Below are positions 1-64,000 of a DNA stretch of 64,000 nt, in pieces. The stretch comes from Gemmobacter caeruleus. GTDB lineage: Bacteria; Pseudomonadota; Alphaproteobacteria; Rhodobacterales; Rhodobacteraceae. The stretch lies in NCBI RefSeq assembly GCF_008271655.1, contig NZ_VKKX01000011.1:62001-126000 (forward strand), read 5' to 3'. The notes under the pieces were generated by a model. The model was not told the DNA's origin. It worked only from the letters and a program-made list of their open reading frames with translations, and searched no databases. The translations under genes and the position numbers were made by a program. Position 1 is the first letter of the stretch. Each line of letters begins with the position of its first letter.

Positions 1-332
1 CCGAGGGGCTGGATCTGACGGTGCAGGCGCTGGAACTGCGCGCGCCGGCCTATCTGGCGCAGGGCAGCGGGGCGATGCATTTCACCGATGGCGCGACGCC
101 GCCCACCGGGCGGGGCGCCATCACGGTCGAGGGCTGGGACCGTATCGCCAAGGCGCTGGAGGCCCTGCCCGAGGCCGATCGCCCGAAGGCCAACGCCGCG
201 CTGGCCCTGATCGGTGGGCTGGGCCGCGCCGCGCCGGATGGGCGCGGGCTGGTCTGGGATATCGACGCCGAAACCCGCCCTGGGACCGTGCTGGTCAACG
301 GGCTCGACCTCTCACGAAGGGCTCCGAAATGA
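1..332 (+). CDS. C-terminal part of a DUF2125-like exported protein (5' truncated by window edge)
   Basis: The reading frame is open from the first bases and ends at a TGA that overlaps the ATG of the next gene, so only about the last 109 residues are present. The visible part has a glycine-rich beta-type stretch, an amphipathic helix around LEALPEADRPKANAALALI and the ending VNGLDLSRR. This resembles the C-terminal end of DUF2125 proteins common in Rhodobacteraceae, where a short segment after the helix describes a value set by the last strand. A second, complete DUF2125 protein lies about 7.5 kb downstream. The GTG at 21 is probably internal. The family call rests on pattern only and the function is unknown. 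Confidence 0.5.
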   Translation, partial: EGLDLTVQALELRAPAYLAQGSGAMHFTDGATPPTGRGAITVEGWDRIAKALEALPEADRPKANAALALIGGLGRAAPDGRGLVWDIDAETRPGTVLVNGLDLSRRAPK

Positions 333-790
333 CGCTCGAAATTCGCCGCGATACCCCGCTTGCCCCCGATGTGCTGCCGCTGTTGCAGCGCCATCTGGAG
401 ATGATGTGGGCCGCCTCGCCGCCCGAAAGCGTGCATGCGCTTGACCCCGCTGAACTGGCCGCGCCCGGGGTCGCCTTCTTTACCCTGCGCGAAGGGGCGG
501 CGGTGCTGGGCATGGGGGCGATCAAGCGCATCCGCGACGACCATGCCGAGATCAAGTCGATGCATGTCGTGGCCGAGGCCCGCGGCCGCGGCCTGGCGGT
601 GCAGCTGCTCGACCGGCTGATGGAGGAGGCCCGCGCGCTCGGCTATCGGCGGCTCAGCCTGGAGACCGGCGTCGAGGAAGTCTTCGCCCCCGCCCGCGCG
701 CTCTATACCCGCGCGGGCTTTGCGGTCTGCGGCCCGTTCGAAGGCTATTGGGAAGACCCCAACAGCTATTTCATGACCCGCAACTTGTGA
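329..790 (+). CDS. GNAT family N-acetyltransferase
   Basis: A 153-residue single-domain protein with the GNAT core. Beta strands 4-5 are followed by the acetyl-CoA pyrophosphate loop EARGRGLAVQLLD (about residues 83-95), and the family's C-terminal ALYTRAGFAVCGPF element comes near residue 130. Such enzymes move an acetyl group from acetyl-CoA to an amine; the substrate cannot be read from sequence. The start ATG overlaps the stop of the preceding gene in ATGA form, which points to translational coupling. It is followed by a 140-bp gap and a tRNA gene. Confidence 0.85.
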   Translation: MTLEIRRDTPLAPDVLPLLQRHLEMMWAASPPESVHALDPAELAAPGVAFFTLREGAAVLGMGAIKRIRDDHAEIKSMHVVAEARGRGLAVQLLDRLMEEARALGYRRLSLETGVEEVFAPARALYTRAGFAVCGPFEGYWEDPNSYFMTRNL

Positions 791-933
791 GACTGGCGTT
801 AAAGCGGATCTGCATCTGTTGGCCAGTCAGGCGCCGGCAAAAGCCTGGCACATCACAGGACGATGTCGAAAAACGCCGCGCGCCGTCGTGCGCCTTGCCC
901 AAGCGCGACCGAGGGGTTAAACGTCGAATCCGT

Positions 934-1010
934 GGCCCCGTAGCTCAGCTGGATAGAGCAGCCGCCTTCTAAGCGGCTGGCCGGGGGTTCGAGTCCTCCC
1001 GGGGTCGCCA
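934..1010 (+). tRNA. tRNA-Arg (anticodon TCT)
   Basis: A 77-nt cloverleaf with acceptor stem GGCCCCG pairing with CGGGGTC, an anticodon stem GCCGC/GCGGC enclosing the loop CTTCTAA (anticodon TCT at 968-970), the T-loop GTTCGAGTCC and an encoded CCA end. It reads the AGA/AGG arginine codons, which are rare in this GC-rich genome. It faces a second tRNA-Arg gene that lies 320 bp away on the other strand. Confidence 0.97.
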
Positions 1011-1333
1011 TCCTCAATCTATCGAATTGATGGATAACGGAAAAATCAGAGTTTACAGTTTTGGTCCGGCTGGTTTGCAGGGGACGGGCCTGATCCCGGC
1101 ATCGCGCGGGTTATTGTGGCGATCCACTTCGCTTGACGCATCCGCGTCGCTCAGCGTGGTGGCCGGACGGGATGCTGGCGTTTGGTGGGTTCGCACCTCT
1201 GGTCGTGCGGGCAAGCCGGCGACCGCATCTCTGGCACGGCCACTCAAATCGGAGCGCATTGATCGTGCGCGGCGAGTCGCGTGAGCCGCAGGGCGCTTGT
1301 GGGTGTTGATGCATTTCCGGCAGCGGCAGAGGG
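1011..1333. other. Spacer between two converging tRNA-Arg genes, no convincing gene
   Basis: About 320 bp without a supported gene. The first 60 bp are clearly more AT-rich than the surroundings. An open frame on the plus strand (from 1027) has no ribosome binding site and a composition unlike real genes here, so it is not called. No integrase and no direct repeat of a tRNA 3' end was seen. Confidence 0.5.
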
Positions 1334-1410
1334 TGGTGACCCCGACAGGACTTGAACCTGTAACCTGCCCCTTAGGAGGGGGCTGCTCTATCCAGTTGAG
1401 CCACGGGGCC
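1334..1410 (-). tRNA. tRNA-Arg (anticodon CCT)
   Basis: Read on the minus strand, this is a 77-nt cloverleaf with acceptor stem GGCCCCG/CGGGGTC, anticodon stem GCCCC/GGGGC around the loop CTCCTAA (anticodon CCT, plus-strand 1374-1376), the T-loop GTTCAAGTCC and an encoded CCA. It decodes AGG. The acceptor stem is identical to that of the facing tRNA-Arg(TCT), as expected for two isoacceptors charged by the same arginyl-tRNA synthetase. Confidence 0.97.
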
Positions 1411-1597
1411 GTTACCGTCACGCGGAGGGCATGCGCCCTTCATGCGGGCAAATGGGGGAATGTGCAACCATTTCCGGTCGGATCGCGCGGGGGGTAGCAG
1501 GGGGGGTATCAGGTGCGGAGGGGCCGAAATTTGGCCCAACGTCCCCTCCGCGGATCCGTCGCGCCAGTTGAGAGCTTGCGGGCGCGCTGGACAATCC

Positions 1598-1611
1598 TGA
1601 TAGCGCTAACA
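1598..1611 (+). promoter_or_regulatory. Operator-like site 1 upstream of LacI/GntR regulator
   Basis: TGATAGCGCTAACA is a near-perfect dyad (consensus form TGTTAGCGCTAACA) with the central CG expected for LacI-family operators. It lies about 80 bp before the regulator's start codon and its right half is repeated exactly at the next site. This suggests autoregulation. Confidence 0.6.
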
Positions 1612-1644
1612 TTAGCAGGGGATCATGCCTTGGACAAGGGGTTC

Positions 1645-1658
1645 TTTTGGCGCTAACA
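1645..1658 (+). promoter_or_regulatory. Operator-like site 2 upstream of LacI/GntR regulator
   Basis: TTTTGGCGCTAACA shares the half-site GCGCTAACA with the operator 47 bp upstream, a spacing of between four and five helical turns. The left half is degenerate. It ends 31 bp before the start codon, a good place for repression of the regulator's own gene. Confidence 0.5.
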
Positions 1659-1689
1659 ATGATTCTGTACTCGTCCAAGGACAGATCCC

Positions 1690-2724
1690 GTGACCAAGCC
1701 CACCCCCCCCGATCCGCGCCGCACCCTTACCCTTCGCGACGTCTCCGAAGCCTCGGGCGTCAGTGAGATGACGGTGAGCCGCGTGTTGCGCAACCGCGGC
1801 GACGTGTCGGAAACCACGCGCGAGCGGGTGCTTCAGGCAGCGCGGCGGCTGGGCTATGTGCCCAACAAGATCGCCGGGGCGCTGGCCTCGCAGCGGGTCA
1901 ACCTGGTGGGCGTGATCATCCCCTCGATGTCGAACATGGTGTTCCCCGAGGTGATGATGGGCATTTCCGAAACGTTGGAGGATACCGGCCTGCAACCTGT
2001 GGTCGGCATCACCAATTACCTGCCCGAGCGTGAGGAATCTGTGCTGTATGAGATGCTCAGCTGGCGCCCCTCCGGCGTGATCATCGCGGGGCTCGAACAT
2101 ACCGAGGCCGCGCGGGCCATGCTGGAAACCGCCGGAATCCCGATCGTGGAGATCATGGATATCGACGGCGATCCGGTGGACAGCGCGGTCGGCATCTCGC
2201 ATCGCCGCGCCGGGTTGCAGATGGCCGAGGCGATCATCGCGGCCGGATATCGCCGCATCGGGTTTCTGGGCACCAAGATGCCCGACGACCACCGCGCCCG
2301 CAAACGGCTGGAGGGATTCCGCGAGGGGCTGGGCCGCGCCGGCATCACCCTGGCGGATGAGGAATATTATGCCGGGGGGTCCGCGCTCCAGAAGGGGCGC
2401 GAGATGACAGAGGCGATCCTGACGCGAACGCCCGACCTCGATTTCCTGTATTATTCCAACGATATGATCGGGGCGGGCGGGCTTTTGTGGTGTCTGGCGC
2501 AGGGCATCGACGTGCCCGGGCGGCTGGGTCTTGCCGGCTTCAACGGGGTGGAGCTGCTGGATGGCCTGCCGCGCCGTCTGGCGACGATGGATGCCTGCCG
2601 GCGCGAGATCGGTATCCATGCGGCCGAGATCATCGCGGGCAAGCGTCCTTCCGGGGTGATCGGCGGGGAACGGATCGAGCTGTTCCCCACGCTGCAACCC
2701 GGCGACACGATCCGCAAAGCGTGA
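1690..2724 (+). CDS. LacI-family transcriptional regulator, GntR/CceR-like
   Basis: A 344-residue repressor. The N-terminal helix-turn-helix TLRDVSEASGVSEMTVSRVLRN (residues about 14-34) and the hinge helix YVPNKIAGALASQRV (about 58-72) are typical LacI family. The rest is the periplasmic-binding-protein-like effector domain. Within the family the hinge and effector region resemble gluconate repressor GntR and the alphaproteobacterial carbon regulator CceR, whose known ligands are gluconate or 6-phosphogluconate; this assignment is an inference. The start is GTG; a start in the same frame upstream is not available. Two GCGCTAACA-type half-sites in the leader suggest it binds its own promoter. 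No sugar catabolic genes adjoin it, so it may act on distant targets. Confidence 0.85.
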   Translation: MTKPTPPDPRRTLTLRDVSEASGVSEMTVSRVLRNRGDVSETTRERVLQAARRLGYVPNKIAGALASQRVNLVGVIIPSMSNMVFPEVMMGISETLEDTGLQPVVGITNYLPEREESVLYEMLSWRPSGVIIAGLEHTEAARAMLETAGIPIVEIMDIDGDPVDSAVGISHRRAGLQMAEAIIAAGYRRIGFLGTKMPDDHRARKRLEGFREGLGRAGITLADEEYYAGGSALQKGREMTEAILTRTPDLDFLYYSNDMIGAGGLLWCLAQGIDVPGRLGLAGFNGVELLDGLPRRLATMDACRREIGIHAAEIIAGKRPSGVIGGERIELFPTLQPGDTIRKA

Positions 2725-2751
2725 CGCCGGGCCAGGGGGCGTGATGCCGGA

Positions 2752-3264
2752 TCAGTAGATCAGGCCGTCAAAGATGCCATAGACCCCGGAGGTATTGCGC
2801 AGGCCGTTGCTCTGGCCGCGGTCATTGGCATAGCCGACGATCGCGTTATAGGTGCCCGGCCCGAACGAGCCGTCGATCCCGCTGCGGTAATAGCCCTGCG
2901 CCGCCAGCCGTTGCTGGATGCGCTTGCGGTCGGCCGAGGTGTAGGAGTTGAAGGCCTGCGCCACCGGCGTCGCATAGATGCTGCTGCGATAGGTGTGGGC
3001 CGGCTTGCGATGCGTCGGGCGCGGCTGAACGTAATATTGCTGCTGCGGCACATAGTATTGCGGCACAGGCTGCTGGCGCGGCTGGTTGCGGCGGCGGGCA
3101 TCGTCAAGGATGCGGTCCACGATCATCGCGGCGGCGACGCCTTCCAGAAATTTGCGTTCGTTCTTGCCAAGCGCCTGGGCCGGCGCGGCGGCGGTCAGGC
3201 CGATGCTGAGCGCGAGGGCGCCCAGGATCGTGGTCTTGGCGGCGGAGGAGATGACAGGCAGCAT
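2752..3264 (-). CDS. Exported peptidoglycan-binding domain protein
   Basis: A 170-residue secreted protein. The N-terminus MLPVISSAAKTTILGALALS leads into a signal peptide ending near AAPAQA. A linker rich in Gln, Pro and Tyr (PQYYVPQQQYYV) follows. The C-terminal 60 residues fit a PF01471-type peptidoglycan-binding fold, with RIQQRLAAQGYYRSGIDG and FGPGTYNAIVGYA. The start was chosen because AAGGACAAGAC precedes it and the signal peptide begins there; the open frame extends about 106 codons further upstream without support. It probably sits in the periplasm and binds cell wall. No enzyme domain is visible, so it may anchor or sense rather than cut. Confidence 0.8.
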   Translation of the reverse strand: MLPVISSAAKTTILGALALSIGLTAAAPAQALGKNERKFLEGVAAAMIVDRILDDARRRNQPRQQPVPQYYVPQQQYYVQPRPTHRKPAHTYRSSIYATPVAQAFNSYTSADRKRIQQRLAAQGYYRSGIDGSFGPGTYNAIVGYANDRGQSNGLRNTSGVYGIFDGLIY

Positions 3265-3791
3265 GTCTTGTCCTTTCGGATGCGGTTTCATGGCGTCTGA
3301 GATGGGCCAAGGCCGGATGACAGGCAAAAACGGCGCCTTGATATCGGATAACATGCCCCTTTCGGTCTGGCGCGGTGCCGCCTTTGCCGTCCTGATGCGC
3401 GGTTTTTTGGTGGGAGTCGGCTGATGACGGTGCGCGAAAGGCGAATCCGGTCGTGGCGCCACCAATGGACAGGCGCCGCCCTCAACGGGGGCTGTTCGCC
3501 GGTCGCCGTGGCGGGCGGTGGCAAGGTTGCGGTCAATCGCAGGGGCGGCTTTCAACCGACCGCGAATCCCCGGGCAATGCATCCTTGCCGCCGCTGGCGG
3601 TCGGTGCGGCGCGCATGTTCTTCGACCCTCGCGACCATGGCCGACGCTTTCTGACTATACCTGAGGCCCGATTTCGGATAGGCGCAGCGCCGAGGCTCCG
3701 ATGATTCCGGATGCGCCCAGGGCAGGGAGGCCCGGCGCCAAGGGGAAGGGTGGGCCGTCACGGGCGCCCACGCCCCTTCTTTGGAACAGAC
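3265..3791. other. Intergenic region between two divergent genes, with a leader hairpin before the helicase
   Basis: About 530 bp between the start codons of the peptidoglycan-binding protein and the helicase. Several open frames cross it but none has both a ribosome binding site and protein-like composition. Positions 3740-3778 can fold into a two-part hairpin (AAGGGG with CCCCTT and GTGGGC with GCCCAC) ending 13 bp before the helicase ATG. It may belong to a long helicase leader. Confidence 0.4.
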
Positions 3792-6305
3792 ATGACCGAC
3801 CTGAATATTGCGGCACCGCTGGCAGCGGCGCTTGCCGAAAAGGGCTATGAAAGCCTTACCCCCGTGCAACAGGCCGTGCTGGCCCCCGAACTGTCCGGTC
3901 GCGACGCGCTGGTTTCGGCGCAGACCGGCTCGGGCAAGACCGTGGCCTTTGGCCTGGCCATGGCGCCCGAGGTGCTGGGTGGCGATGACATCCTGAAACC
4001 CGCCGAGGCGCCGCTGGCGCTGATCATCGCGCCGACGCGCGAACTGGCGCAGCAGGTCGCGCGCGAGCTGGAATGGCTCTATGCCAAGGCCGGCGCGCAG
4101 ATCGCCACCTGCGTTGGCGGCATGGACTATCGCACCGAGCGCCGCGCGCTGTCCTTCGGCGCCCATATCGTCGTCGGCACGCCCGGCCGTCTGCGCGACC
4201 ATATCGAACGCGGCAGCCTCGACATGTCGCTTCTGCATGTCGCGGTGCTGGACGAGGCCGACGAGATGCTGGATCTGGGCTTTGCCGAGGATCTGGAATT
4301 CATTCTGGGTGCCGCGCCGGAAAACCGCCGCACGCTGATGTTCTCGGCCACCGTGCCGAAAGAGATCGAAAAGCTGGCCGGCACCTTCCAGCGCGATGCG
4401 GTGCGTCTGCAAACCGCCGGCGAGGCGCGCCAGCACGGCGATATCGACTATCGCGCCATCAACATCACGCCGCGTGACCGCGAACACGCGATCTTCAACG
4501 TGCTGCGCTTCTATGAGGCGAAGACGGCCATCGTGTTCTGCAAGACGCGGATGAACGTCAATCATCTGCTGGCGCGGATGGGCAATCGCGGCTTTCAGGT
4601 GGTCGCGCTGTCGGGCGAGCTGTCGCAATCGGAACGGATGCACGCGCTTCAGGCGCTGCGCGACGGCCGGGCGCGGGTCTGCATCGCGACCGATGTCGCG
4701 GCGCGCGGCATCGACCTGCCGGGGCTGGAACTGGTGATCCATGCCGATCTGCCGTCGAACAGCGAAACCCTGCTGCACCGCTCGGGGCGGACGGGGCGCG
4801 CGGGCAACAAGGGCACGTCGGTCCTGATCGTGCCGCCGTCGGAATTCCGCAAGGCGACCCGGCTGCTGCAAGGTGCCAAGGTGGTGGCGGAATGGGCCAA
4901 GGCCCCCTCGGCCGACGAGGTTCAGGCGCGGGACGATGCGCGGCTGCTGGAACTGCCCTTGCTGGCCGACCGCCCGGGCGATGAGGCCGCGCTGGCCCGC
5001 GACCTGATCGAGCGCTATGGCGCCGAACATATGGCGGCGGCCTTTGTGCGGCTGTGGCGCGAGGCGCGTTCCGCCCCCGAGGAGTTGCAGGATGCCACGC
5101 CGCCCTCGCAGGCCGCGCCTTCGGCACCGCGTGACCGCAACGCCTTTGGCGAGGCCGAATGGTTCTTGCTTTCGGTCGGGCATGAGGGCCGCGCCGAAGC
5201 GCGCTGGCTGCTGCCGAAGATCTGCGACGGTGTGGGCATCACCAAGAACGAGATCGGCGCCATCCGGGTGCAGCAGACCGTGACCTTCGTGCAGATCGCC
5301 AAGGCCTCGGCCGGGCGCATCACCGACGGTATGGAGCTGGAGCCGGGCCTGACCCTGCACCGCGTGGAGGGCGAGCCGCAATTCGGTCGCCCCGAACGCC
5401 CGGCCCGTGCCGATTTTTCGGCGAAAAATCGGGCGCCGCGCCCGGAGCGCAGCGAGGATCGTCCGCGTCGCGACAAGCCCGCCTATGCGCCCAAGCCCTC
5501 GCGCTTTGTCGAGGATGAGGGCGAGGCCGCGCCGCGCCCGCCCTATGCCAAGCGCGAGCGCGACTATCCGGCCCGTCCCGAGGCGGCGGAGACCGAAAAG
5601 CGGGTCTACAAGCCGCGCGAGTTCAATCCGGCCCGTGAGCGCGATGCCGATGCGCCGCGCAAGCCCTATGCCCCGCGCGAGGATGGCGAGCGCAAGCCCT
5701 ATGCCCGCCGCGAGGATGGGGATCGCAAACCCTATGCCCCGCGCGACGGGGCCGAGCGCAAGCCCTATGCCAAGCGTGAGGATGGGGATCGCAAGCCTTA
5801 TGCCCGGCGCGAGGAGGGGGATCGCAAACCCTACGCGCCGCGCGACGGGGCTGAGCGCAAGCCCTATGCCAAGCGTGAAGACGGGGATCGCAAACCCTAT
5901 GCGCCGCGGGATGCTGCGGAGCGCAAGCCCTATGCCAAGCGCGAGGATGGCGACCGCAAGCCCTATGTGAAGCGCGAGGCTTATGGCAAGGATGATGCCG
6001 CCCCGCGCAAGCCCTATGCGGCACGCGGCGAAGGCCCGGAGGGTGGCGAGCGCAAGCCGCGCTGGTCGGCCAGTGACCGTTCCGGGGATCGCGCGGGCAA
6101 GACCGGCGATCGTCCGGCGTCGAAATCGGCGGGGTTCAAGTCGCATGGCGGCGGCAAGGACAAGCCCGCCCGCGCCGCCGGCACCAAGTCGCACAAGGCC
6201 GAGGGCAAGACCTTTGCGGCCCGCCCCGCCAAGGGCAAGCCGGCGCCCAAGCCCGCCGATGCGCGCGACACCTCCAAGCGTTTCGTGCCGCCGAAGAAGA
6301 AATGA
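3792..6305 (+). CDS. DEAD-box ATP-dependent RNA helicase with DbpA-type RNA-binding domain and repeat tail
   Basis: An 837-residue helicase that unwinds RNA duplexes with ATP, probably in ribosome assembly or mRNA turnover. A Q-motif (GYESLTPVQQ, residues 18-27), Walker A AQTGSGKT (43-50), PTRELAQQ, the DEAD box in VLDEADEMLD and SAT (FSATVPKE) make the first RecA domain. The second has the VFCKTRMNVNHL region, DVAARGIDLPG and HRSGRTGRAG. A DbpA RNA-binding-like domain follows at about 450-515. The last 310 residues are a low-complexity, highly basic tail with about ten 11-residue repeats (RKPYAKREDGD type), likely disordered and RNA-binding. The ATG was chosen because the first RecA domain starts there. 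A strong terminator follows. Confidence 0.93.
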   Translation: MTDLNIAAPLAAALAEKGYESLTPVQQAVLAPELSGRDALVSAQTGSGKTVAFGLAMAPEVLGGDDILKPAEAPLALIIAPTRELAQQVARELEWLYAKAGAQIATCVGGMDYRTERRALSFGAHIVVGTPGRLRDHIERGSLDMSLLHVAVLDEADEMLDLGFAEDLEFILGAAPENRRTLMFSATVPKEIEKLAGTFQRDAVRLQTAGEARQHGDIDYRAINITPRDREHAIFNVLRFYEAKTAIVFCKTRMNVNHLLARMGNRGFQVVALSGELSQSERMHALQALRDGRARVCIATDVAARGIDLPGLELVIHADLPSNSETLLHRSGRTGRAGNKGTSVLIVPPSEFRKATRLLQGAKVVAEWAKAPSADEVQARDDARLLELPLLADRPGDEAALARDLIERYGAEHMAAAFVRLWREARSAPEELQDATPPSQAAPSAPRDRNAFGEAEWFLLSVGHEGRAEARWLLPKICDGVGITKNEIGAIRVQQTVTFVQIAKASAGRITDGMELEPGLTLHRVEGEPQFGRPERPARADFSAKNRAPRPERSEDRPRRDKPAYAPKPSRFVEDEGEAAPRPPYAKRERDYPARPEAAETEKRVYKPREFNPARERDADAPRKPYAPREDGERKPYARREDGDRKPYAPRDGAERKPYAKREDGDRKPYARREEGDRKPYAPRDGAERKPYAKREDGDRKPYAPRDAAERKPYAKREDGDRKPYVKREAYGKDDAAPRKPYAARGEGPEGGERKPRWSASDRSGDRAGKTGDRPASKSAGFKSHGGGKDKPARAAGTKSHKAEGKTFAARPAKGKPAPKPADARDTSKRFVPPKKK
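5658..6035 (+). repeat. 33-bp tandem repeats coding the helicase tail
   Basis: About ten in-frame copies of a 33-bp unit encode RKPYAKREDGD-like 11-mers. Alternate units read K-REDGD, R-REDGD and P-RDGAE, so a 66- to 99-bp higher-order pattern is visible. The copies are near identical at DNA level, a sign of recent slippage or unequal exchange, and the copy number is likely to vary between strains. Confidence 0.9.
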
Positions 6306-6311
6306 CCCCGG

Positions 6312-6343
6312 AAAGGCCCCGCCACCTGCGCGGGGCCTTTTTG
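6312..6343 (+). terminator. Rho-independent terminator of the helicase gene
   Basis: AAAGGCCCCGC pairs with GCGGGGCCTTT around a short loop and is followed by a T run, directly after the helicase stop. It also separates the convergent crotonase gene. Confidence 0.85.
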
Positions 6344-6345
6344 CA

Positions 6346-6969
6346 TCAGCGCGCGGGGATCAGCGCCTTGATGCCCGCGACATGGGCGGGGCTGGCCGCC
6401 AGCGCATCGGCTGCAAGGGCCGCCACCGCCGCCTCCAAGGCCTCGGGCGCGACGATGCGGTCGATCAGGCCCCAGTCACGCGCCTCCTCGGCCTCGATCC
6501 GGGCGCCGGCCATCAGGATCATCCGGGCCCGCGCCGGCCCGACCAGCGCCGCCAGGCGCGGCGGGTCCGAGGGTTGCGGCAGAAAGCCCAGCTTCATCAC
6601 CGGGTAAAACACCTTGCTGCCCGGGACGGCCAGCCGCAGATCGCAGGCCAGCGCCATGCCCATGGCGCCACCGGCCAGCGTGCCGTTCAGGGCGGCGATG
6701 GTCAGGCAGGGCAGGGCGGCGATTGCGCCCGAAAGACGCTCCCAGACCGGATCGGTGGCCAGCCCCGCCCGCGCCTCGTCCAGATCGGCGCCGGCGGAAA
6801 AGACCTTGCCCCGCCCGGTCAGCACGAAGACGCGGCAATCGCTGTCGGCGGCCGCAGCCTCGGCGGTTTCGGCCAGCGTGGTCAGCATGGCGCGGGTCAG
6901 GGAATTGGCCTTGTCGGGGCGGTCGAGCGTGACAGTCCAGCGGCCGCCATCGCGGGTGATCTCGATCAT
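6346..6969 (-). CDS. Enoyl-CoA hydratase/isomerase family protein (crotonase fold)
   Basis: A 207-residue protein, shorter than the 260 usual for crotonases. The N-terminal LDRPDKANSLTRAML, the oxyanion-hole segment FSAGADLDEA (about 57-66) and the second oxyanion helix LNGTLAGGAMGMALACDLRLA (about 95-115) are clear. The C-terminal trimerization helices are short. Members hydrate or isomerise acyl-CoA thioesters; the substrate is unknown. Its ATG overlaps the stop of the upstream SDR gene (ATGA), so the two are translated together and may act in one acyl-CoA or hydroxyacid pathway. Confidence 0.82.
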   Translation of the reverse strand: MIEITRDGGRWTVTLDRPDKANSLTRAMLTTLAETAEAAAADSDCRVFVLTGRGKVFSAGADLDEARAGLATDPVWERLSGAIAALPCLTIAALNGTLAGGAMGMALACDLRLAVPGSKVFYPVMKLGFLPQPSDPPRLAALVGPARARMILMAGARIEAEEARDWGLIDRIVAPEALEAAVAALAADALAASPAHVAGIKALIPAR

Positions 6970-7706
6970 GCCAGCCCCACCGCGCGGCGGATCGCCTCAT
7001 CCCGGAGCGAGATTTCCTGACCGCGCCAGGCCTCGGCCGCGTCGCCGCACATCCATAGCAGCGTGCGCGCCGGCCATTCGGCGGGGATATGGTCGCTGAA
7101 GGACAGCTGGCTGACCGGATTGATGCCCGAGGCCTTGATCTGCACCTGCATTTCGGTTGCCACCGTGCCGGGCGACAGGCCCATGACGCGCAGCCACTGG
7201 CCTTCTTCCTCGTGCAGGGCGCGGGTCAGCATGGCCGCCCCGGCCTTGGAGGCGCAATAGGCGCTCCAGCCCTCCAGCGGGCGATGCGCGGCGCCCGAGG
7301 AAATGGTCAGGATGGTGCCCGATCCCTGGCGTTGCATCACCGGCAGCGCGGCGCGCATGCCGTGAAAGACCCCGGTCAGGTTGATGTCGATCAGATGCGC
7401 CCAAGCGGCGGGGCTGGCCTCTGACAGGCGGGCGATCGGCTCGATCACGCCGGCATTGTTGATCAGCACGTCAAGGCGGCCCCATTCCACCACCACCGCG
7501 CCGATGGCGGCCTGAACCGATTCCCAATCCGCCACGTCGCAGGGCACTGCCAGCGCCGCATCGCCGATTTCGGCAGCCAGCGCGGCGATGTCGGCCTTGC
7601 TGCGTGCGAGCAGCGCGACCCGCGCCCCTGCCTCGGCGAAAATCCGTGCGGCGGCGGCGCCGATGCCCCGGCTGGCCCCCGTGATGGCCACGACCTGATC
7701 ACGCAT
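6966..7706 (-). CDS. SDR family NAD(P)-dependent oxidoreductase
   Basis: A 246-residue classical short-chain dehydrogenase. It has the cofactor loop TGASRGIG (residues 9-16), NNAGVIEP near residue 85, the catalytic Ser in TISSGAAH and the YCASK motif near residue 150. The start was placed at the ATG preceded by AAGGAGGGAAACGG; an ATG 18 bp upstream has no ribosome binding site of its own. It reduces a carbonyl or oxidises an alcohol with NAD(P)H; the substrate is not known. It is coupled to the crotonase gene by a 4-nt overlap. Confidence 0.88.
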   Translation of the reverse strand: MRDQVVAITGASRGIGAAAARIFAEAGARVALLARSKADIAALAAEIGDAALAVPCDVADWESVQAAIGAVVVEWGRLDVLINNAGVIEPIARLSEASPAAWAHLIDINLTGVFHGMRAALPVMQRQGSGTILTISSGAAHRPLEGWSAYCASKAGAAMLTRALHEEEGQWLRVMGLSPGTVATEMQVQIKASGINPVSQLSFSDHIPAEWPARTLLWMCGDAAEAWRGQEISLRDEAIRRAVGLA

Positions 7707-7855
7707 CCGTTTCCCTCCTTCCATCGCTATCCAAAGCTTGTTACCTCATGCGGGAAGGTGCGGGAAACCCCTGACGTCCACTGTCGGATCGGGTTGAGCA
7801 GCGCACCGGGCATGGCAGATGCTCTGGCATCATTTGCAGCAGGGAAGGATTTATT

Positions 7856-9361
7856 ATGACCAAGTGGAAATTCATGTGTTCGACCGCCTTTGTCGCCCTT
7901 GTCGCCGGCAATGCCGCCCTGGCCGATGTGACGCCTGAGCAGGTCTGGGAAAACTGGAAATCGCTGAGCGGTTCTTATGGCCAGACGCTGACCACCACCA
8001 GCGAGGCGCGCGAGGGCGATGCGCTGGTGGTCAAGGGCATCGCCGTCACCTCGGCGCAGGATGGGGCCGAGGCGGTCGTGTCGATGGATCAGCTGACGCT
8101 GACCGACAAGGGCGATGGCACCGTCGAAATGACCATGAGCGACGGGTCCAAGGTCACCATCAAGACCCCCGCCAGCGGCGAGATGGCAGAAACGACGACC
8201 CATGTCTCGGTGCTGAATCCGGGCATGAGCGTGCTGGTCTCGGGCAGCCCCGAGGAAATGCGCTATGATTTCACCGGCCCGTCCGTGACGATCAAGCTGG
8301 ACGGGATCGAAGGCGGCAAGGACGTGCCGCCGGACATGAAGGCCGAGGCGGTCCTGACCGGGCTTAAAGGCAACTATCTGGTCGCGGGCGGGGACAGCAA
8401 GGCGTTGTCGAGCAATGCGACGCTGGATGGCGCGGCGATCACCATTGCCGGCTCCAACCCCGAGGATGGCAGCAAGATCAACGCGGTGGTCAATGTGGCG
8501 GGCATCACCGCCATGTCGAATTCCGCGATCCTGGGCGATATGGCGAATATCGCGGCGGCGCTGAAGGCCGGCGCGCGGATGGACGGTTCGGTCGCCTATC
8601 AAAGCGCCAGTTTTGACATGACGGTCACGGACCAGAGCGGCGAGACCAAGGCGCAGGGCACCAATGCCGGCGGCGATCTGACCTTTGCGCTGGATGCGGC
8701 CAAGCTGGCCTATGGTGGCACGGCGAAGGACGCGAACTTTACCATCTCGGGTGGGCAGATCCCGTTCCCGCAGGTCAATCTGGCCTATAAGGAGGGCGCG
8801 TTCAATCTGGTGGCCCCGGTGTCGAAAAGCGATACGCCCGCCGATTTCGCCTTCATGATGAAGCTGGCCGACCTGACCATTTCCGACGAGATCTGGGGCA
8901 TGATCGACCCGACCGCGCAGTTGCCGCGTGATCCGATGACCGTGCATCTGGATACCAAGGGCACCGTCAAGCTGACGACCGATCTGATGGACGAGGCCGC
9001 GATGGCCGCGCTGCAAGGCGCACCGGGCGAATTGCAATCGCTGAACATCAACGCGCTTCAGGTCAAGCTGGCGGGTGCCGATGTCACCGGCGCCGGCGCG
9101 CTGACCTTTGACAATACCGACATGACCACCTTCGGCGGGGCCCCGGCACCGACCGGCACGGTGAACCTCAAGGCGGTCGGGCTGAACGGTCTGCTGGACA
9201 AGCTGATGGCGATGGGTCTCGTGCCCGAGGATCAGATGATGGGCGCGCGGATGATGCTGGGCATGTTCGCCAAGGTCGTCGAGGGCGAGCCTGACACCAT
9301 GACCTCCAATATCGAGTTCAAGGACAAGCACTTCTTCGTCAACGGCATGCAGTTGCAATAA
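7856..9361 (+). CDS. DUF2125 domain-containing exported protein
   Basis: A 501-residue protein with a signal peptide (MTKWKFMCSTAFVALVAG, cleavage near NAALA) and a long, evenly beta-rich body with repeated D-G-T and K-T motifs, the pattern of DUF2125 proteins of Rhodobacteraceae. The final residues QLQ follow a hydrophobic strand. AGGGAAGGA precedes the ATG at good spacing. The function of the family is unknown; the architecture suggests a periplasmic or outer-membrane associated beta protein. It is a likely paralogue of the truncated gene at the left edge of the window. Confidence 0.85.
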   Translation: MTKWKFMCSTAFVALVAGNAALADVTPEQVWENWKSLSGSYGQTLTTTSEAREGDALVVKGIAVTSAQDGAEAVVSMDQLTLTDKGDGTVEMTMSDGSKVTIKTPASGEMAETTTHVSVLNPGMSVLVSGSPEEMRYDFTGPSVTIKLDGIEGGKDVPPDMKAEAVLTGLKGNYLVAGGDSKALSSNATLDGAAITIAGSNPEDGSKINAVVNVAGITAMSNSAILGDMANIAAALKAGARMDGSVAYQSASFDMTVTDQSGETKAQGTNAGGDLTFALDAAKLAYGGTAKDANFTISGGQIPFPQVNLAYKEGAFNLVAPVSKSDTPADFAFMMKLADLTISDEIWGMIDPTAQLPRDPMTVHLDTKGTVKLTTDLMDEAAMAALQGAPGELQSLNINALQVKLAGADVTGAGALTFDNTDMTTFGGAPAPTGTVNLKAVGLNGLLDKLMAMGLVPEDQMMGARMMLGMFAKVVEGEPDTMTSNIEFKDKHFFVNGMQLQ

Positions 9362-9426
9362 GGCATGTCGCGTTTCGACATGCGGGGCAGCGGCGCTTTG
9401 CTAGTCTGACCCCGGCAGCAGACGAC

Positions 9427-9451
9427 AAGGGCCGCCCGCCGGGCGGCCCTT
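9427..9451 (+). terminator. GC-rich hairpin after the DUF2125 gene
   Basis: AAGGGCCGCCC and GGGCGGCCCTT form a perfect 11-bp stem with a tiny loop, between the DUF2125 stop and the next gene. The downstream T tract is weak, so it is terminator-like rather than canonical. Confidence 0.6.
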
Positions 9452-9469
9452 CCATTTCGGAGAGGGCGG

Positions 9470-10999
9470 ATGACGGCAGAGATATTCGGGCGGCTTCACA
9501 GGGCGGTGCAGGCCGAGATCGGCGGGCGGCTGTTCACCGTGTCGGTGCAGGATCCCGCGGCGGGGCTGGCGCGGCGGGCCTATAGTTCCGACCCGGAAAA
9601 CTATCCGACCTCGGTGCCCAAGCCGATCCAGCATGATGACTGGAGCCGCATGGTTCTGCTGCGGGGCGAGACCTTTGTCGCCAATACCACCGCCGAATTC
9701 GCCCCCTATTTCTTTGACCATGCGCTGATCAACCGGCTGGGCCTGCATGCGGCGGTGAATGCGCCTGTGATCGTCGCAGGCGAGGTGCTGGGCACCGTCA
9801 ATGTGCTGGATGTGGAGGGATATTTCACACCTGACCGTGTGGCGACGCTGCACCGGGTGATCGCGGCGCATCTGGCCGAACTTGCGCCGGCGATGCGTGC
9901 GGCCGCGGGGGCGGGCGATGTGCATGAGGCACGGCTGGCCCGGCTGCGGGTGCGCATGGTCGAGGCCGGGGTCGATCTGGTCGCGCTGGCGCCGGGGGCG
10001 CATCTTGCCTGGCTGACCGGGGCGGCGCCCTTTGCCGATGAACGGCCCTGCCTTGCCCTGATCGGGCATCGCGGCGCGGGGTTCCTGATGCCCGCGCTGA
10101 ATGCCGCCGACATGCGCCAGCACAGCGACTGGCCGTTCTGGGAATGGGGCGACGATCAGGGGCCGGGTGGCGCGCTGGCGGCTGCGCTGGCGGCGCTTGG
10201 CCCGGTGGGCGGGGTGTCGCTGGATGAGACCATGCGCGCCGATCATGCGATGCTGCTGCTTGATGCGCTGCCCGGCGCCCGGCGCGGCTTTGCGGCGGAA
10301 ACCGTAGGCCATCTGCGGCTGCGCAAGGAACCCGCCGAAATCGCCGCGCTGCGCGAGAATGCCCGCATCGCCGATCTGGCACAGGCCGCGCTGCGCGCCG
10401 CGATCCGCCCCGGCGTGACCGAACGCGACCTGGCCGAGGCCGCAAAGGCCGCTTTCCGCGCCGAAGGGGCGGTGCCGGAGTTCACCATTGTCGGCGCGGG
10501 GGCCAACAGCGCCTTTCCGCATCACCATACCGGCGAAACCGTGATCCGCGCCGGCGATGCCATCGTCTGCGATATCGGCGGGCGCAAGGACGGCTATTAT
10601 TCGGACATTACCCGCATGGCCTGCTGCGTCACCCCGCCCGAAAGCTATGCCGAGGTGCATGCCGTGGTCGAGGCCGCGGTTCAGGCCGCGCTGGCCGCCA
10701 TCCGCCCCGGCATCCGCGCGCGCGACATCGACGCGGCGGCGCGGGGCGTCATCACGGCGGCGGGCTATGGTGCCTTTTTCACCCATCGCACCGGGCACGG
10801 GCTGGGGCAGGAGATTCACGAGCCGCCCTATCTGACCGGCGTGTCCGAGGTGGTGCTGGAACCCGGCATGGTCTTCACGATCGAACCCGGCATCTATCTG
10901 CCCGGCCGCTTTGGCATCCGGCTGGAGGAGGTGGCGGTGGTGACCGAAACCGGCTGCGAGATCCTTTCCACCCTGTCGCGCGCGGTGCATGTCGCATAA
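9470..10999 (+). CDS. GAF domain-M24 metallopeptidase fusion (Xaa-Pro dipeptidase-like)
   Basis: A 509-residue two-part protein. Residues about 1-145 look like a small-molecule-binding GAF domain, with YPTSVPKPIQHDDWSRMVL and ending in NAPVIVAGEVLGTVNVLD. Residues about 155-500 are a creatinase N-domain plus M24 pita-bread peptidase. The metal ligands are recognisable: two Asp in VCDIGGRKDGYYSDITR, His in RTGHGLGQEIHE, Glu in FTIEPGIYLPG and Glu in RLEEVAVV. Such enzymes cleave X-Pro dipeptides or related amide substrates using two metal ions. The N-terminal fusion to GAF is unusual and may make the activity ligand-controlled. A clear ribosome binding site (GAGAGGG) precedes the ATG. Confidence 0.85.
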   Translation: MTAEIFGRLHRAVQAEIGGRLFTVSVQDPAAGLARRAYSSDPENYPTSVPKPIQHDDWSRMVLLRGETFVANTTAEFAPYFFDHALINRLGLHAAVNAPVIVAGEVLGTVNVLDVEGYFTPDRVATLHRVIAAHLAELAPAMRAAAGAGDVHEARLARLRVRMVEAGVDLVALAPGAHLAWLTGAAPFADERPCLALIGHRGAGFLMPALNAADMRQHSDWPFWEWGDDQGPGGALAAALAALGPVGGVSLDETMRADHAMLLLDALPGARRGFAAETVGHLRLRKEPAEIAALRENARIADLAQAALRAAIRPGVTERDLAEAAKAAFRAEGAVPEFTIVGAGANSAFPHHHTGETVIRAGDAIVCDIGGRKDGYYSDITRMACCVTPPESYAEVHAVVEAAVQAALAAIRPGIRARDIDAAARGVITAAGYGAFFTHRTGHGLGQEIHEPPYLTGVSEVVLEPGMVFTIEPGIYLPGRFGIRLEEVAVVTETGCEILSTLSRAVHVA

Positions 11000-11055
11000 G
11001 GCTTGCCTAAAGCGGTCGGGCAACTTAGCTCCTTCATTCAAAGGAAGGATGTTCC

Positions 11056-12396
11056 ATGACCGATCTTGCCCGCCTGACCGAAGCCCTGCTTGACGCTGCC
11101 CGCAAGGCGGGGGCGGAGTCTGCCGATGCGCTGGCGGTGCAGGGCAGTTCGGTGTCGATCGACATCCGGCAGGGCGCGCTGGAACAGGCTGAACGCGCCG
11201 AAGACATCGAACTGGGCCTGCGCGTGCTGATCGGCGGGCGGCAGGCCTGCGTTTCGGTCTCTGACACCTCGGCGCGGACGCTGGCCGATGTGGCGGAACG
11301 CGCCGTCGCGATGGCGCGCGAGGCGCCGGCGGATCCCTATGCCGGGCTGGCCGATCCGGGCCAGATCGCCCGCGACTGGGATCTGGCGGCCTTCGATCTG
11401 GTCGAGGAGGCGCCCGAACCCACGGCGCAGGCGCTGGAAGACGGCGCCCGCGCGGTCGAGGCCGCCGCCATGGCCGTGTCCGGCATTACCCAGGTGCAGG
11501 CCGCTGCCGGCTATGGCCGCCGCGAAATGGTGCTGAGCGCGACCAACGGCTTTCAGGGCGGCTATGCCCGCAGTTCGCTGTCGCTGTCGGCCGTGGCCTT
11601 TACCGGCGAAGGCACCGGGATGGAACGCGACTATGCCGGTGAATCCCGTGTCTATGCCGCCGACATGCCCACGCCCGAAAGCATCGGTGCGCTGGCGGCC
11701 GAACGCGCGCTGGCCCGGCTGGGCGCGCGCAAGCCGGCCACCGGCAACTTTCCGGTTCTGTTCGACGAACGCATCTCGCAAAGCCTGATCGGGCATCTGC
11801 TGGCGGCGGTGAACGGGGCCTCGGTCGCGCGCGGGTCAAGCTGGCTGCGCGACGCGCTTGGCGAACAGGTGCTGCCCAAGGGGTTTTCGGTGATCGAAGA
11901 CCCGCATCGCCCGCGCATTTCGGGCTCGCGCCCCTTCGATGCCGAGGGGCTGGCCACGCGGCGGCGCCTGATCGTGGAGAATGGCGTGCTGACGGGCTGG
12001 ACGCTCGATCTGGCGACGGCGCGCAAGCTGGGCATGGAAAGCACCGCCAATGCCGCGCGCGGCACCACCTCGCCGCCCTCGCCCGCCACGTCGAATATCG
12101 ACCTGACGCCGGGCACCGCGACGCGGCGGCAGTTGATCGGGCAGATGGGCACCGGGCTTCTGGTCACCTCGATGATCGGATCGACGATCAACCCGACCAC
12201 GGGCGATTATTCGCGCGGCGCCAGCGGGTTCTGGGTCGAGGATGGCGAAATCGCCTATCCGGTGAATGAATGCACCATCGCCGGCAACCTGCGCGAGATG
12301 CTGCGCGATTTCGTGGCGGCCAATGACGCGCGCCCGCATCTGGCGACCCGCGTGCCGTCGATCCTGATCGAGGGGATGACGCTTGCCGGAAAGTGA
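11056..12396 (+). CDS. pmbA: TldD/PmbA family metalloprotease-like protein
   Basis: A 446-residue member of the TldD/PmbA (PF01523, also called TldE) family. The N-terminal part has the ARKAGAESADALAVQGSS stretch. The C-terminal GFWVEDGEIAYPVNECTIAGNLREML region is diagnostic of the family, which together with TldD degrades or matures small peptides. PmbA usually lacks the catalytic HExxxH motif of TldD, and none is visible here. AAGGAAGGATG precedes the ATG. The next gene (cysQ) starts inside its last codons, giving an operon. Confidence 0.9.
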   Translation: MTDLARLTEALLDAARKAGAESADALAVQGSSVSIDIRQGALEQAERAEDIELGLRVLIGGRQACVSVSDTSARTLADVAERAVAMAREAPADPYAGLADPGQIARDWDLAAFDLVEEAPEPTAQALEDGARAVEAAAMAVSGITQVQAAAGYGRREMVLSATNGFQGGYARSSLSLSAVAFTGEGTGMERDYAGESRVYAADMPTPESIGALAAERALARLGARKPATGNFPVLFDERISQSLIGHLLAAVNGASVARGSSWLRDALGEQVLPKGFSVIEDPHRPRISGSRPFDAEGLATRRRLIVENGVLTGWTLDLATARKLGMESTANAARGTTSPPSPATSNIDLTPGTATRRQLIGQMGTGLLVTSMIGSTINPTTGDYSRGASGFWVEDGEIAYPVNECTIAGNLREMLRDFVAANDARPHLATRVPSILIEGMTLAGK

Positions 12397-13156
12397 CCAC
12401 TCCCTGTTGATCGAGGCGGCGCGGCAGGGTGGGGCAATCGCGCTCGGCTTCTGGCGGCAATCGCCGCAGGTCTGGGAAAAGCCGGGTCTCGGCCCGGTGA
12501 CAGAGGCCGATCTGGCGGTGAACGCCCATCTGCGCGCGGTCTTGCGCGGGGCGCGGCCCGATTACGGCTGGCTGTCGGAGGAAGACCCCGACGGGGCAGA
12601 GCGTCTGTCGGCGCGGCGGGTCTTTGTGCTGGATCCGATCGACGGCACCCGCGCCTTCATCGCGGGCGAGGAAAGTTTCGCGGTGTCGCTGGCGGTGGTG
12701 GAGGACGGGCGGCCCATTGCGGCGGTGGTCTATCTGCCGGCGCATGACCGGCTGTATTCCGCTGCGGCGCAGGGGCCGGCGCTGCGCGACGGCCAGCCGA
12801 TCCGCGCCTCGGACCGGGTGGAGCTGACGGGGGCCTCGGTCCTGACCACGGGGCATATGATGGCGCCCGAGCATTGGCCGGGCGGTGTGCCGGACCTGAA
12901 GCGCAGCTTCCGCGCCTCGCTGGCCTGGCGGCTGTGTCTGGTGGCCGAGGGGCGGTTCGACGCCATGCTGACGCTGCGCCCGGCCTGGGAATGGGATATC
13001 GCGGCGGGCGCCCTGATCGCCGAACGCGCGGGCGTGCAGGTCAGTGACCGCCACGGGGCCTCGTTGGTGCTGAACCGGCCCGATCCGCAGGCCGAGGGCG
13101 TGATCGCCGCGCCCGCCTCGTTGCATGCCGCCCTGCGGGAGCGGCTGGGTGGATAG
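12383..13156 (+). CDS. cysQ: 3'(2'),5'-bisphosphate nucleotidase / inositol monophosphatase family (CysQ-like)
   Basis: A 257-residue phosphatase of the IMPase/FIG family. The metal-binding motif DPIDGTRAFIAGEESFAV and the earlier Glu in EED (LSEEDPD) are intact. The C-terminal WEWDIAAGALIAERAG, with its Asp, completes the site. CysQ hydrolyses 3'-phosphoadenosine 5'-phosphate to AMP, recycling the product of sulfation and sulfate reduction; other IMPase substrates cannot be excluded. A TTG start overlaps pmbA by 14 nt; no better upstream start exists. The order pmbA-cysQ-unknown is common in Rhodobacteraceae (known from related genomes, not tested here). Confidence 0.82.
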   Translation: MPESDHSLLIEAARQGGAIALGFWRQSPQVWEKPGLGPVTEADLAVNAHLRAVLRGARPDYGWLSEEDPDGAERLSARRVFVLDPIDGTRAFIAGEESFAVSLAVVEDGRPIAAVVYLPAHDRLYSAAAQGPALRDGQPIRASDRVELTGASVLTTGHMMAPEHWPGGVPDLKRSFRASLAWRLCLVAEGRFDAMLTLRPAWEWDIAAGALIAERAGVQVSDRHGASLVLNRPDPQAEGVIAAPASLHAALRERLGG

Positions 13157-14030
13157 GCGGCTGACGCTCTATCTGCCCGATCATCTGCGGGCGGGGCATG
13201 AGGCCTGCCAGACCAATATCCTGTCGCGCGTGATCGAGGCCCTGCCGGGCTGGGAGATCTGCTACCGACCCGAGGCCGAGGGCGCCAACCCCGCGCGCGA
13301 CGGCTTTGCCCTGACCCATATGCAAGAGCCGCGCCGCCCCGGCGTGCTGTGCCTGCGCCGCGCCTATTGGTATCCGTTCTGGCGCATCGAGCCGACGAAT
13401 GAGCGGTGGAATTTCGCGGTGGCGGGCAAGCTGCCCGATGCGTCCCACGTGCCGCCCCGCGCCGCCGCCTTTCACGCCCGGCTGCGTGACCGTGTGCTGG
13501 CGGGGCGGGCGCTGACGCGCGAGGGGTTCGTCTTCGTGCCGCTGCAAGGTCGCCTGACCCGGCATCGCAGCTTTCAAAGCATGAGCCCGGTCGCGATGAT
13601 CGAGACGTTGCTGGAGCGCCAGCCCCTGCCGCTGCGCGCGACGCTGCACCCGGCCGAGGATTATGCCCCCGAGGATCACGCCGCCCTGGCCCGTCTGGCG
13701 CGGCACCCGCGCTTTCAACTGGTGACGGCGCCGGCCGCCGACCTGATTGCCGGTTGCGATTTCGTGGCCTGCCAGAATTCGTCGGTGGCGCTGCATGCCA
13801 TGGTCGCCGGCAAGGGGGCGGTGCTGTTCGCGGGGATCGACTTTCACCACCCTGCCGGATCGGTGCCGCGCGACGGTCTGACCCGCGCGCTCGAGATCGG
13901 CCAGGCGCCGCCGCAGCGGATGACGGAATACCTTTGGTGGTTCTTCAAGCAAGAGGCCATCGACGCCCAGGCCCCGGATGCCCCCGGTCACATTCGCGCG
14001 ATCCTGACGGCGCAGGGCTGGCCGGAATGA
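13149..14030 (+). CDS. Hypothetical protein with weak glycosyltransferase/capsule-transferase character
   Basis: A 293-residue protein I cannot name with confidence. It has no signal peptide or membrane segment. The part VFVPLQGRLTRHRSFQSMS (near residue 130), a following ATLHPAEDY, and the closing FVACQNSSVALHAMVAGKGAVLF recall the GT-B-like C-terminal half of capsule Kdo transferases, where a conserved Ser/Thr-rich NSS loop binds the sugar nucleotide. This is an inference from motifs only. The GTG start overlaps the cysQ stop and follows GGGAG. It is the last gene of the pmbA-cysQ unit and ends at a strong bidirectional terminator. Confidence 0.55.
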   Translation: MDRRLTLYLPDHLRAGHEACQTNILSRVIEALPGWEICYRPEAEGANPARDGFALTHMQEPRRPGVLCLRRAYWYPFWRIEPTNERWNFAVAGKLPDASHVPPRAAAFHARLRDRVLAGRALTREGFVFVPLQGRLTRHRSFQSMSPVAMIETLLERQPLPLRATLHPAEDYAPEDHAALARLARHPRFQLVTAPAADLIAGCDFVACQNSSVALHAMVAGKGAVLFAGIDFHHPAGSVPRDGLTRALEIGQAPPQRMTEYLWWFFKQEAIDAQAPDAPGHIRAILTAQGWPE

Positions 14031-14031
14031 A

Positions 14032-14055
14032 AAAGGCGGCCCGAAGGCCGCCTTT
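14032..14055. terminator. Bidirectional terminator between converging genes
   Basis: AAAGGCGGCC and GGCCGCCTTT form a 10-bp perfect stem around a CGAA tetraloop, directly after the upstream stop and before the trxA stop. It serves both strands. Confidence 0.85.
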
Positions 14056-14074
14056 CGCATCGCAGACACCGCGA

Positions 14075-14401
14075 TCAGATCGCCGAGGCGATCCAGTTGG
14101 CCAGCGCGGCCTTGGGCGCGGCGCCGACCTTGTTCGACACGACCTGGCCATCCTTGAACAGGAACAGGGCCGGAATGCCGCGCACGCCCAGAACGGCCGG
14201 GCTGTCGGGATTTTCGTCCACATTCACCTTCACGATCTTGACCTTGCCGGCATATTCGGTCGCGAGTTCTTCCAGCGCCGGGCCGATCTGGCGGCAGGGG
14301 CCGCACCATTCGGCCCAGAAATCCACGACGACCGGGATCGGCGACTGGCGCACTTCGGCGTCGAAGGTGGCATCGGTAACGGCAACGGTGGCGGCGCCCA
14401 T
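14075..14401 (-). CDS. trxA: Thioredoxin
   Basis: A 108-residue cytoplasmic thioredoxin. The active site [13 protein letters not shown] (about residues 24-36) with CGPC, the buried Asp in VVVDFWAE, the cis-Pro in [11 protein letters not shown] and the C-terminal helix are all intact. It reduces disulfides of reductases and peroxidases in the cytosol. The start at MGAATVAV was chosen because the fold begins there and TTGGAG lies 7 bp before it; an upstream ATG adds about 16 poorly composed residues. It is transcribed on its own strand from the aldehyde dehydrogenase region, after that gene's terminator. Confidence 0.95.
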
Positions 14402-14506
14402 GATCATTCTCCAAGGGAATCTGTCGGGCACAGAACGTAAGGATCGCACCGCCCGACGTCAAGAACTTGCGGCTGACGCAAGGCCGACCCCCAATTGTCG
14501 CATGGC

Positions 14507-14541
14507 AAAAGGCCCGGTGCGTGGGGACGCACCGGGCCTTT
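14507..14541 (-). terminator. Terminator of the first aldehyde dehydrogenase gene
   Basis: ACGCACCGGGCCTTT (plus) and its partner AAAGGCCCGGTGCGT make a 15-bp GC-rich stem. On the minus strand it ends in a T run and lies just after the aldehyde dehydrogenase stop, separating it from trxA. Confidence 0.9.
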
Positions 14542-14599
14542 CCTGCCCGACACAGGGAGTTGACGGGCCGGGAGGCGGCCCGCCTGTCGGGAAGCCGGA

Positions 14600-16117
14600 T
14601 CAGAAGAAGCCCAGCTTGTTGGGGTTGTAGCTGACCAGCAGGTTCTTGGTTTCCTGATAATGGTCGAGCATCATCTTGTGGGTCTCGCGCCCGATACCGG
14701 ACTGCTTGTAGCCCCCGAAGGCCGCGCCGGCCGGGTAGGCGTGATAGCAGTTGGTCCAGACCCGACCCGCCTCGATGCCGCGACCGGCGCGATAGGCGGT
14801 GTTGGTGTCGCGGCTCCAGACGCCCGCGCCCAGACCGAACACGGTGTCATTGGAGATCTCCAGCGCTTCTTCCAGCGTCTTGAAGGTGGTCACCGACACG
14901 ACCGGCCCGAAGATTTCCTCCTGGAAGACCCGCATCTTGTTGTGACCTTCAAAGACGGTCGGCTGGATGTAGAAGCCATTCGACAGATCGCCGTTGAACT
15001 TGTTCACCGACCCGCCGGTCAGCACCTTGGCGCCTTCCTTGCGGCCGATTTCCAGATAGGCGCTGATCTTGTCATATTGCTCCTGGCTGGCCTGCGCGCC
15101 GATCATGGTCGCGGTGGCACGCGGGTCGCCGGCGACGATCGCGTTCACTCGCGCCAGCGCCTTTTCCATGAAGCGGTCATAGATCGATTCATGCACCAGC
15201 GCGCGGCTGGGGCAGGTGCAGATCTCGCCCTGGTTCAGCGCGAACATCGCGAAGCCTTCCAGCGCCTTGTCGAGGAATTCGTCATCCTCGTTCATCACAT
15301 CGGCAAAGAACACGTTGGGGGATTTGCCACCCAGTTCCAGCGTGATGTTGGTCAGGTTGTCGGCGGCCGCCTTCATGATCATCTTGCCGACCGGGGTGGA
15401 GCCGGTGAAGGCGATCTTGGCGATGCGCTTGGACGAGGACAGGGCGGCGCCCGCCTCTTCGCCGATGCCGTTCACGATGTTCAGAACGCCCGGCGGCAGC
15501 AGGTCTTCGATGAACTGCATGAGATAGAGGATCGAGGCCGGGGTCTGTTCGGCGGGCTTCAGCACCACGCAGTTGCCGGCGGCCAGCGCAGGTGCCAGTT
15601 TCCACGCCGCCATCAGGATGGGGAAGTTCCACGGGATGATCTGCCCGACAACGCCCAGCGGCTCGTGGAAGTGATAGGCCACGGTGTCATTGTCGATCTG
15701 CCCGATCGAGCCTTCCTGCGCGCGGATCGCGCCGGCGAAATAGCGGAAATGGTCGATGGTCAGCGGGATGTCGGCGGCCATCGTCTCGCGCAGCGGCTTG
15801 CCATTGTCCCAGGTCTCGGCGACGGCGATCGCCTCCAGGTTCTGCTCGATCCGGTCGGCGATCTTGAGCAGGATGTTCGACCGCTCGGTGACCGAGGTCT
15901 CGCCCCATTTCTTGCGGGCGGCATGGGCGGCATCCAGCGCGCGCTCGATATCGGCGGCGTCGGAGCGGGCCACCTGGCAGACCACCGCGCCGGTCACCGG
16001 CGAGATGTTGTCCATGTAGCGGCCGGATTTCGGGGCCACCCATTCGCCGCCGATGAAGTTGTCGTAGCGGGTCTTGAAGGGCGCTTTCGTCAGGTCGAAA
16101 GTTTCGAGTTTCGTCAT
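14600..16117 (-). CDS. NAD-dependent aldehyde dehydrogenase (ExaC/AldB-like)
   Basis: A 505-residue aldehyde dehydrogenase. The NAD-binding [13 protein letters not shown] segment, the catalytic Glu in [12 protein letters not shown] and the catalytic Cys in [12 protein letters not shown] are intact. The overall form, including [18 protein letters not shown] and the ending [14 protein letters not shown], matches the ExaC/AldB acetaldehyde-type clade that oxidises short-chain aldehydes from alcohol breakdown. Upstream lies an AcoR-like GAF-Fis regulator gene on the same strand and, between them, the perfect palindrome TGTCTCAG-TT-CTGAGACA. It therefore is probably induced by the alcohol or aldehyde. 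A strong terminator follows. Confidence 0.92.
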
Positions 16118-16220
16118 GGTCTGTTCCTCCTCTGCGCCGCCTCCCTGCGGCGGTGTGGTTTCAGTCTGCGGGTGATTGCGATGCCGGTCACCCCGGTCCG
16201 GTCAGGTCGGGGGCGCGGGT

Positions 16221-16238
16221 TGTCTCAGTTCTGAGACA
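16221..16238 (-). promoter_or_regulatory. Perfect inverted repeat upstream of the aldehyde dehydrogenase, probable operator
   Basis: TGTCTCAGTTCTGAGACA has perfect 8-bp arms and a 2-bp spacer. It lies about 105 bp before the aldehyde dehydrogenase start codon and just after the stop of the GAF-Fis regulator gene. No GG-N10-GC sigma-54 core was found between them. The neighbouring regulator is the natural candidate to bind it. Confidence 0.7.
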
Positions 16239-16260
16239 GGTTGCGCCCCCGGCGATGGCG

Positions 16261-17208
16261 TCAATGTCGCGTGGCGACCTTGCGGTGAAACGTGGCCCGG
16301 CTGATGCCCAGGCTGCGCGCCGCGGCCGAGGCATTGCCCTGGGCGCGCGCCAGTGCCCGGGCGATGACGGCGCGTTCGCCGCCCTCCAGCGTGCCATGCG
16401 ATTCGAGACCCAGAAGATCGGCCGCCGGGCGCGGGGCGCGGCGCAGATCGCCGCTCAGCCCCAGATGCAGCCGCGCGGCGCGGGTGGCGCCGATCACCAG
16501 CTCGTCGGCGTCCACGGCCAGCAGCGCGCCGGCGCCGCGTTCGGTGCCGGGCACCACCAGCAGCCGCGCCTGCGGGAATGCGGTGCGGAACAGATCGCCC
16601 TCGATCCGCCGGGCCGCCTCGGTCACCGAATGGGCGACCAGCTGCATCACCGCCTCCGAACAGGCCGCACTGGCCGAAGACACATCCAGAACGGCGGTCA
16701 ACTGGCCCTCCGCATCATGAATCGGCGCCGAGGAACAGCTCAGCCCGGTATGGGCGGCCATGAAATGCTGATCGCGCAGGATGGTCAGGGGCCGGCGCTC
16801 GACAATGCAGGTGCCGATGCCATTGGTCCCCGCCGCGCGCTCGGACCAGATCGTGCCGGTCCACAGCCCCGCCCGGGCAAAATCGTCGTCCTCGCCCGGA
16901 TTGCCGCGCCGGTCCACCGGCACGCCGTCGCGATCGGTCAGCACGACACAGGTGCCCAGCCCGCCAACGGCACGGAACAGCCGGTCCATCGTGGGGGCGG
17001 CGGCGCGGATCGTGGGCTCCATCCCCGCGCGCAGCGCCGCCAGCTCGCCCTCGGTCAGGCGGGGCGTCTTGCGCCCGGCGCCGGGATCCAGCCCGTGCAT
17101 CCGGGCCGAACGCGACCAGGATGCCGCGATGGGCGACCGCGCGGCCTCGCCGGTGGTCAGCGCGGCCTCGATCCGGGCGGCGTGATGATAAGTTTCGCTG
17201 CAAGGCAT
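16261..17208 (-). CDS. GAF-Fis regulator, AcoR-like but without AAA+ domain
   Basis: A 315-residue protein with the N-terminal part of AcoR-type regulators (IAASWSRSARMHGLDPG near residue 35 and a GAF-type domain including SERAAGTNGIGTCIVE and the SSAPIHDAEGQLTAVLDVSS strand) and a C-terminal Fis-type helix-turn-helix (NASAAARSLGISRATFHRKV). The AAA+ sigma-54 interaction domain, with its GAFTGA loop and Walker motifs, is absent. It therefore probably cannot drive sigma-54 transcription and should act through an ordinary promoter. The start was set by GGGGAGGAACGC. It lies just upstream of the aldehyde dehydrogenase in the same direction and likely controls it. Confidence 0.8.
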   Translation of the reverse strand: MPCSETYHHAARIEAALTTGEAARSPIAASWSRSARMHGLDPGAGRKTPRLTEGELAALRAGMEPTIRAAAPTMDRLFRAVGGLGTCVVLTDRDGVPVDRRGNPGEDDDFARAGLWTGTIWSERAAGTNGIGTCIVERRPLTILRDQHFMAAHTGLSCSSAPIHDAEGQLTAVLDVSSASAACSEAVMQLVAHSVTEAARRIEGDLFRTAFPQARLLVVPGTERGAGALLAVDADELVIGATRAARLHLGLSGDLRRAPRPAADLLGLESHGTLEGGERAVIARALARAQGNASAAARSLGISRATFHRKVATRH

Positions 17209-17314
17209 GCGTTCCTCCCCGAGCCGCATGGATGTGCCCATGCTAGAGAAACGCGCCGCGCTGTCTGTGCGACATTGGTCTAATCCGCCGCCGCGCCCGG
17301 GCAAGACCGGGCCT

Positions 17315-17340
17315 GAAAGGGCACCCTTCGGCGCCCTTTC
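17315..17340. terminator. Stem-loop between the two aldehyde dehydrogenase units
   Basis: GAAAGGGC and GCCCTTTC pair around a 10-nt loop in the space downstream of the second aldehyde dehydrogenase (minus strand) and upstream of the GAF-Fis gene. It abuts the dispersed element that follows. Confidence 0.5.
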
Positions 17341-17366
17341 ATCTGTTCCAAAATATCCTCAGGGGG
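17337..17366. repeat. Dispersed intergenic element, copy A1
   Basis: TTTCATCTGTTCCAAAATATCCTC then a G run; the same stretch recurs after galM with one deletion. It is followed by GC-rich hairpins and contains no coding sequence. It resembles copies after dapB and after the AGXT2L-type gene. Confidence 0.7.
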
Positions 17367-17411
17367 GAGTCTCCGCAGGAGACGGGGGGCGCGAGCGCCC
17401 CCCTGCCGCGC

Positions 17412-18857
17412 TCAGTCCTGCGCGCTGTCCCAACCGGAGATCGCCTTGACCTCCAGAAATTCCTCGATCCCCCAATGTCCGCCTTCGCGGGCGCGGCCCG
17501 AGGCCTTGATGCCGCCAAAGGGGCTGCCGGCGGCGCGGGATTTGCCGTTCATCTCCACCATGCCTGCGCGCAATTGCCGCGCCAGCCGATTGCGCCGCGC
17601 GCCGTCCTGGCTCTGCACATAATTGGTCAGGCCATAGGGCGTGTCATTGGCGATGCGCACCGCCTCTGCCTCGGTGTCGAAAGGGATGATCGACAGGACG
17701 GGGCCAAAGATTTCCTCGCGTTCGATGGTCATCCCGGGGGTGACATCGGCAAAGACCGTGGGCTTCACATAGAAGCCGCGATTGAGGTGTTCAGGCCGGC
17801 CAAGCCCGCCCGCCACCAGCCGCGCGCCTTCCTCGATCCCTTTCTGGATATAGGACTGGATCTGGTTCCATTGCCGCTCATTCACCACCGGGCCGATATG
17901 CGGCCCTTCGGCCGAGGCCGGGCCGACCTCGATGGAGGCAGCAATTTGTGCGGCCTTTTCAACGGTCTGGTCATAGATCGACCGTTCCACCAGCATGCGC
18001 GAGGGCGCGTTGCAGCTCTGGCCCGAATTGTTCATCATGTGGCGCACGCCGCGTTCCACCGCGCGCTCATCGGCATCGGCAAAGATCAGGTTGGCGCCCT
18101 TGCCCCCTAGTTCCAGCGTCACGCGCTTCAGCGTCTCGGCGGCGGCCTTGCTGATCGCGCGCCCGGCCCGGGTCGAGCCGGTGAACGAGATCATCTCCAC
18201 ATCCGGGTGTTCCGACAGGCGCGTGCCGACGCCGGCGCCATCGCCATTCACCAGATTGAACACGCCCGGCGGCAGCCCGGCATCGTGGCAGAATTCAGCG
18301 AACAGGATCGAGGACAGCGGCGCCTCCTCCGACGGTTTCAGCACGCAGGGGCATCCGGCCAGCAGCGCGGGAATCACCTTGAGCGTCACCTGGTTCATCG
18401 GCCAGTTCCAGGGCGTGATCAGTCCGACCACGCCGATGGGCTCCAGCGCGATGCGGTCATTGGGCGCATGGGGGCCCAGCGGGCGCACCCATTCGATCTG
18501 ATCGAAAGCGGTCAGAAAATTCTTCAGATGCCAGGGCAGGCAAGGCGCCTGGCTTTCGCGCGCCAGTTTGATCGGGGCGCCCATTTCCAGGCTGATCGCC
18601 CGGGCCATTTCCTCGGCCCGCGCCTCATATTGTTCCAGGATTCTCACGACATGGGCGCGGCGGGTTTCCGGTGGGGTAGCGGCCCAGCCCGGGAAGGCGG
18701 CCTTGGCCGCGGCCACCGCGCGGTCGCAATCCGCCGCCGTGCCCAGCGAGATCACCGCGCAGGGCTCCTCGGTCGAGGGGTCGATCACCGCGCAATCGCG
18801 CGGCGCCAGCGGGGCGACCCAGGCGCCATTGATGTAAAAGTCGCGTTTCTCGATCAT
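17412..18857 (-). CDS. NAD(P)-dependent aldehyde dehydrogenase family protein
   Basis: A 481-residue aldehyde dehydrogenase. The catalytic Glu in LELGGKGANLIFAD and catalytic Cys in NNSGQSCNAPSRMLV are present, with FTGSTRAGRAISKAA as NAD-binding loop. It differs from the ExaC type at 14.6 kb and is closer to the broad-specificity group (betaine, hydroxy and semialdehyde oxidisers). The start is the ATG preceded by GGAGGCCCGA. The palindrome AATTTGATCAAATT lies 58 bp upstream of this start, and its 12-bp core recurs upstream of the GAPDH-like gene 38 kb away, so both may be controlled by the same regulator. Confidence 0.9.
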   Translation of the reverse strand: MIEKRDFYINGAWVAPLAPRDCAVIDPSTEEPCAVISLGTAADCDRAVAAAKAAFPGWAATPPETRRAHVVRILEQYEARAEEMARAISLEMGAPIKLARESQAPCLPWHLKNFLTAFDQIEWVRPLGPHAPNDRIALEPIGVVGLITPWNWPMNQVTLKVIPALLAGCPCVLKPSEEAPLSSILFAEFCHDAGLPPGVFNLVNGDGAGVGTRLSEHPDVEMISFTGSTRAGRAISKAAAETLKRVTLELGGKGANLIFADADERAVERGVRHMMNNSGQSCNAPSRMLVERSIYDQTVEKAAQIAASIEVGPASAEGPHIGPVVNERQWNQIQSYIQKGIEEGARLVAGGLGRPEHLNRGFYVKPTVFADVTPGMTIEREEIFGPVLSIIPFDTEAEAVRIANDTPYGLTNYVQSQDGARRNRLARQLRAGMVEMNGKSRAAGSPFGGIKASGRAREGGHWGIEEFLEVKAISGWDSAQD

Positions 18858-18914
18858 TCGGGCCTCCATGCGGTCGCGCGCAGTCTGGCAGGGGCGCAGA
18901 CCGAGGGCAAGCAA

Positions 18915-18928
18915 AATTTGATCAAATT
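18915..18928 (-). promoter_or_regulatory. Perfect palindrome AATTTGATCAAATT, candidate operator
   Basis: A 14-bp perfect palindrome lies 58 bp before the start codon of the aldehyde dehydrogenase. Its central 12 bp also occur before the GAPDH-like gene at a similar distance. This is rare AT-rich sequence in a GC-rich context, which makes chance less likely. Confidence 0.6.
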
Positions 18929-19706
18929 AATAGGCAGTCCAGCTTTCCGGGTCATAGCCGAAATCCGCCAGATCCTGCCCGCAAAGCGGGCGGGCCAGCG
19001 CGGCGGTTTCCGGCGTGTAGGCGCGGGCGCGGGTCTTGCTGGAATTGCGCGGCTGCGCCAGACGGTCGATCACCCAGTCCGGCGGAAAGCCCAGCGGCGC
19101 TGTGACCGCCAGAAAGCCGTCTTGCAACTGATCCTCGATCCGCCACAGCGCGGCATAGCGGATGCGGTCGGTCATCAGCACCCGCGATTGCGGTTCCCAA
19201 TGGTGGTCGCGGCGACCCTCGGGCGTGGCGGCGACCCAATGCAGGAAGGTGTCAAAGGGCACCAGCGTATTGGGTGCCCCGCCTTCCAGCCCCCGCGACC
19301 GCGCAAAGGCGCGCAGCGGCGCCAGCCGGTATTTGCGGATCGACCGGGCATAGGCACTGTCGAGCCCCTGTGGCGAGCGATGATGCCCGTCAAAGAACTT
19401 GTTCTTCCAGGCCGAGGCCAGCCGCCCATAGGGGTTGCGGACAAAGGCATGGGTGGCCCAGGCATCGGGGCGGCGCAGGTAATCGAGGTAATCGCCGCTG
19501 CGCGCCAGTGGAAAGCGGCGCGCCACGTTCAGCATGGGCCAGCGTCCGCCCGAGGGGTCGTCCTGCCCCAGATGCAGGCGATAGCCCTCGGCCAGCAGGG
19601 CGCGGGTGAAGGTGGTCAGCACCTTGGGGTTCAGCATCAGCGCGGTATGGCTTTCGCGATGCAGGAACAGCTTGAACGGGCTGAAATGTCGATTGGGCCA
19701 CAGCAT
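18927..19706 (-). CDS. Sulfotransferase family 2-like protein
   Basis: A 259-residue protein resembling carbohydrate sulfotransferases (PF03567). The 5' PAPS-binding part is near HRESHTALM (about residues 16-24), and the 3' PAPS motif is FVRNPYGRLASAWKNKFFDG (about residue 88), where Arg and Asn contact phosphate. The rest of the chain is basic and has no signal peptide or membrane segment. It would move sulfate from PAPS to a sugar or similar acceptor. A PAP phosphatase (cysQ) lies 6 kb away in the window. The ATG was chosen for GGAGGGG upstream. It lies divergent to a peroxiredoxin gene. Confidence 0.75.
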   Translation of the reverse strand: MLWPNRHFSPFKLFLHRESHTALMLNPKVLTTFTRALLAEGYRLHLGQDDPSGGRWPMLNVARRFPLARSGDYLDYLRRPDAWATHAFVRNPYGRLASAWKNKFFDGHHRSPQGLDSAYARSIRKYRLAPLRAFARSRGLEGGAPNTLVPFDTFLHWVAATPEGRRDHHWEPQSRVLMTDRIRYAALWRIEDQLQDGFLAVTAPLGFPPDWVIDRLAQPRNSSKTRARAYTPETAALARPLCGQDLADFGYDPESWTAY

Positions 19707-19961
19707 GCGCCTAGCCCCTCCGCTTGGGCTGGGCTGGTGCCGGGCCATGGGGCCGGGCAAGCGCATCGGTGATATCGGTCTGCATCTGGCCCCCATTCGC
19801 GGACGATCGGACCCTATCCAGCGGCGGCGGGAAAGACAACGTCCCGCGCCCCGGCCGCTTTCGCCTGCCGGCGGTCTTCTTTGCCGCGCCGGGGCTTTCC
19901 GGGCTGGATTCCGCGGCGCGGGGGATTATGTTGCCTGCGAATTCCTTGCAGGAGCCAAGCA

Positions 19962-20621
19962 ATGTCCGTTCGCATCAACGATATCGCCCCCGATTTCACC
20001 GCCGACTCGACCGCCGGCACCATCCGGTTCCACGAATGGCTGGGCGACAGCTACGGGATCGTGTTCTCGCATCCGCGCGATTTCACCCCGGTCTGCACCA
20101 CCGAATTCGGCGCCGTGGCGCAACTGGCCGGCGAATTCGCCAAGCGCAATACCAAGGTGATCGGCGTTTCGGTGGATTCGGTCGAGGATCACGGCAAATG
20201 GAAGCGCGACATCGAGGCCTTTGCCGGCAGCCCGGCCGATTTCCCGATCATCGACGACACCTCGCTGACGGTGGCCAAGGCCTATGACATGCTGCCGGCC
20301 GAATATTACCTGCCCAGCGAAGGGCGCACCCCGGCGAATACTGCCACCGTGCGCACGGTCTATATCGTCGGCCCCGACAAGAAGGTGCGCCTGACCATGA
20401 CCTATCCGATGTCGGTCGGCCGCAACTTCGCCGAGATCCTGCGCGCGCTGGACGCGGTGCAGGCCACTGATGGCGTGCCGCTGGCCACGCCGGCCAACTG
20501 GGTGCCGGGTCAGGATGTGATCGTCGCGCTGAGCCTGAACAACGATCAGGCGGCCGAGAAATACGGCCAGCTCGACATCAAGCTGCCCTATCTGCGCTTT
20601 GCCAAGGCCCCGACGAAGTAA
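19962..20621 (+). CDS. 1-Cys peroxiredoxin (Prx6 family)
   Basis: A 219-residue peroxidase. The peroxidatic Cys is in DFTPVCTTEFG (about residue 46), and the C-terminal NWVPGQDVIVALSLNN segment is typical of Prx6-type, 1-Cys enzymes. It reduces hydrogen and alkyl peroxides in the cytoplasm. The start was placed at ATG 19962, where GGAGCC precedes it and the family N-terminus MSVRINDIAPDFTAD begins; a longer open frame upstream is probably not translated. A canonical terminator follows. Position next to the DUF1127-CcsR stress locus suggests a stress-response neighbourhood. Confidence 0.93.
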   Translation: MSVRINDIAPDFTADSTAGTIRFHEWLGDSYGIVFSHPRDFTPVCTTEFGAVAQLAGEFAKRNTKVIGVSVDSVEDHGKWKRDIEAFAGSPADFPIIDDTSLTVAKAYDMLPAEYYLPSEGRTPANTATVRTVYIVGPDKKVRLTMTYPMSVGRNFAEILRALDAVQATDGVPLATPANWVPGQDVIVALSLNNDQAAEKYGQLDIKLPYLRFAKAPTK

Positions 20622-20643
20622 GTCGTCGATTTTGCACTTGCAG

Positions 20644-20673
20644 AAATCCCGTGCGTCTCGCACGGGATTTTTT
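20644..20673 (+). terminator. Rho-independent terminator of the peroxiredoxin gene
   Basis: AAATCCCGTGCG pairs with CGCACGGGATTT across a TCT loop and is followed by a T run. Confidence 0.9.
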
Positions 20674-20770
20674 CATGTCGGATCGCGTATGAAACCGCTT
20701 TGAGTCCCCCGTTTTTGGCCGAAACCCGAGCCATGCAGGAAACGCATGGCGGCTTTGGGCAGAGGGCGGA

Positions 20771-20800
20771 TTGTGCGGGTGCAGCATTTGCCCCATGTTA
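20771..20800 (+). promoter_or_regulatory. Possible RpoH-type promoter of the DUF1127-CcsR unit
   Basis: TTGTGC, a 16-bp gap and CCATGTTA roughly fit the alphaproteobacterial RpoH pattern (CTTG, spacer, CYTATNT). In Rhodobacter sphaeroides the equivalent locus is RpoHI/RpoHII-dependent. The assignment here is weak without mapping of the 5' end. Confidence 0.35.
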
Positions 20801-20861
20801 GCGTCAACGGCAAAGGGCAATCCGGCCCGCGCCGAACCGAAGAAGATGATGAGGTTCTGAC

Positions 20862-21077
20862 ATGGCTTATGTGGTTTCCAATCGCGTTTCCGGCTTCTCG
20901 CTGGTGGAGTTCGCGGCGAACACCGTCGCCAACGTCAAAGCGGCTCTGGCGCGTCGCGCCGTCTATACCCGCACCCTGGCCGAGCTGAACGCGCTGAGCG
21001 ATCGTGATCTGGCCGATCTGGGCGTGGTCCGCGCGCAGGTGGCCGATCTGGCCCATGAAGCGGCCTACGGCAAGTAA
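20862..21077 (+). CDS. DUF1127 (YjiS-like) small protein
   Basis: A 71-residue basic protein with the C-terminal YTRTLAELNALSDRDLADLGVV motif of DUF1127. The family occurs upstream of CcsR small RNAs in Rhodobacter sphaeroides, where the protein (CcaF1) binds RNA and affects sRNA maturation (known for that homologue). The same arrangement is seen here: two CCTCCTCCC-loop hairpins follow immediately, then a terminator. The protein lacks cysteine and any membrane segment and likely acts in the cytoplasm. It should be part of one transcript with the RNAs. Confidence 0.88.
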   Translation: MAYVVSNRVSGFSLVEFAANTVANVKAALARRAVYTRTLAELNALSDRDLADLGVVRAQVADLAHEAAYGK

Positions 21078-21087
21078 TTCGCGAAAG

Positions 21088-21117
21088 ACCGGCATCCTCC
21101 TCCTCCCTGATGCCGGT
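21088..21117 (+). ncRNA. CcsR/cuckoo-type sRNA hairpin 1
   Basis: ACCGGCAT pairs with ATGCCGGT around a 14-nt loop carrying CCTCCTCCTCCC, the anti-Shine-Dalgarno-like motif of CcsR RNAs. It begins 10 nt after the DUF1127 stop codon and would be processed from the same transcript. Confidence 0.85.
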
Positions 21118-21120
21118 TCT

Positions 21121-21150
21121 GGTGGGGCACTCCTCCTCCCTTGCTCCACC
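21121..21150 (+). ncRNA. CcsR/cuckoo-type sRNA hairpin 2
   Basis: GGTGGGGCA pairs with TGCTCCACC (one G-U pair) around a CTCCTCCTCCCT loop. It is the second copy, 3 nt after the first, in tandem as in the four-copy CcsR locus of R. sphaeroides. A terminator follows 8 nt later. Confidence 0.85.
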
Positions 21151-21158
21151 GCCTTTTC

Positions 21159-21188
21159 AGGCCCGCAGCCCCGGCTGCGGGCCTTTTT
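21159..21188 (+). terminator. Terminator of the DUF1127-CcsR transcript
   Basis: AGGCCCGCAGCC pairs with GGCTGCGGGCCT and is followed by a T run. It closes the transcript that holds DUF1127 and both sRNA hairpins. Confidence 0.92.
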
Positions 21189-21220
21189 GCTGCCCGCCTG
21201 TCGGGCCTTGAAAGGCCATG

Positions 21221-21250
21221 AAAAAAGGCCCCGGCGAAACCGGGGCCTTT
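21221..21250 (-). terminator. Terminator of pnp
   Basis: On the minus strand, AAAGGCCCCGG pairs with CCGGGGCCTTT around CGAAA or its complement, with a T run after it (AAAAAA on the plus strand). It lies 23 bp past the pnp stop codon. Confidence 0.92.
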
Positions 21251-21272
21251 CTGAAACAGGGCGCAGAAGGGA

Positions 21273-23423
21273 TCAGCCTTCGGCGGCTTCCTCTTTCTCT
21301 TTCTTCTCGGGCGCGATTTCGGCGCCGGTTTCCTGATCGACCATCTTCATGCCGAGGCGCACCTTGCCGCGATCGTCAAAGCCGAGCAGCTTGACCTTCA
21401 CTTCCTGGCCTTCCTTCAGCACTTCGTTCGGGTGGTTCAGGCGCTTGTTGGCGATCTGGCTCACATGGACCAGACCGTCGCGCTTGCCAAAGAAGTTCAC
21501 GAAGGCGCCGAAATCGACCAGCTTGACCACCTTGCCGGTGTAGATCTGGCCCTCTTCCGGCTCTGCCACGATCGACCAGATCATGTCATAGGCGCGCTTG
21601 ATCGCATCGGCCGAGGAGGAGGCGATCTTGATCACGCCGTCATCGTTGATATCGACCTTGGCGCCCGAGGTCTCCACGATCTCGCGGATGACCTTGCCGC
21701 CCGAACCGATCACTTCGCGGATCTTGTCTGTCGGGATGGTCAGCGTCTCGATCTTGGGGGCGTATTCGCTGAAGCCCTGCGGGGCCGACAGCGCCTTGTT
21801 CATCTCGTCCAGGATGTGCATCCGGCCGTCCTTGGCCTGAGCCAGCGCCTGCTGCATGATCTCGGGGGTAATACCCGCGACCTTGATGTCCATTTGCAGC
21901 GAGGTGATGCCGTTTTCGGTGCCCGCGACCTTGAAATCCATGTCGCCGAGGTGATCCTCGTCGCCCAGGATGTCGGTCAGCACGGCCCATTTGCCGTCAT
22001 CTTCCAGGATCAGACCCATGGCCACACCGGCGACCGGCGCCTTCAGCGGCACGCCCGCATCCATCATCGACAGCGACCCGCCGCAGACCGAAGCCATGGA
22101 CGAAGAACCGTTCGATTCGGTGATCTCCGACACCACGCGAATGGTGTAGGGGAAATCGGTGGCGGCGGGCAGCACGGCTTGCAGCGCGCGCCAGGCCAGC
22201 TTGCCATGGCCGATCTCGCGGCGGCCGGGCGAACCCACGCGGCCAACCTCGCCGACCGAATAGGGCGGGAAGTTGTAGTGCAGCAGGAAGTTCGAGCGGT
22301 AATTGCCGTTCAGCGCGTCGATGATCTGCTCATCCTCGCCGGTGCCGAGCGTGGTCACGACCAAGCCCTGCGTCTCGCCGCGGGTGAACAGCGCCGAGCC
22401 ATGGGCGCGGGTCAGAACGCCGGTTTCGCAGACGATCGGGCGCACGGTCTTGGTGTCGCGGCCGTCGATACGGACGCCGTTATTCACCACGTCGCCGCGC
22501 AGGATCGACGATTCCAGCTTCTTGATGGCCGAGCCGAGGTTGATATCGGCCAGGTCTTCTTCCGACAGGGCGGCCTTGATGGCGTCCACCGCGGCGGAAA
22601 TGGCCGAGGTGCGTTCCTGCTTGTCCTTGATCGCGAAGGCCGCGCGCATCTGCGCTTCGCCCGCCGCTTTCACCTTGCCATAGATCGCGGTCAGGTCGGG
22701 CGCGGCAAAGTTGAAGGGCTCTTTCGCGGATTCTTCCGCGAAGTCGATGATCAGGTCGATCACCGGCTGCATCGCGTCATGGCCGAATTTCACGGCGCCG
22801 AGCATTTCTTCCTCGGTCAGCTCATAGGCTTCCGATTCCACCATCATCACGGCGGTCTTGGTGCCGGCGATGACCAGATCCAGACGCTGCTCCGGCTTGT
22901 TGCGCAGCTGCGTCATGTCGTCCATCGACGGGTTCAGCACATATTGCCCATCGACAAAGCCGACGCGGGCGGCGCCGATCGGGCCCATGAAGGGCACGCC
23001 CGAAATGGTCAGCGCGGCCGAGGCGGCGATCATCGCGACGATATCGGGGTCGTTTTCCAGGTCACAGGACAGAACGGTGGCCATGACCAGCACTTCGTTC
23101 TTGAAGCCTTCGACGAACAGCGGGCGGCAGGGCCGGTCGATCAGACGCGACACCAGCGTCTCTTTCTCGGACGGGCGCGCCTCGCGCTTGAAGAAGCCGC
23201 CCGGGATCTTGCCGGCGGCATAGTATTTTTCCTGATAATGCACGGTCAGCGGAAAGAAGTCCTGACCCGGCTTGGGCTGCTTGGCGAAGGTCACGTTCGC
23301 CATGACGCTGGTTTCGCCCAGCGTGGCGATGACCGAACCGTCGGCCTGACGCGCAACCTTGCCCGTTTCCAGCGTGAGCGTCTCATCGCCCCACTGGATG
23401 GATTTTTTCGTGATATGGAACAT
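21273..23423 (-). CDS. pnp: Polynucleotide phosphorylase
   Basis: A 716-residue 3'-5' phosphorolytic exoribonuclease, also able to polymerise, and a part of the RNA degradosome. Domains in order: first RNase PH core (about 10-140), alpha-helical linker, second RNase PH core (about 325-460), KH domain with the GSGG loop in [17 protein letters not shown] (about 560-575) and S1 domain with [23 protein letters not shown] (about 625-690). Length is normal. It lies downstream of rpsO with a 230-bp spacer, the classical order; E. coli pnp is autoregulated at its 5' leader. A terminator follows. Confidence 0.98.
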
Positions 23424-23607
23424 CTGTCATCCTCATGGGAGCTGTCACGGGCCCATCCCGTGTCTCCCGTTTATGGCGGCCCCATTGCCGCCGCCCCCAA
23501 TCCTGCGCATGCGGCCCGGGGGCAGGGCCTCACGTCTCAGATGGGCGGGCCATACAGGAAAACATGGCGTTTGGGAAGTGGGGAGGCGCGGCAGGCGCCA
23601 AAAGCAG

Positions 23608-23634
23608 AACGCCCGCGCCTTGCGGCACGGGCGT
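23608..23634 (-). terminator. Hairpin after rpsO
   Basis: On the minus strand, ACGCCCGTGCC pairs with GGCGCGGGCGT across GCAA and is followed by CTGCTTTTGG. It is placed in the rpsO-pnp spacer and can partly terminate, giving pnp a lower level than rpsO. Confidence 0.75.
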
Positions 23635-23657
23635 CCCGGCAAAACCTTGTGAAAGGC

Positions 23658-23927
23658 TTAGCGACGCAGGCCCAGGCGGGCGATCAGCGCGGCATAGCGG
23701 CCTTCGTCCTTGCCCTTGAGGTAGTCCAGCAGCTTGCGGCGTTGCGCCACCAGCATCAGCAGACCGCGACGCGAGTGGTTGTCTTTCTTGTGGGTCTTGA
23801 AATGCTCGGTCAGCGTCGCGATGCGCGACGACAGGATCGCAACCTGAACCTCGGGCGAACCGGTGTCGCCTTCCTTGGTCGCGTATTCCTTGATCAGGCG
23901 GGTCTTTTCTTCCACGGTGATCGACAT
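23658..23927 (-). CDS. rpsO: 30S ribosomal protein S15
   Basis: An 89-residue primary binding protein of the 16S rRNA central domain. The core [23 protein letters not shown], the [11 protein letters not shown] loop and the LGLRR end are typical. The start at [11 protein letters not shown] was chosen because AAGGAGATCCCG precedes it; the frame is open further up but that part lies in a 320-bp leader. It sits upstream of pnp as usual. Confidence 0.97.
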
Positions 23928-24250
23928 CGGGATCTCCTTTTTCGGGTTTGGGTGACGGCACAAGCCGGGATGTCGTCCAGCAGGGCCCTTCCGCCGGAAT
24001 CGGATGATCCCGCCGGATGCGCGCGTATAGGCCAAAAGCCGGGCTTTGCAAAGCCTGATCGCGCGGGGGGGCTGGCGCTGCGATGCCGGGCTTTTTAACC
24101 AAATCCGAAAGATTTGCCGCGACGCCGTGGCGCGGATGCCGCCTTTGTGCCATGATGGGCGTTGAAATTGTCAGCAATGGCAATGGCTTGCGTGAAAATA
24201 TGGTTAACGCTGCCGGGTCTGGGTCGGGCTGGTCTGCGGAGGGTGACGCG
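23928..24250. other. Intergenic region between rpsO and the RTX-type gene
   Basis: About 320 bp upstream of both genes, which diverge here. It holds the rpsO leader, AT-rich near 24160-24210. No gene is supported. In other bacteria S15 binds its own leader; no specific fold could be proposed from reading. Confidence 0.4.
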
Positions 24251-25249
24251 GTGTTGGGATTATTGGGGTTGCTGGGCGTGCTGGGCGCCGGATTTCTGGT
24301 GGACGGGATGCTGGGGCGCCCCGATCACGGTGACGATGAGGATCAGGGCGACAAGGCGCCCGAGCCGGAGGACGCGGCCGAGGCCGACCGCCCCGACATG
24401 CTTGACCTCATCACGCGCGAGGATGGCGCCGCCGCGGCCCCCGATCACGACGAGGTGCCCGAAGGCACCGACGCCGATGACCGCATCGGCGGCAGCGCCG
24501 GACGCGACGACATGCACGGGTATGGCGGCGATGACCAGTTGGTCGGGCGCGGCGGCAATGATCGGCTGGATGGCGGACAGGGTCTTGACCGGCTGGAGGG
24601 CGAGGCCGGTCGCGACCAGTTGTTCGGCCGTGCGGGCGCCGACCGGCTGGCCGGTGGCGATGGCGCCGACCGGCTGAGCGGCGGCGGCGGTGCGGATGAA
24701 CTGGCGGGCGAGAATGGCGATGACCGGCTGTTCGGCAATGCCGGCGATGACAGTCTGCTGGGCGGCAGCGGCGATGACACGCTGCGCGGCGGCACCGGGG
24801 ATGACTGGCTCAATGGCGGCTATGATGACGACAGCCTGTTCGGCGGTGCCGGGGCCGATACGCTGGATGGCGATTTCGGCAATGACACCCTGATCGGCCA
24901 CGGCCCCGAGGGCGATGACCATATCGCCGATTTCCTGAATGGCGGCGGCGGTGACGATCTGCTGGTCGCGGGGCAGGGCGATATCCTGACCGGCGGCGAC
25001 GGGGCCGATACCTTTCAGCTGGGCGACTGGCTGACCGAAGGGGACCAATCGCGCATCTTGGATTTCGACGCGCGGCAGGATACGCTGGAGGTCGTCTATG
25101 ACGCCGAGGCCCATCCCGACCCGGTGCTGAGCCTGCACAAGGTCGATGACAGCGACGACATGGCGCTGCATCTGGATGGCATGCCGCTGGCGCTGGTGCA
25201 GAACGGTTCGGGCCTCGAACTGGCGGCGATCAAGCTGCGCGCGGCCTGA
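24251..25249 (+). CDS. Membrane-anchored calcium-binding RTX-repeat protein
   Basis: A 332-residue protein. It opens with a hydrophobic helix (LGLLGLLGVLGAGFLVDGML, residues about 2-21), then an acidic linker (about 25-75) and a tandem set of GGxGxDxL-type nonapeptides (GRGGNDRLDGGQGLDRL onward, about 90-260), which bind Ca2+ in a beta roll. The C-terminal part carries FQLGDWLTEG and FDARQDTLEVVYD, as in many Rhodobacteraceae surface RTX proteins. The GTG start was preferred because GGAGG lies 8 bp before it; longer starts lack a ribosome binding site. No type I secretion genes adjoin it. Its role is unknown: envelope calcium binding or adhesion is an inference. Confidence 0.75.
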   Translation: MLGLLGLLGVLGAGFLVDGMLGRPDHGDDEDQGDKAPEPEDAAEADRPDMLDLITREDGAAAAPDHDEVPEGTDADDRIGGSAGRDDMHGYGGDDQLVGRGGNDRLDGGQGLDRLEGEAGRDQLFGRAGADRLAGGDGADRLSGGGGADELAGENGDDRLFGNAGDDSLLGGSGDDTLRGGTGDDWLNGGYDDDSLFGGAGADTLDGDFGNDTLIGHGPEGDDHIADFLNGGGGDDLLVAGQGDILTGGDGADTFQLGDWLTEGDQSRILDFDARQDTLEVVYDAEAHPDPVLSLHKVDDSDDMALHLDGMPLALVQNGSGLELAAIKLRAA

Positions 25250-25254
25250 TCCCG

Positions 25255-26160
25255 TCAGGGCAAGTTGAAGACCCGGCTGGGGTGCAATTCACCCGCGCGA
25301 TATTGCCCCACGGCGACGGGCTTGCCCTGATAGCTGGCCCAGGCCTCGTCGCCAAAGGCCAGATGCGCCAGCACCATGCCGGGATTGCCGTTGCGCAGCC
25401 GCGTCGCGCCTTCGGGCGTCGCCTCCACGCGTGGCAGATCGGTCAGGCCCAGCTCCAGCGGCTGCAACAGCGCGTCGATTTCGGGCGTGCGGGCCAGGCG
25501 GTCGATCTCCTCCAGGCTGGTGCCCTTGTCGGCGTCGAACGGGCCGGACCAGACCCGGCGCAGCCAGGCCACATGTCCCAGACAGCCAAGCGCCTGCCCC
25601 AGATCCCGCGCGATCGACCGCACATAGCCGCCCTTGCCGCAGACCATTTCCAGATCGACATGATCGGCATCGGGGCGGCCGATCATCTCCAGCCGCTCCA
25701 CCCACAGGGGGCGGGCGGCCAGGTCCATCTCCACCCCGTCGCGGGCAAGATCATAGGCGCGCTCGCCCTCCACCTTCACGGCCGAGAATTGCGGCGGCAC
25801 CTGCATGATGTCGCCCTGAAAACCGGCCAGTGCGGCGGCAATCGCCGCGTCGTCTGGGCGGCTGTCGCGGGTTTCGATCACCGCGCCTTCGGCATCGTCG
25901 GTGGTGGTGGCCGCGCCCAGCGTCACGCGGAAGCGATAGCATTTCAGCGCATCGGTGATATAGGGCACGGTCTTGGTCGCCTCGCCTAGGGCCACGGCCA
26001 GAACGCCGGTCGCCGCGGGGTCAAGCGTGCCGGCATGGCCCGCCTTCTGCGCCTGAAACGCCCATTTCACCTTGTTCACCACGGCGGTCGAGGTGACCCC
26101 CGCCGGCTTGTCGATCACGACCCAGCCCGAAACCGCCCGGCCCTTTTTCGTGCGCGCCAT
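25255..26160 (-). CDS. truB: tRNA pseudouridine(55) synthase
   Basis: A 301-residue enzyme that makes pseudouridine 55 in the T arm of tRNAs. The [14 protein letters not shown] start of the fold (about 11-24), the catalytic Asp in [13 protein letters not shown] (about 43-55), [20 protein letters not shown] and the RSIARDLG motif are intact. It is the last gene of an rbfA-led operon on this strand, with an exported DUF2233 protein in between, and lies 52 bp after that gene. Confidence 0.97.
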
Positions 26161-26212
26161 TGCTGCCTCCTGATCCGCAAGCGCCGCCTGCTATCCGGCG
26201 GCGCCCCGCGCG

Positions 26213-26941
26213 TCAAGGCTGCGGCACCACCAGCCCGACAATCGGCCCCATGGCAAAGCCCAGATCCGACCGCCCGGTCCCGGCATCATAAAGCCGCGAC
26301 ACCTTGCCATCGAAATACAGCGCATCGGGCAGGCGCAGCACATCGCGGTAGAGCCGCCCGAAAGTGTCGAAATTCACCGCATCCTCGGAAATCGCAAAGA
26401 CAGCGCGCTGGCCGTCGGCGCTGACCCCGACGCCATTGCGGATATAGCGGCTGTCGCCCCCCGGAATGAAGCGCGGATGCAGCTTGCCGCCGATCACCAG
26501 CATCGGCCCCGATTGCGTGGCATGGCGGCAGGCGGGCGGCGCGGCCGCATAGGCATGCGATTCGATCACCGCCAGCCGGCCCTCGCCGATGCAGAAGACC
26601 CCGTTGGGCAGCAGCCCGAAATTGCCCTTCGACGCCGGCAGCACGATGTCATGGCGCTGCACGCCATTCTCAACATAGAGGCCCACCGGCGCGCGGTCGG
26701 GGTGATACATCCCGGCATTCATCGCGAAGGCCAGTTGCTTGCCCTCGGGCGCCAGCATGTCGTTCACCGCGCCGAAACTGCCCAGAAGCGCGCCCGAGGC
26801 ATCGGAATGGAACAGCCGCAGATCCTGATCCGCCCGCGCCTCGCACAGCGTGAAATCCACGCCCTCGAACGTCGTTTCGGTGCAGGTCGCACCCGCGGCA
26901 GGGCCGGCCAGAAAGGCCAGAGCTACCAATGCCTTACGCAT
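26213..26941 (-). CDS. Exported DUF2233 / phosphodiester glycosidase-like protein
   Basis: A 242-residue protein with a signal peptide ([18 protein letters not shown]) and the NAGPA/DUF2233 fold: [22 protein letters not shown] (about residues 72-93), the QSGPMLVI strand and the [13 protein letters not shown] loop. The family uncovers phosphodiester-linked sugars in some members; here the substrate is unknown and it probably works in the periplasm. Its ATG overlaps the rbfA stop, so it is coupled with rbfA although its function seems unrelated to ribosome work. Cys-Cys pairs suggest oxidative folding. Confidence 0.82.
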
Positions 26942-27362
26942 CGTCGGCTTCGTCGTCATCGTCCGCTGCGTCCAGATCGCGGCGCACCTTTTCATCGCAA
27001 AACAGCCGCCGCGTCTCGTCCAGCTGGTCAAAGGTGCCATCGGGGCGGAACCGCAGGTCGGGGGCGTATTTCAGCGTCAACTGCCCGCCGACATGGCGGC
27101 GCAGCTCGGCCTTGTTGCGGGCCAGCGCGGCAATCGCCTCCTCGACCTTCACCGATCCCATCAGCGGCATGACATAGACCGTCGCCACCTTGAGATCGGG
27201 CGAACAGCGCACCTCGCCCACGGTGATGGACATGCGGTTCAGGTCTGGGTCGTGGATCTCGGCCCGGTTCAGCACGTCAGACAGGGTGCGCCGGATCAGT
27301 TCGCCGACGCGAAGCTGCCGCTGCGAGGGGCCATCGCCCTGGGAAAAACGGTTCTTTGCCAT
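26934..27362 (-). CDS. rbfA: 30S ribosome-binding factor A
   Basis: A 142-residue cold-sensitive 16S rRNA maturation factor. The motifs [17 protein letters not shown] and the KH-type [17 protein letters not shown] to [24 protein letters not shown] segment are typical. An acidic C-terminal tail ([11 protein letters not shown]) is present. The ATG at 27362 is likely because the preceding ATG, three residues up, has no ribosome binding site. It leads the operon rbfA-DUF2233-truB and diverges from dapB. Confidence 0.95.
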
Positions 27363-27459
27363 GCCCCCCATCTATGCCTTTTGCCCCGCCCCCGCAACGG
27401 CGGGCTTTCCTGCCGGGCGGCGGCACGTTAAACGGCAGCAAAGCACAAGGGAGATGGGC

Positions 27460-28269
27460 ATGACCGACCTGCCGGGTATCGTGATCACGGGCGCCTCGGG
27501 GCGCATGGGGCAAATGCTGCTGCGCACGGTGCTGGCTTCGGACAAGTGCCGCCTGGTTGGCGCGGTCGAACGTGCGGGCAACCCGCATGTCGGCCAGGAT
27601 GTCGGCGTGATGCTGGGCGGCCAGCCGATAGGCGTCACCGTCACCGATGACGCGCTTTCGGCCTTTGCCCGGGCGCAAGCGGTGATCGACTTCACCGCCC
27701 CCGCCGCCACGGTCGAATTCGCGGCGCTGGCGGCGCAGGCCCGCGCGGTGCATGTGATCGGCACGACGGGCATGGAGGAAAGCCATCTCACCCAGCTTGC
27801 CGCCGCCGCCCGCCACGCGGTGATCGTGCGCGCCGGCAACATGAGCCTGGGCGTCAACCTGCTGACCCGCCTGACCCAGAAGGTCGCGCAGGCACTGGAC
27901 GCCGATTGGGATATCGAGATCGTCGAGGCCCATCACAACAAGAAGGTCGATGCGCCCTCGGGCACCGCGCTGATGCTGGGCGAGGCCGCGGCCGAGGGGC
28001 GCGGCGTCTCGCTGGCGCAGATGCGCGATTCGGGGCGCGACGGCATCACCGGGGCGCGGGCCTCCGGCGCCATCGGCTTCAGCGCCATTCGCGGCGGCGA
28101 TATCGTCGGGGAACATGACGTGATCTTTGCCACGGCGGGCGAACGCATCATCCTGCGCCATGTCGCGACCGACCGCGCGATCTTTGCCCGCGGCGCGCTC
28201 AAGGCCGCCCTCTGGGGCCAGGATCGCGCGCCCGGCGCCTATGACATGATGGATGTGCTGGGCCTCTGA
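27460..28269 (+). CDS. dapB: 4-hydroxy-tetrahydrodipicolinate reductase
   Basis: A 269-residue enzyme of lysine and diaminopimelate (peptidoglycan) biosynthesis, reducing hydroxy-tetrahydrodipicolinate with NAD(P)H. The cofactor loop [12 protein letters not shown] (about 8-19), the [18 protein letters not shown] active-site motif (about 155-170) and [14 protein letters not shown] are intact. ATG 27460 was chosen for AGGGAG six bases upstream; an ATG two codons earlier lies too close. The gene stands between rbfA (divergent) and a small DUF1674 gene. Confidence 0.97.
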
Positions 28270-28300
28270 TCCCAAAGGGGGGCAGGGCGCGTCGCATCCT

Positions 28301-28325
28301 GCCTTTGCTTCTTGCCCAAATACTC
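28301..28325. repeat. Dispersed intergenic element, copy B1
   Basis: GCCTTTGCTTCTTGCCCAAATACTC after dapB; 24 of 25 bases recur after the AGXT2L-type gene. It follows a GGCAGG/CCTGCC stem and its T-rich start could form the terminator tail. Confidence 0.7.
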
Positions 28326-28368
28326 AAATTCCGGCGCCGGCCATCCCGCGCGGCGCCGGGGGATAGCG

Positions 28369-28548
28369 TCAGAAATCGACGGCGATGCCCTTCTTTTCCC
28401 AATCGCCAAAGCGCACGGCCTCCGGCCCGTCGCGCCCGCCCAGTTCGGGGGGCAGATCCAGCGGCGCCGCGGCCTTGCGGCGGGCTTCTGCCTCGGCCAG
28501 GGCACGGCGGGCTTCGGGCGGCAGGTCGGCGGGGGTCTCATCGCTCAT
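28369..28548 (-). CDS. DUF1674 / SDHAF4-like succinate dehydrogenase assembly factor
   Basis: A 59-residue protein with the family's C-terminal signature PPELGGRDGPEAVRFGDWEKKGIAVDF. Eukaryotic SDHAF4 binds flavinylated SdhA and helps its assembly into complex II; the bacterial role is inferred. It is short, acidic-basic alternating and cytoplasmic. AAGGAATGCCGCC precedes the start codon. It is a single gene in opposite direction to both neighbours. Confidence 0.85.
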   Translation of the reverse strand: MSDETPADLPPEARRALAEAEARRKAAAPLDLPPELGGRDGPEAVRFGDWEKKGIAVDF

Positions 28549-28620
28549 GGCGGCATTCCTTGCAGGCTTTCCTGTCATGATATACGGCGCGGGGCATTGG
28601 CAACAAGGGCGGGCAGGGCG

Positions 28621-29847
28621 ATGACGGCAAGGGCAGCGGCGGTGCGGATGCTGGATGCGGTGCTGGGCGAGGGGCAATTGCTCAGCCAGGCCGAGGCGCC
28701 GCTTGCGGGGCTGGGGGCGGCCGACCGGGCGCGCGCGCAGCGGCTGGCGGCGCAGGTCTTGCGCCATGTCGAACAGGCCGACCGCGTGCTGAAACCCCAT
28801 CTGCGCAAGGCGCCGCCGCTGACGGTGCTGAACGTCCTGAGGCTGGGCACGGTGGAACTGGCCCTGGGCGAGGCCGCGCATGGCGTGGTGAACGAGGCCG
28901 TGGGGCTGATCCGGGGCTATCGCAAACATGCCGCCCTGTCGGGGCTGGTCAATGCCGTGCTGCGCAAGGTCGCCGCGCAAGAGGCGCCCTTTGCCAAACT
29001 GCCGCCGCAGCGCCTGCCCTATTGGCTGCGCAAGCCCCTGGTCGATGCCTGGGGGCGCGAGGCCGTCACGGCCATGGAGGCGGTCCAAGCCCGCCCGGCG
29101 CCGATCGACCTGACCCTGCGCGATGGCGCGGGGCTTCAGGGCGATCCGCTGCCCACCGGCAGCCTGCGCCTGCCGCCCGGCACGCAGGTTTCGGCCCTGC
29201 CGGGCTACGCCACCGGCGGCTGGTGGGTGCAGGATGCCGCCGCCGGGCTGGCGGTGCCGCTACTGGCGCCGCGCAGGGGCGAGACGGTGCTGGATCTCTG
29301 CGCGGCGCCCGGGGGCAAGACGCTGCAACTCGCCGCGGCCGGGGCCGAGGTGACCGCGCTCGATATCTCCGAGGCGCGGCTTGCGCGGCTGCGCGAAAAT
29401 CTTGATCGCACGGGGTTGCGGGCACGGGTCGTCGCGGCAGATGCGCTGGAATGGCAGCCCGAGGCGCCCTTTGATGCGATCCTGCTGGATGCGCCATGTT
29501 CGGCCACCGGCACCATCCGCCGCCACCCTGACCTGCCCTTTGTCAAGGACGGGTCCGAGCTGGCGGGGTTGGTGGCCTTGCAGGCTGCGCTGATCGACTG
29601 CGCGCTTGGCTGGCTGAAACCCGGCGGGCGGCTGGTCTATTGCACCTGTTCGCTTTTGCCGGACGAGGGCGAGGGCCAATTGGCCGCCGCATTGGCGCGC
29701 CATCCCGGCCTGCGGGTGGAACGGCCGGCGCTGCAAGGCGTGGCGCCCGACTGGATCACGCCCGAAGGCGGCCTGCGGCTGCGCCCCGATTACTGGGCTG
29801 ACCGGGGCGGGATGGACGGGTTCTTCATGGTGCGGCTGACGCACTGA
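28621..29847 (+). CDS. rsmB: RsmB/NOP family rRNA methyltransferase
   Basis: A 408-residue cytosine-5 methyltransferase acting on 16S rRNA (position 967 in E. coli). The N-terminal NusB-like part (about 1-140) is followed by the SAM domain: VLDLCAAPGGKTLQLAA (about 221-237), DAILLDAPCSATGTIRRHPD with the general-acid Cys, and VYCTCSLLPDEGEGQ with the catalytic Cys. Only the family, not the exact target base, follows from sequence. The end overlaps the convergent gph by 23 bp. Confidence 0.92.
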   Translation: MTARAAAVRMLDAVLGEGQLLSQAEAPLAGLGAADRARAQRLAAQVLRHVEQADRVLKPHLRKAPPLTVLNVLRLGTVELALGEAAHGVVNEAVGLIRGYRKHAALSGLVNAVLRKVAAQEAPFAKLPPQRLPYWLRKPLVDAWGREAVTAMEAVQARPAPIDLTLRDGAGLQGDPLPTGSLRLPPGTQVSALPGYATGGWWVQDAAAGLAVPLLAPRRGETVLDLCAAPGGKTLQLAAAGAEVTALDISEARLARLRENLDRTGLRARVVAADALEWQPEAPFDAILLDAPCSATGTIRRHPDLPFVKDGSELAGLVALQAALIDCALGWLKPGGRLVYCTCSLLPDEGEGQLAAALARHPGLRVERPALQGVAPDWITPEGGLRLRPDYWADRGGMDGFFMVRLTH

Positions 29848-30493
29848 CCCGCGCGGCGACCAGATCGGGCAGCGCCGCGAAATCGGCAAAGGCCGCGTCA
29901 TGCGGCAGGGCCGCGACCGGGGTCTTGCGGTAACCTTCGGTGAACAGCAGGAAGGGCAGCCCCGCCGCCTGGGCCGTTTCGGCATCCACCTCGCTATCGC
30001 CCACGAACAGCGCCTGGCCACCGCCCGCTTGTGCCAAGGCCGCCCGCAACGGCGCCGGGTCGGGCTTTTTCACCGCCAGACTGTCGCCGCCGATGACGAC
30101 GGGAAACAGCCCCGCCAGCCCGAAATGGCGCAGCACGGCGCGGGTGGGGGCCAGCGGCTTGTTGGTGCAGATCGCCAGCCGCAGCCCCCGCGCCGCCAAT
30201 GTCTCCAGCGCCGGGCGGACACCGGGATACAGCGTGGTCAGGCCCTGCGCGCCCTCATAGACATGCAGGAACCGCGCCAGCAGCGCGTCGAAATCTGGCC
30301 CCGTGGCGGGCAGTCCCCGCGCCTCGGCCAGCCGCGCCACCAGATTGGGCGCCCCGCGCCCGACAAAGCCCTGCACCTCGGCCCGGGTAAAGCTGTGACC
30401 ATGGGCGGCAAAGACCGCATTCGCCGCCGCGTGGATGTCGGGCGCGCTGTCGATCAGCGTGCCGTCCAGATCGAAGATCACCGCAGGCTGCAT
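29825..30493 (-). CDS. gph: Phosphoglycolate phosphatase-like HAD hydrolase
   Basis: A 222-residue HAD phosphatase. Nucleophile Asp in FDLDGTLIDSAPDI (about residues 6-19), motif II Thr in CTNKPLAPTRAV, and the metal-binding VKKPDP and VGDSEVDAETAQAAG motifs are present. Family members hydrolyse 2-phosphoglycolate from photorespiration or DNA repair. The start at MQPAVIFDLDG was chosen because the fold begins there. It is convergent with rsmB and its upstream region faces a GTPase-like YcjX gene. Confidence 0.88.
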   Translation of the reverse strand: MQPAVIFDLDGTLIDSAPDIHAAANAVFAAHGHSFTRAEVQGFVGRGAPNLVARLAEARGLPATGPDFDALLARFLHVYEGAQGLTTLYPGVRPALETLAARGLRLAICTNKPLAPTRAVLRHFGLAGLFPVVIGGDSLAVKKPDPAPLRAALAQAGGGQALFVGDSEVDAETAQAAGLPFLLFTEGYRKTPVAALPHDAAFADFAALPDLVAARVSASAAP

Positions 30494-30609
30494 GTCATTC
30501 CCCCTGTTCGCGCCGGCACCCTGACCCATTGCGCGCCGCGCGTCCAGCCCGGCCCCTACACAGGCGCCGCGCCAACGCCTATGTTGAGCGCGATCAAAAG
30601 GATGGTGCC

Positions 30610-32025
30610 GTGGCGATCAGTGACCTTACCGAGCAATTGGGCCGCAGCCTTGAGGGGCTGGTCTCTACCGTGACCGATCCGTTTTCCGATACCGTGGTGC
30701 GGCTGGGGGTGACCGGCCTGTCGCGGGCGGGCAAGACGGTGTTCATCACCGGGCTGGTCGCCAATCTGCTGGATCGGGGCCGGATGCCGCAATTGCGGGC
30801 CGAGGGCGCGCGGCGGATCGAGGCGGCCTATCTGCAACCCCAGCCCGATGATACCGTGGCGCGGTTCGATTTTGAAACCCATCTGGCCGCGCTGACCGGT
30901 GACAATCCGCATTGGCCCGAAAGCACCCGCGCGGTGTCGGAACTGCGGCTGTCGTTCCGGGTCAAGCCGCGTGGCCTGCTGGGCGCGCTGCGCGACAGTC
31001 AGGTCGTGCATGTCGATATCGTCGATTATCCCGGCGAATGGCTGCTCGATCTGGCGCTGCTGGACAAGAGCTATGCGCAATGGGCCGATGACACGCTGAC
31101 CCGCATGGCCCGACGCCCCGAGGGGGCCGCCTGTCTGGCGCAGGCCCGGGCCGAGGATGGCGCGCTGAAACATGACGAGATGCGCGCGCAGGCGCTGGCG
31201 GCCGAGTTCACCGCCTATCTTCTGGCCGCGCGGGCAGCGGGCTGGTCGGATTGCACGCCGGGGCGGTTTCTGTTGCCCGGTGAACTGGCCGGCAGCCCGG
31301 TCCTGACCTTCGCGCCGATCCCCGAACCCGCCAGTGCCGGGCGCGGCAGTCTCTGGCGCGAGATGGAGCGCCGCTATGAGGCCTACAAGGCCAAGGTGGT
31401 CAAGCCGTTCTTCCGCGCCCATTTCGCCCGGATCGACCGGCAGGTGGTGCTGGTCGATGTGCTGGGCGCGATCCATGCCGGGCCGCAGGCGCTGGAGGAT
31501 CTGCGGCAGACCATGGCCGAGATCCTGACCGCCTTCCGCCCGGGCCGAAACGGCTTTCTGTCGGAGATTTTGCTGGGGCGGCGGGTGGAAAAGGTGCTGT
31601 TCGCCGCGACCAAGGCCGACCATCTGCATCAGGCGCAGCATGCCGCGCTGACCGCGATCACCGAGGCGCTGGTGCGTGAGGCGCGCGACCGCGCGGCCTT
31701 TTCCGGGGCCGAGGTGGCGGCGATGTCGCTGGCCGGTCTGCGCGCCACGGTCGAGGAGGTGGTGACGCGCGACGGTGCCGAATTGCCCATGGTGCGCGGG
31801 CGATTGGCCCAGAGCGGCAAGACCGCGGCGATGTATGCCGGGGAATTGCCGCTTGACCCCGCGCGGCTCTTGTCGCCGGCGCGGCAGGGGGCGGCGCGCT
31901 GGCTGGATGCCGATTTCGCGCTGATGGCCTTTGACCCCGCGCGCCTTTCGCTGCGCCCCGGCGAGGGGCCGCCGCATATCCGGCTGGACCGCGCCGCCGA
32001 ATTCCTGATCGGAGACAAGCTGTGA
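30610..32025 (+). CDS. ycjX: YcjX-like GTPase/ATPase (DUF463)
   Basis: A 471-residue P-loop protein. Walker A is GLSRAGKT (residues 36-43); VHVDIVDYPGEWLLDLALLDKSY is a Walker B-like region (about 133-155). YcjX-family proteins are stress-linked in enterobacteria and usually pair with YcjF, which here follows with a GTG/TGA overlap. A GTG start with AAGGA upstream fits. The role is unresolved; cell envelope or phage shock-related stress is the usual context (known for E. coli). Confidence 0.88.
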   Translation: MAISDLTEQLGRSLEGLVSTVTDPFSDTVVRLGVTGLSRAGKTVFITGLVANLLDRGRMPQLRAEGARRIEAAYLQPQPDDTVARFDFETHLAALTGDNPHWPESTRAVSELRLSFRVKPRGLLGALRDSQVVHVDIVDYPGEWLLDLALLDKSYAQWADDTLTRMARRPEGAACLAQARAEDGALKHDEMRAQALAAEFTAYLLAARAAGWSDCTPGRFLLPGELAGSPVLTFAPIPEPASAGRGSLWREMERRYEAYKAKVVKPFFRAHFARIDRQVVLVDVLGAIHAGPQALEDLRQTMAEILTAFRPGRNGFLSEILLGRRVEKVLFAATKADHLHQAQHAALTAITEALVREARDRAAFSGAEVAAMSLAGLRATVEEVVTRDGAELPMVRGRLAQSGKTAAMYAGELPLDPARLLSPARQGAARWLDADFALMAFDPARLSLRPGEGPPHIRLDRAAEFLIGDKL

Positions 32026-33029
32026 CCGAGGATGACCGTCCCGCCCTGCGCGGCCCGCTGGTGATCGAAAGCGACGAGACCGCCGATCCCGGCGCGGCGC
32101 CGCTGGTGCTGGATGGCCCGACGCCGCTGCAAACGGTGGCGCGGGCGGCGGCGCGCCCGGCCTCGCCGCTGATGCGGGCGCTGCTCTGGGCGTTTTCGGC
32201 GCTGTTCACCTTTGTCCTGTCGGTGGCGGCCTATGATTTCGTCATGGGGTTGATCGCGCGCAATGCCGTGCTGGGCTATCTGGCGCTTGGCCTGACTGTG
32301 CTGGCCGTGGGGCTGGCGCTGATCGCGGCGCTGCGGGAATGGGCGGCCTTTCTGCGGCTGGGCCGGCTGGAGCATCTGCGGGCCGAGGCGCTGCGCGCGC
32401 GCGGGGCCGGCGATACCCGCGCGGCCCGGGCGGTGGTGGCGCGGGTGGCCGCGCTTTATGCCGGGCGCCCCGAACTGACCGAGGCGCGCGCCCGTCTCGC
32501 CGCCCGCAGCACCGAGATGATGGATGCCGACGGCATCGTCGATCAGGCCGAGCAATTGCTGATCCTGCCGCTGGATGCCCGCGCCCGCGCCGAGGTGGAG
32601 GCCGCCGCGCGGCAGGTCGCGACCGTTACCGCGCTGGTGCCGATGGCGCTGGCCGATGTGGCGACGGCGCTGTTTGCCAATCTGCGCATGATCCGCCGCA
32701 TCGCCGAGATTTACGGCGGCCGGTCGGGTGGCTTTGCTTCGCTGGGGCTGTTGCGGCGGGTCTTCGCCTATCTGGTGGCGACCGGCGCGGTGGCGCTGAC
32801 CGATGATCTGATCGGCTCGGTCGCGGGGGGCGGGGTATTGTCGAAACTGTCGCGCCGCTTTGGCGAAGGGGTGGTGAACGGCGCCCTCACCGCACGCATC
32901 GGCGTCGCCGCGATGGAGCTGTGCCGCCCCCTGCCGTTCCATCTGGCCGGGCGGCCCGGCGTTTCGGCGCTGGTGAGCCGCGCTTTGGCGGGCCTGTTCG
33001 ACCGGGGCGGGGCAGGGCAGAAAACCTGA
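32022..33029 (+). CDS. ycjF: TIGR01620/YcjF family membrane protein
   Basis: A 335-residue protein with two membrane segments near residues 60-80 and 88-110 (LLWAFSALFTFVLSVAAYDFVMGL and YLALGLTVLAVGLALIAALREW) and a conserved C-terminal DUF697-type region (YGGRSGGFASLGLLRRVFAYLVATG). It is the partner of YcjX, overlapping it by 4 nt, and probably binds it at the inner membrane. Confidence 0.88.
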   Translation: MTEDDRPALRGPLVIESDETADPGAAPLVLDGPTPLQTVARAAARPASPLMRALLWAFSALFTFVLSVAAYDFVMGLIARNAVLGYLALGLTVLAVGLALIAALREWAAFLRLGRLEHLRAEALRARGAGDTRAARAVVARVAALYAGRPELTEARARLAARSTEMMDADGIVDQAEQLLILPLDARARAEVEAAARQVATVTALVPMALADVATALFANLRMIRRIAEIYGGRSGGFASLGLLRRVFAYLVATGAVALTDDLIGSVAGGGVLSKLSRRFGEGVVNGALTARIGVAAMELCRPLPFHLAGRPGVSALVSRALAGLFDRGGAGQKT

Positions 33030-33094
33030 CTGTTCAACGTCTTGGCGCCTGATATACTTCTGGCCGCTGCATACCGCGCCAAAAGAGGGTGGCC

Positions 33095-35836
33095 ATGGAT
33101 GACGAACTGATCCTGTTGGGCATTCTGGCGGTGCTGGTGGTATTGGCGCTGCCGATCCTGGTCATCGTCCTGTTTGTGCAACTGTCTGGCGCGCGCGGCC
33201 GGATCGCCCGGCTGGAGGATGTGTCGGAACAGCTGATTGCCGAGGTGCGGCGCCTGCGCGACCGGGCCGGCACGGCGGCCGAGCCCGCCCAGACACCGCC
33301 CGTGGCCCCCGCCATGGCCGAGCCGCTGCGCCCCGCGCCCCTCGCGCAGCCCGCCGTCGTGACGTCGGAACGCGCGCCGCCGGTGATCGAACTGTCGCCG
33401 GTGGCGGCCGATCCGGCCTTGCCGCCGGTGGCCGGGCCGGACCGGCTGGCGGGGCTGATGGGCTGGCTGCGCGACAACTGGGTTTATGCGGTGGCGGCCT
33501 TGTCGCTGTCGCTGGCCGGGGTGTTCTTCGTGCAATATGGCATCGAACAGGGTCTGCTGCCGCCGCCCTTGCGGGTGCTGGCCGCGCTGGCCTTCGGCGG
33601 TGCGCTGATTGGTGCCGGGGAATGGTTGCGGCGTCGCTGGGGCGAGGACGGCCCGGTGGGCTATCTGCCTTCGGTTTTCAGCGGGGCGGGGCTGGTCGCG
33701 CTGTTTGCGGGCATCACCGCCGGGCGGCTGATGTATGGGCTTTATGGCCCGGGCCTGACCTTTTCGGGCCTGCTGCTGGTAGCCGCCGGGGCGGTCTGGC
33801 TGGGCTGGCGGCACGGGCCGTTCCTGACGGCGATCGGCCTGCTGGGCGCGGCGCTGACGCCGTTTCTGGTGGATGGCGGCGGCGCGGCGCCCGCCTGGCT
33901 GCTGGGCTATTACCTTGCGCTGAGCGCGGTCGGGCTGGCGGTGGATGCCTGGCGCCGCTGGGGCTGGATCTCGGTGCTGGCGCTGGTGCTTGGGCATCTG
34001 GGGATGTTCGCGATGGTGGCATCGGGCGCCGAGGAGGCTGTCTGGGCCTGGATGCTTGTCGCGCTGGCCCTCGTCACCATCATCCTGCCGCAGCGTGCGC
34101 TGCTGCCCGATCACCCCGGCCCTTCGGTCCTACGGGCGCTGGTGCAGCGATCGCGGCGGCGGAAGACGGCTATGCCGAGCTTTCCGGTCCGGCTGGCGAC
34201 GGGGAACATGGTTGTCGTCGTCGGCGCGCTGGTGCTGCTGCACGGGGGCGGAAGCCTCGGGCTTCTGGGATTTCTGTTGCTGACCCTGCTGGGGCTGATG
34301 ATGCTGCTATGGGCCGAGGGGGCGCGGGGTTTGCGGGATCTGCCGGGGCTGGTGGTGCTGGGATTCTGGGCCAAACTGGGCCTGGCCGAGGGCATGATCG
34401 CGGCCTTCCGCAGGCAGGCCCTGGTTCTGCGCGCGCCGGAAACCGCCGCGCCGGGCACGGTCACGCTGCTTGTGGTGCTGGCGGCCGCACTGTCGGCGGC
34501 GGCGACCTGGCGGTCGCTGCGCGGGGGCAGCCTGATGGCCGCCCTGCTGGCGGTGCTGGCCGCGCCGGTTTCGGCGCTGTTGCTGGAGGCGTTGTGGCAG
34601 CCGGCAGAGGTGCTGGGGCCCTGGCTCTGGGCGCTGCATGTGATGGCCCTGGCCGCGGGTGCGGTGGCGGTGGCGCTGGTCTTTGAACGCGCCGATGGCG
34701 CGCCGGGCCGTCGCAGCGCCTGGGCCACGCTTTCGGCGCTGTCGCTGATCGCCCTGTCGCTGTTCATCCTCACCTCGGCGGCGGCGCTGACGCTGGCGCT
34801 GGCGGTGCTGCTGGTGGCGGCGGTGGCGCTGGATCGCCGCTTTGACCTGCCGGAGATGACCTGGTTCGTGCAGGCGGGGGCGGCGCTGCTGTCCTGGCGG
34901 CTGGTGGCCGATCCCGGCATCGACTGGGCGCAGCAGGCACCGCTGGTGCCGGTGGTGCTGTCCTATCTGGGGGTGGCGGCGGCCTGTCTGGCTGCGCTGC
35001 GGCTGATGCCCGAAGGGCGGGTCTTGCCGCGCGCGGTGCTGGAAAGCCTGGGCCTGTCTTCGGGCGCACTGCTGGTCAATGTGCTGATCCTGCGGCAATT
35101 GCAGGCCGAGTTGCAGGCCGATGGCAGTTACAGCGCCAGCCTGAACGACACGCATTGGGGCGTGGTGCTGCATGCGCTGCCCTGGCTGTTGCTGGCGCTG
35201 TCGCAGCTCTGGCGCGCGGGCGTGGCCTCGGGTCTGGCGCGACTTCTGCGGCTGGGCATCGCGGCGGTGGCCGGGGCGTTGGCGGGGGCGGGGCTGTTCG
35301 CGGCGCTGCTGCCGCTCAACCCGCTATTCGCCGGCTGGGCCGAGGATCCGCTGGGATGGGTGCGCGGGCCGGTGCTGATCGACAGCCTGTTCCTGGCCTA
35401 TGGGGTGCCGGGCCTGCTGCTGATCCTGGCCGCGCCGCGCCTTGTGGTGCTGCCGGCGCGGCTGCGGCTGGCGCTGCGGCTGTTGGGGCTGGGTTTCGCG
35501 GTCGTCTATGTGGCCGAGGAGATCCGGCGCCTGTGGCAGGGGCACTGGATCGGCGGGCCGGGCGTCATGCAGGGCGAGCTTTACAGCTATACCGTCGCGC
35601 TGATGCTGACCGGGGCGGTGCTGCTGTGGCAGGCACTGGCGCGGCGGTCGCCCCTGTTGCGTCGGGTGGCGATGGCGGTGATCGCGCTGACGGTGGTCAA
35701 GGTGTTCCTGTGGGATGCCTCGGGCCTGTCCGGCCTCGTGCGGGTGCTGAGCTTTGCGGGCCTCGGTCTGGCGCTGGCGGGGCTGGCCTGGCTGAACCAA
35801 TGGGCCGGGCGCACGATGTCAGAACCGCGGGACTGA
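33095..35836 (+). CDS. DUF2339 polytopic membrane protein
   Basis: A 913-residue protein: one N-terminal helix (about residues 7-29), a cytoplasmic coiled and Ala/Pro-rich linker (about 45-125, ARIARLEDVSEQLIAEV then PAMAEPLRPAPLAQP), then more than twenty hydrophobic helices to the C-terminus. The DUF2339 signature GWLRDNWVYAVAALSLSLAGVFFVQYGIEQGLL lies near residue 130. Function is unknown. AGAGGG precedes the ATG; a GTG 6 bp earlier is less likely. The 3' end overlaps the convergent truncated-hemoglobin gene by 18 bp. It may be read with ycjX-ycjF, 65 bp upstream. Confidence 0.85.
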   Translation: MDDELILLGILAVLVVLALPILVIVLFVQLSGARGRIARLEDVSEQLIAEVRRLRDRAGTAAEPAQTPPVAPAMAEPLRPAPLAQPAVVTSERAPPVIELSPVAADPALPPVAGPDRLAGLMGWLRDNWVYAVAALSLSLAGVFFVQYGIEQGLLPPPLRVLAALAFGGALIGAGEWLRRRWGEDGPVGYLPSVFSGAGLVALFAGITAGRLMYGLYGPGLTFSGLLLVAAGAVWLGWRHGPFLTAIGLLGAALTPFLVDGGGAAPAWLLGYYLALSAVGLAVDAWRRWGWISVLALVLGHLGMFAMVASGAEEAVWAWMLVALALVTIILPQRALLPDHPGPSVLRALVQRSRRRKTAMPSFPVRLATGNMVVVVGALVLLHGGGSLGLLGFLLLTLLGLMMLLWAEGARGLRDLPGLVVLGFWAKLGLAEGMIAAFRRQALVLRAPETAAPGTVTLLVVLAAALSAAATWRSLRGGSLMAALLAVLAAPVSALLLEALWQPAEVLGPWLWALHVMALAAGAVAVALVFERADGAPGRRSAWATLSALSLIALSLFILTSAAALTLALAVLLVAAVALDRRFDLPEMTWFVQAGAALLSWRLVADPGIDWAQQAPLVPVVLSYLGVAAACLAALRLMPEGRVLPRAVLESLGLSSGALLVNVLILRQLQAELQADGSYSASLNDTHWGVVLHALPWLLLALSQLWRAGVASGLARLLRLGIAAVAGALAGAGLFAALLPLNPLFAGWAEDPLGWVRGPVLIDSLFLAYGVPGLLLILAAPRLVVLPARLRLALRLLGLGFAVVYVAEEIRRLWQGHWIGGPGVMQGELYSYTVALMLTGAVLLWQALARRSPLLRRVAMAVIALTVVKVFLWDASGLSGLVRVLSFAGLGLALAGLAWLNQWAGRTMSEPRD

Positions 35837-36223
35837 TCCTTCGGGGCGCCGCGCCTCGGTCACGCCCATCGACAGCGCCCGGCCGATGCGATGCGCCATG
35901 GCCGACCAGGCCGCGGCGGCATCGGGCGTCTGGGTCCGGGCCAGAACGTCATCGAACAGCGCGAGCCAGCGCGGAAAATGATCGGGCGCCACATCGCCCG
36001 CCTGCCGGTGTGCCAGCATGGGCGAGCCGTCATAGACCCGTTCGCGCAGAATGGCGTTGCGCCAGAACCGGCCGATCTTAGCCTCATGTTCCGGCCAGTC
36101 GCGCACATGATTGGCAAAGACCGGGCCCAGAATCGGGTCGCGGCGAACCTCGGCGTAAAAGGCCGCGACCTGCGCGTCGATCTGGTCGGGGGTGATGGCA
36201 AAGGCGGCGGGAAAGGCGGTCAT
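35819..36223 (-). CDS. Group III truncated hemoglobin
   Basis: A 134-residue 2-over-2 globin of the type-III clade. The N-terminal ITPDQIDAQVAAFYAEVRRDPILGPVFANHV (about 11-40), the distal region WPEHEAKIGRFWRNAIL and the proximal His in APDHFPRWLALFDDVL (about 82) are recognisable. It binds heme and may handle O2, NO or peroxide in the cytoplasm; the ligand is not known from sequence. The start ATG was taken nine bases downstream of another ATG because the AGGA motif spaces better. It overlaps the end of the DUF2339 gene. Confidence 0.85.
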   Translation of the reverse strand: MTAFPAAFAITPDQIDAQVAAFYAEVRRDPILGPVFANHVRDWPEHEAKIGRFWRNAILRERVYDGSPMLAHRQAGDVAPDHFPRWLALFDDVLARTQTPDAAAAWSAMAHRIGRALSMGVTEARRPEGSVPRF

Positions 36224-36322
36224 CGGCGGCATCCTGAAAAGCTGACGGCAGGATGCAGCTTTGGCGCGGCGCCGCCAAGGTGGCAGGGTGACGCGGCGCA
36301 AAGGAAACCGCGCGACATAGCA

Positions 36323-36349
36323 AAAGGCGCGCCGTGGGGCGCGCCTTTC
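36323..36349 (-). terminator. Terminator of the dimethylglycine dehydrogenase-like gene
   Basis: AAAAGGCGCGCC and GGCGCGCCTTT form an 11-bp stem with a GTGG loop, 17 bp past the stop codon on the minus strand and between that gene and the globin. Confidence 0.85.
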
Positions 36350-36365
36350 AGGGAAGTTGGCAGGA

Positions 36366-38867
36366 TCAGCCGTTGACGCGGATGCGTTCGTTCTTCGGGT
36401 CGAAGGGGCTGTCTTCCACCACCACCGCGTCCCATTCCTTGAGCAGCATCTTCACCTTCAGCTTGGTGCCGACCTCGGCCAGTTCGGGGCTGACATAGCC
36501 CATGCCGATCTGCTTGCCGAAGGCCACCGAATAGCCGCCCGAGGTCAGACGGCCGACCTTCACGCCGTCTTTCAGGATGGCTTCCTTGCCCCAGGGATCG
36601 GTGTCGTCCGGCCCGTCGATCAGCAGGGTGACGCATTTCGACCGGATGCCGGTGTCGAGCATCGCCTGTTTGCCGCGGAAATCCTTGGTCAGATCGACAA
36701 AGCGGTCCAGCGCGGCCTCCAGCGGGGTGGCGTCGCGGCCCAGTTCGTTGCCGAAGGCGCGGTAGGATTTTTCCTGACGCAGCCAGTTCTGCGCCCGTGC
36801 GCCCACGCCCTTGAGCCCGTGCTTTTCGCCCACCGACCAGATCAGATCCCACAGGTAGCGGCCGAACTCGATCGGGTAATGCAATTCCCAGCCCAGTTCG
36901 CCCGTATAGGCCACGCGCACGGCGCGGACCGGGCACATGCCCAGCTCGATGTCGCGATAGCTGAGCCAGGGGAAGCGCTTGTTCGACAGCACGGTATCGG
37001 GGTCGGCATCCTTGACGATCTCGCGCAGCAGGGCGCGGGCATTCGGCCCGGCCAGCGCATAGACGCCCCATTGGGTCGTCACGTCGTGAATGTCGATATA
37101 GCCGCCGCCATTGCCCATGAAATCTTCGGCCGATTTCAGCAGGAAATCGCTGTCATACGAGGTCCAGGCGCCGGCGGAGATGATGTAGTATTCATTCTCT
37201 TTCAGCCGGACGATCGTGTATTCCGTGCGGGTGGTGCCCGCATCGGTCAGCGCATAGGTCAGGTTGATCCGGCCCACCGTGGGCAGCTTGTTGCAGGTGA
37301 AATGATCGAGGAACGCCGTCGCGCCGGGGCCCCGCACCAGATGCTTGGTAAAGGCCGAGGCGTCGATGATGCCGACGGTATTGCGCACGGCCTCGGCCTC
37401 GGCCTTGGCATAGGGCCACCAGGCGCCGCGACGGAACGACCGGCTGTCATGGTCGAAAGAGGCGGGCGCGTCTTTCGGGCCATAATAGTTCGGGCGATCC
37501 CAGCCGTTCACCTGGCCGAATTGTGCGCCCATTTCCTTTTGCCGGTCATAGGCGGGGGCGGTGCGCAGCGGGCGGCAGGCCTCGCGCTCTTCGTCCGGGT
37601 GGTGCAGGATGAAGACGTGTTCGTAGCATTCCTCGTTCTTGCGCGCGGCATATTCGGTGGTCATCCACTGGCCGTAGCGCTTGGGATCAAGGCTCGCCAT
37701 GTCGATCTCGGCCTCGCCATTGACCATCATCTGCGCGAGGTAATAGCCCGTGCCGCCGGCGGCGGTGATGCCAAAGCTGAAGCCCTCGGCGATCCACATG
37801 TTGCGCAGGCCCGGCACCGGGCCGACCAGCGGGTTGCCATCGGGGGTATAGCAGATCGGGCCGTTGAAATCGTCCTTCAGACCCACGGTTTCCGAGGTCG
37901 GCAGGCGATGGATCATCGACATGTATTCTTCCTCGATCCGTTCCAGATCGAGCGGGAACAGGTCAGCGCGGAACGATTCCGGCACGTCATAGAGGAAGCG
38001 GGCCGGGGCGTTGCGTTCATAGGGGCCGAGGATCCAGCCGCCGCGTTCCTCGCGGACATACCATTTGGCGTCGGCATCGCGCAGCACCGGGTGTTCGGGG
38101 TTGCCGGCCTTGCGCCAGGCGACAAGCGCCGGGTCGGGCTCGGTCACGATATACTGGTGTTCGACCGGAATCGCCGGGATCTTCACGCCCAGAAGGCGCG
38201 CGGTGCGCTGTGCGTGGTTGCCAGTCGCGGTGACCACATGTTCGGCGATGATATCGAACTTTTCCTCGCCGGCGACCAGCATGCCGCCCTTTTCCACCAT
38301 GCGGGTGCAGGACACGACCCATTCAGATCCGGTCCAGCGATAGGCATCGACCTGGATCTTGCGCTCGATATGCGCGCCATGCTGGCGGGCGCCCTTGGCC
38401 ATGGCCTGCGTCACGTCGGCGGGGTTGATATAGCCGTCCTGCGGGTGGAACAGCGCGCCCTTCAGATCGTCGGTGCGCAGCAGCGGCCAGCGTTCCTTCA
38501 TCTGCGCGGGGGTCAGGAATTCATGGTAGACCCCGGCGGTTTCCGCGACCGAGGAATAGAGCATGTATTCATCCATCCGCGCATCGGTCTGCGCCATGCG
38601 CAGGTTGCCGCAGATCGAAAAGCCCGCGTTCAGGCCGGTTTCGGCCTCCAGCGACTTGTAGAAATCCACCGAATATTTGTGAATATGCGTGGTGGCGAAG
38701 GACATGTTGAACAGCGGCAGCAGGCCCGCCGCATGCCAGGTGGAGCCCGAGGTCAGCTCGTCGCGTTCCACCAGCATGGTGTCCCAGCCAGCCTTGGCCA
38801 AATGATAGGCGATACCATTCCCGACGGCGCCGCCGCCGACCACAAGGGCTTTGACATGGGTTTTCAT
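36366..38867 (-). CDS. FAD-dependent dimethylglycine/sarcosine dehydrogenase with GcvT domains
   Basis: An 833-residue flavoprotein. The N-terminal DAO domain has ALVVGGGAVGNGIAYHLAKAG (residues 7-27) and TSGSTWHAAGLL (about 47-58), where the His is the covalent FAD anchor in mammalian DMGDH. A middle FAO region and C-terminal GcvT plus GcvT_C domains (about 440-820) bind tetrahydrofolate, accepting the formaldehyde from N-demethylation. It would oxidise dimethylglycine or sarcosine from betaine and choline breakdown. No betaine genes adjoin it. The start with GAGGGAG upstream is well placed; the same frame continues for 63 codons upstream without support. Confidence 0.9.
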   Translation of the reverse strand: MKTHVKALVVGGGAVGNGIAYHLAKAGWDTMLVERDELTSGSTWHAAGLLPLFNMSFATTHIHKYSVDFYKSLEAETGLNAGFSICGNLRMAQTDARMDEYMLYSSVAETAGVYHEFLTPAQMKERWPLLRTDDLKGALFHPQDGYINPADVTQAMAKGARQHGAHIERKIQVDAYRWTGSEWVVSCTRMVEKGGMLVAGEEKFDIIAEHVVTATGNHAQRTARLLGVKIPAIPVEHQYIVTEPDPALVAWRKAGNPEHPVLRDADAKWYVREERGGWILGPYERNAPARFLYDVPESFRADLFPLDLERIEEEYMSMIHRLPTSETVGLKDDFNGPICYTPDGNPLVGPVPGLRNMWIAEGFSFGITAAGGTGYYLAQMMVNGEAEIDMASLDPKRYGQWMTTEYAARKNEECYEHVFILHHPDEEREACRPLRTAPAYDRQKEMGAQFGQVNGWDRPNYYGPKDAPASFDHDSRSFRRGAWWPYAKAEAEAVRNTVGIIDASAFTKHLVRGPGATAFLDHFTCNKLPTVGRINLTYALTDAGTTRTEYTIVRLKENEYYIISAGAWTSYDSDFLLKSAEDFMGNGGGYIDIHDVTTQWGVYALAGPNARALLREIVKDADPDTVLSNKRFPWLSYRDIELGMCPVRAVRVAYTGELGWELHYPIEFGRYLWDLIWSVGEKHGLKGVGARAQNWLRQEKSYRAFGNELGRDATPLEAALDRFVDLTKDFRGKQAMLDTGIRSKCVTLLIDGPDDTDPWGKEAILKDGVKVGRLTSGGYSVAFGKQIGMGYVSPELAEVGTKLKVKMLLKEWDAVVVEDSPFDPKNERIRVNG

Positions 38868-39026
38868 GGGCGACTCCCTCGCGCGCTGATGCTTTCGCCC
38901 ATGAATGCCACTAATGCGGCCCGACAACCAAGGTTGCCCGACGCAATGTGGCGAAAAACGACATGCGCTTGCGCGGGAAGGCGGGTTCCCGCCGGCGGGC
39001 CTGAATTTAACGTGACGGGTGCGTCG

Positions 39027-39052
39027 GGAACAACTGGTCGGCGGCGGTGTTT
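39027..39052 (+). promoter_or_regulatory. Possible ECF-type promoter of the PRC-barrel gene
   Basis: GGAAC, 17 bp and GTTT resemble the EcfG-dependent general stress promoter (GGAAC-N16/17-CGTT). PRC-barrel proteins are common targets of that response. Many Rhodobacteraceae lack EcfG, so this is tentative. Confidence 0.3.
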
Positions 39053-39118
39053 CCATCCCGTACCGCAGGGGATGGCGCCGATGCGCCCCGCCTGCCCGAT
39101 GGAAGAAAGGACTGACCG

Positions 39119-39595
39119 ATGAAAACCCTTCTGACCTCGACCGCGCTGCTCCTGGGCCTTTCCGTGGCCGCTGCCGCGCAGACCTCGACCGACACGCCGG
39201 TGATGCCCGCCACGCCCGAGGCCCCGGCGATGCAGCCGGAAACCAGTGCCACCCCGATGCCCGGGGCGACCGCCGAAGTGCCGGCCGAGACGGCTCCTGC
39301 CGCCGGGCAGATGACCACCCTCGCCAGCCTGACCGGCGAGGAGCTGATCGGCACCCGCGTGCAGGGCGCGCAGGGCGAGGATGTCGGCGAAGTGAGCGAT
39401 GTGACGCTGGATGCCTCGGGCGCCGTGGCGTCGGTGGTGATCGACGTGGGCGGCTTTCTGGGGATTGGTGAAAAGCCGGTTGCCCTTGGCGCCGATGACG
39501 TGACGGTCACCCCCGATGCAGATGGCAAGGGCCATGTGCTGAAGGTCAGCATGACCGAAGACCAGCTCAAGGCGCTGCCTGAACATCAGGGCTAA
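39119..39595 (+). CDS. PRC-barrel domain-containing exported protein
   Basis: A 158-residue protein with signal peptide (MKTLLTSTALLLGLSVAAAA), a Pro/Ala/Thr-rich linker (about 22-65) and a PRC-barrel domain (LTGEELIGTRVQGAQGEDVGEVSDVTLD onward, about 70-150), ending in DQLKALPEHQG. Such periplasmic PRC-barrel proteins are stress-induced in related bacteria. AAAGGACTGACCG precedes the ATG. It converges with znuB at a GC-rich hairpin. Confidence 0.85.
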   Translation: MKTLLTSTALLLGLSVAAAAQTSTDTPVMPATPEAPAMQPETSATPMPGATAEVPAETAPAAGQMTTLASLTGEELIGTRVQGAQGEDVGEVSDVTLDASGAVASVVIDVGGFLGIGEKPVALGADDVTVTPDADGKGHVLKVSMTEDQLKALPEHQG

Positions 39596-39616
39596 CAGGC
39601 GCAAACTGCGTGACGG

Positions 39617-39641
39617 GCCGGGGCGGTTCAGCCGCCCCGGC
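39617..39641. terminator. Hairpin between PRC-barrel gene and znuB
   Basis: GCCGGGGCGG and CCGCCCCGGC make a perfect 10-bp stem around TTCAG, and the znuB stop codon lies in the loop. It lacks a T run but sits where both transcripts meet. Confidence 0.6.
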
Positions 39642-40422
39642 GCAATGCCCCGAGGCTGACCGACAGCGCGAAGGCCAGCGCCGCCACCGCGACGATCGAC
39701 GGGCCGGCCGGCGTGTCGGCGCCCAGCGACAGGCCCAGCCCACCCAGCACCGCCGCAGCGCCGACCAGCGCGGCCAGCACTGCCATGGTTTCGGGGCTGC
39801 GGGCCAGGCCGCGCGCGGTTGCGGCCGGGATGATCAGCATCGCCGCGATCAGCAACGCGCCCACCACCTTCAGCGCCACCGCCACGGTCAGCGCCAGCGC
39901 CAGGGTGAGGATCAGCCGCTCCCGATCCGGGTTGAGGCCAGATGCGGCGGCCAGATCCTCGTTCAGCGTGGCGGTCAGCAGCGCCGACCAGCGCCACAGT
40001 ATCAGGCCCAGCACCAGCGCGGCACCGCCCCAGATGAAGGCCAGATCGGCCTTCGAGACCGCCAGAATATCGCCGAACAGCCAGGTCGACAGATCGCCCC
40101 GCGCGCCGGGAACAAAGCTGACCGCCACGAGGCCGACCGCCAGCGCGGCATGGGCCAGCACGCCCAGCGTGGTATCCATCGCCCAGCCGCGCGCCGCCAG
40201 CGTCGCGACCGTGACCGCCATCGCCAGCGCGACGGCCAGTGTGCCGAGCCCCACCGGCAGGTCCAGCGCCAGTGCCAGCGCCACGCCCAGAATGGCGGCA
40301 TGCGAGGTGGCGTCGCCGAAATAGGCCATGCGCCGCCACACCACGAAAGACCCCAGCGGACCCGCCGCCAGCGCCACGCCGATGCCCGCCAGCGCGGCCC
40401 GGATCAGGAAATCGTCAAACAT
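39628..40422 (-). CDS. znuB: Zinc ABC transporter permease
   Basis: A 264-residue inner-membrane permease with about eight hydrophobic helices and family motifs GIGVALAAGPLGSFVVWRRMAYFGDATSHAA (about 14-45) and VGALLIAAMLIIPAATARGLA. It moves zinc brought by ZnuA across the membrane. The ATG at 40422 gives the family N-terminus MFDDFLIRAALAG; it overlaps the znuC stop by 8 nt. It is the last gene of zur-znuC-znuB. Confidence 0.94.
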   Translation of the reverse strand: MFDDFLIRAALAGIGVALAAGPLGSFVVWRRMAYFGDATSHAAILGVALALALDLPVGLGTLAVALAMAVTVATLAARGWAMDTTLGVLAHAALAVGLVAVSFVPGARGDLSTWLFGDILAVSKADLAFIWGGAALVLGLILWRWSALLTATLNEDLAAASGLNPDRERLILTLALALTVAVALKVVGALLIAAMLIIPAATARGLARSPETMAVLAALVGAAAVLGGLGLSLGADTPAGPSIVAVAALAFALSVSLGALRRGG

Positions 40423-41194
40423 GGTCCTGCTCGTGATCATGATGGGGGTGGTCGTGCCCATGGCTGTGCCCGTGGTCATGCGTGTGATCGTGGTCATGAT
40501 CGTGCTGATACAGCGCCAGCGCCCCTTTGGTGCCCAGCCCGAACAGCGCCCGGTATTCCGGCGCCGAGGACACCACGCGCGGTGTGCCTTCGCAGCAGAT
40601 ATGACCGTTGAGGCAGATCACCCGGTCCGACGCGCTCATCACCACATGAAGGTCATGGCTGACCATCAGCACGGCCGCGCCGCTGTCGCGGCGCACCTCG
40701 TCGATCAGCTGGTAAAAGGCTGCCTCGCCGGGCTGGTCAAGGCCCTGGGTCGGCTCGTCCAGCACCAGAAGATCGGGCCGGGTCAGCAGGGCGCGGGCCA
40801 GCAGGACGCGCTGCAACTGCCCGCCCGACAGGCCGGTCATCGGCCGCTCTGCCACCTCGGGCACGCCGACACGGGCCAGCATGGCGTCGGTATCGGCCCG
40901 GTCGTGGCGCAGGGGCAGCGACAGGAAACGCCGCGCGGTCAGCGGCATCGTCCGGTCGATATGGAGCTTTTGCGGCATATAGCCCAGCCGCAGCCCCGCG
41001 CGCCGCATCACCTTGCCACGGGTGATCGGCACAATCCCCAGCAGCGCGCGCAGCAGCGTCGATTTGCCCGACCCGTTCGGGCCCAGAATGGTGACGATCT
41101 CACCCGGCGCGACCTGAAGCGAAATGTCGTGCAGCACCTCTTGCGTGCCCAGTTGCACGCAGATGTGCCGCGCCTCGATCAGGGCGGCGGTCAT
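40415..41194 (-). CDS. znuC: Zinc ABC transporter ATP-binding protein
   Basis: A 259-residue ABC ATPase. Walker A GPNGSGKST (about 40-48), the Q loop, the signature LSGGQLQRV, Walker B LLVLDEPTQGLDQ and the His switch SHDLHVV are intact. The C-terminal tail is His/Asp-rich (HDHDHDHTHDHGHSHGHD), a zinc-binding feature of ZnuC from these bacteria. Its start overlaps the zur stop in ATGA form. Confidence 0.95.
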   Translation of the reverse strand: MTAALIEARHICVQLGTQEVLHDISLQVAPGEIVTILGPNGSGKSTLLRALLGIVPITRGKVMRRAGLRLGYMPQKLHIDRTMPLTARRFLSLPLRHDRADTDAMLARVGVPEVAERPMTGLSGGQLQRVLLARALLTRPDLLVLDEPTQGLDQPGEAAFYQLIDEVRRDSGAAVLMVSHDLHVVMSASDRVICLNGHICCEGTPRVVSSAPEYRALFGLGTKGALALYQHDHDHDHTHDHGHSHGHDHPHHDHEQDHV

Positions 41195-41664
41195 GCGGCA
41201 CCCTGGCAATTGGGGCAAAGGCCAAGCGCCTCGATGCTGGCGCGTTCGACGACAAAGCCCAGTTCGGCCGCGGCGGTGTCCAATGCGGCCCGCACCGGGG
41301 CGACAGGGGCCTCGGCCACGGTGTCGCAGGCGCGGCAGATCAGAAAGGCGGGCGCATGGGCCTCGCCGGCATGCATGCAGGCGGTAAAGGCATTGAGCCG
41401 CTGGATGCGATGCGCCAGCCCCTGTTCCACCAGGAAATCCAGCGCGCGATAGGCCACTGGCGGCTGGTTGCCAAAGCCCTCGGCGCTCAGCCGCTCCAGC
41501 ACGTCATACGCGCCCAGGGCGCGATGCGATTCCAGCAACAGTTCCAGCACGCGCCGCCGCACCGGGGTCAGCCGGGCGCCGCGTTCGGCCATCAGGGCCT
41601 CGGCCCGGGTCAGGCTGTCACCGCAGCAATGGCTGTGGTCGTGATGTTCAAAGGTCGGGTGCAT
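41191..41664 (-). CDS. zur: Zinc uptake regulator, Fur family
   Basis: A 157-residue repressor. The N-terminus MHPTFEHHDHSHCCG is rich in His and Cys. The winged helix follows (RRRVLELLLESHRALGAYDVLERLS, about 36-60). Structural zinc ligands are the two CxxC pairs, CRAC (about 110) and CPNC (about 150). It senses zinc and represses the divergent znuA and its own operon through the dyad in the 70-bp spacer. Confidence 0.94.
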   Translation of the reverse strand: MHPTFEHHDHSHCCGDSLTRAEALMAERGARLTPVRRRVLELLLESHRALGAYDVLERLSAEGFGNQPPVAYRALDFLVEQGLAHRIQRLNAFTACMHAGEAHAPAFLICRACDTVAEAPVAPVRAALDTAAAELGFVVERASIEALGLCPNCQGAA

Positions 41665-41679
41665 GGCCGCCTCTTGACG

Positions 41680-41694
41680 TGTTATGATATTACA
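41680..41694. promoter_or_regulatory. Candidate Zur box between zur and znuA
   Basis: TGTTATGATATTACA in the 69-bp divergent gap is an imperfect dyad related to alphaproteobacterial Zur boxes (TGTTAT...ATAACA). It overlaps a TTGACG -35-like element of the znuA side. Confidence 0.7.
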
Positions 41695-41733
41695 TACTAG
41701 ATGCCGGCATCCGAAAACGAAAGGGGCATCGCG

Positions 41734-42675
41734 ATGCGTTATATCATTACTTCGGCCGTGGCTACTCTGCTGGCACTGCCGGCCCAGGCCGAAGTGCCGC
41801 GTGTGGTGACCGATTTCGCCCCGGCGGCCGGGCTGGTCGCCACGGTGATGGGCGATCTGGGGCAGCCCGAGATGCTGCTGGGCCAGGGCGCGAATGCGCA
41901 TGATTTCCAGTTGCGCCCCAGCCAGTCGGCCAGCCTGCAAGACGCCGATCTGGTCGTCTGGATCGGGCCGCGCATGTCGCCCTGGCTCGACCGTGTGCTG
42001 ACCGGCTTTGGCGATCTGCGGCAGATGCGGCTGCTTGATGTGCCGGGCACCCATCTTCAGGATTTCGGCGATACCGCCGCGCATGACCACGATCATGACC
42101 ATGATCCCGCCCCCGCGGGCGACGACCATGACGACCATGACGACCACGCGCATGAGGGGCTTGACCCCCATGCCTGGCTCGATCCGTCGAATGGTGCGCT
42201 CTGGCTCGATGCCATCGCGACCGAACTTGCGCGGCTCGACCCCGATCACGCCGCAGATTACGCCGCCAATGCCGCCCGGGGCCGCGCAGAGATCGCCGCC
42301 GCGGATGCCCGTATCGCGGCGCGGCTCGGGCCGGTGCAGGGCCAGCCCTTTGTCGTCTTTCACGATGCCTATGGCTATTTCGCGGCGCATTACGGGCTGA
42401 CGGTGGCGGGGTCGGTCTCGCTTGGCGATGCCACGGCGCCGGGGGCGGCGCATCTGCGCGCCTTGCAGGATCAGGCCGGGGCCTCGGCGCGCTGCCTGTT
42501 CCCGGAAACCGTGCATGACCCCAAGCTGCTGGTGCAGATGGCCGAGACGACGGGCCTGCGTCTGGGCGGCGCGCTGGACCCCGAGGGCATGGCACAGGGC
42601 GGTGGCGCCGGCGCCTATACCGGCACGCTGGAGGCCCTGGCCGATACCCTGGCCGCCTGTCTTTCTGGCGCGTGA
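41734..42675 (+). CDS. znuA: Zinc ABC transporter substrate-binding protein
   Basis: A 313-residue periplasmic protein. Signal peptide MRYIITSAVATLLALPAQAE. The mature part binds zinc through His, e.g. in GANAHDFQLRPS, HAWLDP and FHDAYGYFAAHYGL, and has the flexible His/Asp loop AAHDHDHDHD to DDHAHEG (about 108-145). It hands Zn(II) to ZnuBC. The ATG was chosen for the signal peptide; it diverges from zur across a putative Zur box. A 12-bp perfect hairpin lies just after its stop. Confidence 0.95.
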   Translation: MRYIITSAVATLLALPAQAEVPRVVTDFAPAAGLVATVMGDLGQPEMLLGQGANAHDFQLRPSQSASLQDADLVVWIGPRMSPWLDRVLTGFGDLRQMRLLDVPGTHLQDFGDTAAHDHDHDHDPAPAGDDHDDHDDHAHEGLDPHAWLDPSNGALWLDAIATELARLDPDHAADYAANAARGRAEIAAADARIAARLGPVQGQPFVVFHDAYGYFAAHYGLTVAGSVSLGDATAPGAAHLRALQDQAGASARCLFPETVHDPKLLVQMAETTGLRLGGALDPEGMAQGGGAGAYTGTLEALADTLAACLSGA

Positions 42676-42690
42676 CGTGGCTTGACGCCG

Positions 42691-42723
42691 CCTGCCCCGG
42701 CGTCCTTCATGCGCCGGGGCAGG
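42691..42723 (+). terminator. Perfect hairpin between znuA and galM
   Basis: CCTGCCCCGGCG and CGCCGGGGCAGG form a 12-bp perfect stem around a 9-nt loop. The lower arm ends at the galM ribosome binding site, so it could slow translation or terminate znuA transcripts. No T run follows. Confidence 0.55.
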
Positions 42724-42735
42724 GAGGGCAAGCCG

Positions 42736-43704
42736 ATGATCCGGGACTTTGGCAAGGATGCGCAGGGCGCGGGCGTGCAGGCGATCAGCTTTGGCGCCGG
42801 GGGGCTGCGGGCCAGGGTGCTGACCCATGGCGCGATCTTGCAGGATCTGCGGCTGGAGGGGGTGGATCACGGCCTCACCCTCGGGTCGGATCGCATGGCC
42901 GATTATCTGGGGCCGATGTGCTATCACGGGCCCATCGTCGGGCCGGTGGCGAACCGCATCTCGGGCGCCCGCGCGCAGGTCGGCGCCCGCGATTGCCGGT
43001 TCGAGGCGAATGAAGGCGGGCGCCACTGCCTGCATTCCGGCCGCAGCGGCAGCCATGCCCGACCCTGGCAGATCGCCGCCGCCGGCCCCGATCACCTGAC
43101 CCTCACGCTGGATCTGGCCGATGGCGAGGGCGGCTTTCCCGGCCATCGCCGCATCACCGCGCTCTGGCAGGCGCTGCCGCCGGCGACATTGCGCCTGACG
43201 ATCCGGACCGAGACCGACGCCGCGACACTGGTGAACTTCACCAACCACTCCTATTGGAACCTTGATGGCGCGCGCGACTGGTCCGGCCACCATCTGCGCA
43301 TCGCCGCCGACCGCGTGACCGAGGTCGATGCCGATCTGATCCCCACCGGCCACCTGCCCGAGGTCGCGGGCACGCCGCTCGATCTCAGGGTGGGGCGGGC
43401 GATCCGTCCCGGCGATCCGGTGCTGGACACGAATTTCTGCCTCTCCGACACGCCCCGCCCGCTGCGTGAGGTGCTGTGGCTGACCGGGCAAACCGGGCTG
43501 CGCCTTGCTCTGGCCACCACCGAACCCGGCGTGCAGGTCTACGACAATCGCGTGCCGCTGCGCCCGGGTGCCGCCCCGCATGAGGGCCTCGCCATCGAGC
43601 CGCAGCATTGGCCCGACGCGCCGCATCAGCCGGGTTTCCCCTCGATCCTCCTCGCGGCGGGGGCAAGGCGTGACCAGATCACCGAATGGCGCTTCACGCG
43701 CTGA
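42736..43704 (+). CDS. galM: Aldose 1-epimerase family protein
   Basis: A 322-residue galactose-mutarotase-like enzyme. It interconverts alpha and beta anomers of aldoses. The GPVANRISGARAQVG stretch, the catalytic His in FTNHSYWNL (about residue 176), an Asp in LDTNFCL and the general-base Glu in AIEPQHWPDAPH are visible. AGGGAGGG precedes the ATG. It lies behind znuA without sugar genes nearby. The dispersed element copy A2 follows. Confidence 0.85.
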   Translation: MIRDFGKDAQGAGVQAISFGAGGLRARVLTHGAILQDLRLEGVDHGLTLGSDRMADYLGPMCYHGPIVGPVANRISGARAQVGARDCRFEANEGGRHCLHSGRSGSHARPWQIAAAGPDHLTLTLDLADGEGGFPGHRRITALWQALPPATLRLTIRTETDAATLVNFTNHSYWNLDGARDWSGHHLRIAADRVTEVDADLIPTGHLPEVAGTPLDLRVGRAIRPGDPVLDTNFCLSDTPRPLREVLWLTGQTGLRLALATTEPGVQVYDNRVPLRPGAAPHEGLAIEPQHWPDAPHQPGFPSILLAAGARRDQITEWRFTR

Positions 43705-43711
43705 TCCGGCC

Positions 43712-43740
43712 TTTCATCTGTTCAAAAATATCCTCGGGGG
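43712..43740. repeat. Dispersed intergenic element, copy A2
   Basis: TTTCATCTGTTCAAAAATATCCTC then G run, almost identical to the copy near 17.35 kb. It is followed by GGGCC/GGCCC and GGGGGC/GCCCCC stem-loops and lies between the convergent galM and puuD. Confidence 0.7.
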
Positions 43741-43791
43741 TGAATTGGGCCGCAGGCCCAAGAGGGGGCAGATAGCCCCCTTCTGCGCGGC

Positions 43792-45027
43792 TCAGATCCC
43801 CGCGCCCCGCCCGGCATTTTCAAACCAGTCCACGATCTGCTGGCGCTCTGCCGGTTCGATGAAACTCAGGTTCGCGGGCGGCATGGCATGGGTCAGCCCG
43901 GCCAGCACATAGATGCGCCGCGCCTCATGCGCGATCTGTTCGGGGGTTTCCAGCATCACCCCCTTGGGCGCCCAATACATCCCCTCCCAGGAGGGTTCCG
44001 CCGCATGGCACATCGAACAGCGCCCCTGCACGATCGAGGTCACATCCTCAAAGCCCGGCGCGCTGGCATAGACCAGCGCCTGCCCCTTCAGCGCGGCCTG
44101 TTCCCCCTCTACCGCCGCCGGACGGATTGAGGACAGCCAGGCGATCAGGATCATCAGCACCACCGTCGCGGCCCAGGTCCAGTAGGGCGCGCCCTTGCGG
44201 GCATGCTGGGTGTTGAACCAGTGCCGGATCGTGACCCCCATCAGGAAGACGAGGCTGGCGATGATCCAGTTATACTGGGTCGCGAAGGCCAGCGGATAAT
44301 GGTTCGACAGCATCAGGAACAGCACCGGCAAGGTGAGATAGTTGTTATGCGTGCTGCGCTGCTTGGCGATCTTGCCGTATTTCGGGTCGGGCTTGCGCCC
44401 GGCCTTCAGGTCGGCCACCACGATGCGCTGGTTCGGCATGATGATGAAGAACACATTGGCCGTCATGATGCTGGCGGTGAAGGCCCCCAGATGCAGCAGC
44501 GCCGCGCGGCCCGAAAAGACATGGGTGTAGAACCAGCTCATCCCCACCAGCACCGCGAACAGCGCCACCATGACAAGCGTCTGGTTCGCGTTCACAAAGG
44601 TCTTGCAGATGGTATTGTAGGCGATCCAGCCAAAGGCCAGCGACGCCATGGAGATCAGCACCGCCTGCCAGGTGGCAAGCGCCATCACCGCCGGATCGAC
44701 CAGATAGAACTCCGCCCCCAGGTAATAGACCAGCACCAGCATGGTAAAGCCGCTGACCCAGGTCATGTAGCTTTCCCATTTGAACCAGATCAGGTGATCG
44801 GGCATCGCGGCCGGGGCGACCAGATATTTCTGGATATGATAGAATCCCCCGCCATGGACCTGCCACTCCTCGCCATCGGCCCCCGAGGCCAGGTTGCGGT
44901 CGCGATGCAGGCCCAGATCCAGTGCGATGAAATAGAAGCTCGACCCGATCCAGGCGATCGCGGTGATCACATGGGTCCAGCGGACCGCGAATTCGATCCA
45001 TTCCCAGATGACGACGAAATCATACAT
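43792..45027 (-). CDS. puuD: Urate hydroxylase PuuD (membrane, cytochrome c domain)
   Basis: A 411-residue integral membrane protein of the DUF989 / urate-oxidase N family. About eight hydrophobic helices (starting MYDFVVIWEWIEFAVRWTHVITAIAWIG) are followed by a C-terminal periplasmic cytochrome c domain with one CSMCH heme motif (about residue 340) and a distal Met near HAMPPANLSF. It oxidises urate to 5-hydroxyisourate, passing electrons to the chain instead of to O2. It diverges from a LysR-type gene. It is the entry step of the purine region that continues to AllA. Confidence 0.94.
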   Translation of the reverse strand: MYDFVVIWEWIEFAVRWTHVITAIAWIGSSFYFIALDLGLHRDRNLASGADGEEWQVHGGGFYHIQKYLVAPAAMPDHLIWFKWESYMTWVSGFTMLVLVYYLGAEFYLVDPAVMALATWQAVLISMASLAFGWIAYNTICKTFVNANQTLVMVALFAVLVGMSWFYTHVFSGRAALLHLGAFTASIMTANVFFIIMPNQRIVVADLKAGRKPDPKYGKIAKQRSTHNNYLTLPVLFLMLSNHYPLAFATQYNWIIASLVFLMGVTIRHWFNTQHARKGAPYWTWAATVVLMILIAWLSSIRPAAVEGEQAALKGQALVYASAPGFEDVTSIVQGRCSMCHAAEPSWEGMYWAPKGVMLETPEQIAHEARRIYVLAGLTHAMPPANLSFIEPAERQQIVDWFENAGRGAGI

Positions 45028-45145
45028 CGGTGGGCTCTCCCATGGCCTGCTGTTGAAAAAGGTATACCGAGGCACTGCTTTTCGGATAATTCCATCAAAT
45101 GCGGGATCACTTTCAAAAGCCCGCAGAAAATGGGGCGCCGGGCGC

Positions 45146-46096
45146 ATGTCTTACGTCAACAATATAAAGATGTTCGTGCGTGTCTATGAATTGGGCAGCA
45201 TGAGTGCGGCGGCCCGCGATCAGCGCACCTCGCCCGCCGTCGCCTCGGCGCGAATCTCGGAACTGGAAAAGCATCTGGGCGTGCGGCTGTTCAACCGCAC
45301 CACGCGCAGCCTGCAACCGACCGAGAATGGCCGCATCTTCTATGAGGGCGCCCGCAAGGTGCTGGAGGCCATCGACGAGGCCGAAGCGGCGGTGGTCGAT
45401 GTGACGCAGAACCCGCGCGGCACGATCTATGTCGCGGCGCCGCTGGGCATCGGGCGGCGCTTCATCGCGCCGCATGTGCCGGCCTTCAAGGATCTCTATC
45501 CGCAGATCGACGTGCGGCTGCGCCTCTCCGACCGCAATGTGGACGTGACGGCCGAGGGGCTGGACGTGGCCTTTCATCTGGGCCTGCTGGAGGACAGCAC
45601 GCTCAAGGTCCGGTTGGTGGCCGATTGCCCGCGCGTCTTGTGCGCGGCGCCCGATTACATCGCCCGGCGCGGCGATCCGGTCGATGGCGCGGCGCTGGTC
45701 GAGGATCGGCATGATTGCCTGAATCTGCGCTTTCCCGGGGCGCGCGAATTCCAGTGGACGCTGCAAACCCCCGAAGGCCCGCGCCGCTTTGACATCGGCG
45801 GCCCTTTTGAAAGCGACGATGGCGATGTGCTGACGGGATGGGCGCTGGACGGGCGGGGCATCGTGATGAAGCCGATCTTCGAGGTGGCGGAATATCTGCG
45901 CGACGGGCGGCTGGTCCTGGTTGCGCGCGCGACGCCCCCCCTGCCCACGCAGTTGTCCTGCCTCAGCCAGCACCGGCGTTTTCGCGACCCGAAGATCCGG
46001 CTGTTCGTCGATTTCATCATCCAGCGCATCAAGGCCGACATGGCGGCACGGATGAAGGATCTGGTGCTGGAACCGGGTTCTGCCGGCGGCGTTTGA
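45146..46096 (+). CDS. LysR-family transcriptional regulator
   Basis: A 316-residue LysR protein. The winged helix MSYVNNIKMFVRVYELGSMSAAARDQRTSPAVASARISELEKHLGVRLFNRTTRSLQPT covers residues about 1-58, followed by the substrate-binding domain. Split gap of 118 bp to puuD, read divergently, makes it the likely regulator of urate use. Ribosome binding site before the ATG is weak. Confidence 0.85.
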   Translation: MSYVNNIKMFVRVYELGSMSAAARDQRTSPAVASARISELEKHLGVRLFNRTTRSLQPTENGRIFYEGARKVLEAIDEAEAAVVDVTQNPRGTIYVAAPLGIGRRFIAPHVPAFKDLYPQIDVRLRLSDRNVDVTAEGLDVAFHLGLLEDSTLKVRLVADCPRVLCAAPDYIARRGDPVDGAALVEDRHDCLNLRFPGAREFQWTLQTPEGPRRFDIGGPFESDDGDVLTGWALDGRGIVMKPIFEVAEYLRDGRLVLVARATPPLPTQLSCLSQHRRFRDPKIRLFVDFIIQRIKADMAARMKDLVLEPGSAGGV

Positions 46097-46124
46097 TCGC
46101 GGGGAATGCGAACAGGGGCATGAC

Positions 46125-47042
46125 GTGACAGTCGATCCGGCGACGATCTGTGTGGTGGCCAATCCGGGATCGGGGCGCAACAGCCGCGACCGTGCGGCGA
46201 TCGACCGCGCCATGGCGGCCTTTGGCCCGCAGGTGACGTTGCGCCGCTGGCGCAAGGGCGCCGATCTGGATGCCTTTGTGCAGCAGGCGGTGGCGGACGG
46301 GTTTTCGACCATCGTCGCGGCGGGGGGCGATGGCACGGTGATGGGCGTGGCCCACGCCCTTCTGGGTCGCGACGCGCATCTGGCGGTGCTGCCGCTGGGC
46401 ACCTTCAACTATTTCGCGCGCGGCCTTGGCCTGCCGCAAGACCCCGAAGCGGCGGCGCGCGCCATTCTGGCCGGCCATCCGCGCCGCGTGTCGGTGGGCA
46501 CGGTGAACGGCCAGCTGTTTCTCAACAATGCCAGTATCGGGATTTATCCCACCATTCTTCAGGCGCGCGAGGATATCTATGCCCGGATGGGCCGCTCGCG
46601 GCTGCTGGCGCATTGGTCGGTGCTGCGCACGCTGCTGCGGTTTCAGCGCCCCCTGCGGATGGAGATCAAGGCCGATGGCGCGGCGCTCACGCTCAAGACC
46701 CCGCTCGTGTTCATCGCGCGCTCGGCCTATCAGCTCGCGAATTTCGGGCTGGCGGGCGGGCAGGCGATCAGCGACGACAAGTTCGTGCTGTTTCTGGCGC
46801 GCGGCGGCACGCGCTGGCATCTGATCAAGCTGGCGCTGCGGCTGGCACTCCGGCGGGTGCAGATCGGGCGCGACGTAGAATTGCTGACCGCGCATGAGAT
46901 CGACATCGTGACCGCCAAGCGCCGCCCGCGCGTGGCCTTTGACGGCGAAAAGCGCAAGATGCGCGCGCCGCTGGCCTTTCGGATCAAAGAGGCCGCGCTG
47001 TCGATCATCGTGCCCGACGCCGCCGACCGGGTGGTCGCATGA
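46125..47042 (+). CDS. Diacylglycerol kinase-family lipid kinase
   Basis: A 305-residue DagK/sphingosine-kinase-fold protein. The nucleotide-binding VVANPGSGRNSRDRAA (about 10-25) and VAAGGDGTVMGVAHAL (about 64-80), PLGTFNYFARGLG and the later NNASIGIYP motif are intact. It would phosphorylate a lipid or related hydroxyl. GTG start with AGGGGC upstream. Its stop overlaps the metallophosphoesterase gene, so the two are coupled. Confidence 0.85.
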   Translation: MTVDPATICVVANPGSGRNSRDRAAIDRAMAAFGPQVTLRRWRKGADLDAFVQQAVADGFSTIVAAGGDGTVMGVAHALLGRDAHLAVLPLGTFNYFARGLGLPQDPEAAARAILAGHPRRVSVGTVNGQLFLNNASIGIYPTILQAREDIYARMGRSRLLAHWSVLRTLLRFQRPLRMEIKADGAALTLKTPLVFIARSAYQLANFGLAGGQAISDDKFVLFLARGGTRWHLIKLALRLALRRVQIGRDVELLTAHEIDIVTAKRRPRVAFDGEKRKMRAPLAFRIKEAALSIIVPDAADRVVA

Positions 47043-47806
47043 CGCGGATCGTGCATCTGTCGGATCTGCATTTCGGTGCCCTTTCGCCGGGGCTGGAGCC
47101 GCCTTTGCGCGCCCGCATCCGCGCGCTGGCGCCGGATCTCGTCATCGTTTCGGGCGATCTGACACAGCGGGCGCGGGCCGGGCAATTCGCGGCGGCGCGG
47201 GCCTTTCTGCACGGGCTGGGCCCGCCGGTCGTCGCGGTGCCCGGCAATCACGACATCCCGCTTTACAACCTGCTGGCGCGGGTCTTCTGGCCGTTCCGGG
47301 CCTATCGCCATGGCTGGTCGCCGGATCTGGAGCCGGTCTGGCAGGGCGATCACGCGGTGGTGGCCGGTATCAACAGCGCCAATCCGCTGGCCTGGAAACA
47401 GGGTCGCATCACTGACCGGCAGCTCGATCACCTCGGGCGGGTCTTTGCCGGGGCGGGGGACCGCGCGCGGGTCGTGTTCCTGCATCATCCGCTGGAACAT
47501 CTGCCGGGCGAACGGCAATGGCTGATGCAGGGGGCGGCGCGGGCGCTGCGCGTGCTGCCGCAGATCGGGGCGCAGATCGTGCTGTCGGGCCATGTCCATG
47601 TCAGCCATGCCGGCCCCTTTACCGCCGCGCCGGGCCTCTTGTTCGTGCAGGCGGGCACCGGCCTGTCGCATCGCCGGCGGGCCGAGGCCAATGCCTTCAA
47701 CCTGATTGACCTGACGCCGGGCCGGGCGCGGGTGCAGACCATTCTGGCCGATGCCGAGGGGGATTTCGACGTGATGGGGGCGGCGCGTGACTTCGCCCTT
47801 GGCTGA
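47039..47806 (+). CDS. Calcineurin-like metallophosphoesterase
   Basis: A 255-residue two-metal phosphodiesterase. The motifs IVHLSDLHFG, VIVSGDLTQRA, VVAVPGNHDIPLYN and VLSGHVHVSHA give the complete GDx(n)GNHD metal site. Substrate unknown; the clade contains cAMP and phospholipid phosphodiesterases. It overlaps the kinase gene by 4 nt (ATGA). Confidence 0.88.
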   Translation: MTRIVHLSDLHFGALSPGLEPPLRARIRALAPDLVIVSGDLTQRARAGQFAAARAFLHGLGPPVVAVPGNHDIPLYNLLARVFWPFRAYRHGWSPDLEPVWQGDHAVVAGINSANPLAWKQGRITDRQLDHLGRVFAGAGDRARVVFLHHPLEHLPGERQWLMQGAARALRVLPQIGAQIVLSGHVHVSHAGPFTAAPGLLFVQAGTGLSHRRRAEANAFNLIDLTPGRARVQTILADAEGDFDVMGAARDFALG

Positions 47807-48467
47807 TCTGCCGCTGCCGGCGCCCTATGCCGCCAGCCTGCGGCCCGGCACGTCCGAGACGCTGGTCATCGCCTTTTCCTCGATCGGGCATGACCCCGAC
47901 CGCATGCCGGAACCCGAGTTTCGCCGCATCGCCCCCGGCACGGATCGCCCGGCGCTGTTCTTTCGCGACGCAGACCGTAGCTGGGCCAGCGCGCCGGGCT
48001 GGGCAGAGGCGCTGCAACAGGCGGTCGCCGCCGCCGCCGCACACCAGCGCTTCGCACGGATCGTCACGCTGGGCGTGTCGATGGGCGCGGTCGCCGCCTT
48101 GCGCGCGGCCGACCTGCTGCCGGTGGCGGCGGTGCTGGCCATCGGCCCGCAAAGCGATGCCAGCGGTGACGCGCGCTGGCGGGCCTGGACGGCGCGGCAG
48201 GCGATCCCGCCCTGTCCGCTGCCGCAAGGGCCATGGATCGTGTTGGCCCATGGCCTGCAAGACGATGCCGGACAGGCCGCCGGTTTTGCGCCGCGCAAGG
48301 GCGTCGATCATTTGCTCTTTGCCGGTCAGGGCCATGCCAGCCTTGCCCCGCATCTGAAACGCCACGGGCTGCAAGGCATGGTCGATGCGCTGGCCGAAGG
48401 CGACCGCCGCCGCCTGTTGCGCATCGCCACGGCGGCAGGCGGCGCGCGGCGTCAGCTGCCGCGATAG
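47787..48467 (+). CDS. Alpha/beta hydrolase-like protein
   Basis: A 226-residue protein with TLVIAFSSIGHDP near residue 25, a GVSMGA nucleophile elbow (about 96-101) and late IVLAHGLQDDAGQ and GHASLAPHL (His). It fits the alpha/beta hydrolase fold but the substrate is unknown. GTG start overlaps the previous gene by 20 nt. The end overlaps uraH by 16 nt, convergent. Confidence 0.7.
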   Translation: MTSPLADLPLPAPYAASLRPGTSETLVIAFSSIGHDPDRMPEPEFRRIAPGTDRPALFFRDADRSWASAPGWAEALQQAVAAAAAHQRFARIVTLGVSMGAVAALRAADLLPVAAVLAIGPQSDASGDARWRAWTARQAIPPCPLPQGPWIVLAHGLQDDAGQAAGFAPRKGVDHLLFAGQGHASLAPHLKRHGLQGMVDALAEGDRRRLLRIATAAGGARRQLPR

Positions 48468-48811
48468 GTGGAATAGGCAAAGGGCGAAATCAGCAGCGGC
48501 ACATGGTAGTGCTGCCCCGCATCGGGAATGCCAAAGCGAATCGGGATCTCGTCCAGAAACAGCTCACCCGCCCCCGCCTGACCGCTGGCGCGCAGATAAT
48601 CGCCCGCCTGAAACACCAGCTCATAGCGCCCCGGCGCCATTGCATCGCCCGAGAGCATGGGCTGATCGGTGCGGCCATCGGCATTGGTCACCGTCTCGGC
48701 GATCTTGCGATAACCATCGGCACCCAGCCGGAAAAGCGCGATGCGCACCCCCGCCGCAGGCTTGCCGCGCGCCGTATCGAGAACATGGGTCGTCAAACGT
48801 CCGCCGGCCAT
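48452..48811 (-). CDS. uraH: 5-hydroxyisourate hydrolase
   Basis: A 119-residue transthyretin-like enzyme: LTTHVLDTARGKPAAGV with His (about residue 9), a middle HYHVPLLISPFAYSTYRGS segment and the diagnostic C-terminal YRGS. It hydrolyses 5-hydroxyisourate to OHCU in urate breakdown, right after PuuD. It diverges from the puuE-uraD gene across a 150-bp gap. Confidence 0.95.
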   Translation of the reverse strand: MAGGRLTTHVLDTARGKPAAGVRIALFRLGADGYRKIAETVTNADGRTDQPMLSGDAMAPGRYELVFQAGDYLRASGQAGAGELFLDEIPIRFGIPDAGQHYHVPLLISPFAYSTYRGS

Positions 48812-48963
48812 TCGCCTTTTCCTTTCGCTGCTGTCTTTGGCCGCATCCTGCCCCGGATTTGCCGCTCTGGCGACCGCGCAGATGCAGCAAAACTCTTTCC
48901 GCGATTTTTTGAAAAAACTTTGCGCAGACCGCGCCTAATCTATCGGCAAGCAAGAGGTGCCCC

Positions 48964-50382
48964 ATGCCTGACCGTTATCCCCGAGATTTTCGCGGCCATG
49001 GGCCGAACCCGCCCGACGCGCAATGGCCGGGAGGCGCGAAGATCGCGATTTCCGTCGTGCTGAACTATGAGGAGGGCGGCGAGAACTGCCTTCTGCATGG
49101 CGATGCGCAGTCGGAGGCCTTCCTGTCCGATATCGCCGGCGCGGCGCCCTGGCCGGGGCAGCGGCACTGGAACATGGAATCGCTCTACGATTATGGCGCC
49201 CGGGCCGGTTTCTGGCGCCTGCATCGACTTTTCGTCGAAAAGTCGATTCCCGTCACGATCTATGGCGTGGCGACCGCGCTGGCCCGCAACCCCGAACAGG
49301 TCGAGTCGATGAAGGCCGCCGGCTGGGAAATCGCGAGCCACGGGTTGAAATGGGTCGAACATCGCGACATGTCCCCGGAGGAGGAGGCGCGCCAGATCGC
49401 CGAGGCCTTTCGCCTGCATACCGAGGTCGTGGGCTCCCCGCCGCAAGGCTGGTATACCGGGCGCTGTTCGATGAACACCGTGCGGCTGACCGCCGAGACC
49501 GGGCAACTGGCCTGGATTTCCGACACTTATGACGACGATCTGCCCTATTGGCGCGAGGTGGGCGACCGCGACCAGCTGGTCATCCCCTATACGCTGGAGG
49601 CGAATGACATGCGTTTCGCCACCGCGCCGGGCTATGTCACCGGAGCGCAATTCTTTCAGTATCTGAAGGACAGTTTCGACACGCTTTATGCCGAAGGGCA
49701 GGCGGGGCGGGCCAAGATGTTCTCGATCGGGTTGCATAACCGGCTGATCGGCCGGCCGGGCAAGATGGCGGGGCTGGCTCAGTTTCTCGATTATGCGCAA
49801 TCGCATGAGGGGGTGTGGTTCCCGCGCCGGATCGACATCGCGCGGCACTGGGCGGCCACCCATCCGCATCGCCGGTTCGAGCGGCCCTCGCAGATGGATC
49901 GTGCGCGCTTCGTGGCGCGCTTTGGCGGCATTTTCGAACATTCGCCCTGGATCGCGGAACGCGCGTTCGACTTGGAGCTGGGGCCCGCGCATGACAGCGC
50001 CACGGGGTTGCACAATGCCTTGGCGCGGATGTTCCGTTCGGCCAGCGCGGAAGAGCGGCTGGGCGTCTTGCGTGCCCACCCCGATCTGGCGGGCAAGCTG
50101 GCGCAGGCAAAGCGGCTGACGGCGGAAAGCACCGCCGAACAGGCGAGCGCCGCGCTTGACGCGCTGACCGATGACGAACGCGCGACCTTTACCCGGCTGA
50201 ATGCCGATTATGTCGCCAAGCACGGCTTTCCCTTCATCATCGCGGTGCGGGACAACTCCAAGGCCAGCATCCTTGCGGCCTTCGACACCCGCATCGGCAA
50301 CGATACCGAAACCGAATTCGCCACGGCCTGCGCCCAGGTCGAACGCATCGCCGCGCTGCGGCTGAAGGATTTGCTGCCATGA
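48964..50382 (+). CDS. Fused allantoinase (PuuE type) and OHCU decarboxylase (UraD)
   Basis: A 472-residue fusion. Residues about 1-305 are a polysaccharide-deacetylase-fold allantoinase (NYEEGGENCLLHGD, EIASHGLKWVEHRDM, SISTYDDDLPYW-like region WISDTYDDDLPYW). Residues about 310-472 are UraD: ARFGGIFEHSPWIAE, the catalytic His in LRAHPDLAGKLA and GFPFIIAVRDNSK. UraD decarboxylates OHCU to (S)-allantoin and PuuE hydrolyses allantoin to allantoate; the fusion puts successive steps in one chain. GTGCCCC precedes the ATG with weak Shine-Dalgarno (AAGAGG). Confidence 0.93.
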   Translation: MPDRYPRDFRGHGPNPPDAQWPGGAKIAISVVLNYEEGGENCLLHGDAQSEAFLSDIAGAAPWPGQRHWNMESLYDYGARAGFWRLHRLFVEKSIPVTIYGVATALARNPEQVESMKAAGWEIASHGLKWVEHRDMSPEEEARQIAEAFRLHTEVVGSPPQGWYTGRCSMNTVRLTAETGQLAWISDTYDDDLPYWREVGDRDQLVIPYTLEANDMRFATAPGYVTGAQFFQYLKDSFDTLYAEGQAGRAKMFSIGLHNRLIGRPGKMAGLAQFLDYAQSHEGVWFPRRIDIARHWAATHPHRRFERPSQMDRARFVARFGGIFEHSPWIAERAFDLELGPAHDSATGLHNALARMFRSASAEERLGVLRAHPDLAGKLAQAKRLTAESTAEQASAALDALTDDERATFTRLNADYVAKHGFPFIIAVRDNSKASILAAFDTRIGNDTETEFATACAQVERIAALRLKDLLP

Positions 50383-51215
50383 CCGGCTATTACGCCCCGC
50401 CCGGCGGCCTGCCGCCGCAAACCGCGCTGATGACGCAGCGCGCCGTGTTCACCGAGGCCTATGCCTTTATCCCGAAGGGCTGCTTTTCCGATATCGTCAC
50501 CAGCTATCTGCCGGGCTGGACGAAGACCCGGCTCTGGCTGATCGCGCGGCCGATGACCGGCTTTGCCGAGACCTTCAGCCAATATGTGATGGAGGTGGCG
50601 CCCGGCGGCGGGTCGGACGCGCCCGATGCCGAAAACGGCGCCGAACACTGGCTGTTCTTCACCGCTGGCCTCGCCACGCTGACCATCGACGGCGCGGGAT
50701 ATGAGATGGATGCCGGCGGCTATGCCTATATCCCCCCCGGCGCGCGCTGGACACTGCTGGCCGAAGGCGCGGCGCCGGCGCGGTTCCACTGGCTGCGCAA
50801 GCTTTACGAACCCGCGCCGGGCGTCGCGATGCCCGAGGCGATCGTGATCAATGAGCGTGACGTGCCGGTGCGCTGGATGCCCGATACCGGCGAACGCTGG
50901 GGCACGACCCGCTTTGTCGAACCCGAAGACCTGCGCCACGATGCCCATGTGAACATCGTGACCTTCCGCCCCGGCGGCGTGATCCCCTTCGAGGAAACGC
51001 ATGTGATGGAGCACGGGCTTTATGTGCTGGAGGGGAAGGCTGTCTACAAGCTGAACCAGGACTGGGTCGAGGTGGAGGCAGGCGATTTCATGTGGCTGCG
51101 CGCCTATTGCCCGCAGGCCTGCTATGCCGCCGGGCCGGGGCCGTTCCGCTATCTGCTCTACAAGGATGTGAACCGCCACGCCAAGCTGCGCGGGCCGGGG
51201 GCCTTTGGGCGATGA
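50379..51215 (+). CDS. allE: (S)-ureidoglycine aminohydrolase
   Basis: A 278-residue bicupin. Motifs PKGCFSDIVTSYLPGWTKTRLWLIARPMTGFAETFSQY near residue 30 and the C-terminal VIPFEETHVMEHGLYVLEGKAVYKL, with metal ligands His, Glu and His, match AllE/UGHAI. It deaminates ureidoglycine to ureidoglycolate. ATG overlaps the previous stop. Here it feeds AllA next door. Confidence 0.92.
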   Translation: MTGYYAPPGGLPPQTALMTQRAVFTEAYAFIPKGCFSDIVTSYLPGWTKTRLWLIARPMTGFAETFSQYVMEVAPGGGSDAPDAENGAEHWLFFTAGLATLTIDGAGYEMDAGGYAYIPPGARWTLLAEGAAPARFHWLRKLYEPAPGVAMPEAIVINERDVPVRWMPDTGERWGTTRFVEPEDLRHDAHVNIVTFRPGGVIPFEETHVMEHGLYVLEGKAVYKLNQDWVEVEAGDFMWLRAYCPQACYAAGPGPFRYLLYKDVNRHAKLRGPGAFGR

Positions 51216-51249
51216 GCGCGCATTTTCGTCGAAAATGCGGGGGTGCGGG

Positions 51250-51732
51250 ATGGTGATCGTGGCGCAACCGCTGACCGCCGCGGCCTTTGCGCCCTTTGGC
51301 GACGTGCTGGCGGCGACGGGCGATTTCCGGCTGATCAACGAGGGGTTCTGCCAGCGCCACCATGACCGGGCAAAGCTGGATTTCGGCCCCGGCGGCCGGG
51401 CGGGCATCTCCATCTTCAAGGCGGTGCCGCGTGTCCTGCCCTATGTCTTTGATCTGGTGGAGCGTCACCCCGAGGGCAGCCAGGCCTTCGTGCCGATGTC
51501 GGATGACCCGTTCCTGGTGATCGTTGCCCCGGATGAGGGCGGCCGGCCCGGCACGCCGCTGGCCTTTGTCACCGATGGCGCCCAGGGCATCAACTTTCAC
51601 CGGGGCACCTGGCATGGGGTGCTGACGCCCCTGCACGCGCCGGGGCTGTTTGCCGTGATCGACCGCATCGGCCCCACCCCCAATCTGGAAGAGCATCGCT
51701 ACGCGCAGCCCTTCACGATCCCTCCGCCCTGA
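51250..51732 (+). CDS. allA: Ureidoglycolate lyase
   Basis: A 160-residue cupin-like enzyme splitting ureidoglycolate into glyoxylate and urea. AAFAPFGDVLAA at the start, INEGFCQRHHDRAKLDF, the FKAVPRVLPYVFDLVERHPEGSQAFVP core and NFHRGTWHGVLTPL with metal and substrate His. A longer start (51205) adds 15 residues that look unlike the family, so ATG 51250 is preferred. Confidence 0.93.
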   Translation: MVIVAQPLTAAAFAPFGDVLAATGDFRLINEGFCQRHHDRAKLDFGPGGRAGISIFKAVPRVLPYVFDLVERHPEGSQAFVPMSDDPFLVIVAPDEGGRPGTPLAFVTDGAQGINFHRGTWHGVLTPLHAPGLFAVIDRIGPTPNLEEHRYAQPFTIPPP

Positions 51733-51820
51733 AGGCGGCGGTTCTAACCGGACCGCGACCCTCGGGGGAGGCGCGGAGACGGCGCGAAAAAACAACATCC
51801 CCCGCAGGAAAGGGATATTG

Positions 51821-53302
51821 ATGACAACCTCCTCCGTGCATCCGGTGGACGAGATCCTGCCACCGCAAAAGCTGTTCACGCTGGGGCTGCAACATGTGCT
51901 GGTGATGTATGCCGGCGCCGTTGCGGTGCCGCTGATCGTGGGACGCGCGCTCAAGCTGGAACCGGCCGATGTGGCCTTTCTGATCTCGGCCGATCTGTTC
52001 GTCTGCGGTATCGCGACGCTCATTCAGTCGCTGGGCGCGACGCAATGGTTCGGCATCCGCCTGCCGGTGATGATGGGCGTGACCTTCGCCGCCGTGGGGC
52101 CGATGGTCGCCATGGCCAATGCCAATGGCGGGCCCGAGGGCGCGCGGGCGATCTTTGGCGCCATCATCGCGGCGGGCATCATCTCCATGCTGATCGCGCC
52201 GCTGGTGTCGCGCATGCTGCGCTTCTTTCCGCCGGTGGTGACGGGCACGATCATCCTGGTGATCGGGGTCAGCCTGATGCGGATCGGCATCAACTGGATC
52301 TTCGGCAACCCCGTCGGGCCGACCGCGCCGATGATCGTCGATCCCGCCCATGCCGACTGGCTCAAGGCCGCGACCGAGGGCGCGGTGGCCGCAGGGCTGC
52401 CCGAGGTGCCGGCGAAACTGGCGGCGGCGCCGACGATGCCGAACCCGGCCTACGCCCCCCTGGGCAATATCGGCGTTTCGGCCATCGTGCTGGTGTCGAT
52501 TCTCATGATCGCGCGCTTTGTCAAGGGGTTCATCGCCAATATCTCGGTGCTGCTGGGCATCGTCATCGGCTGTCTTGTCGCCATCGCGACCGGCGCCATG
52601 ACCTTTGGCAAGGTGGCCGAGGCCAAGGCCTTTGCCCTGATCACGCCGTTCCATTTCGGCATGCCGAGCTTTGATCCGGTGATGATCGTGACCATGGTTC
52701 TGGTCATGATCGTCGTGATGATCGAATCGACCGGCATGTTCCTCGCGCTTGGCGACATGACCGGCAAGAAGGTCGATCAGGCGGCGCTTTCCGCCGGGCT
52801 GCGCACCGATGGTCTGGGCACGCTGATCGGCGGTATCTTCAACACCTTCCCCTATACCTCGTTCAGCCAGAATGTCGGGCTTGTCGGCGTGACGGGCATC
52901 AAGAGCCGCTTTGTCTGCGTCGCGGGCGGGGTGATCCTGATCGTGCTGGGGCTGATCCCCAAGATGGGGGCGCTGGTCGAAAGCATCCCGACCATGGTGC
53001 TGGGCGGCGCGGGCCTTGTGATGTTCGGCATGGTGGCGGCGACCGGGGTGCGCATCCTGGCGGGGGTGAACTTCACCACCAATCGCAACAACCTTTTCAT
53101 CGTGGCGGTCAGCCTCGGCTTCGGGATGATCCCGCTCATCGCGCCGAATTTCAAGCAATGGATGCCGCATGGCATTCACCCGCTGATCGAAAGCGGCATC
53201 CTGCTGGCCTCGATCGCGGCGGTGCTGCTCAATGCCTTCTTCAACGGCGCCTCGGGCAGCATGGAGGATGCGCGGGCGGCGGCGGCGAAGGCCGATCACT
53301 GA
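51821..53302 (+). CDS. NCS2-family nucleobase (urate/xanthine) permease
   Basis: A 493-residue transporter with about 14 hydrophobic helices. Motifs IQSLGATQWFGIRLPVMMGVTFAAVGPM, FPPVVTGTIILVIGVSLM and the family's SSFPYT-type region NTFPYTSFSQNVGLVGVTGI lie in the expected order. The position at the end of the urate operon suggests uptake of urate or xanthine. ATG 51821 follows AGGAAAGGG; a TTG three bases earlier is less likely. A terminator follows. Confidence 0.92.
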   Translation: MTTSSVHPVDEILPPQKLFTLGLQHVLVMYAGAVAVPLIVGRALKLEPADVAFLISADLFVCGIATLIQSLGATQWFGIRLPVMMGVTFAAVGPMVAMANANGGPEGARAIFGAIIAAGIISMLIAPLVSRMLRFFPPVVTGTIILVIGVSLMRIGINWIFGNPVGPTAPMIVDPAHADWLKAATEGAVAAGLPEVPAKLAAAPTMPNPAYAPLGNIGVSAIVLVSILMIARFVKGFIANISVLLGIVIGCLVAIATGAMTFGKVAEAKAFALITPFHFGMPSFDPVMIVTMVLVMIVVMIESTGMFLALGDMTGKKVDQAALSAGLRTDGLGTLIGGIFNTFPYTSFSQNVGLVGVTGIKSRFVCVAGGVILIVLGLIPKMGALVESIPTMVLGGAGLVMFGMVAATGVRILAGVNFTTNRNNLFIVAVSLGFGMIPLIAPNFKQWMPHGIHPLIESGILLASIAAVLLNAFFNGASGSMEDARAAAAKADH

Positions 53303-53317
53303 ACCCGACATGCGATG

Positions 53318-53348
53318 TCGCCCCCGGCCTTGCCGCCGGGGGCGATTT
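53318..53348 (+). terminator. Terminator after the permease
   Basis: TCGCCCCCGGC pairs with GCCGGGGGCGA across CTTGCC, followed by TTTGC. It separates the urate genes from the kinase pair. Confidence 0.75.
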
Positions 53349-53364
53349 GCTGTTGGGTCGGGGT

Positions 53365-54375
53365 ATGACCGATACAAGCCTTGCCCCGATCCTCAGCGCG
53401 GCGCCGCCCGGCCATACGGCGGAAGACAGCCTTGACCTGCTGACCCGGCATTGGGGCCTGACAGGCCGGCTGGATCGGCTGACATCCGAGCGGGATCTGA
53501 ACTGGCGGGTGACGTCGCCAGAGGGGCGCTTCGTGCTGAAATTCGCCAATGCGGCCGAGGATCCGGCGGTGACGCGGTTCCAGAACGGCGCGCTGGATCA
53601 TGTCGCGGCGCGCGATCCGGCCCTGCCGGTGCCCCGGGTGATCCGCAGCCTGACCGGCGCGCCCGATGTGACACTTCCCGATGGCAGCCTGCTGCGGCTG
53701 CTGAGCTGGGTTGACGGGGTGCCGATGCACCTGACTGCCTCCAGCCCGGCGCAGCGGCGCGTTCTGGGGGCGATGGCGGCGCGGCTGACCCGCGCGCTGG
53801 AGGGGTTTGACCACCCCGCGGCCAACCATGAACTGCAATGGGATCTGAAACAGGCCGCCGGCCTGCGCCCGCTCTTGCCCGCCATTGCCGATGCCGGGCT
53901 GCGCGCGCGTTGTGGCGGCTGGCTCGACTGGTTCGACAGGGTCCGCCCCCGGCTTGATCGCCTGCCCTGGCAGGTCGTTCATGCCGATCTCAACCCGCAT
54001 AACGTGCTTTGCGCGCCGGACGATCCCGACCGCATCGCCGGCGTGCTGGATTTCGGCGATATGGTGCGCACGCCGCGCATCTGCGATCTGGCGGTGGCGG
54101 CGGCCTATCATGTGCAGCCCGGCGCCGGGCTGGCCTCGCTGGCCGAGGTGACGGCGGGCTGGGCCGCGATCCTGCCGCTGACGCCGGACGAGGCCGCGCT
54201 GCTGCCCGGCCTGACGGCGCTGCGCATGGTCACCACGCTGGCCCTGACCAGCCACCGCGCCGCGCGCTGGCCCGACAATGCCGTCTATATCCTGCGCAAT
54301 TTCCCCTCGGCCGAGGCGGGGCTTCTGGCCCTGCCGCCGGCCCCTGATGACCTGACCCAAGGACCGATGCCATGA
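53365..54375 (+). CDS. APH-fold kinase, hydroxylysine kinase (AGPHD1)-like
   Basis: A 336-residue aminoglycoside-phosphotransferase-fold kinase. ATP/Mg motifs FVLKFANAAED (Lys), the catalytic Asp in VVHADLNPHNVLCAP (about residue 200) and GVLDFGDMVRTPRICDLAVA (Asp) are intact. It overlaps the next gene, encoding an AGXT2L-like phospho-lyase. Pairing of AGPHD1-type kinases and AGXT2L-type lyases is known for 5-hydroxylysine and related amino alcohols, so kinase and lyase likely form one path. The ATG was chosen at the family's start after the terminator; upstream frame reads into the permease gene. Confidence 0.82.
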   Translation: MTDTSLAPILSAAPPGHTAEDSLDLLTRHWGLTGRLDRLTSERDLNWRVTSPEGRFVLKFANAAEDPAVTRFQNGALDHVAARDPALPVPRVIRSLTGAPDVTLPDGSLLRLLSWVDGVPMHLTASSPAQRRVLGAMAARLTRALEGFDHPAANHELQWDLKQAAGLRPLLPAIADAGLRARCGGWLDWFDRVRPRLDRLPWQVVHADLNPHNVLCAPDDPDRIAGVLDFGDMVRTPRICDLAVAAAYHVQPGAGLASLAEVTAGWAAILPLTPDEAALLPGLTALRMVTTLALTSHRAARWPDNAVYILRNFPSAEAGLLALPPAPDDLTQGPMP

Positions 54376-55658
54376 CCCGCGACACCATGCCCAATGCCTT
54401 CCGCGCCGGTGCGGTTGACCTGCCCCCGGCCGAGGCCGCGCTGGTCGCCCGGCGGCAGGCAGCGCTTGGCCCGGCCTATCGGCTGTTCTATGAACGCCCG
54501 CTGCATCTGGTGCGCGGCCAAGGCGTCTGGCTTCACGATGCCGAGGGGCGGGCCTATCTCGACACCTATAACAACGTGGCCTCCTGCGGGCATTGCCACC
54601 CGCGCATCGTGCAGGCCATGGCCGATCAGGCGGCGACTTTTGCCAGCCATACCCGCTATCTGCATGACGGCGTGTTGCGGCTGGCCGAACGGCTGCTGGC
54701 GACCCTGCCGCCCGAGATCGGCCACATGATGTTCACCTGCACCGGGTCAGAGGCCAATGACCTCGCGCTGCGCATCGCGCGGGCGGCGACAGGGGGCAGC
54801 GGCATCATCGTCACCGAAAACGCCTATCACGGGGTCACGGCGGCGGTGGCGGGGTTTTCGCCCTCGCTCGGGCCGGGGGTGCCGCTTGATCCGCATGTGC
54901 GCGCGGTGCCGGCGCCGATGGGGCGCGACTTCGCCGCCGATGTGCAGGCCGCCATCGACGACCTGATGCGCCACGGCATCAAGCCCGCCGTGCTGATCGC
55001 CGATACGGTGTTTTCCTCGGACGGGGTGATTGTCGATCCGACGATCCTTGCCCCCGCGGTCGCCGCCATCCGCGCCGCGGGCGGGCTGTTCATCGCCGAT
55101 GAGGTGCAGCCCGGTTTCGGACGGCTGGGCCGGGGCATGTGGGGCTTTGCCCGGCACGGGGTCATGCCGGACATGGTCTCGATGGGCAAGCCGATGGGCA
55201 ATGGCTATCCGCTGGCCGGCCTCGCGCTGCGCCCCGAGGTCATCGCCGAATTCGGCGCCCATGCACGCTATTTCAACACGTTCGGTGGCAATGCGGTGGC
55301 GGCGGCGGTCGGCAATGCCGTGCTGGACGTGATCGAGGATGAGAGGCTGATCGCCAATGCCCGCGATGTCGGCGCGGCCTTCGCCACCGGGCTGCGCGAT
55401 CTGGCTAGCCGCCATGCCGCACTCGGCGCGCTGCGTGCCGAAGGGTTGTTCCTCGGACAGGATATCACTACCGACGGCACGCCAGATGCCGCCCGGGCGG
55501 GCCGTATCGTCAATGCCATGCGCGACGAAGGCGTGCTGATCTCGGCCACCGGGCCGAAGGGCCATGTGCTGAAAATCCGCCCGCCGCTGACCTTCAGCCC
55601 CGAGAATGTGGCCTTCTTCCTCGACCGGCTGGAGCGGGTGCTGCGCCGCATCGGCTGA
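54372..55658 (+). CDS. PLP-dependent class III enzyme, AGXT2L phospho-lyase-like
   Basis: A 428-residue fold-type I PLP enzyme. YLDTYNNVASCGHCHPRIVQAMADQ (about 58-82) and SHTRYLHDG (about 92-100) match ethanolamine-phosphate/5-phosphohydroxylysine phospho-lyases; the PLP Lys is in MVSMGKPMGNGYPLAG (about 270). Such enzymes eliminate phosphate and ammonia from a phosphorylated amino alcohol, leaving an aldehyde. ATG overlaps the kinase stop (ATGA). The aldehyde formed could be oxidised by one of the aldehyde dehydrogenases in the window (inference). Confidence 0.82.
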   Translation: MTRDTMPNAFRAGAVDLPPAEAALVARRQAALGPAYRLFYERPLHLVRGQGVWLHDAEGRAYLDTYNNVASCGHCHPRIVQAMADQAATFASHTRYLHDGVLRLAERLLATLPPEIGHMMFTCTGSEANDLALRIARAATGGSGIIVTENAYHGVTAAVAGFSPSLGPGVPLDPHVRAVPAPMGRDFAADVQAAIDDLMRHGIKPAVLIADTVFSSDGVIVDPTILAPAVAAIRAAGGLFIADEVQPGFGRLGRGMWGFARHGVMPDMVSMGKPMGNGYPLAGLALRPEVIAEFGAHARYFNTFGGNAVAAAVGNAVLDVIEDERLIANARDVGAAFATGLRDLASRHAALGALRAEGLFLGQDITTDGTPDAARAGRIVNAMRDEGVLISATGPKGHVLKIRPPLTFSPENVAFFLDRLERVLRRIG

Positions 55659-55665
55659 CGCTCTT

Positions 55666-55690
55666 GCCTTTGCTTCTTGCCGAAATACTC
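55666..55690. repeat. Dispersed intergenic element, copy B2
   Basis: GCCTTTGCTTCTTGCCGAAATACTC, 24 of 25 identical to the copy after dapB, then a GGGGCAGCGCCCC stem. It lies between the convergent phospho-lyase-like and GAPDH-like genes. Confidence 0.7.
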
Positions 55691-55734
55691 CGGGGTCCGG
55701 GGCAGCGCCCCGGTCCGCAGGTGCCACAGGCGCC

Positions 55735-56703
55735 TCAGCCCATCAGCCGCGCCACATCCAGCATACGGTTGGAAAAGCCCCATTCATTGTCATACCAGCC
55801 AAAGACCCGTAGCATGCCGCCCCGGGTCACGCGGGTCTCCGGGCAGGCCATGACGATGCTTTCGGGCCGCGCCCGCAGATCGGTCGAGACCAGCGCGCGT
55901 TCGGTCGCGCCGATCACGCCGCCCTCGGCACGAAAGGCCGCGTTCACCGCCGCCACCGTCGCCGGGCGTTCGGTCATCACGCAGAGATCCACCGCCGAGA
56001 CGCTGGCCGTCGGCACCCGCACCGCCGACCCCTCCAGCCGCCCGGCCAGTTCCGGCAGCACCAGATCGACCAGCCGCTGCGCCGATGTCGTCGTGGGCAC
56101 CATCGACAGCGCCGCCGCACGAGACCGGGCGAAATCCGCGGCGGGGGCGTCTACCGTGGGCTGGCTGCCGGTATAACAGTGGATCGTGGTCATCGACCCG
56201 GTCACGATGCCCCATTCGCGATGCAAAAGCCGCGCCAGCGGCGCCAGCGCATTGGTGGTGCAAGAGGCATTCGACACGATGGGCTGATCGGTCAGCCCGG
56301 CCTCATTGGCGCCCAGCACCACCGTAAAATCGGCGGCCTTGGACGGGCCAGAGATCAGCACCCGCCGCGCCCCGGCCCGCAGACCGCGTTCGGCCACCTC
56401 GCGCGCATCGGCACGACCCGTGCATTCCATCACCAGATCGGTGGCATGCAGATCCAGCGTCGAAAGATCGGGCGTGCGGTGCAGCGCGATGGCGCGGCCA
56501 TTGACGATCAGCGCCCCGGTCTCCAGCGCGACACTGCCGCGAAACGGGCCAAAGACGCTGTCATATTCAAACAGATAGGCGCACATTTCCGGGGTGGCGA
56601 TGTCGTTGATGCCGCAGATCTCGATCCCCGGCGCGGCACCCTCGGCCCAGGCGCGCAGCACCGACCGCCCGATCCGGCCAAAGCCATTGATGAAGACGCG
56701 CAT
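55735..56703 (-). CDS. Glyceraldehyde-3-phosphate dehydrogenase-like
   Basis: A 322-residue GAPDH family enzyme. NAD-binding VFINGFGRIGRSVLRAW (residues 3-19), the catalytic Cys in SNASCTTNALAPLAR (about 148-158), the catalytic His in TTIHCYTGSQPTVDAP and GWYDNEWGFSNRMLDV near the end are intact. It differs from standard gap at the phosphate loops (SGPSKAADFTVVLG, DLRARPESI), so the true substrate could be erythrose 4-phosphate or another aldehyde. A palindrome TATTTGATCAAATT lies 60 bp upstream of the ATG, the same 12-bp core as before the aldehyde dehydrogenase at 18.9 kb. Confidence 0.82.
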   Translation of the reverse strand: MRVFINGFGRIGRSVLRAWAEGAAPGIEICGINDIATPEMCAYLFEYDSVFGPFRGSVALETGALIVNGRAIALHRTPDLSTLDLHATDLVMECTGRADAREVAERGLRAGARRVLISGPSKAADFTVVLGANEAGLTDQPIVSNASCTTNALAPLARLLHREWGIVTGSMTTIHCYTGSQPTVDAPAADFARSRAAALSMVPTTTSAQRLVDLVLPELAGRLEGSAVRVPTASVSAVDLCVMTERPATVAAVNAAFRAEGGVIGATERALVSTDLRARPESIVMACPETRVTRGGMLRVFGWYDNEWGFSNRMLDVARLMG

Positions 56704-56762
56704 CCCGGCCTCCTGTTTCCTGCCGCAGATTGACCACGGCGCGCGCCGGGATGCAATTGATT

Positions 56763-56776
56763 TATTTGATCAAATT
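56763..56776 (-). promoter_or_regulatory. Palindrome TATTTGATCAAATT, second copy of the ALDH operator-like site
   Basis: A perfect 12-bp core (ATTTGATCAAAT) identical to that in the site before the aldehyde dehydrogenase and at nearly the same distance (60 bp) from the start codon. A shared repressor or activator is suggested. Confidence 0.6.
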
Positions 56777-56804
56777 GTGACCGATACAAGCCCGCGGGGT
56801 GATT

Positions 56805-57875
56805 TCAGGCGCGTTCTAGTGCGATCAGGTGATTGTCCCACTGCAAGGGCAGCGCGGTCAGCGGCGCCAGCCCGTCCCGCGTCAGCCGCGACAGCGCGCC
56901 ATTGCCATCGGTCACCACAAAGCCGCCCGGCCCGTCGGCCACGCCGCAGGCATCGGCGCGGCGCAGGTTGCGCAGGAAGCTGCCCCGGTCGTCAAACACC
57001 TGCACCGTGCCGCCCTTGGGCGAGGTCAGCGCGATCTCGCCCGTCGCGCGGCCATAGGCGATGGACCCCGCATAGTTGCGCATCGCGTCGCCCAGTTCCA
57101 GCGGCGGGGCGTGAAAGCTCAGCCGGCCGTCGTTCCACAGCGCGAGCAGGGGCGGCATCTCGGCCGGGTCGCCCTCCCATTGCAGGGCGCAGGCGGCGCG
57201 GCCATCGGGCAAGAGCGCCAGGTGGCGGAGCGAGTTCTGCCGCAACGCCTCGGGCGGTTCGGCCAGCGATACCAGCCGCCCCTCGGGCGTCAGGCGCGCC
57301 AGATTGGGCCGCATGGTCGGGATGTTCAGCTTGCTACGGTCGGTCGATTCGGTGGCGATGCCGCCATTGGCGACCAGCAGATCGTCGGAAAACGGCAGGC
57401 GGCGCAGGTCATGCGGGCCGATGCCGTGGCTGGCAATCTCGTCCAGCCGCTGCCAGCTGGTGCTGTCCCACAGCCCGATCCGCCCTTCGGAGGTGTCGGC
57501 CCGCTGCTCGGCGGTGTAAAGCACCGCGCCATCGGCGGAAAAGGTGCCATGCCCGTTGAACTGCCGCCCCTCGGGCGGGGTCAGGCGGGCCTGCACCGTG
57601 CCGCGCGCGCAGTCGATCACCAGCGCGTAAAGGCCGGGGCGGCGGGCAAAGGCCACGGCCAGCGGGCGGCGCGGATGGGCGGTGGCGGCATGGCCGCGCG
57701 CGGGCAGGGGCAGGGCGAACAGGCTGTCGCCGCCGGTGGTCAGCCCGTGCAGGGCAAAGCCCCCCGCATTGGTCTGGGCGGCGGCAAGATAGGCGGGGCT
57801 GCCGGCATCGGCCCAGGTCAGGCCGGGCGCGGCCGTCGCCGCCAGAAGGCTGGTGAGGAAACCGCGGCGCTGCAT
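56805..57875 (-). CDS. DUF1513 family protein, Tat-type signal
   Basis: A 356-residue protein opening with MQRRGFLTSLLAATAAPGL, a twin-arginine-like signal. The body has repeated GHGTFSADG, PHDLRRLPFSDDLLVANGG and LALLPDGRAACALQWEG motifs of a beta-propeller-like DUF1513. It is the last gene of the di-heme oxidoreductase/imelysin unit, 4 nt after imelysin, and probably exported in folded form. Function unknown; the usual context is iron-regulated. Confidence 0.85.
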   Translation of the reverse strand: MQRRGFLTSLLAATAAPGLTWADAGSPAYLAAAQTNAGGFALHGLTTGGDSLFALPLPARGHAATAHPRRPLAVAFARRPGLYALVIDCARGTVQARLTPPEGRQFNGHGTFSADGAVLYTAEQRADTSEGRIGLWDSTSWQRLDEIASHGIGPHDLRRLPFSDDLLVANGGIATESTDRSKLNIPTMRPNLARLTPEGRLVSLAEPPEALRQNSLRHLALLPDGRAACALQWEGDPAEMPPLLALWNDGRLSFHAPPLELGDAMRNYAGSIAYGRATGEIALTSPKGGTVQVFDDRGSFLRNLRRADACGVADGPGGFVVTDGNGALSRLTRDGLAPLTALPLQWDNHLIALERA

Positions 57876-57879
57876 CGGC

Positions 57880-58833
57880 TCAATCCCCGTCCGCGGCGTT
57901 GAAGCCCACGCCCGCCCCCAGGGCAGGGGCAAGCTCTGCCAGCGCCGCATCGCGGGCGGCACGGATGGATTGCGCCAGGATATCGGCCTTGAGCCACATC
58001 TGCGGTTCGGCCAGACGGGCCAGATCGACCGCGCCTGCCTGCGCGATGGCACGGTCAAACGCGGCTTCGGTCTGCGGGATCGGCTGGTGCAACCGGGCTG
58101 CCAGATCGCGCAGCGCCGCGAGCGACAGCGCGATATTGCGCGCCGACCGGCCCGAGGCGCGGGCCTCCGCCCGTTCCGGTCGCGGGGTGTCGAAGGTGCC
58201 CAGCGGTCGGCCGATGCGGGTGTCGGCGTTGAATTCCAGCCCGGTGATCAATGCGGTCAGCAGCGCCTGCCGGGTCTCGGTTTCGGTCAGGTAGCGCCCG
58301 CCGGGGCCGGGATGCAGCAGCGCCGCGGCAAAGCCGTCCTGCCAGCCCGCGCGGGTTTCCGCGGCCATGCGCGCCAGATCGCGCGACAGCGCATGGATCA
58401 GATCGCAGTCATAGCCCTGCGGCGCGGCCTCTGCGTAAAGCAGCCGTTCCAGCCCGAACAGCCCGCGCAGCGCGACCGATTGTTCCGCCATGCTGGCCGG
58501 GGCCAGCACCGCCGGATCGGCGGCGCGGCGCAGCGCCTCGGTCTGGCGGGCGCCGATCCCCTTGGGGTCGGGCCAGAAGGCGATGGCCAGCGCGCGGCCC
58601 TCCTCCTCCACCGGGCCAAGGCGCAGATGGGCGATGCCCAGCCAGGCGTCAAAGGCATCGTTCCAGCGAGCCTGCAAGGGCGCGGCGTCGCAGGTGGTTT
58701 CCGCCGCCAGCGCTGCGGTGGCGGTGGCAAAGCGGGTCAGCCCCGGCAGGGCATGGTCGCGCACGGCCTCGGCCACATCGGCATGGGCGGGGGCCGCGGC
58801 GGCCAGGCACAGAATCAGGCAAAGGCGTTTCAT
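57880..58833 (-). CDS. Imelysin-family protein (second copy), altered metal motif
   Basis: A 317-residue exported protein. Signal peptide MKRLCLILCLAAAAPAHA, then an imelysin/EfeO-type helical bundle (QARWNDAFDAWLGIAHLRLGP onward). In the position of GxHxxE the sequence reads GLFGLERLLY, so the His is replaced by Phe. It overlaps the di-heme oxidoreductase stop by one base (TGATG). Together with the di-heme enzyme and DUF1513 it makes the known iron-associated trio; its own iron binding is doubtful. Confidence 0.82.
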   Translation of the reverse strand: MKRLCLILCLAAAAPAHADVAEAVRDHALPGLTRFATATAALAAETTCDAAPLQARWNDAFDAWLGIAHLRLGPVEEEGRALAIAFWPDPKGIGARQTEALRRAADPAVLAPASMAEQSVALRGLFGLERLLYAEAAPQGYDCDLIHALSRDLARMAAETRAGWQDGFAAALLHPGPGGRYLTETETRQALLTALITGLEFNADTRIGRPLGTFDTPRPERAEARASGRSARNIALSLAALRDLAARLHQPIPQTEAAFDRAIAQAGAVDLARLAEPQMWLKADILAQSIRAARDAALAELAPALGAGVGFNAADGD

Positions 58834-60362
58834 CACAGGCTTTCCAGATAGGCGATCAGGGCGGCGCGGTCTTCGGCCGGCATCGCGGCCACGGTATCGC
58901 GGGCGGCCTCGGCCTCGCCGCCATGCCACAGGATCGCCTCCAGCAGGGAACGCGCGCGGCCGTCATGCAGGAATTGCCTATGTCCCGAAACCTGTTCGGT
59001 CATCCCGATGCCCCAGAGCGGCGCGGTGCGCCATTCGCGGCCCGTCGCGCGCCCCTCGGGGCGGTTGTCGGCCAGCCCTTCGCCCATGTCATGCAAGAGC
59101 AGGTCGGTGAAGGGCCAGATCAGCTGAAAACTTTGTTCCGGCTGGTCTTTCAGGCGGTTGGTCACGAATTTCGGCACATGGCAGGCGGCACATTGCGCCT
59201 GATGGAACAGCGCCTTGCCGCGCAGCACTGTTGGGTCGTCCAGCCCGCGCCGTTCGGGCACGGCGAGGTTGCGGGAATAGAAGGTGACCAGATCGAGGCT
59301 CTTGCCATCCACCTCCAGCCCGTCGCGCAGGCCGGGTTCCTGCCCGTGTTCGGCACCCCGGCAGGCGGTCTGGCCGTCGCTGCATTCGCCCCAGGGCGCG
59401 GGGTGCAAGGGGTTCGACAGGCCCATATCGCCGGAAAACGCCCCGGCGCTTTGTTCGCGCACAGTGGGATTGCCGGCCTTGTGGCCGAACCGGCCCAGCA
59501 TCGGCACGCCATATTCCACGCTGGGCACGATATTGGCGCGGCCGGAGATCCCGTCGCCATTGGCATCGTCGGGGTCGGCATGGGCCAGGATATCGGCGGC
59601 GGGAATGGCCTCCAGCAGGCCCAGCCCGATCATCTGGGGCGCCACGCGCGGCGACAGCATCGTGTCGGGATGCAGCGCGCCATAGCCCGCATCCGTCACC
59701 GCATAAGTGGGCGCGCGCAGGCTGACCACGCTGCCATCCGCCAGCGTTACCGGCACCTCGTGCCAGTCGATCCGCATCTGGCCTTCGGGCGCATGGCCGG
59801 GGGCGCCGAAATCCTGCAACTGGCCGCCATAGACCGGCTCGGGCAGGGTGGCGAGCCAGTCTTCGATGCCGGGCACCGGATCGCCGCCCGGGATCGACAG
59901 CCGCAGAAAGATCGACACGCGCGGGTCGTCCGGCCCCTCGGGCGTATGGCCGCGCCCGTCCTTCAGGTGGCAATCCTGACAGGCGCGGGCGTTGTATAGC
60001 GGCCCCAGCCCGTCAGAAGCCTTGGTTGAGGCCGGCGCCGCGACCCAGGTCTTGCGGAACAGCCCGTTGCCCAGCTTGAAATCCATCTCGCGGGCGAAGG
60101 GCATATTGGCCGAACTGTGGGAAAAGGCGTCGGCCGTATCGGTCGCGCGCACGGTGGCGGCACCGCCGGGCTTGTCCTCAAAGGGTTCGGGGCGGCTGAA
60201 ATCCTCGGGCGGGGCCAGCACCCCGGCGATGCGGGCGGCTTCGGCCTGGCTGCGCGGCATCACGGGCAGGTGGCGGTCATCCAGCGTCTGTGCAACCGCC
60301 AGTCCGGCGGCCAGAGGCGAAAGGGTCAGGAGCAGGGCGGAGCGAAAGATCATGCGAGTCAT
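58833..60362 (-). CDS. Di-heme cytochrome c oxidoreductase (DHOR family)
   Basis: A 509-residue periplasmic protein. Signal peptide in MIFRSALLLTLSPLAAGLAVA; heme sites CQDCH (about residue 130) and CAACH (about residue 395). The family is annotated as di-heme thiol oxidoreductase or peroxidase-like; electron donor and acceptor are unknown. A TGATG overlap couples it with the imelysin gene. Start is uncertain between 60362 and 60353 because no good ribosome binding site is seen. An inverted repeat overlaps its -10 region. Confidence 0.85.
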   Translation of the reverse strand: MTRMIFRSALLLTLSPLAAGLAVAQTLDDRHLPVMPRSQAEAARIAGVLAPPEDFSRPEPFEDKPGGAATVRATDTADAFSHSSANMPFAREMDFKLGNGLFRKTWVAAPASTKASDGLGPLYNARACQDCHLKDGRGHTPEGPDDPRVSIFLRLSIPGGDPVPGIEDWLATLPEPVYGGQLQDFGAPGHAPEGQMRIDWHEVPVTLADGSVVSLRAPTYAVTDAGYGALHPDTMLSPRVAPQMIGLGLLEAIPAADILAHADPDDANGDGISGRANIVPSVEYGVPMLGRFGHKAGNPTVREQSAGAFSGDMGLSNPLHPAPWGECSDGQTACRGAEHGQEPGLRDGLEVDGKSLDLVTFYSRNLAVPERRGLDDPTVLRGKALFHQAQCAACHVPKFVTNRLKDQPEQSFQLIWPFTDLLLHDMGEGLADNRPEGRATGREWRTAPLWGIGMTEQVSGHRQFLHDGRARSLLEAILWHGGEAEAARDTVAAMPAEDRAALIAYLESL

Positions 60363-60374
60363 CTGGCCGGTTAT

Positions 60375-60414
60375 TTTCCGAGTGTATTTATCGGAAATTT
60401 GCCGGCCAGCGCAA
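60375..60414 (-). promoter_or_regulatory. Promoter with overlapping inverted repeat for the di-heme oxidoreductase unit
   Basis: On the minus strand TTGCGC (60414-60409), an 18-bp spacer and TAAATA (60390-60385) make a plausible sigma-70 promoter. TTTCCGA and TCGGAAA (60375-60381 and 60391-60397, 9-bp spacer) form an inverted repeat across the -10, a likely operator. It does not match Irr or RirA consensus. Confidence 0.5.
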
Positions 60415-60437
60415 TGCGTCACTTTCGTCTTTGTCGA

Positions 60438-60845
60438 TCAGGGCAGCAGGCTGTGGATCAGCGCCTTGATCTCGTCCCGGTCGGTGCCGGCGATGATGCG
60501 GCCCTGTTCGGTATCGCCCTTGAAGGCGATCAGGGTGGACCGGCGCGGCACGTTCAGCCCGGTGGTAAAGGGGTCATCGGCGAACTGATCCCAGTCGAGC
60601 GACAGAAAGGTGATCTTCTGCGCAAGGCTCGGGTCTTCCTCCAGCAAGGCGCCGATCACCTTTTCCTGGGCGCGACAGGTGGAACACCAGCTGGCCTTGA
60701 AATCGACAAAGACCGCCTCGCCCCGCGCCTGTGCCGCCTGCACATCGGCGGGGGTGGCGGGTTTCACGGTGTCAAAACCCGCGGCAAAGGCGGCCACGGG
60801 GGCCAGCAGGGCAAGGGCGATCAGGCTGCGGCGCATCAGGATCAT
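60438..60845 (-). CDS. Periplasmic thioredoxin-family protein
   Basis: A 135-residue protein. The hydrophobic N-terminus MILMRRSLIALALLAPVAAFAAGF is a signal or anchor. The thioredoxin fold has WCSTC (about residues 53-57) and the strand FVDFKASW; cis-Pro is near NVPRRSTLIAF. The CcdA gene lies 12 bp upstream, so electrons from cytoplasmic thioredoxin likely pass through CcdA to this protein, as in split DsbD. GGAGGTTCCC precedes the ATG. Confidence 0.87.
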   Translation of the reverse strand: MILMRRSLIALALLAPVAAFAAGFDTVKPATPADVQAAQARGEAVFVDFKASWCSTCRAQEKVIGALLEEDPSLAQKITFLSLDWDQFADDPFTTGLNVPRRSTLIAFKGDTEQGRIIAGTDRDEIKALIHSLLP

Positions 60846-60857
60846 GGGAACCTCCGG

Positions 60858-61565
60858 TCAGATACGGGTGGACAGGGAAAGAAAGGCGTCGGGCAGATGA
60901 TCCAGCAACCAGATCTCGGCCGTCTTGTGCAGGTTGAAGCTGAGGCCGAGGCCGACCAGCAGCAGCGTTGCCCCCATGATGCGCGGGGCAATCGCGGCAA
61001 GGCGCGCAAGCCAGGCCTTGCGCCGCTGGATGACGGCGCGCCCGCCATAAGCCAGCAGCACAAGGATGGTGACCAGCCCCGCGCCATAGGCCGTCATGAT
61101 GAGAAAGGACCACAGAAGCCGGCTGCCGGTCGAGGCCAGCGCCACCGCCGCGCCCATGGTCGGCCCGATGCAGGGCGACCAGGCAAGCCCCAGCAGCGCG
61201 CCGCCCGCCAGATGCGCGGGTGCCGATCCGCCCAGCCGGGCGGAACGGTCGGCCGCCTGTCCGGCCACCGGGGCCAGCAGGTGAAAGGGTGAATAGCGCG
61301 CGGGCAGCAGCATCAGGATGGCAAAGACCACAAGCGCGTAGCCGCCGAACCGTGCAAGGCTTTCCGGCCCGAACCCGGCGACCCGGCCCAGCACCGTCAG
61401 CCCGAACCCCACCAGCGTCGAGGCCCCCGCCAGCCCGAGCGCCAGCCAGAGCGGCGCGCGCCGGTCCTCCTGCAAGGCGCCGGCGGCGAGGATGGGCAGG
61501 ATCGGCAGGACGCAAGGGTTGAGCAGCGTCGCCACGCCGGCCAGATAGCCGAGGATCAGGTCCAT
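60858..61565 (-). CDS. ccdA: CcdA/DsbD-type cytochrome c biogenesis membrane protein
   Basis: A 235-residue protein with six hydrophobic helices and the paired cysteines in LNPCVLPILP (about residue 18) and WSPCIGPTMG (about 125) that carry reducing power across the membrane. ATG 61565 has GGAGACGTTTC upstream. The gene comes after bfr (81-bp gap) and before the thioredoxin-like gene. Confidence 0.9.
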   Translation of the reverse strand: MDLILGYLAGVATLLNPCVLPILPILAAGALQEDRRAPLWLALGLAGASTLVGFGLTVLGRVAGFGPESLARFGGYALVVFAILMLLPARYSPFHLLAPVAGQAADRSARLGGSAPAHLAGGALLGLAWSPCIGPTMGAAVALASTGSRLLWSFLIMTAYGAGLVTILVLLAYGGRAVIQRRKAWLARLAAIAPRIMGATLLLVGLGLSFNLHKTAEIWLLDHLPDAFLSLSTRI

Positions 61566-61646
61566 GAAACGTCTCCTTCCGAAGACATTTCGCAGCATTC
61601 GCGCCGGTGTTACAGCCGCGATGCGCCGCTCACGCCGATGTGTGGG

Positions 61647-62132
61647 TCATTCGGCCTGACTGGCGGGCTTGGCATTGAGCAGCCCGTAGCGTTCCTCGCC
61701 CAGCTTGTCGAACAGGCCGATCTGGGTTTCGAGAAAGTCGATATGGCCTTCCTCGTCAGTGATCAGCGCGTCGAACAGGGCGCGGCTGACATAATCGCCT
61801 ACGGCATCGCAATGGCGCCGCGCCTCGATATACAGCGTGCGGGCGTCATGTTCGCCGGCAAGGTCGCATTCCAGCGTTTCGCGCACGGTCTGGCCGATGC
61901 GCAGCGGATCGAGCTTTTGCAGGTTCGGATGCCCCTCCAGAAAGATGATCCGGGCGATCAGCCGGTCGGCATGGCCCATTTCCTCGATGCTTTCGGCGCG
62001 CGACTTGTCGGCGAGATGGCCAAAGCCCCAATCTTCCTGCAAGCGGTAATGCAGCCAATACTGGCTGACCGCCGTCAATTCAGACCGCAGCGCGGCGTTC
62101 AGATAGTCGATGACCTTGGGGTCGCCCTTCAT
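61647..62132 (-). CDS. bfr: Bacterioferritin
   Basis: A 161-residue iron-storage protein. The ferroxidase residues are visible: Glu in [15 protein letters not shown], Glu and His in [12 protein letters not shown], Glu in [10 protein letters not shown] and HIDF with Glu ([11 protein letters not shown]). The heme-binding Met is near the DLRIGQ-type region [12 protein letters not shown], with an expected Met 52 not checked. It stores iron in the cytoplasm. Its start lies within the 3' part of bfd (53-bp overlap). Confidence 0.95.
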
Positions 62133-62379
62133 CGGAAATTTTCCCTGTCTCTGGGGCGCGGCGTTTCAGGCCGCGCAGGTGGATGGGGACTTCGAGATTG
62201 GCACATTGCCGCATCGTGTCCAGAAAAAGCGGCATGCAGCCGCCGCAATCGGCGCGCTTGCCAAGCGCGTGATAGACCTTGCCCGGGGTGATCAGCGTTT
62301 CGGGATCGGCCGCGCGCATCCAGTCCACGGCGGCCCGGATGTCACGATCGGAGATGGACATGCAGTGGCAGACGATCAT
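62080..62379 (-). CDS. bfd: Bacterioferritin-associated ferredoxin-like protein
   Basis: A 99-residue protein with the [2Fe-2S] cysteines in [15 protein letters not shown] (CHC) and [11 protein letters not shown] (CGGC), as in Bfd, which reduces bacterioferritin to free iron. It is longer than the usual 65-85 residues: the C-terminal 25 residues ([13 protein letters not shown] and onward) have no family match and overlap bfr by 53 bp. It lies 16 bp after the imelysin gene. Confidence 0.85.
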
Positions 62380-62395
62380 GCGCGCGGCCCCCAGG

Positions 62396-63697
62396 TCACT
62401 GGAACACGGCCGAGGGGTTGTCGAGACTGTCGGACCCCTCGAACGAGACATCGGTCATGCCCATCAGCGTCACCGCGCGTTCGATCGAGGCGGTCTGCGT
62501 CACCAGCGCATCGACCGCCCCCATGATCAGCGCGGCGCCCTTCTGGTTGCCGGCCTCAAGCATCTGGTCATAGGCAAAGCCGCCATCGGCCGCGTCCTTC
62601 AACGCCTGAAGCGCCGCGACCGAGGCGTCGAGTTCGGCCCGCAGCCGGGTATCCAGCGCGCCGTCGCGTTCCGCCACCAGTTCCGACAGCGAAGGGCCGG
62701 AGATCGTGCTGCCATCGGGCCGGGTATAGCTGCCGAGATAGACGTTGCGGATGCCCAGGCCATCATAGAAATGGCTGTTCTGGGTGTTGTCGGAAAAACA
62801 GTCATGCTCTTCCTCGGGGTCATTGAGCATGAGGCCGAGCTTCATCCGCTCACCGGCCTGTTCGCCATAGGACAGGCTGCCCATGCCGGTCAGCATGGCG
62901 CGGATGCCGCGGGCGGGGTCATCGGTGACGGCCTTGCGTGCGGCGCCATCGGCGGCCCAGTGTGCGGCCATTTCCTCCAGGTCGCTGACCAGAAGCTCTG
63001 TCGCGGCGGTCAGATAGGCGGCGCGGCGGTCGCAATTGCCGCCGGTGCAATCGGTGCCCGGGGCGAAATCGGTAAAGGGGCGGTTCCCGGCGCCGGGGCC
63101 GGTGCCGTTCAGATCCTGACCCCAAAGCAGGAATTCGATGGCGTGATAGCCCGAGGCGACATTCGCCTCGATCCCGTCGGCCTCGTGCAGGCTGTCGCGG
63201 ATCAGCGCGGGGGTGATCTGCGTCGCGTCGATCTGGCGGCTGCCGATGGTGATCTGCGGGCTGGCGATGACATTGAGCGTGGAGAGCGGGTTTTCCTCCG
63301 ACTGGCCATAGCCGGGATCGACATAGTCGATCAGCCCCTCGTCCAGCGGCCAGGCATTCACCCGGCCCTCCCAGTCATCCACGATCGGGTTGCCAAAGCG
63401 GAATGCCTCGGTCTGCTGATAGGGCACGCGCGCGGCCTTCCAGGCGCTGCGCGCGGCATCAAGGGTTTGCGCCGAGGGCGCGGCGACCAGCGCGGCCACC
63501 GCCGCTTGCAGGTCGCGGGCGGTGGTCAGGCTGTCGCCATAGCCCGCCTGGGCAAGATCGGCATAGGTCTGCACCACCTCTGCCTCTGTCACCGCATGGG
63601 CGGCAGGGGCAAGGACGGGCAGGGCGGCGGTGGCCAGAAGGGCGGTCAGGGTCAGGCGGGGCATGGGGTCTTTCTTCGCGGTCATGTGACGGGTCAT
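62396..63697 (-). CDS. Imelysin-family iron-regulated protein (IrpA-like)
   Basis: A 433-residue exported protein. Signal peptide PRLTLTALLATAALPVL to AHA. The metal motif GYHAIEFLLWGQD (GxHxxE) and RFGNPIVDDWEGRVNAWPLDEGLIDYV match imelysin/IrpA of iron uptake. Alternative starts are 63685 and 63664; I keep the start overlapping hemP (ATGA) because coupling is plausible. It probably binds ferric iron or a chelate in the periplasm. Confidence 0.87.
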   Translation of the reverse strand: MTRHMTAKKDPMPRLTLTALLATAALPVLAPAAHAVTEAEVVQTYADLAQAGYGDSLTTARDLQAAVAALVAAPSAQTLDAARSAWKAARVPYQQTEAFRFGNPIVDDWEGRVNAWPLDEGLIDYVDPGYGQSEENPLSTLNVIASPQITIGSRQIDATQITPALIRDSLHEADGIEANVASGYHAIEFLLWGQDLNGTGPGAGNRPFTDFAPGTDCTGGNCDRRAAYLTAATELLVSDLEEMAAHWAADGAARKAVTDDPARGIRAMLTGMGSLSYGEQAGERMKLGLMLNDPEEEHDCFSDNTQNSHFYDGLGIRNVYLGSYTRPDGSTISGPSLSELVAERDGALDTRLRAELDASVAALQALKDAADGGFAYDQMLEAGNQKGAALIMGAVDALVTQTASIERAVTLMGMTDVSFEGSDSLDNPSAVFQ

Positions 63698-63861
63698 TTG
63701 GTCAGGATCAGCTTGCCCGCCCGGGTGATGCGCAGCGAATAGACCTGCCCCTGCAACACGATCCGCGCCAGATTGCCGCCGCCGGTCAGGCTTTCGGCAT
63801 CGTGGCAGGGGGTGTTGTCGGTCAGCGGCATCAGGCTGCGGGGATCGACTTGCATGTTCAT
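63694..63861 (-). CDS. hemP: Hemin uptake protein HemP
   Basis: A 55-residue protein with the family C-terminus GNLARIVLQGQVYSLRITRAGKLILTK and a short variable N-terminus MNMQVDPRSL. HemP is an Fe-regulated activator of heme uptake genes in related bacteria. Its ATG overlaps the stop of the partial upstream gene, and its own stop overlaps the imelysin start. It is too short for many ORF filters. Confidence 0.88.
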   Translation of the reverse strand: MNMQVDPRSLMPLTDNTPCHDAESLTGGGNLARIVLQGQVYSLRITRAGKLILTK

Positions 63862-64000
63862 CGGGGCGTCTCCATCCGGTCGAAAAGGGCCATGAAGTCC
63901 GGCGTCGGCGGGATCAGCCCGTTAAGCGCCTGCCGCAGCATTTCGGTCAGGGTCGGTTCAAGGGGCGGCGCGCGCCAAGGGGCAGTATCTTTCGCGATCA
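63858..64000 (-). CDS. Partial unknown protein upstream of hemP
   Basis: Only the last 47 residues are in the window. They read AKDTAPWRAPPLEPTLTEM followed by LRQALNGLIPPTPDFMA and LFDRMETPR. No motif is recognised; the 5' part lies outside. It ends at a TGA overlapping the hemP ATG, so it is read with hemP. Confidence 0.55.
   Translation of the reverse strand, partial: IAKDTAPWRAPPLEPTLTEMLRQALNGLIPPTPDFMALFDRMETPR

What the first reader, a model, noticed from the sequence alone, without database searches (positions are those of the whole stretch)
20771..21188. DUF1127 gene followed by two tandem CCTCCTCCC-loop hairpins (CcsR/cuckoo sRNA locus)
Right after a DUF1127 gene, two hairpins with 8- and 9-bp stems each carry a CCTCCTCCC-type (anti-Shine-Dalgarno) loop and are then closed by a terminator. 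This is the CcsR arrangement of Rhodobacter sphaeroides, here with two copies instead of four. It was not visible as a protein gene, and the target set in this organism is unknown. The RpoH-like promoter candidate fits a stress role.
Basis: partly seen in the sequence, partly recalled or inferred. Interest (0 to 1): 0.75.

Follow-up and report, generated by a model that had tools for sequence, protein, structure and literature searches.

The report
DUF1127–cuckoo small-RNA stress operon
A small stress operon encodes a tiny protein of an RNA-binding type followed by a hairpin RNA that could cover ribosome-binding sites; the type is known, but its promoter carries a site matching a regulator that one recent study calls unique to another bacterial order.

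Summary
Window 20862-21077 encodes a 71-aa DUF1127 protein, followed by two hairpins with identical CTCCTCCTCCC loops (21087-21118, 21121-21150) and a terminator. Rfam αr14 matches above its cut-off (64.6 bits, 58.8); Rfam CcsR1 does not (30.8, 65.3).

Corrections: two stem-loops are one CcsR unit, not two. The genome has a second such locus with 10 hairpins. The window copy belongs to a type found in 8 of 11 genus genomes, behind a peroxiredoxin gene in all 8, with clear hairpins in 5.

The new part is the promoter. An ATGC-N7-GCAT box lies exactly 38 nt upstream of TTGTGC in 18 of 18 genus loci and 37-38 nt upstream in 72 of 80 named loci. It resembles published VtlR/LsrB sites. An extended form, drawn from these sites, has three exact hits in the genome: both cuckoo loci and an sRNA-like stretch beside the one strong LsrB-family gene. 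One paper calls LsrB unique to Rhizobiales; another calls VtlR conserved in Alphaproteobacteria.

Best reading: an LsrB-family regulator plus RpoH drive the operon, which yields one two-hairpin anti-Shine-Dalgarno sRNA. Binding, expression and processing are inferred.

The parts
20733..20757 (+). ATGC-N7-GCATGGCGGCTTTG: LysR-type (T-N11-A) box resembling VtlR/LsrB sites; proposed main recognition site
   Evidence: 18 of 18 genus loci at exactly -38 from TTGTGC; 72 of 80 named loci at -37/-38; 3 exact extended hits in the genome; motif comparison; published motifs
20770..20786 (+). ATTGTGC..TGCAGCA: RpoH-like -35 region overlapping a second TGC-N7-GCA pair
   Evidence: most columns at least 96% conserved in 73 promoters aligned at equal spacing
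20791..20799 (+). CCCCATGTT: RpoH-like -10; start site expected near 20805-20807 (inferred)
   Evidence: conserved; the R. sphaeroides operon has an RpoHI/RpoHII promoter (PMC10253847, figure legend)
20862..21077 (+). DUF1127 (CcaF1-like) gene, 71 aa plus stop
   Evidence: Pfam PF06568 43.1 bits; B-type relatives in 8 of 11 genus genomes, own included
21087..21118 (+). cuckoo hairpin 1, loop CTCCTCCTCCC 21097-21107
21121..21150 (+). cuckoo hairpin 2, loop CTCCTCCTCCC 21130-21140
21159..21189 (+). intrinsic terminator with T run, ordinary loop without the anti-SD motif
21083..21189 (+). predicted mature sRNA, about 105 nt; whole-model match to Rfam αr14
   Evidence: 64.6 bits, cut-off 58.8; RNA ends are inferred
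19962..20621 (+). 1-Cys peroxiredoxin gene upstream; neighbour in 8 of 8 B-type loci, own included (start codon inferred)
   Evidence: Pfam AhpC-TSA and 1-cysPrx_C; synteny
21273..23423 (-). pnp (polynucleotide phosphorylase), convergent neighbour; not conserved beside the locus
   Evidence: TIGR03591; not found in the other 7 B loci as fetched, about 1.5 kb of flank each

Best explanation
This is the smaller of two DUF1127-cuckoo (CIN1) operons of a Rhodobacterales genome (genus Gemmobacter, judged from contig lengths). A VtlR/LsrB-family LysR regulator bound at 20733-20757, together with an RpoH-type sigma factor at 20770-20799, drives one transcript carrying the DUF1127 mRNA, two anti-Shine-Dalgarno hairpins and a terminator. 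The 3' part is released, by analogy by RNase E with the DUF1127 protein's help, as one two-hairpin sRNA of about 105 nt. Its CUCCUCCUCCC loops pair with purine-rich ribosome-binding sites and block translation. The 10-hairpin sister locus shares the promoter architecture, so both should respond together. Shown by sequence: gene, hairpins, terminator, paralogue, promoter conservation, motif resemblance, presence of the regulator gene. Inferred: regulator binding, sigma factor, transcript, cleavage, pairing, targets.
For: αr14 above cut-off and strong fold. Sister locus with its own 71-aa DUF1127 protein and 10 hairpins. B-type locus in 8 of 11 genus genomes, behind the same peroxiredoxin in 8 of 8. 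Box at -38 in 18 of 18 genus loci and at -37/-38 in 72 of 80 named loci (about 7 of the 80 are the same places as genus loci). The 14-base composite has exactly 2 exact hits in 3.99 Mb, the two cuckoo loci; the next listed have 2 mismatches. Extended box: 3 exact hits, the two cuckoo loci and the stretch beside the LsrB-family gene; reversed control 0 (both patterns were drawn from these sites). Of 802274 15-mers in 80 loci, 35, 31 and 27 have exactly 1, 2 and 3 mismatches to the reverse complement of the Brucella VtlR motif; the 73 located boxes account for 33, 26 and 11 of them. One match at E<=1e-35 to a trxB-linked LysR protein in the genome, 48% identity; best PDB match 9HH1, 245 bits against 109 for the next, which PMC11975290 gives as Agrobacterium LsrB. 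LsrB activates NfeR1, an αr14 RNA, from TGCA-N6-GCAT within -72 to -60 (PMC10746234). VtlR upregulates three DUF1127 genes in Brucella (PMC12595884). R. sphaeroides ccaF1-CcsR is one RpoHI/II operon matured by RNase E.
Against: No expression, binding or processing data. 8 of 80 named loci lack box plus core, 5 of them any exact box, one named Gemmobacter megaterium. The window box has 3 of 15 mismatches to the Brucella motif. In other genus genomes the extended box has four further exact hits, in 4 of 11 genomes, not at these loci. The LsrB-family gene is not beside trxB here; its product has one cysteine against four in Agrobacterium LsrB, and neither C144 nor C273 is kept, so its signal may differ. 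The tree leaves the order of LsrB-like groups unresolved. The hairpins are gone or degenerate in 3 of 8 B-type loci, so the sRNA half is dispensable there. CcsR1 model below cut-off.
Confidence: 0.72

Rival explanations
1. The hairpins act only in cis: they are a 3'-UTR that stabilises or times the DUF1127 mRNA, and no trans-acting sRNA is made.
For: DUF1127 gene and promoter persist without cuckoo hairpins in 2 of 8 B-type loci, so the protein half matters on its own; hairpins plus terminator would also protect a 3' end.
Against: Loops hold CCTCCTCCC in 635 of the 684 hairpins found in 80 named loci, on 443 different 5' stem arms; the finder asks for a 7-base core, so the loop share is partly by construction. 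A fixed loop on free stems is not needed for stability. CcsR and NfeR1 act in trans.
Confidence: 0.15
2. The conserved box is read by a different LysR-type regulator, not by the VtlR/LsrB-family protein.
For: T-N11-A is generic for LysR-type proteins. Outside the genus the box behind the LsrB-family gene is weak: at most 2 mismatches in 3 of the 10 other family loci looked at.
Against: The box follows the LsrB-family gene in 11 of 11 genus loci with 0-1 mismatch, and an exact ATGC-N7-GCAT does so in 5 of 9 other-family loci. Resemblance to the published VtlR motif. The first 60 residues are 38-52 of 60 identical to the nine trxB-linked proteins and 46 of 60 to Agrobacterium LsrB.
Confidence: 0.18
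3. One reading: two separate short sRNAs and a reduced CcsR1-4 locus.
For: Two hairpins, each with a full loop.
Against: The two hairpins together span 64 nt; a CcsR-type RNA has two stem-loops; a 10-hairpin array exists elsewhere in the genome; both loci coexist in 7 of 11 genus genomes.
Confidence: 0.07
4. The window copy is a decaying duplicate with little function of its own.
For: Hairpins lost or degenerate in 3 of 8 B-type loci; the 10-hairpin array would dominate the dose.
Against: In the window both loops are perfect and the promoter is intact; the operon keeps its place behind peroxiredoxin in 8 of 8.
Confidence: 0.15

Closest known systems
ccaF1-CcsR1-4 operon of Rhodobacter sphaeroides (CIN1 locus)
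   Same: 71-aa DUF1127 gene, CCUCCUCCC stem-loops, terminator, RpoH-type promoter. Cereibacter johrii, taken as its proxy (kinship recalled), has the box at -38 and 8-9 hairpins.
   Different: Here one two-hairpin unit instead of four; Rfam CcsR1 below cut-off; a separate 10-hairpin locus exists in the same genome.
NfeR1 / αr14 (Rfam RF02344) of Sinorhizobium meliloti
   Same: αr14 model passed; CCUCCUCCC loops; TGCA-N6-GCAT upstream, reported from -72 in NfeR1 and at -72 here if the start is 20806.
   Different: NfeR1 has three motif hairpins and a sigma-70 promoter; here two motif hairpins, a plain terminator and an RpoH-like core in front of a DUF1127 gene.
VtlR/LsrB regulon of Rhizobiales (AbcR, DUF1127 genes, NfeR1)
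   Same: LsrB-family gene followed by an sRNA-like stretch with the box; DUF1127 gene and cuckoo RNA carry the box.
   Different: The adjacent RNA resembles SorY/SorX, not AbcR; no trxB link; cysteine pair missing.
SorY / SorX of R. sphaeroides
   Same: A stretch resembling both lies beside the LsrB-family gene behind the same box.
   Different: SorY 85.5 bits is below its cut-off of 111; SorX 51.2 is above 46.6; other terminator-bearing sRNA models match the same stretch more weakly. Not part of the window.

Membership tests
Rfam αr14 (RF02344) | covariance score at or above the gathering cut-off 58.8 | tested here: met
   64.6 bits, whole model 1-123
Rfam αr14 (RF02344) | three hairpins, each with CCUCCUCCC unpaired (as described in PMC10746234) | tested here: not met
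   two of three; the terminator loop lacks it
Rfam CcsR1 (RF02791) | gathering cut-off 65.3 | tested here: not met
   30.8 bits
CIN1 / cuckoo locus | DUF1127 gene followed by CCUCCUCCC stem-loops and a terminator on one strand | tested here: met
CIN1 / cuckoo locus | co-transcription and RNase E release of the sRNA | not testable with these tools
   needs RNA data
CcaF1-type DUF1127 protein | Pfam DUF1127 above cut-off, 71 aa | tested here: met
   43.1 bits, cut-off 23.3; 71 aa
CcaF1-type DUF1127 protein | RNA binding | not testable with these tools
   needs pull-down
VtlR/LsrB target promoter | S. meliloti NfeR1 form of the site, TGCA-N6-GCAT | tested here: met
   window 20734-20747, exact (one search gives 20733-20747 for the box)
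VtlR/LsrB target promoter | Brucella/Agrobacterium form of the site (15-mer; GCAT-N3-TG-N3-T) | tested here: inconclusive
   window 12 of 15; GCAT-N3-TG-N3-T fits literally in 7 of 76 A-type and 0 of 8 B-type loci
VtlR/LsrB target promoter | binding and activation by the protein | not testable with these tools
   needs EMSA, reporter or knock-out
LsrB/VtlR protein family (G000:C34:362555-363418) | clear best match to LsrB | tested here: met
   9HH1 245 bits, next 109; one match at E<=1e-35 in the genome
LsrB/VtlR protein family (G000:C34:362555-363418) | one clade with LsrB to the exclusion of other LysR proteins | tested here: inconclusive
   8 of 16 second-best proteins excluded at 100/99, 8 fall in the same unresolved fork
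LsrB/VtlR protein family (G000:C34:362555-363418) | gene next to trxB | tested here: not met
   no LysR gene among the ORFs listed beside trxB
LsrB/VtlR protein family (G000:C34:362555-363418) | conserved cysteines C144 and C273 | tested here: not met
   one Cys in all; the alignment shows V and A there

The most novel reading that the evidence does not exclude
A VtlR/LsrB-family LysR regulator, which one recent paper calls unique to Rhizobiales, is present throughout the Rhodobacterales family examined and directly controls a small, conserved regulon made mostly of riboregulators: the DUF1127-cuckoo operons (including the R. sphaeroides ccaF1-CcsR type) and a SorY-like sRNA beside its own gene. 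The VtlR-sRNA-DUF1127 circuit would then predate the split of the two orders, and CcsR induction would need this activator as well as RpoH.
Probability: 0.65. Interest if true: 0.6.

Novelty: new member of a known kind. Interest (0 to 1): 0.5.

Why it matters
The operon itself extends a known sRNA-protein family. What would matter is the promoter. It would join two literatures that have run apart (CcsR/CcaF1/SorY in Rhodobacter, and VtlR/LsrB/AbcR/NfeR1 in Rhizobiales) and give the CcsR and SorY stress RNAs a testable missing activator. It also bears on a disagreement in print: PMC11975290 calls LsrB unique to Rhizobiales, PMC7486931 calls VtlR a conserved regulator of the class. Two cuckoo loci with very different hairpin numbers (2 and 10) sharing one promoter design make a natural dosage experiment.

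Tried and rejected
pnp as a functional partner: rejected, of the 8 B-type loci only the window's lies beside it. trxB neighbourhood as the way to the LsrB-family gene in this genome: failed, so a trxB-linked homologue from another family was used as query. Rfam ar15 (AbcR) search of 115 class genomes: nothing, and nothing rang in the controls either, so it says nothing. A first script for LysR genes printed nothing; listing the ORFs then showed them beside trxB in 9 of 16 class genomes. Weak αr14 hits at window 14505-14594 and C4:33163: fewer than two cuckoo hairpins by script, dismissed. The published consensus GCAT-N3-TG-N3-T, taken literally, fits only 7 of 76 A-type and 0 of 8 B-type loci; the mismatch count was made after that, with the register chosen by eye. 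A strict pattern of the box beside the LsrB-family gene hit only 10 of 61 family genomes at up to 2 mismatches, so that box is well kept only near the genus. Targets: of 1930 start codons of ORFs of at least 100 aa in the window, the best scored is antisense to the array itself; the next, exaC, is -15.4 kcal/mol; lpd elsewhere -17.2; a perfect site -22.6. The lpd site was met by accident, so these are leads only. A genome-wide target list was not made.

Full report
What is there. The 71-aa DUF1127 gene runs 20862-21077. Nine bases after its stop begin two hairpins, each with the loop CTCCTCCTCCC, and then an intrinsic terminator. The 11-mer occurs only at these two places in the window, against 0.03 expected. 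The stretch folds far better than shuffles (z -7.1). Rfam αr14 passes its cut-off over the full model; the Rfam CcsR1 model does not (30.8 bits, cut-off 65.3). By Rfam it is an αr14 member, though one with two motif hairpins rather than the three that describe αr14 in PMC10746234 (passages).

Counting the units. PMC3927594 (passages) says that the R. sphaeroides RNA RS0680a has two stem-loops. I recall, from no call, that RS0680a-d were renamed CcsR1-4. Two hairpins are thus one unit. Cereibacter johrii and C. azotoformans, close to R. sphaeroides (kinship recalled), show runs of 8-9 hairpins, which fits four units roughly. I recall, not from a call, that the paper naming cuckoo RNAs speaks of 2 to 4 hairpins; it is not held. 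The 80 named loci carry runs of 0 to 14 hairpins, 61 of 80 with eight or more; the 80 are the best of 318 relatives, several from one genus or one genome. Of 684 hairpins in them, 635 hold CCTCCTCCC while 443 different 5' stem arms occur. The finder itself asks for a 7-base CTCC[TC]CC-type core, so the loop share is partly by construction; the variety of stems is not.

A second locus. The window's genome (G000) has another CIN1 locus at C12:105867-106542: a 71-aa DUF1127 protein 49% identical to the window's, then 10 hairpins, the last followed by a short T-rich stretch. I call it type A and the window type B. Among 11 genus genomes, type A is found in 10, type B in 8 and both in 7. The genus is Gemmobacter, judged from contig lengths shared; the species is not known. 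Type B follows the same 1-Cys peroxiredoxin gene in 8 of 8, own included. A script finds two hairpins in 6 of 8. I clear, as they also match αr14 (49.8-76.3 bits, one of them below the cut-off); one has altered loops and no αr14 match, and 2 have none, while the DUF1127 gene and promoter stay. Four more DUF1127 genes above the Pfam cut-off in this genome have neither hairpins nor box.

The promoter. In 18 of 18 genus loci (8 B, 10 A), ATGC-N7-GCAT lies exactly 38 nt upstream of TTGTGC. In the 80 named loci, of which about 7 are the same places as genus loci, 72 have box and core at -37 or -38, 3 have a box only and 5 have none, one of these named Gemmobacter megaterium. The consensus is aGccATGC..tt.CtGCATgGC.GCAtTG, then ATTGTGCAg.tGCAGCA, then ccCAT.TT. 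ATTGTG-N15-CCCCATGT resembles an RpoH promoter (consensus recalled), and R. sphaeroides ccaF1-CcsR has an RpoHI/RpoHII promoter (PMC10253847, legend). The palindrome is a T-N11-A LysR-type box. PMC10746234 (passages) reports TGCA-N6-GCAT in the -72 to -60 stretch of NfeR1, itself αr14, where LsrB binds and activates. The window has TGCA-N6-GCAT at 20734-20747, which begins at -72 if transcription starts at 20806 (inferred). Brucella's VtlR motif is quoted as CAATGCAGCCATGCA (PMC12595884, passages). Of 802274 15-mers on both strands of the 80 loci, 35, 31 and 27 have exactly 1, 2 and 3 mismatches to its reverse complement; the 73 boxes located account for 33, 26 and 11. The register was chosen by eye, but the background covers every register. 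The window itself has 3 mismatches. The looser published consensus GCAT-N3-TG-N3-T fits literally in only 7 of 76 A-type and 0 of 8 B-type loci.

The regulator. One protein of the genome matches a trxB-linked LysR protein from another alphaproteobacterial family at E 7.6e-87 (48% identity), with no second match at E<=1e-35; all 25 same-family genomes searched have such a protein. Its best PDB match is 9HH1, which PMC11975290 gives as Agrobacterium LsrB (passages). That paper states that LsrB appears unique to Rhizobiales. PMC7486931, in contrast, calls VtlR a conserved regulator of the class Alphaproteobacteria (abstract; passages). The tree puts the 25 family proteins in one clade (95/100) but does not resolve their place among trxB-linked proteins, LsrB and 8 of 16 second-best LysR proteins. 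The gene is not next to trxB and lacks LsrB's conserved cysteines, so 'LsrB family' is firm, while 'same signal as LsrB' is not.

What sits beside it. Downstream of this gene lies a stretch resembling SorY (85.5 bits, cut-off 111) and SorX (51.2, cut-off 46.6); other terminator-bearing sRNA models match it more weakly, so the family name is loose. SorY matches appear in 19 of 21 family loci scanned, every one below the SorY cut-off. The box stands in front of it in 11 of 11 genus loci with 0-1 mismatch, but with at most 2 mismatches in only 3 of the 10 other family loci looked at. In 9 other-family loci an exact ATGC-N7-GCAT follows the LysR gene in 5. In Agrobacterium the AbcR RNAs hold this position (PMC7486931, passages).

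Specificity. The composite of box and TTGTGC has exactly two exact hits in 3.99 Mb, the two cuckoo loci; at up to 3 mismatches it has 257 hits against 52 for the reversed control. The extended box has three exact hits, these two and the SorY-like promoter; five more have one mismatch, and the reversed pattern has none. Both patterns were drawn from these very sites. In the other ten genus genomes the extended box also has four exact hits elsewhere: two in front of a 135-aa gene, one in or near other genes, one not examined.

How it works, and how far this is shown. Gene, hairpins, paralogue, promoter conservation and motif resemblance are computed here. Transcription from that promoter, control by the LsrB-family protein, release of one RNA of about 105 nt and blocking of ribosome-binding sites are inferred from the relatives. 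Target leads are exaC (window 14600-16117, minus strand) and lpd on another contig. They fit the C1 and pyruvate dehydrogenase themes of CcsR (titles and passages) but rest on pairing energy alone.

Novelty. Searches of the held library asking for at least three terms among CcsR, SorY, CcaF1, VtlR, LsrB, AbcR and related words listed no paper with LsrB or VtlR beside SorY or CcsR. PMC12501420 holds CcaF1 and, once, in its reference list, LsrB. A paper with only two of the terms could have been missed. The main CcsR, CcaF1 and cuckoo papers are not held, so a prior mention there is not excluded.

Noticed in passing
L156 (G000:C34:420554), L237 and L251: A CATGC-N7-GCATG box also stands in front of a 135-aa gene of unknown function (MADFIDGTAFNYEQ...), next to an EF-P-like gene (named by eye), in two other genus genomes; the own genome has a similar site with similar downstream sequence. 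A possible further member of the regulon.
   Followed up: partly
L150 (G000:C34:25562): CATGC-N7-GCATG just upstream of a dihydrolipoyl dehydrogenase gene whose RBS (AGAGGAGGGG) pairs well with the cuckoo loop, -17.2 kcal/mol.
   Followed up: partly
L024 (G017:C6 about 20500-23600): Four DUF1127 matches and 12 cuckoo hairpins within 3 kb: a multiplied CIN1 cluster.
   Followed up: no
L047 1793-1823 and L052 1792-1836 (as oriented): In two B-type relatives the terminator hairpin itself carries a CCTCCC-type loop, so terminator and anti-SD hairpin are one.
   Followed up: no
window 14600-17304, minus strand: Acetaldehyde dehydrogenase ExaC (above its NCBIfam cut-off) next to a regulator with a weak DhaR match (below cut-off); their RBSs are the best matches to the cuckoo loop in the window after the array's own antisense strand.
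   Followed up: partly
window 17475-25249: Long ORFs (up to 888 aa) run antisense to real genes, as expected in high-GC DNA; one GTG ORF (20673-21149, minus strand) runs antisense through most of the operon.
   Followed up: no
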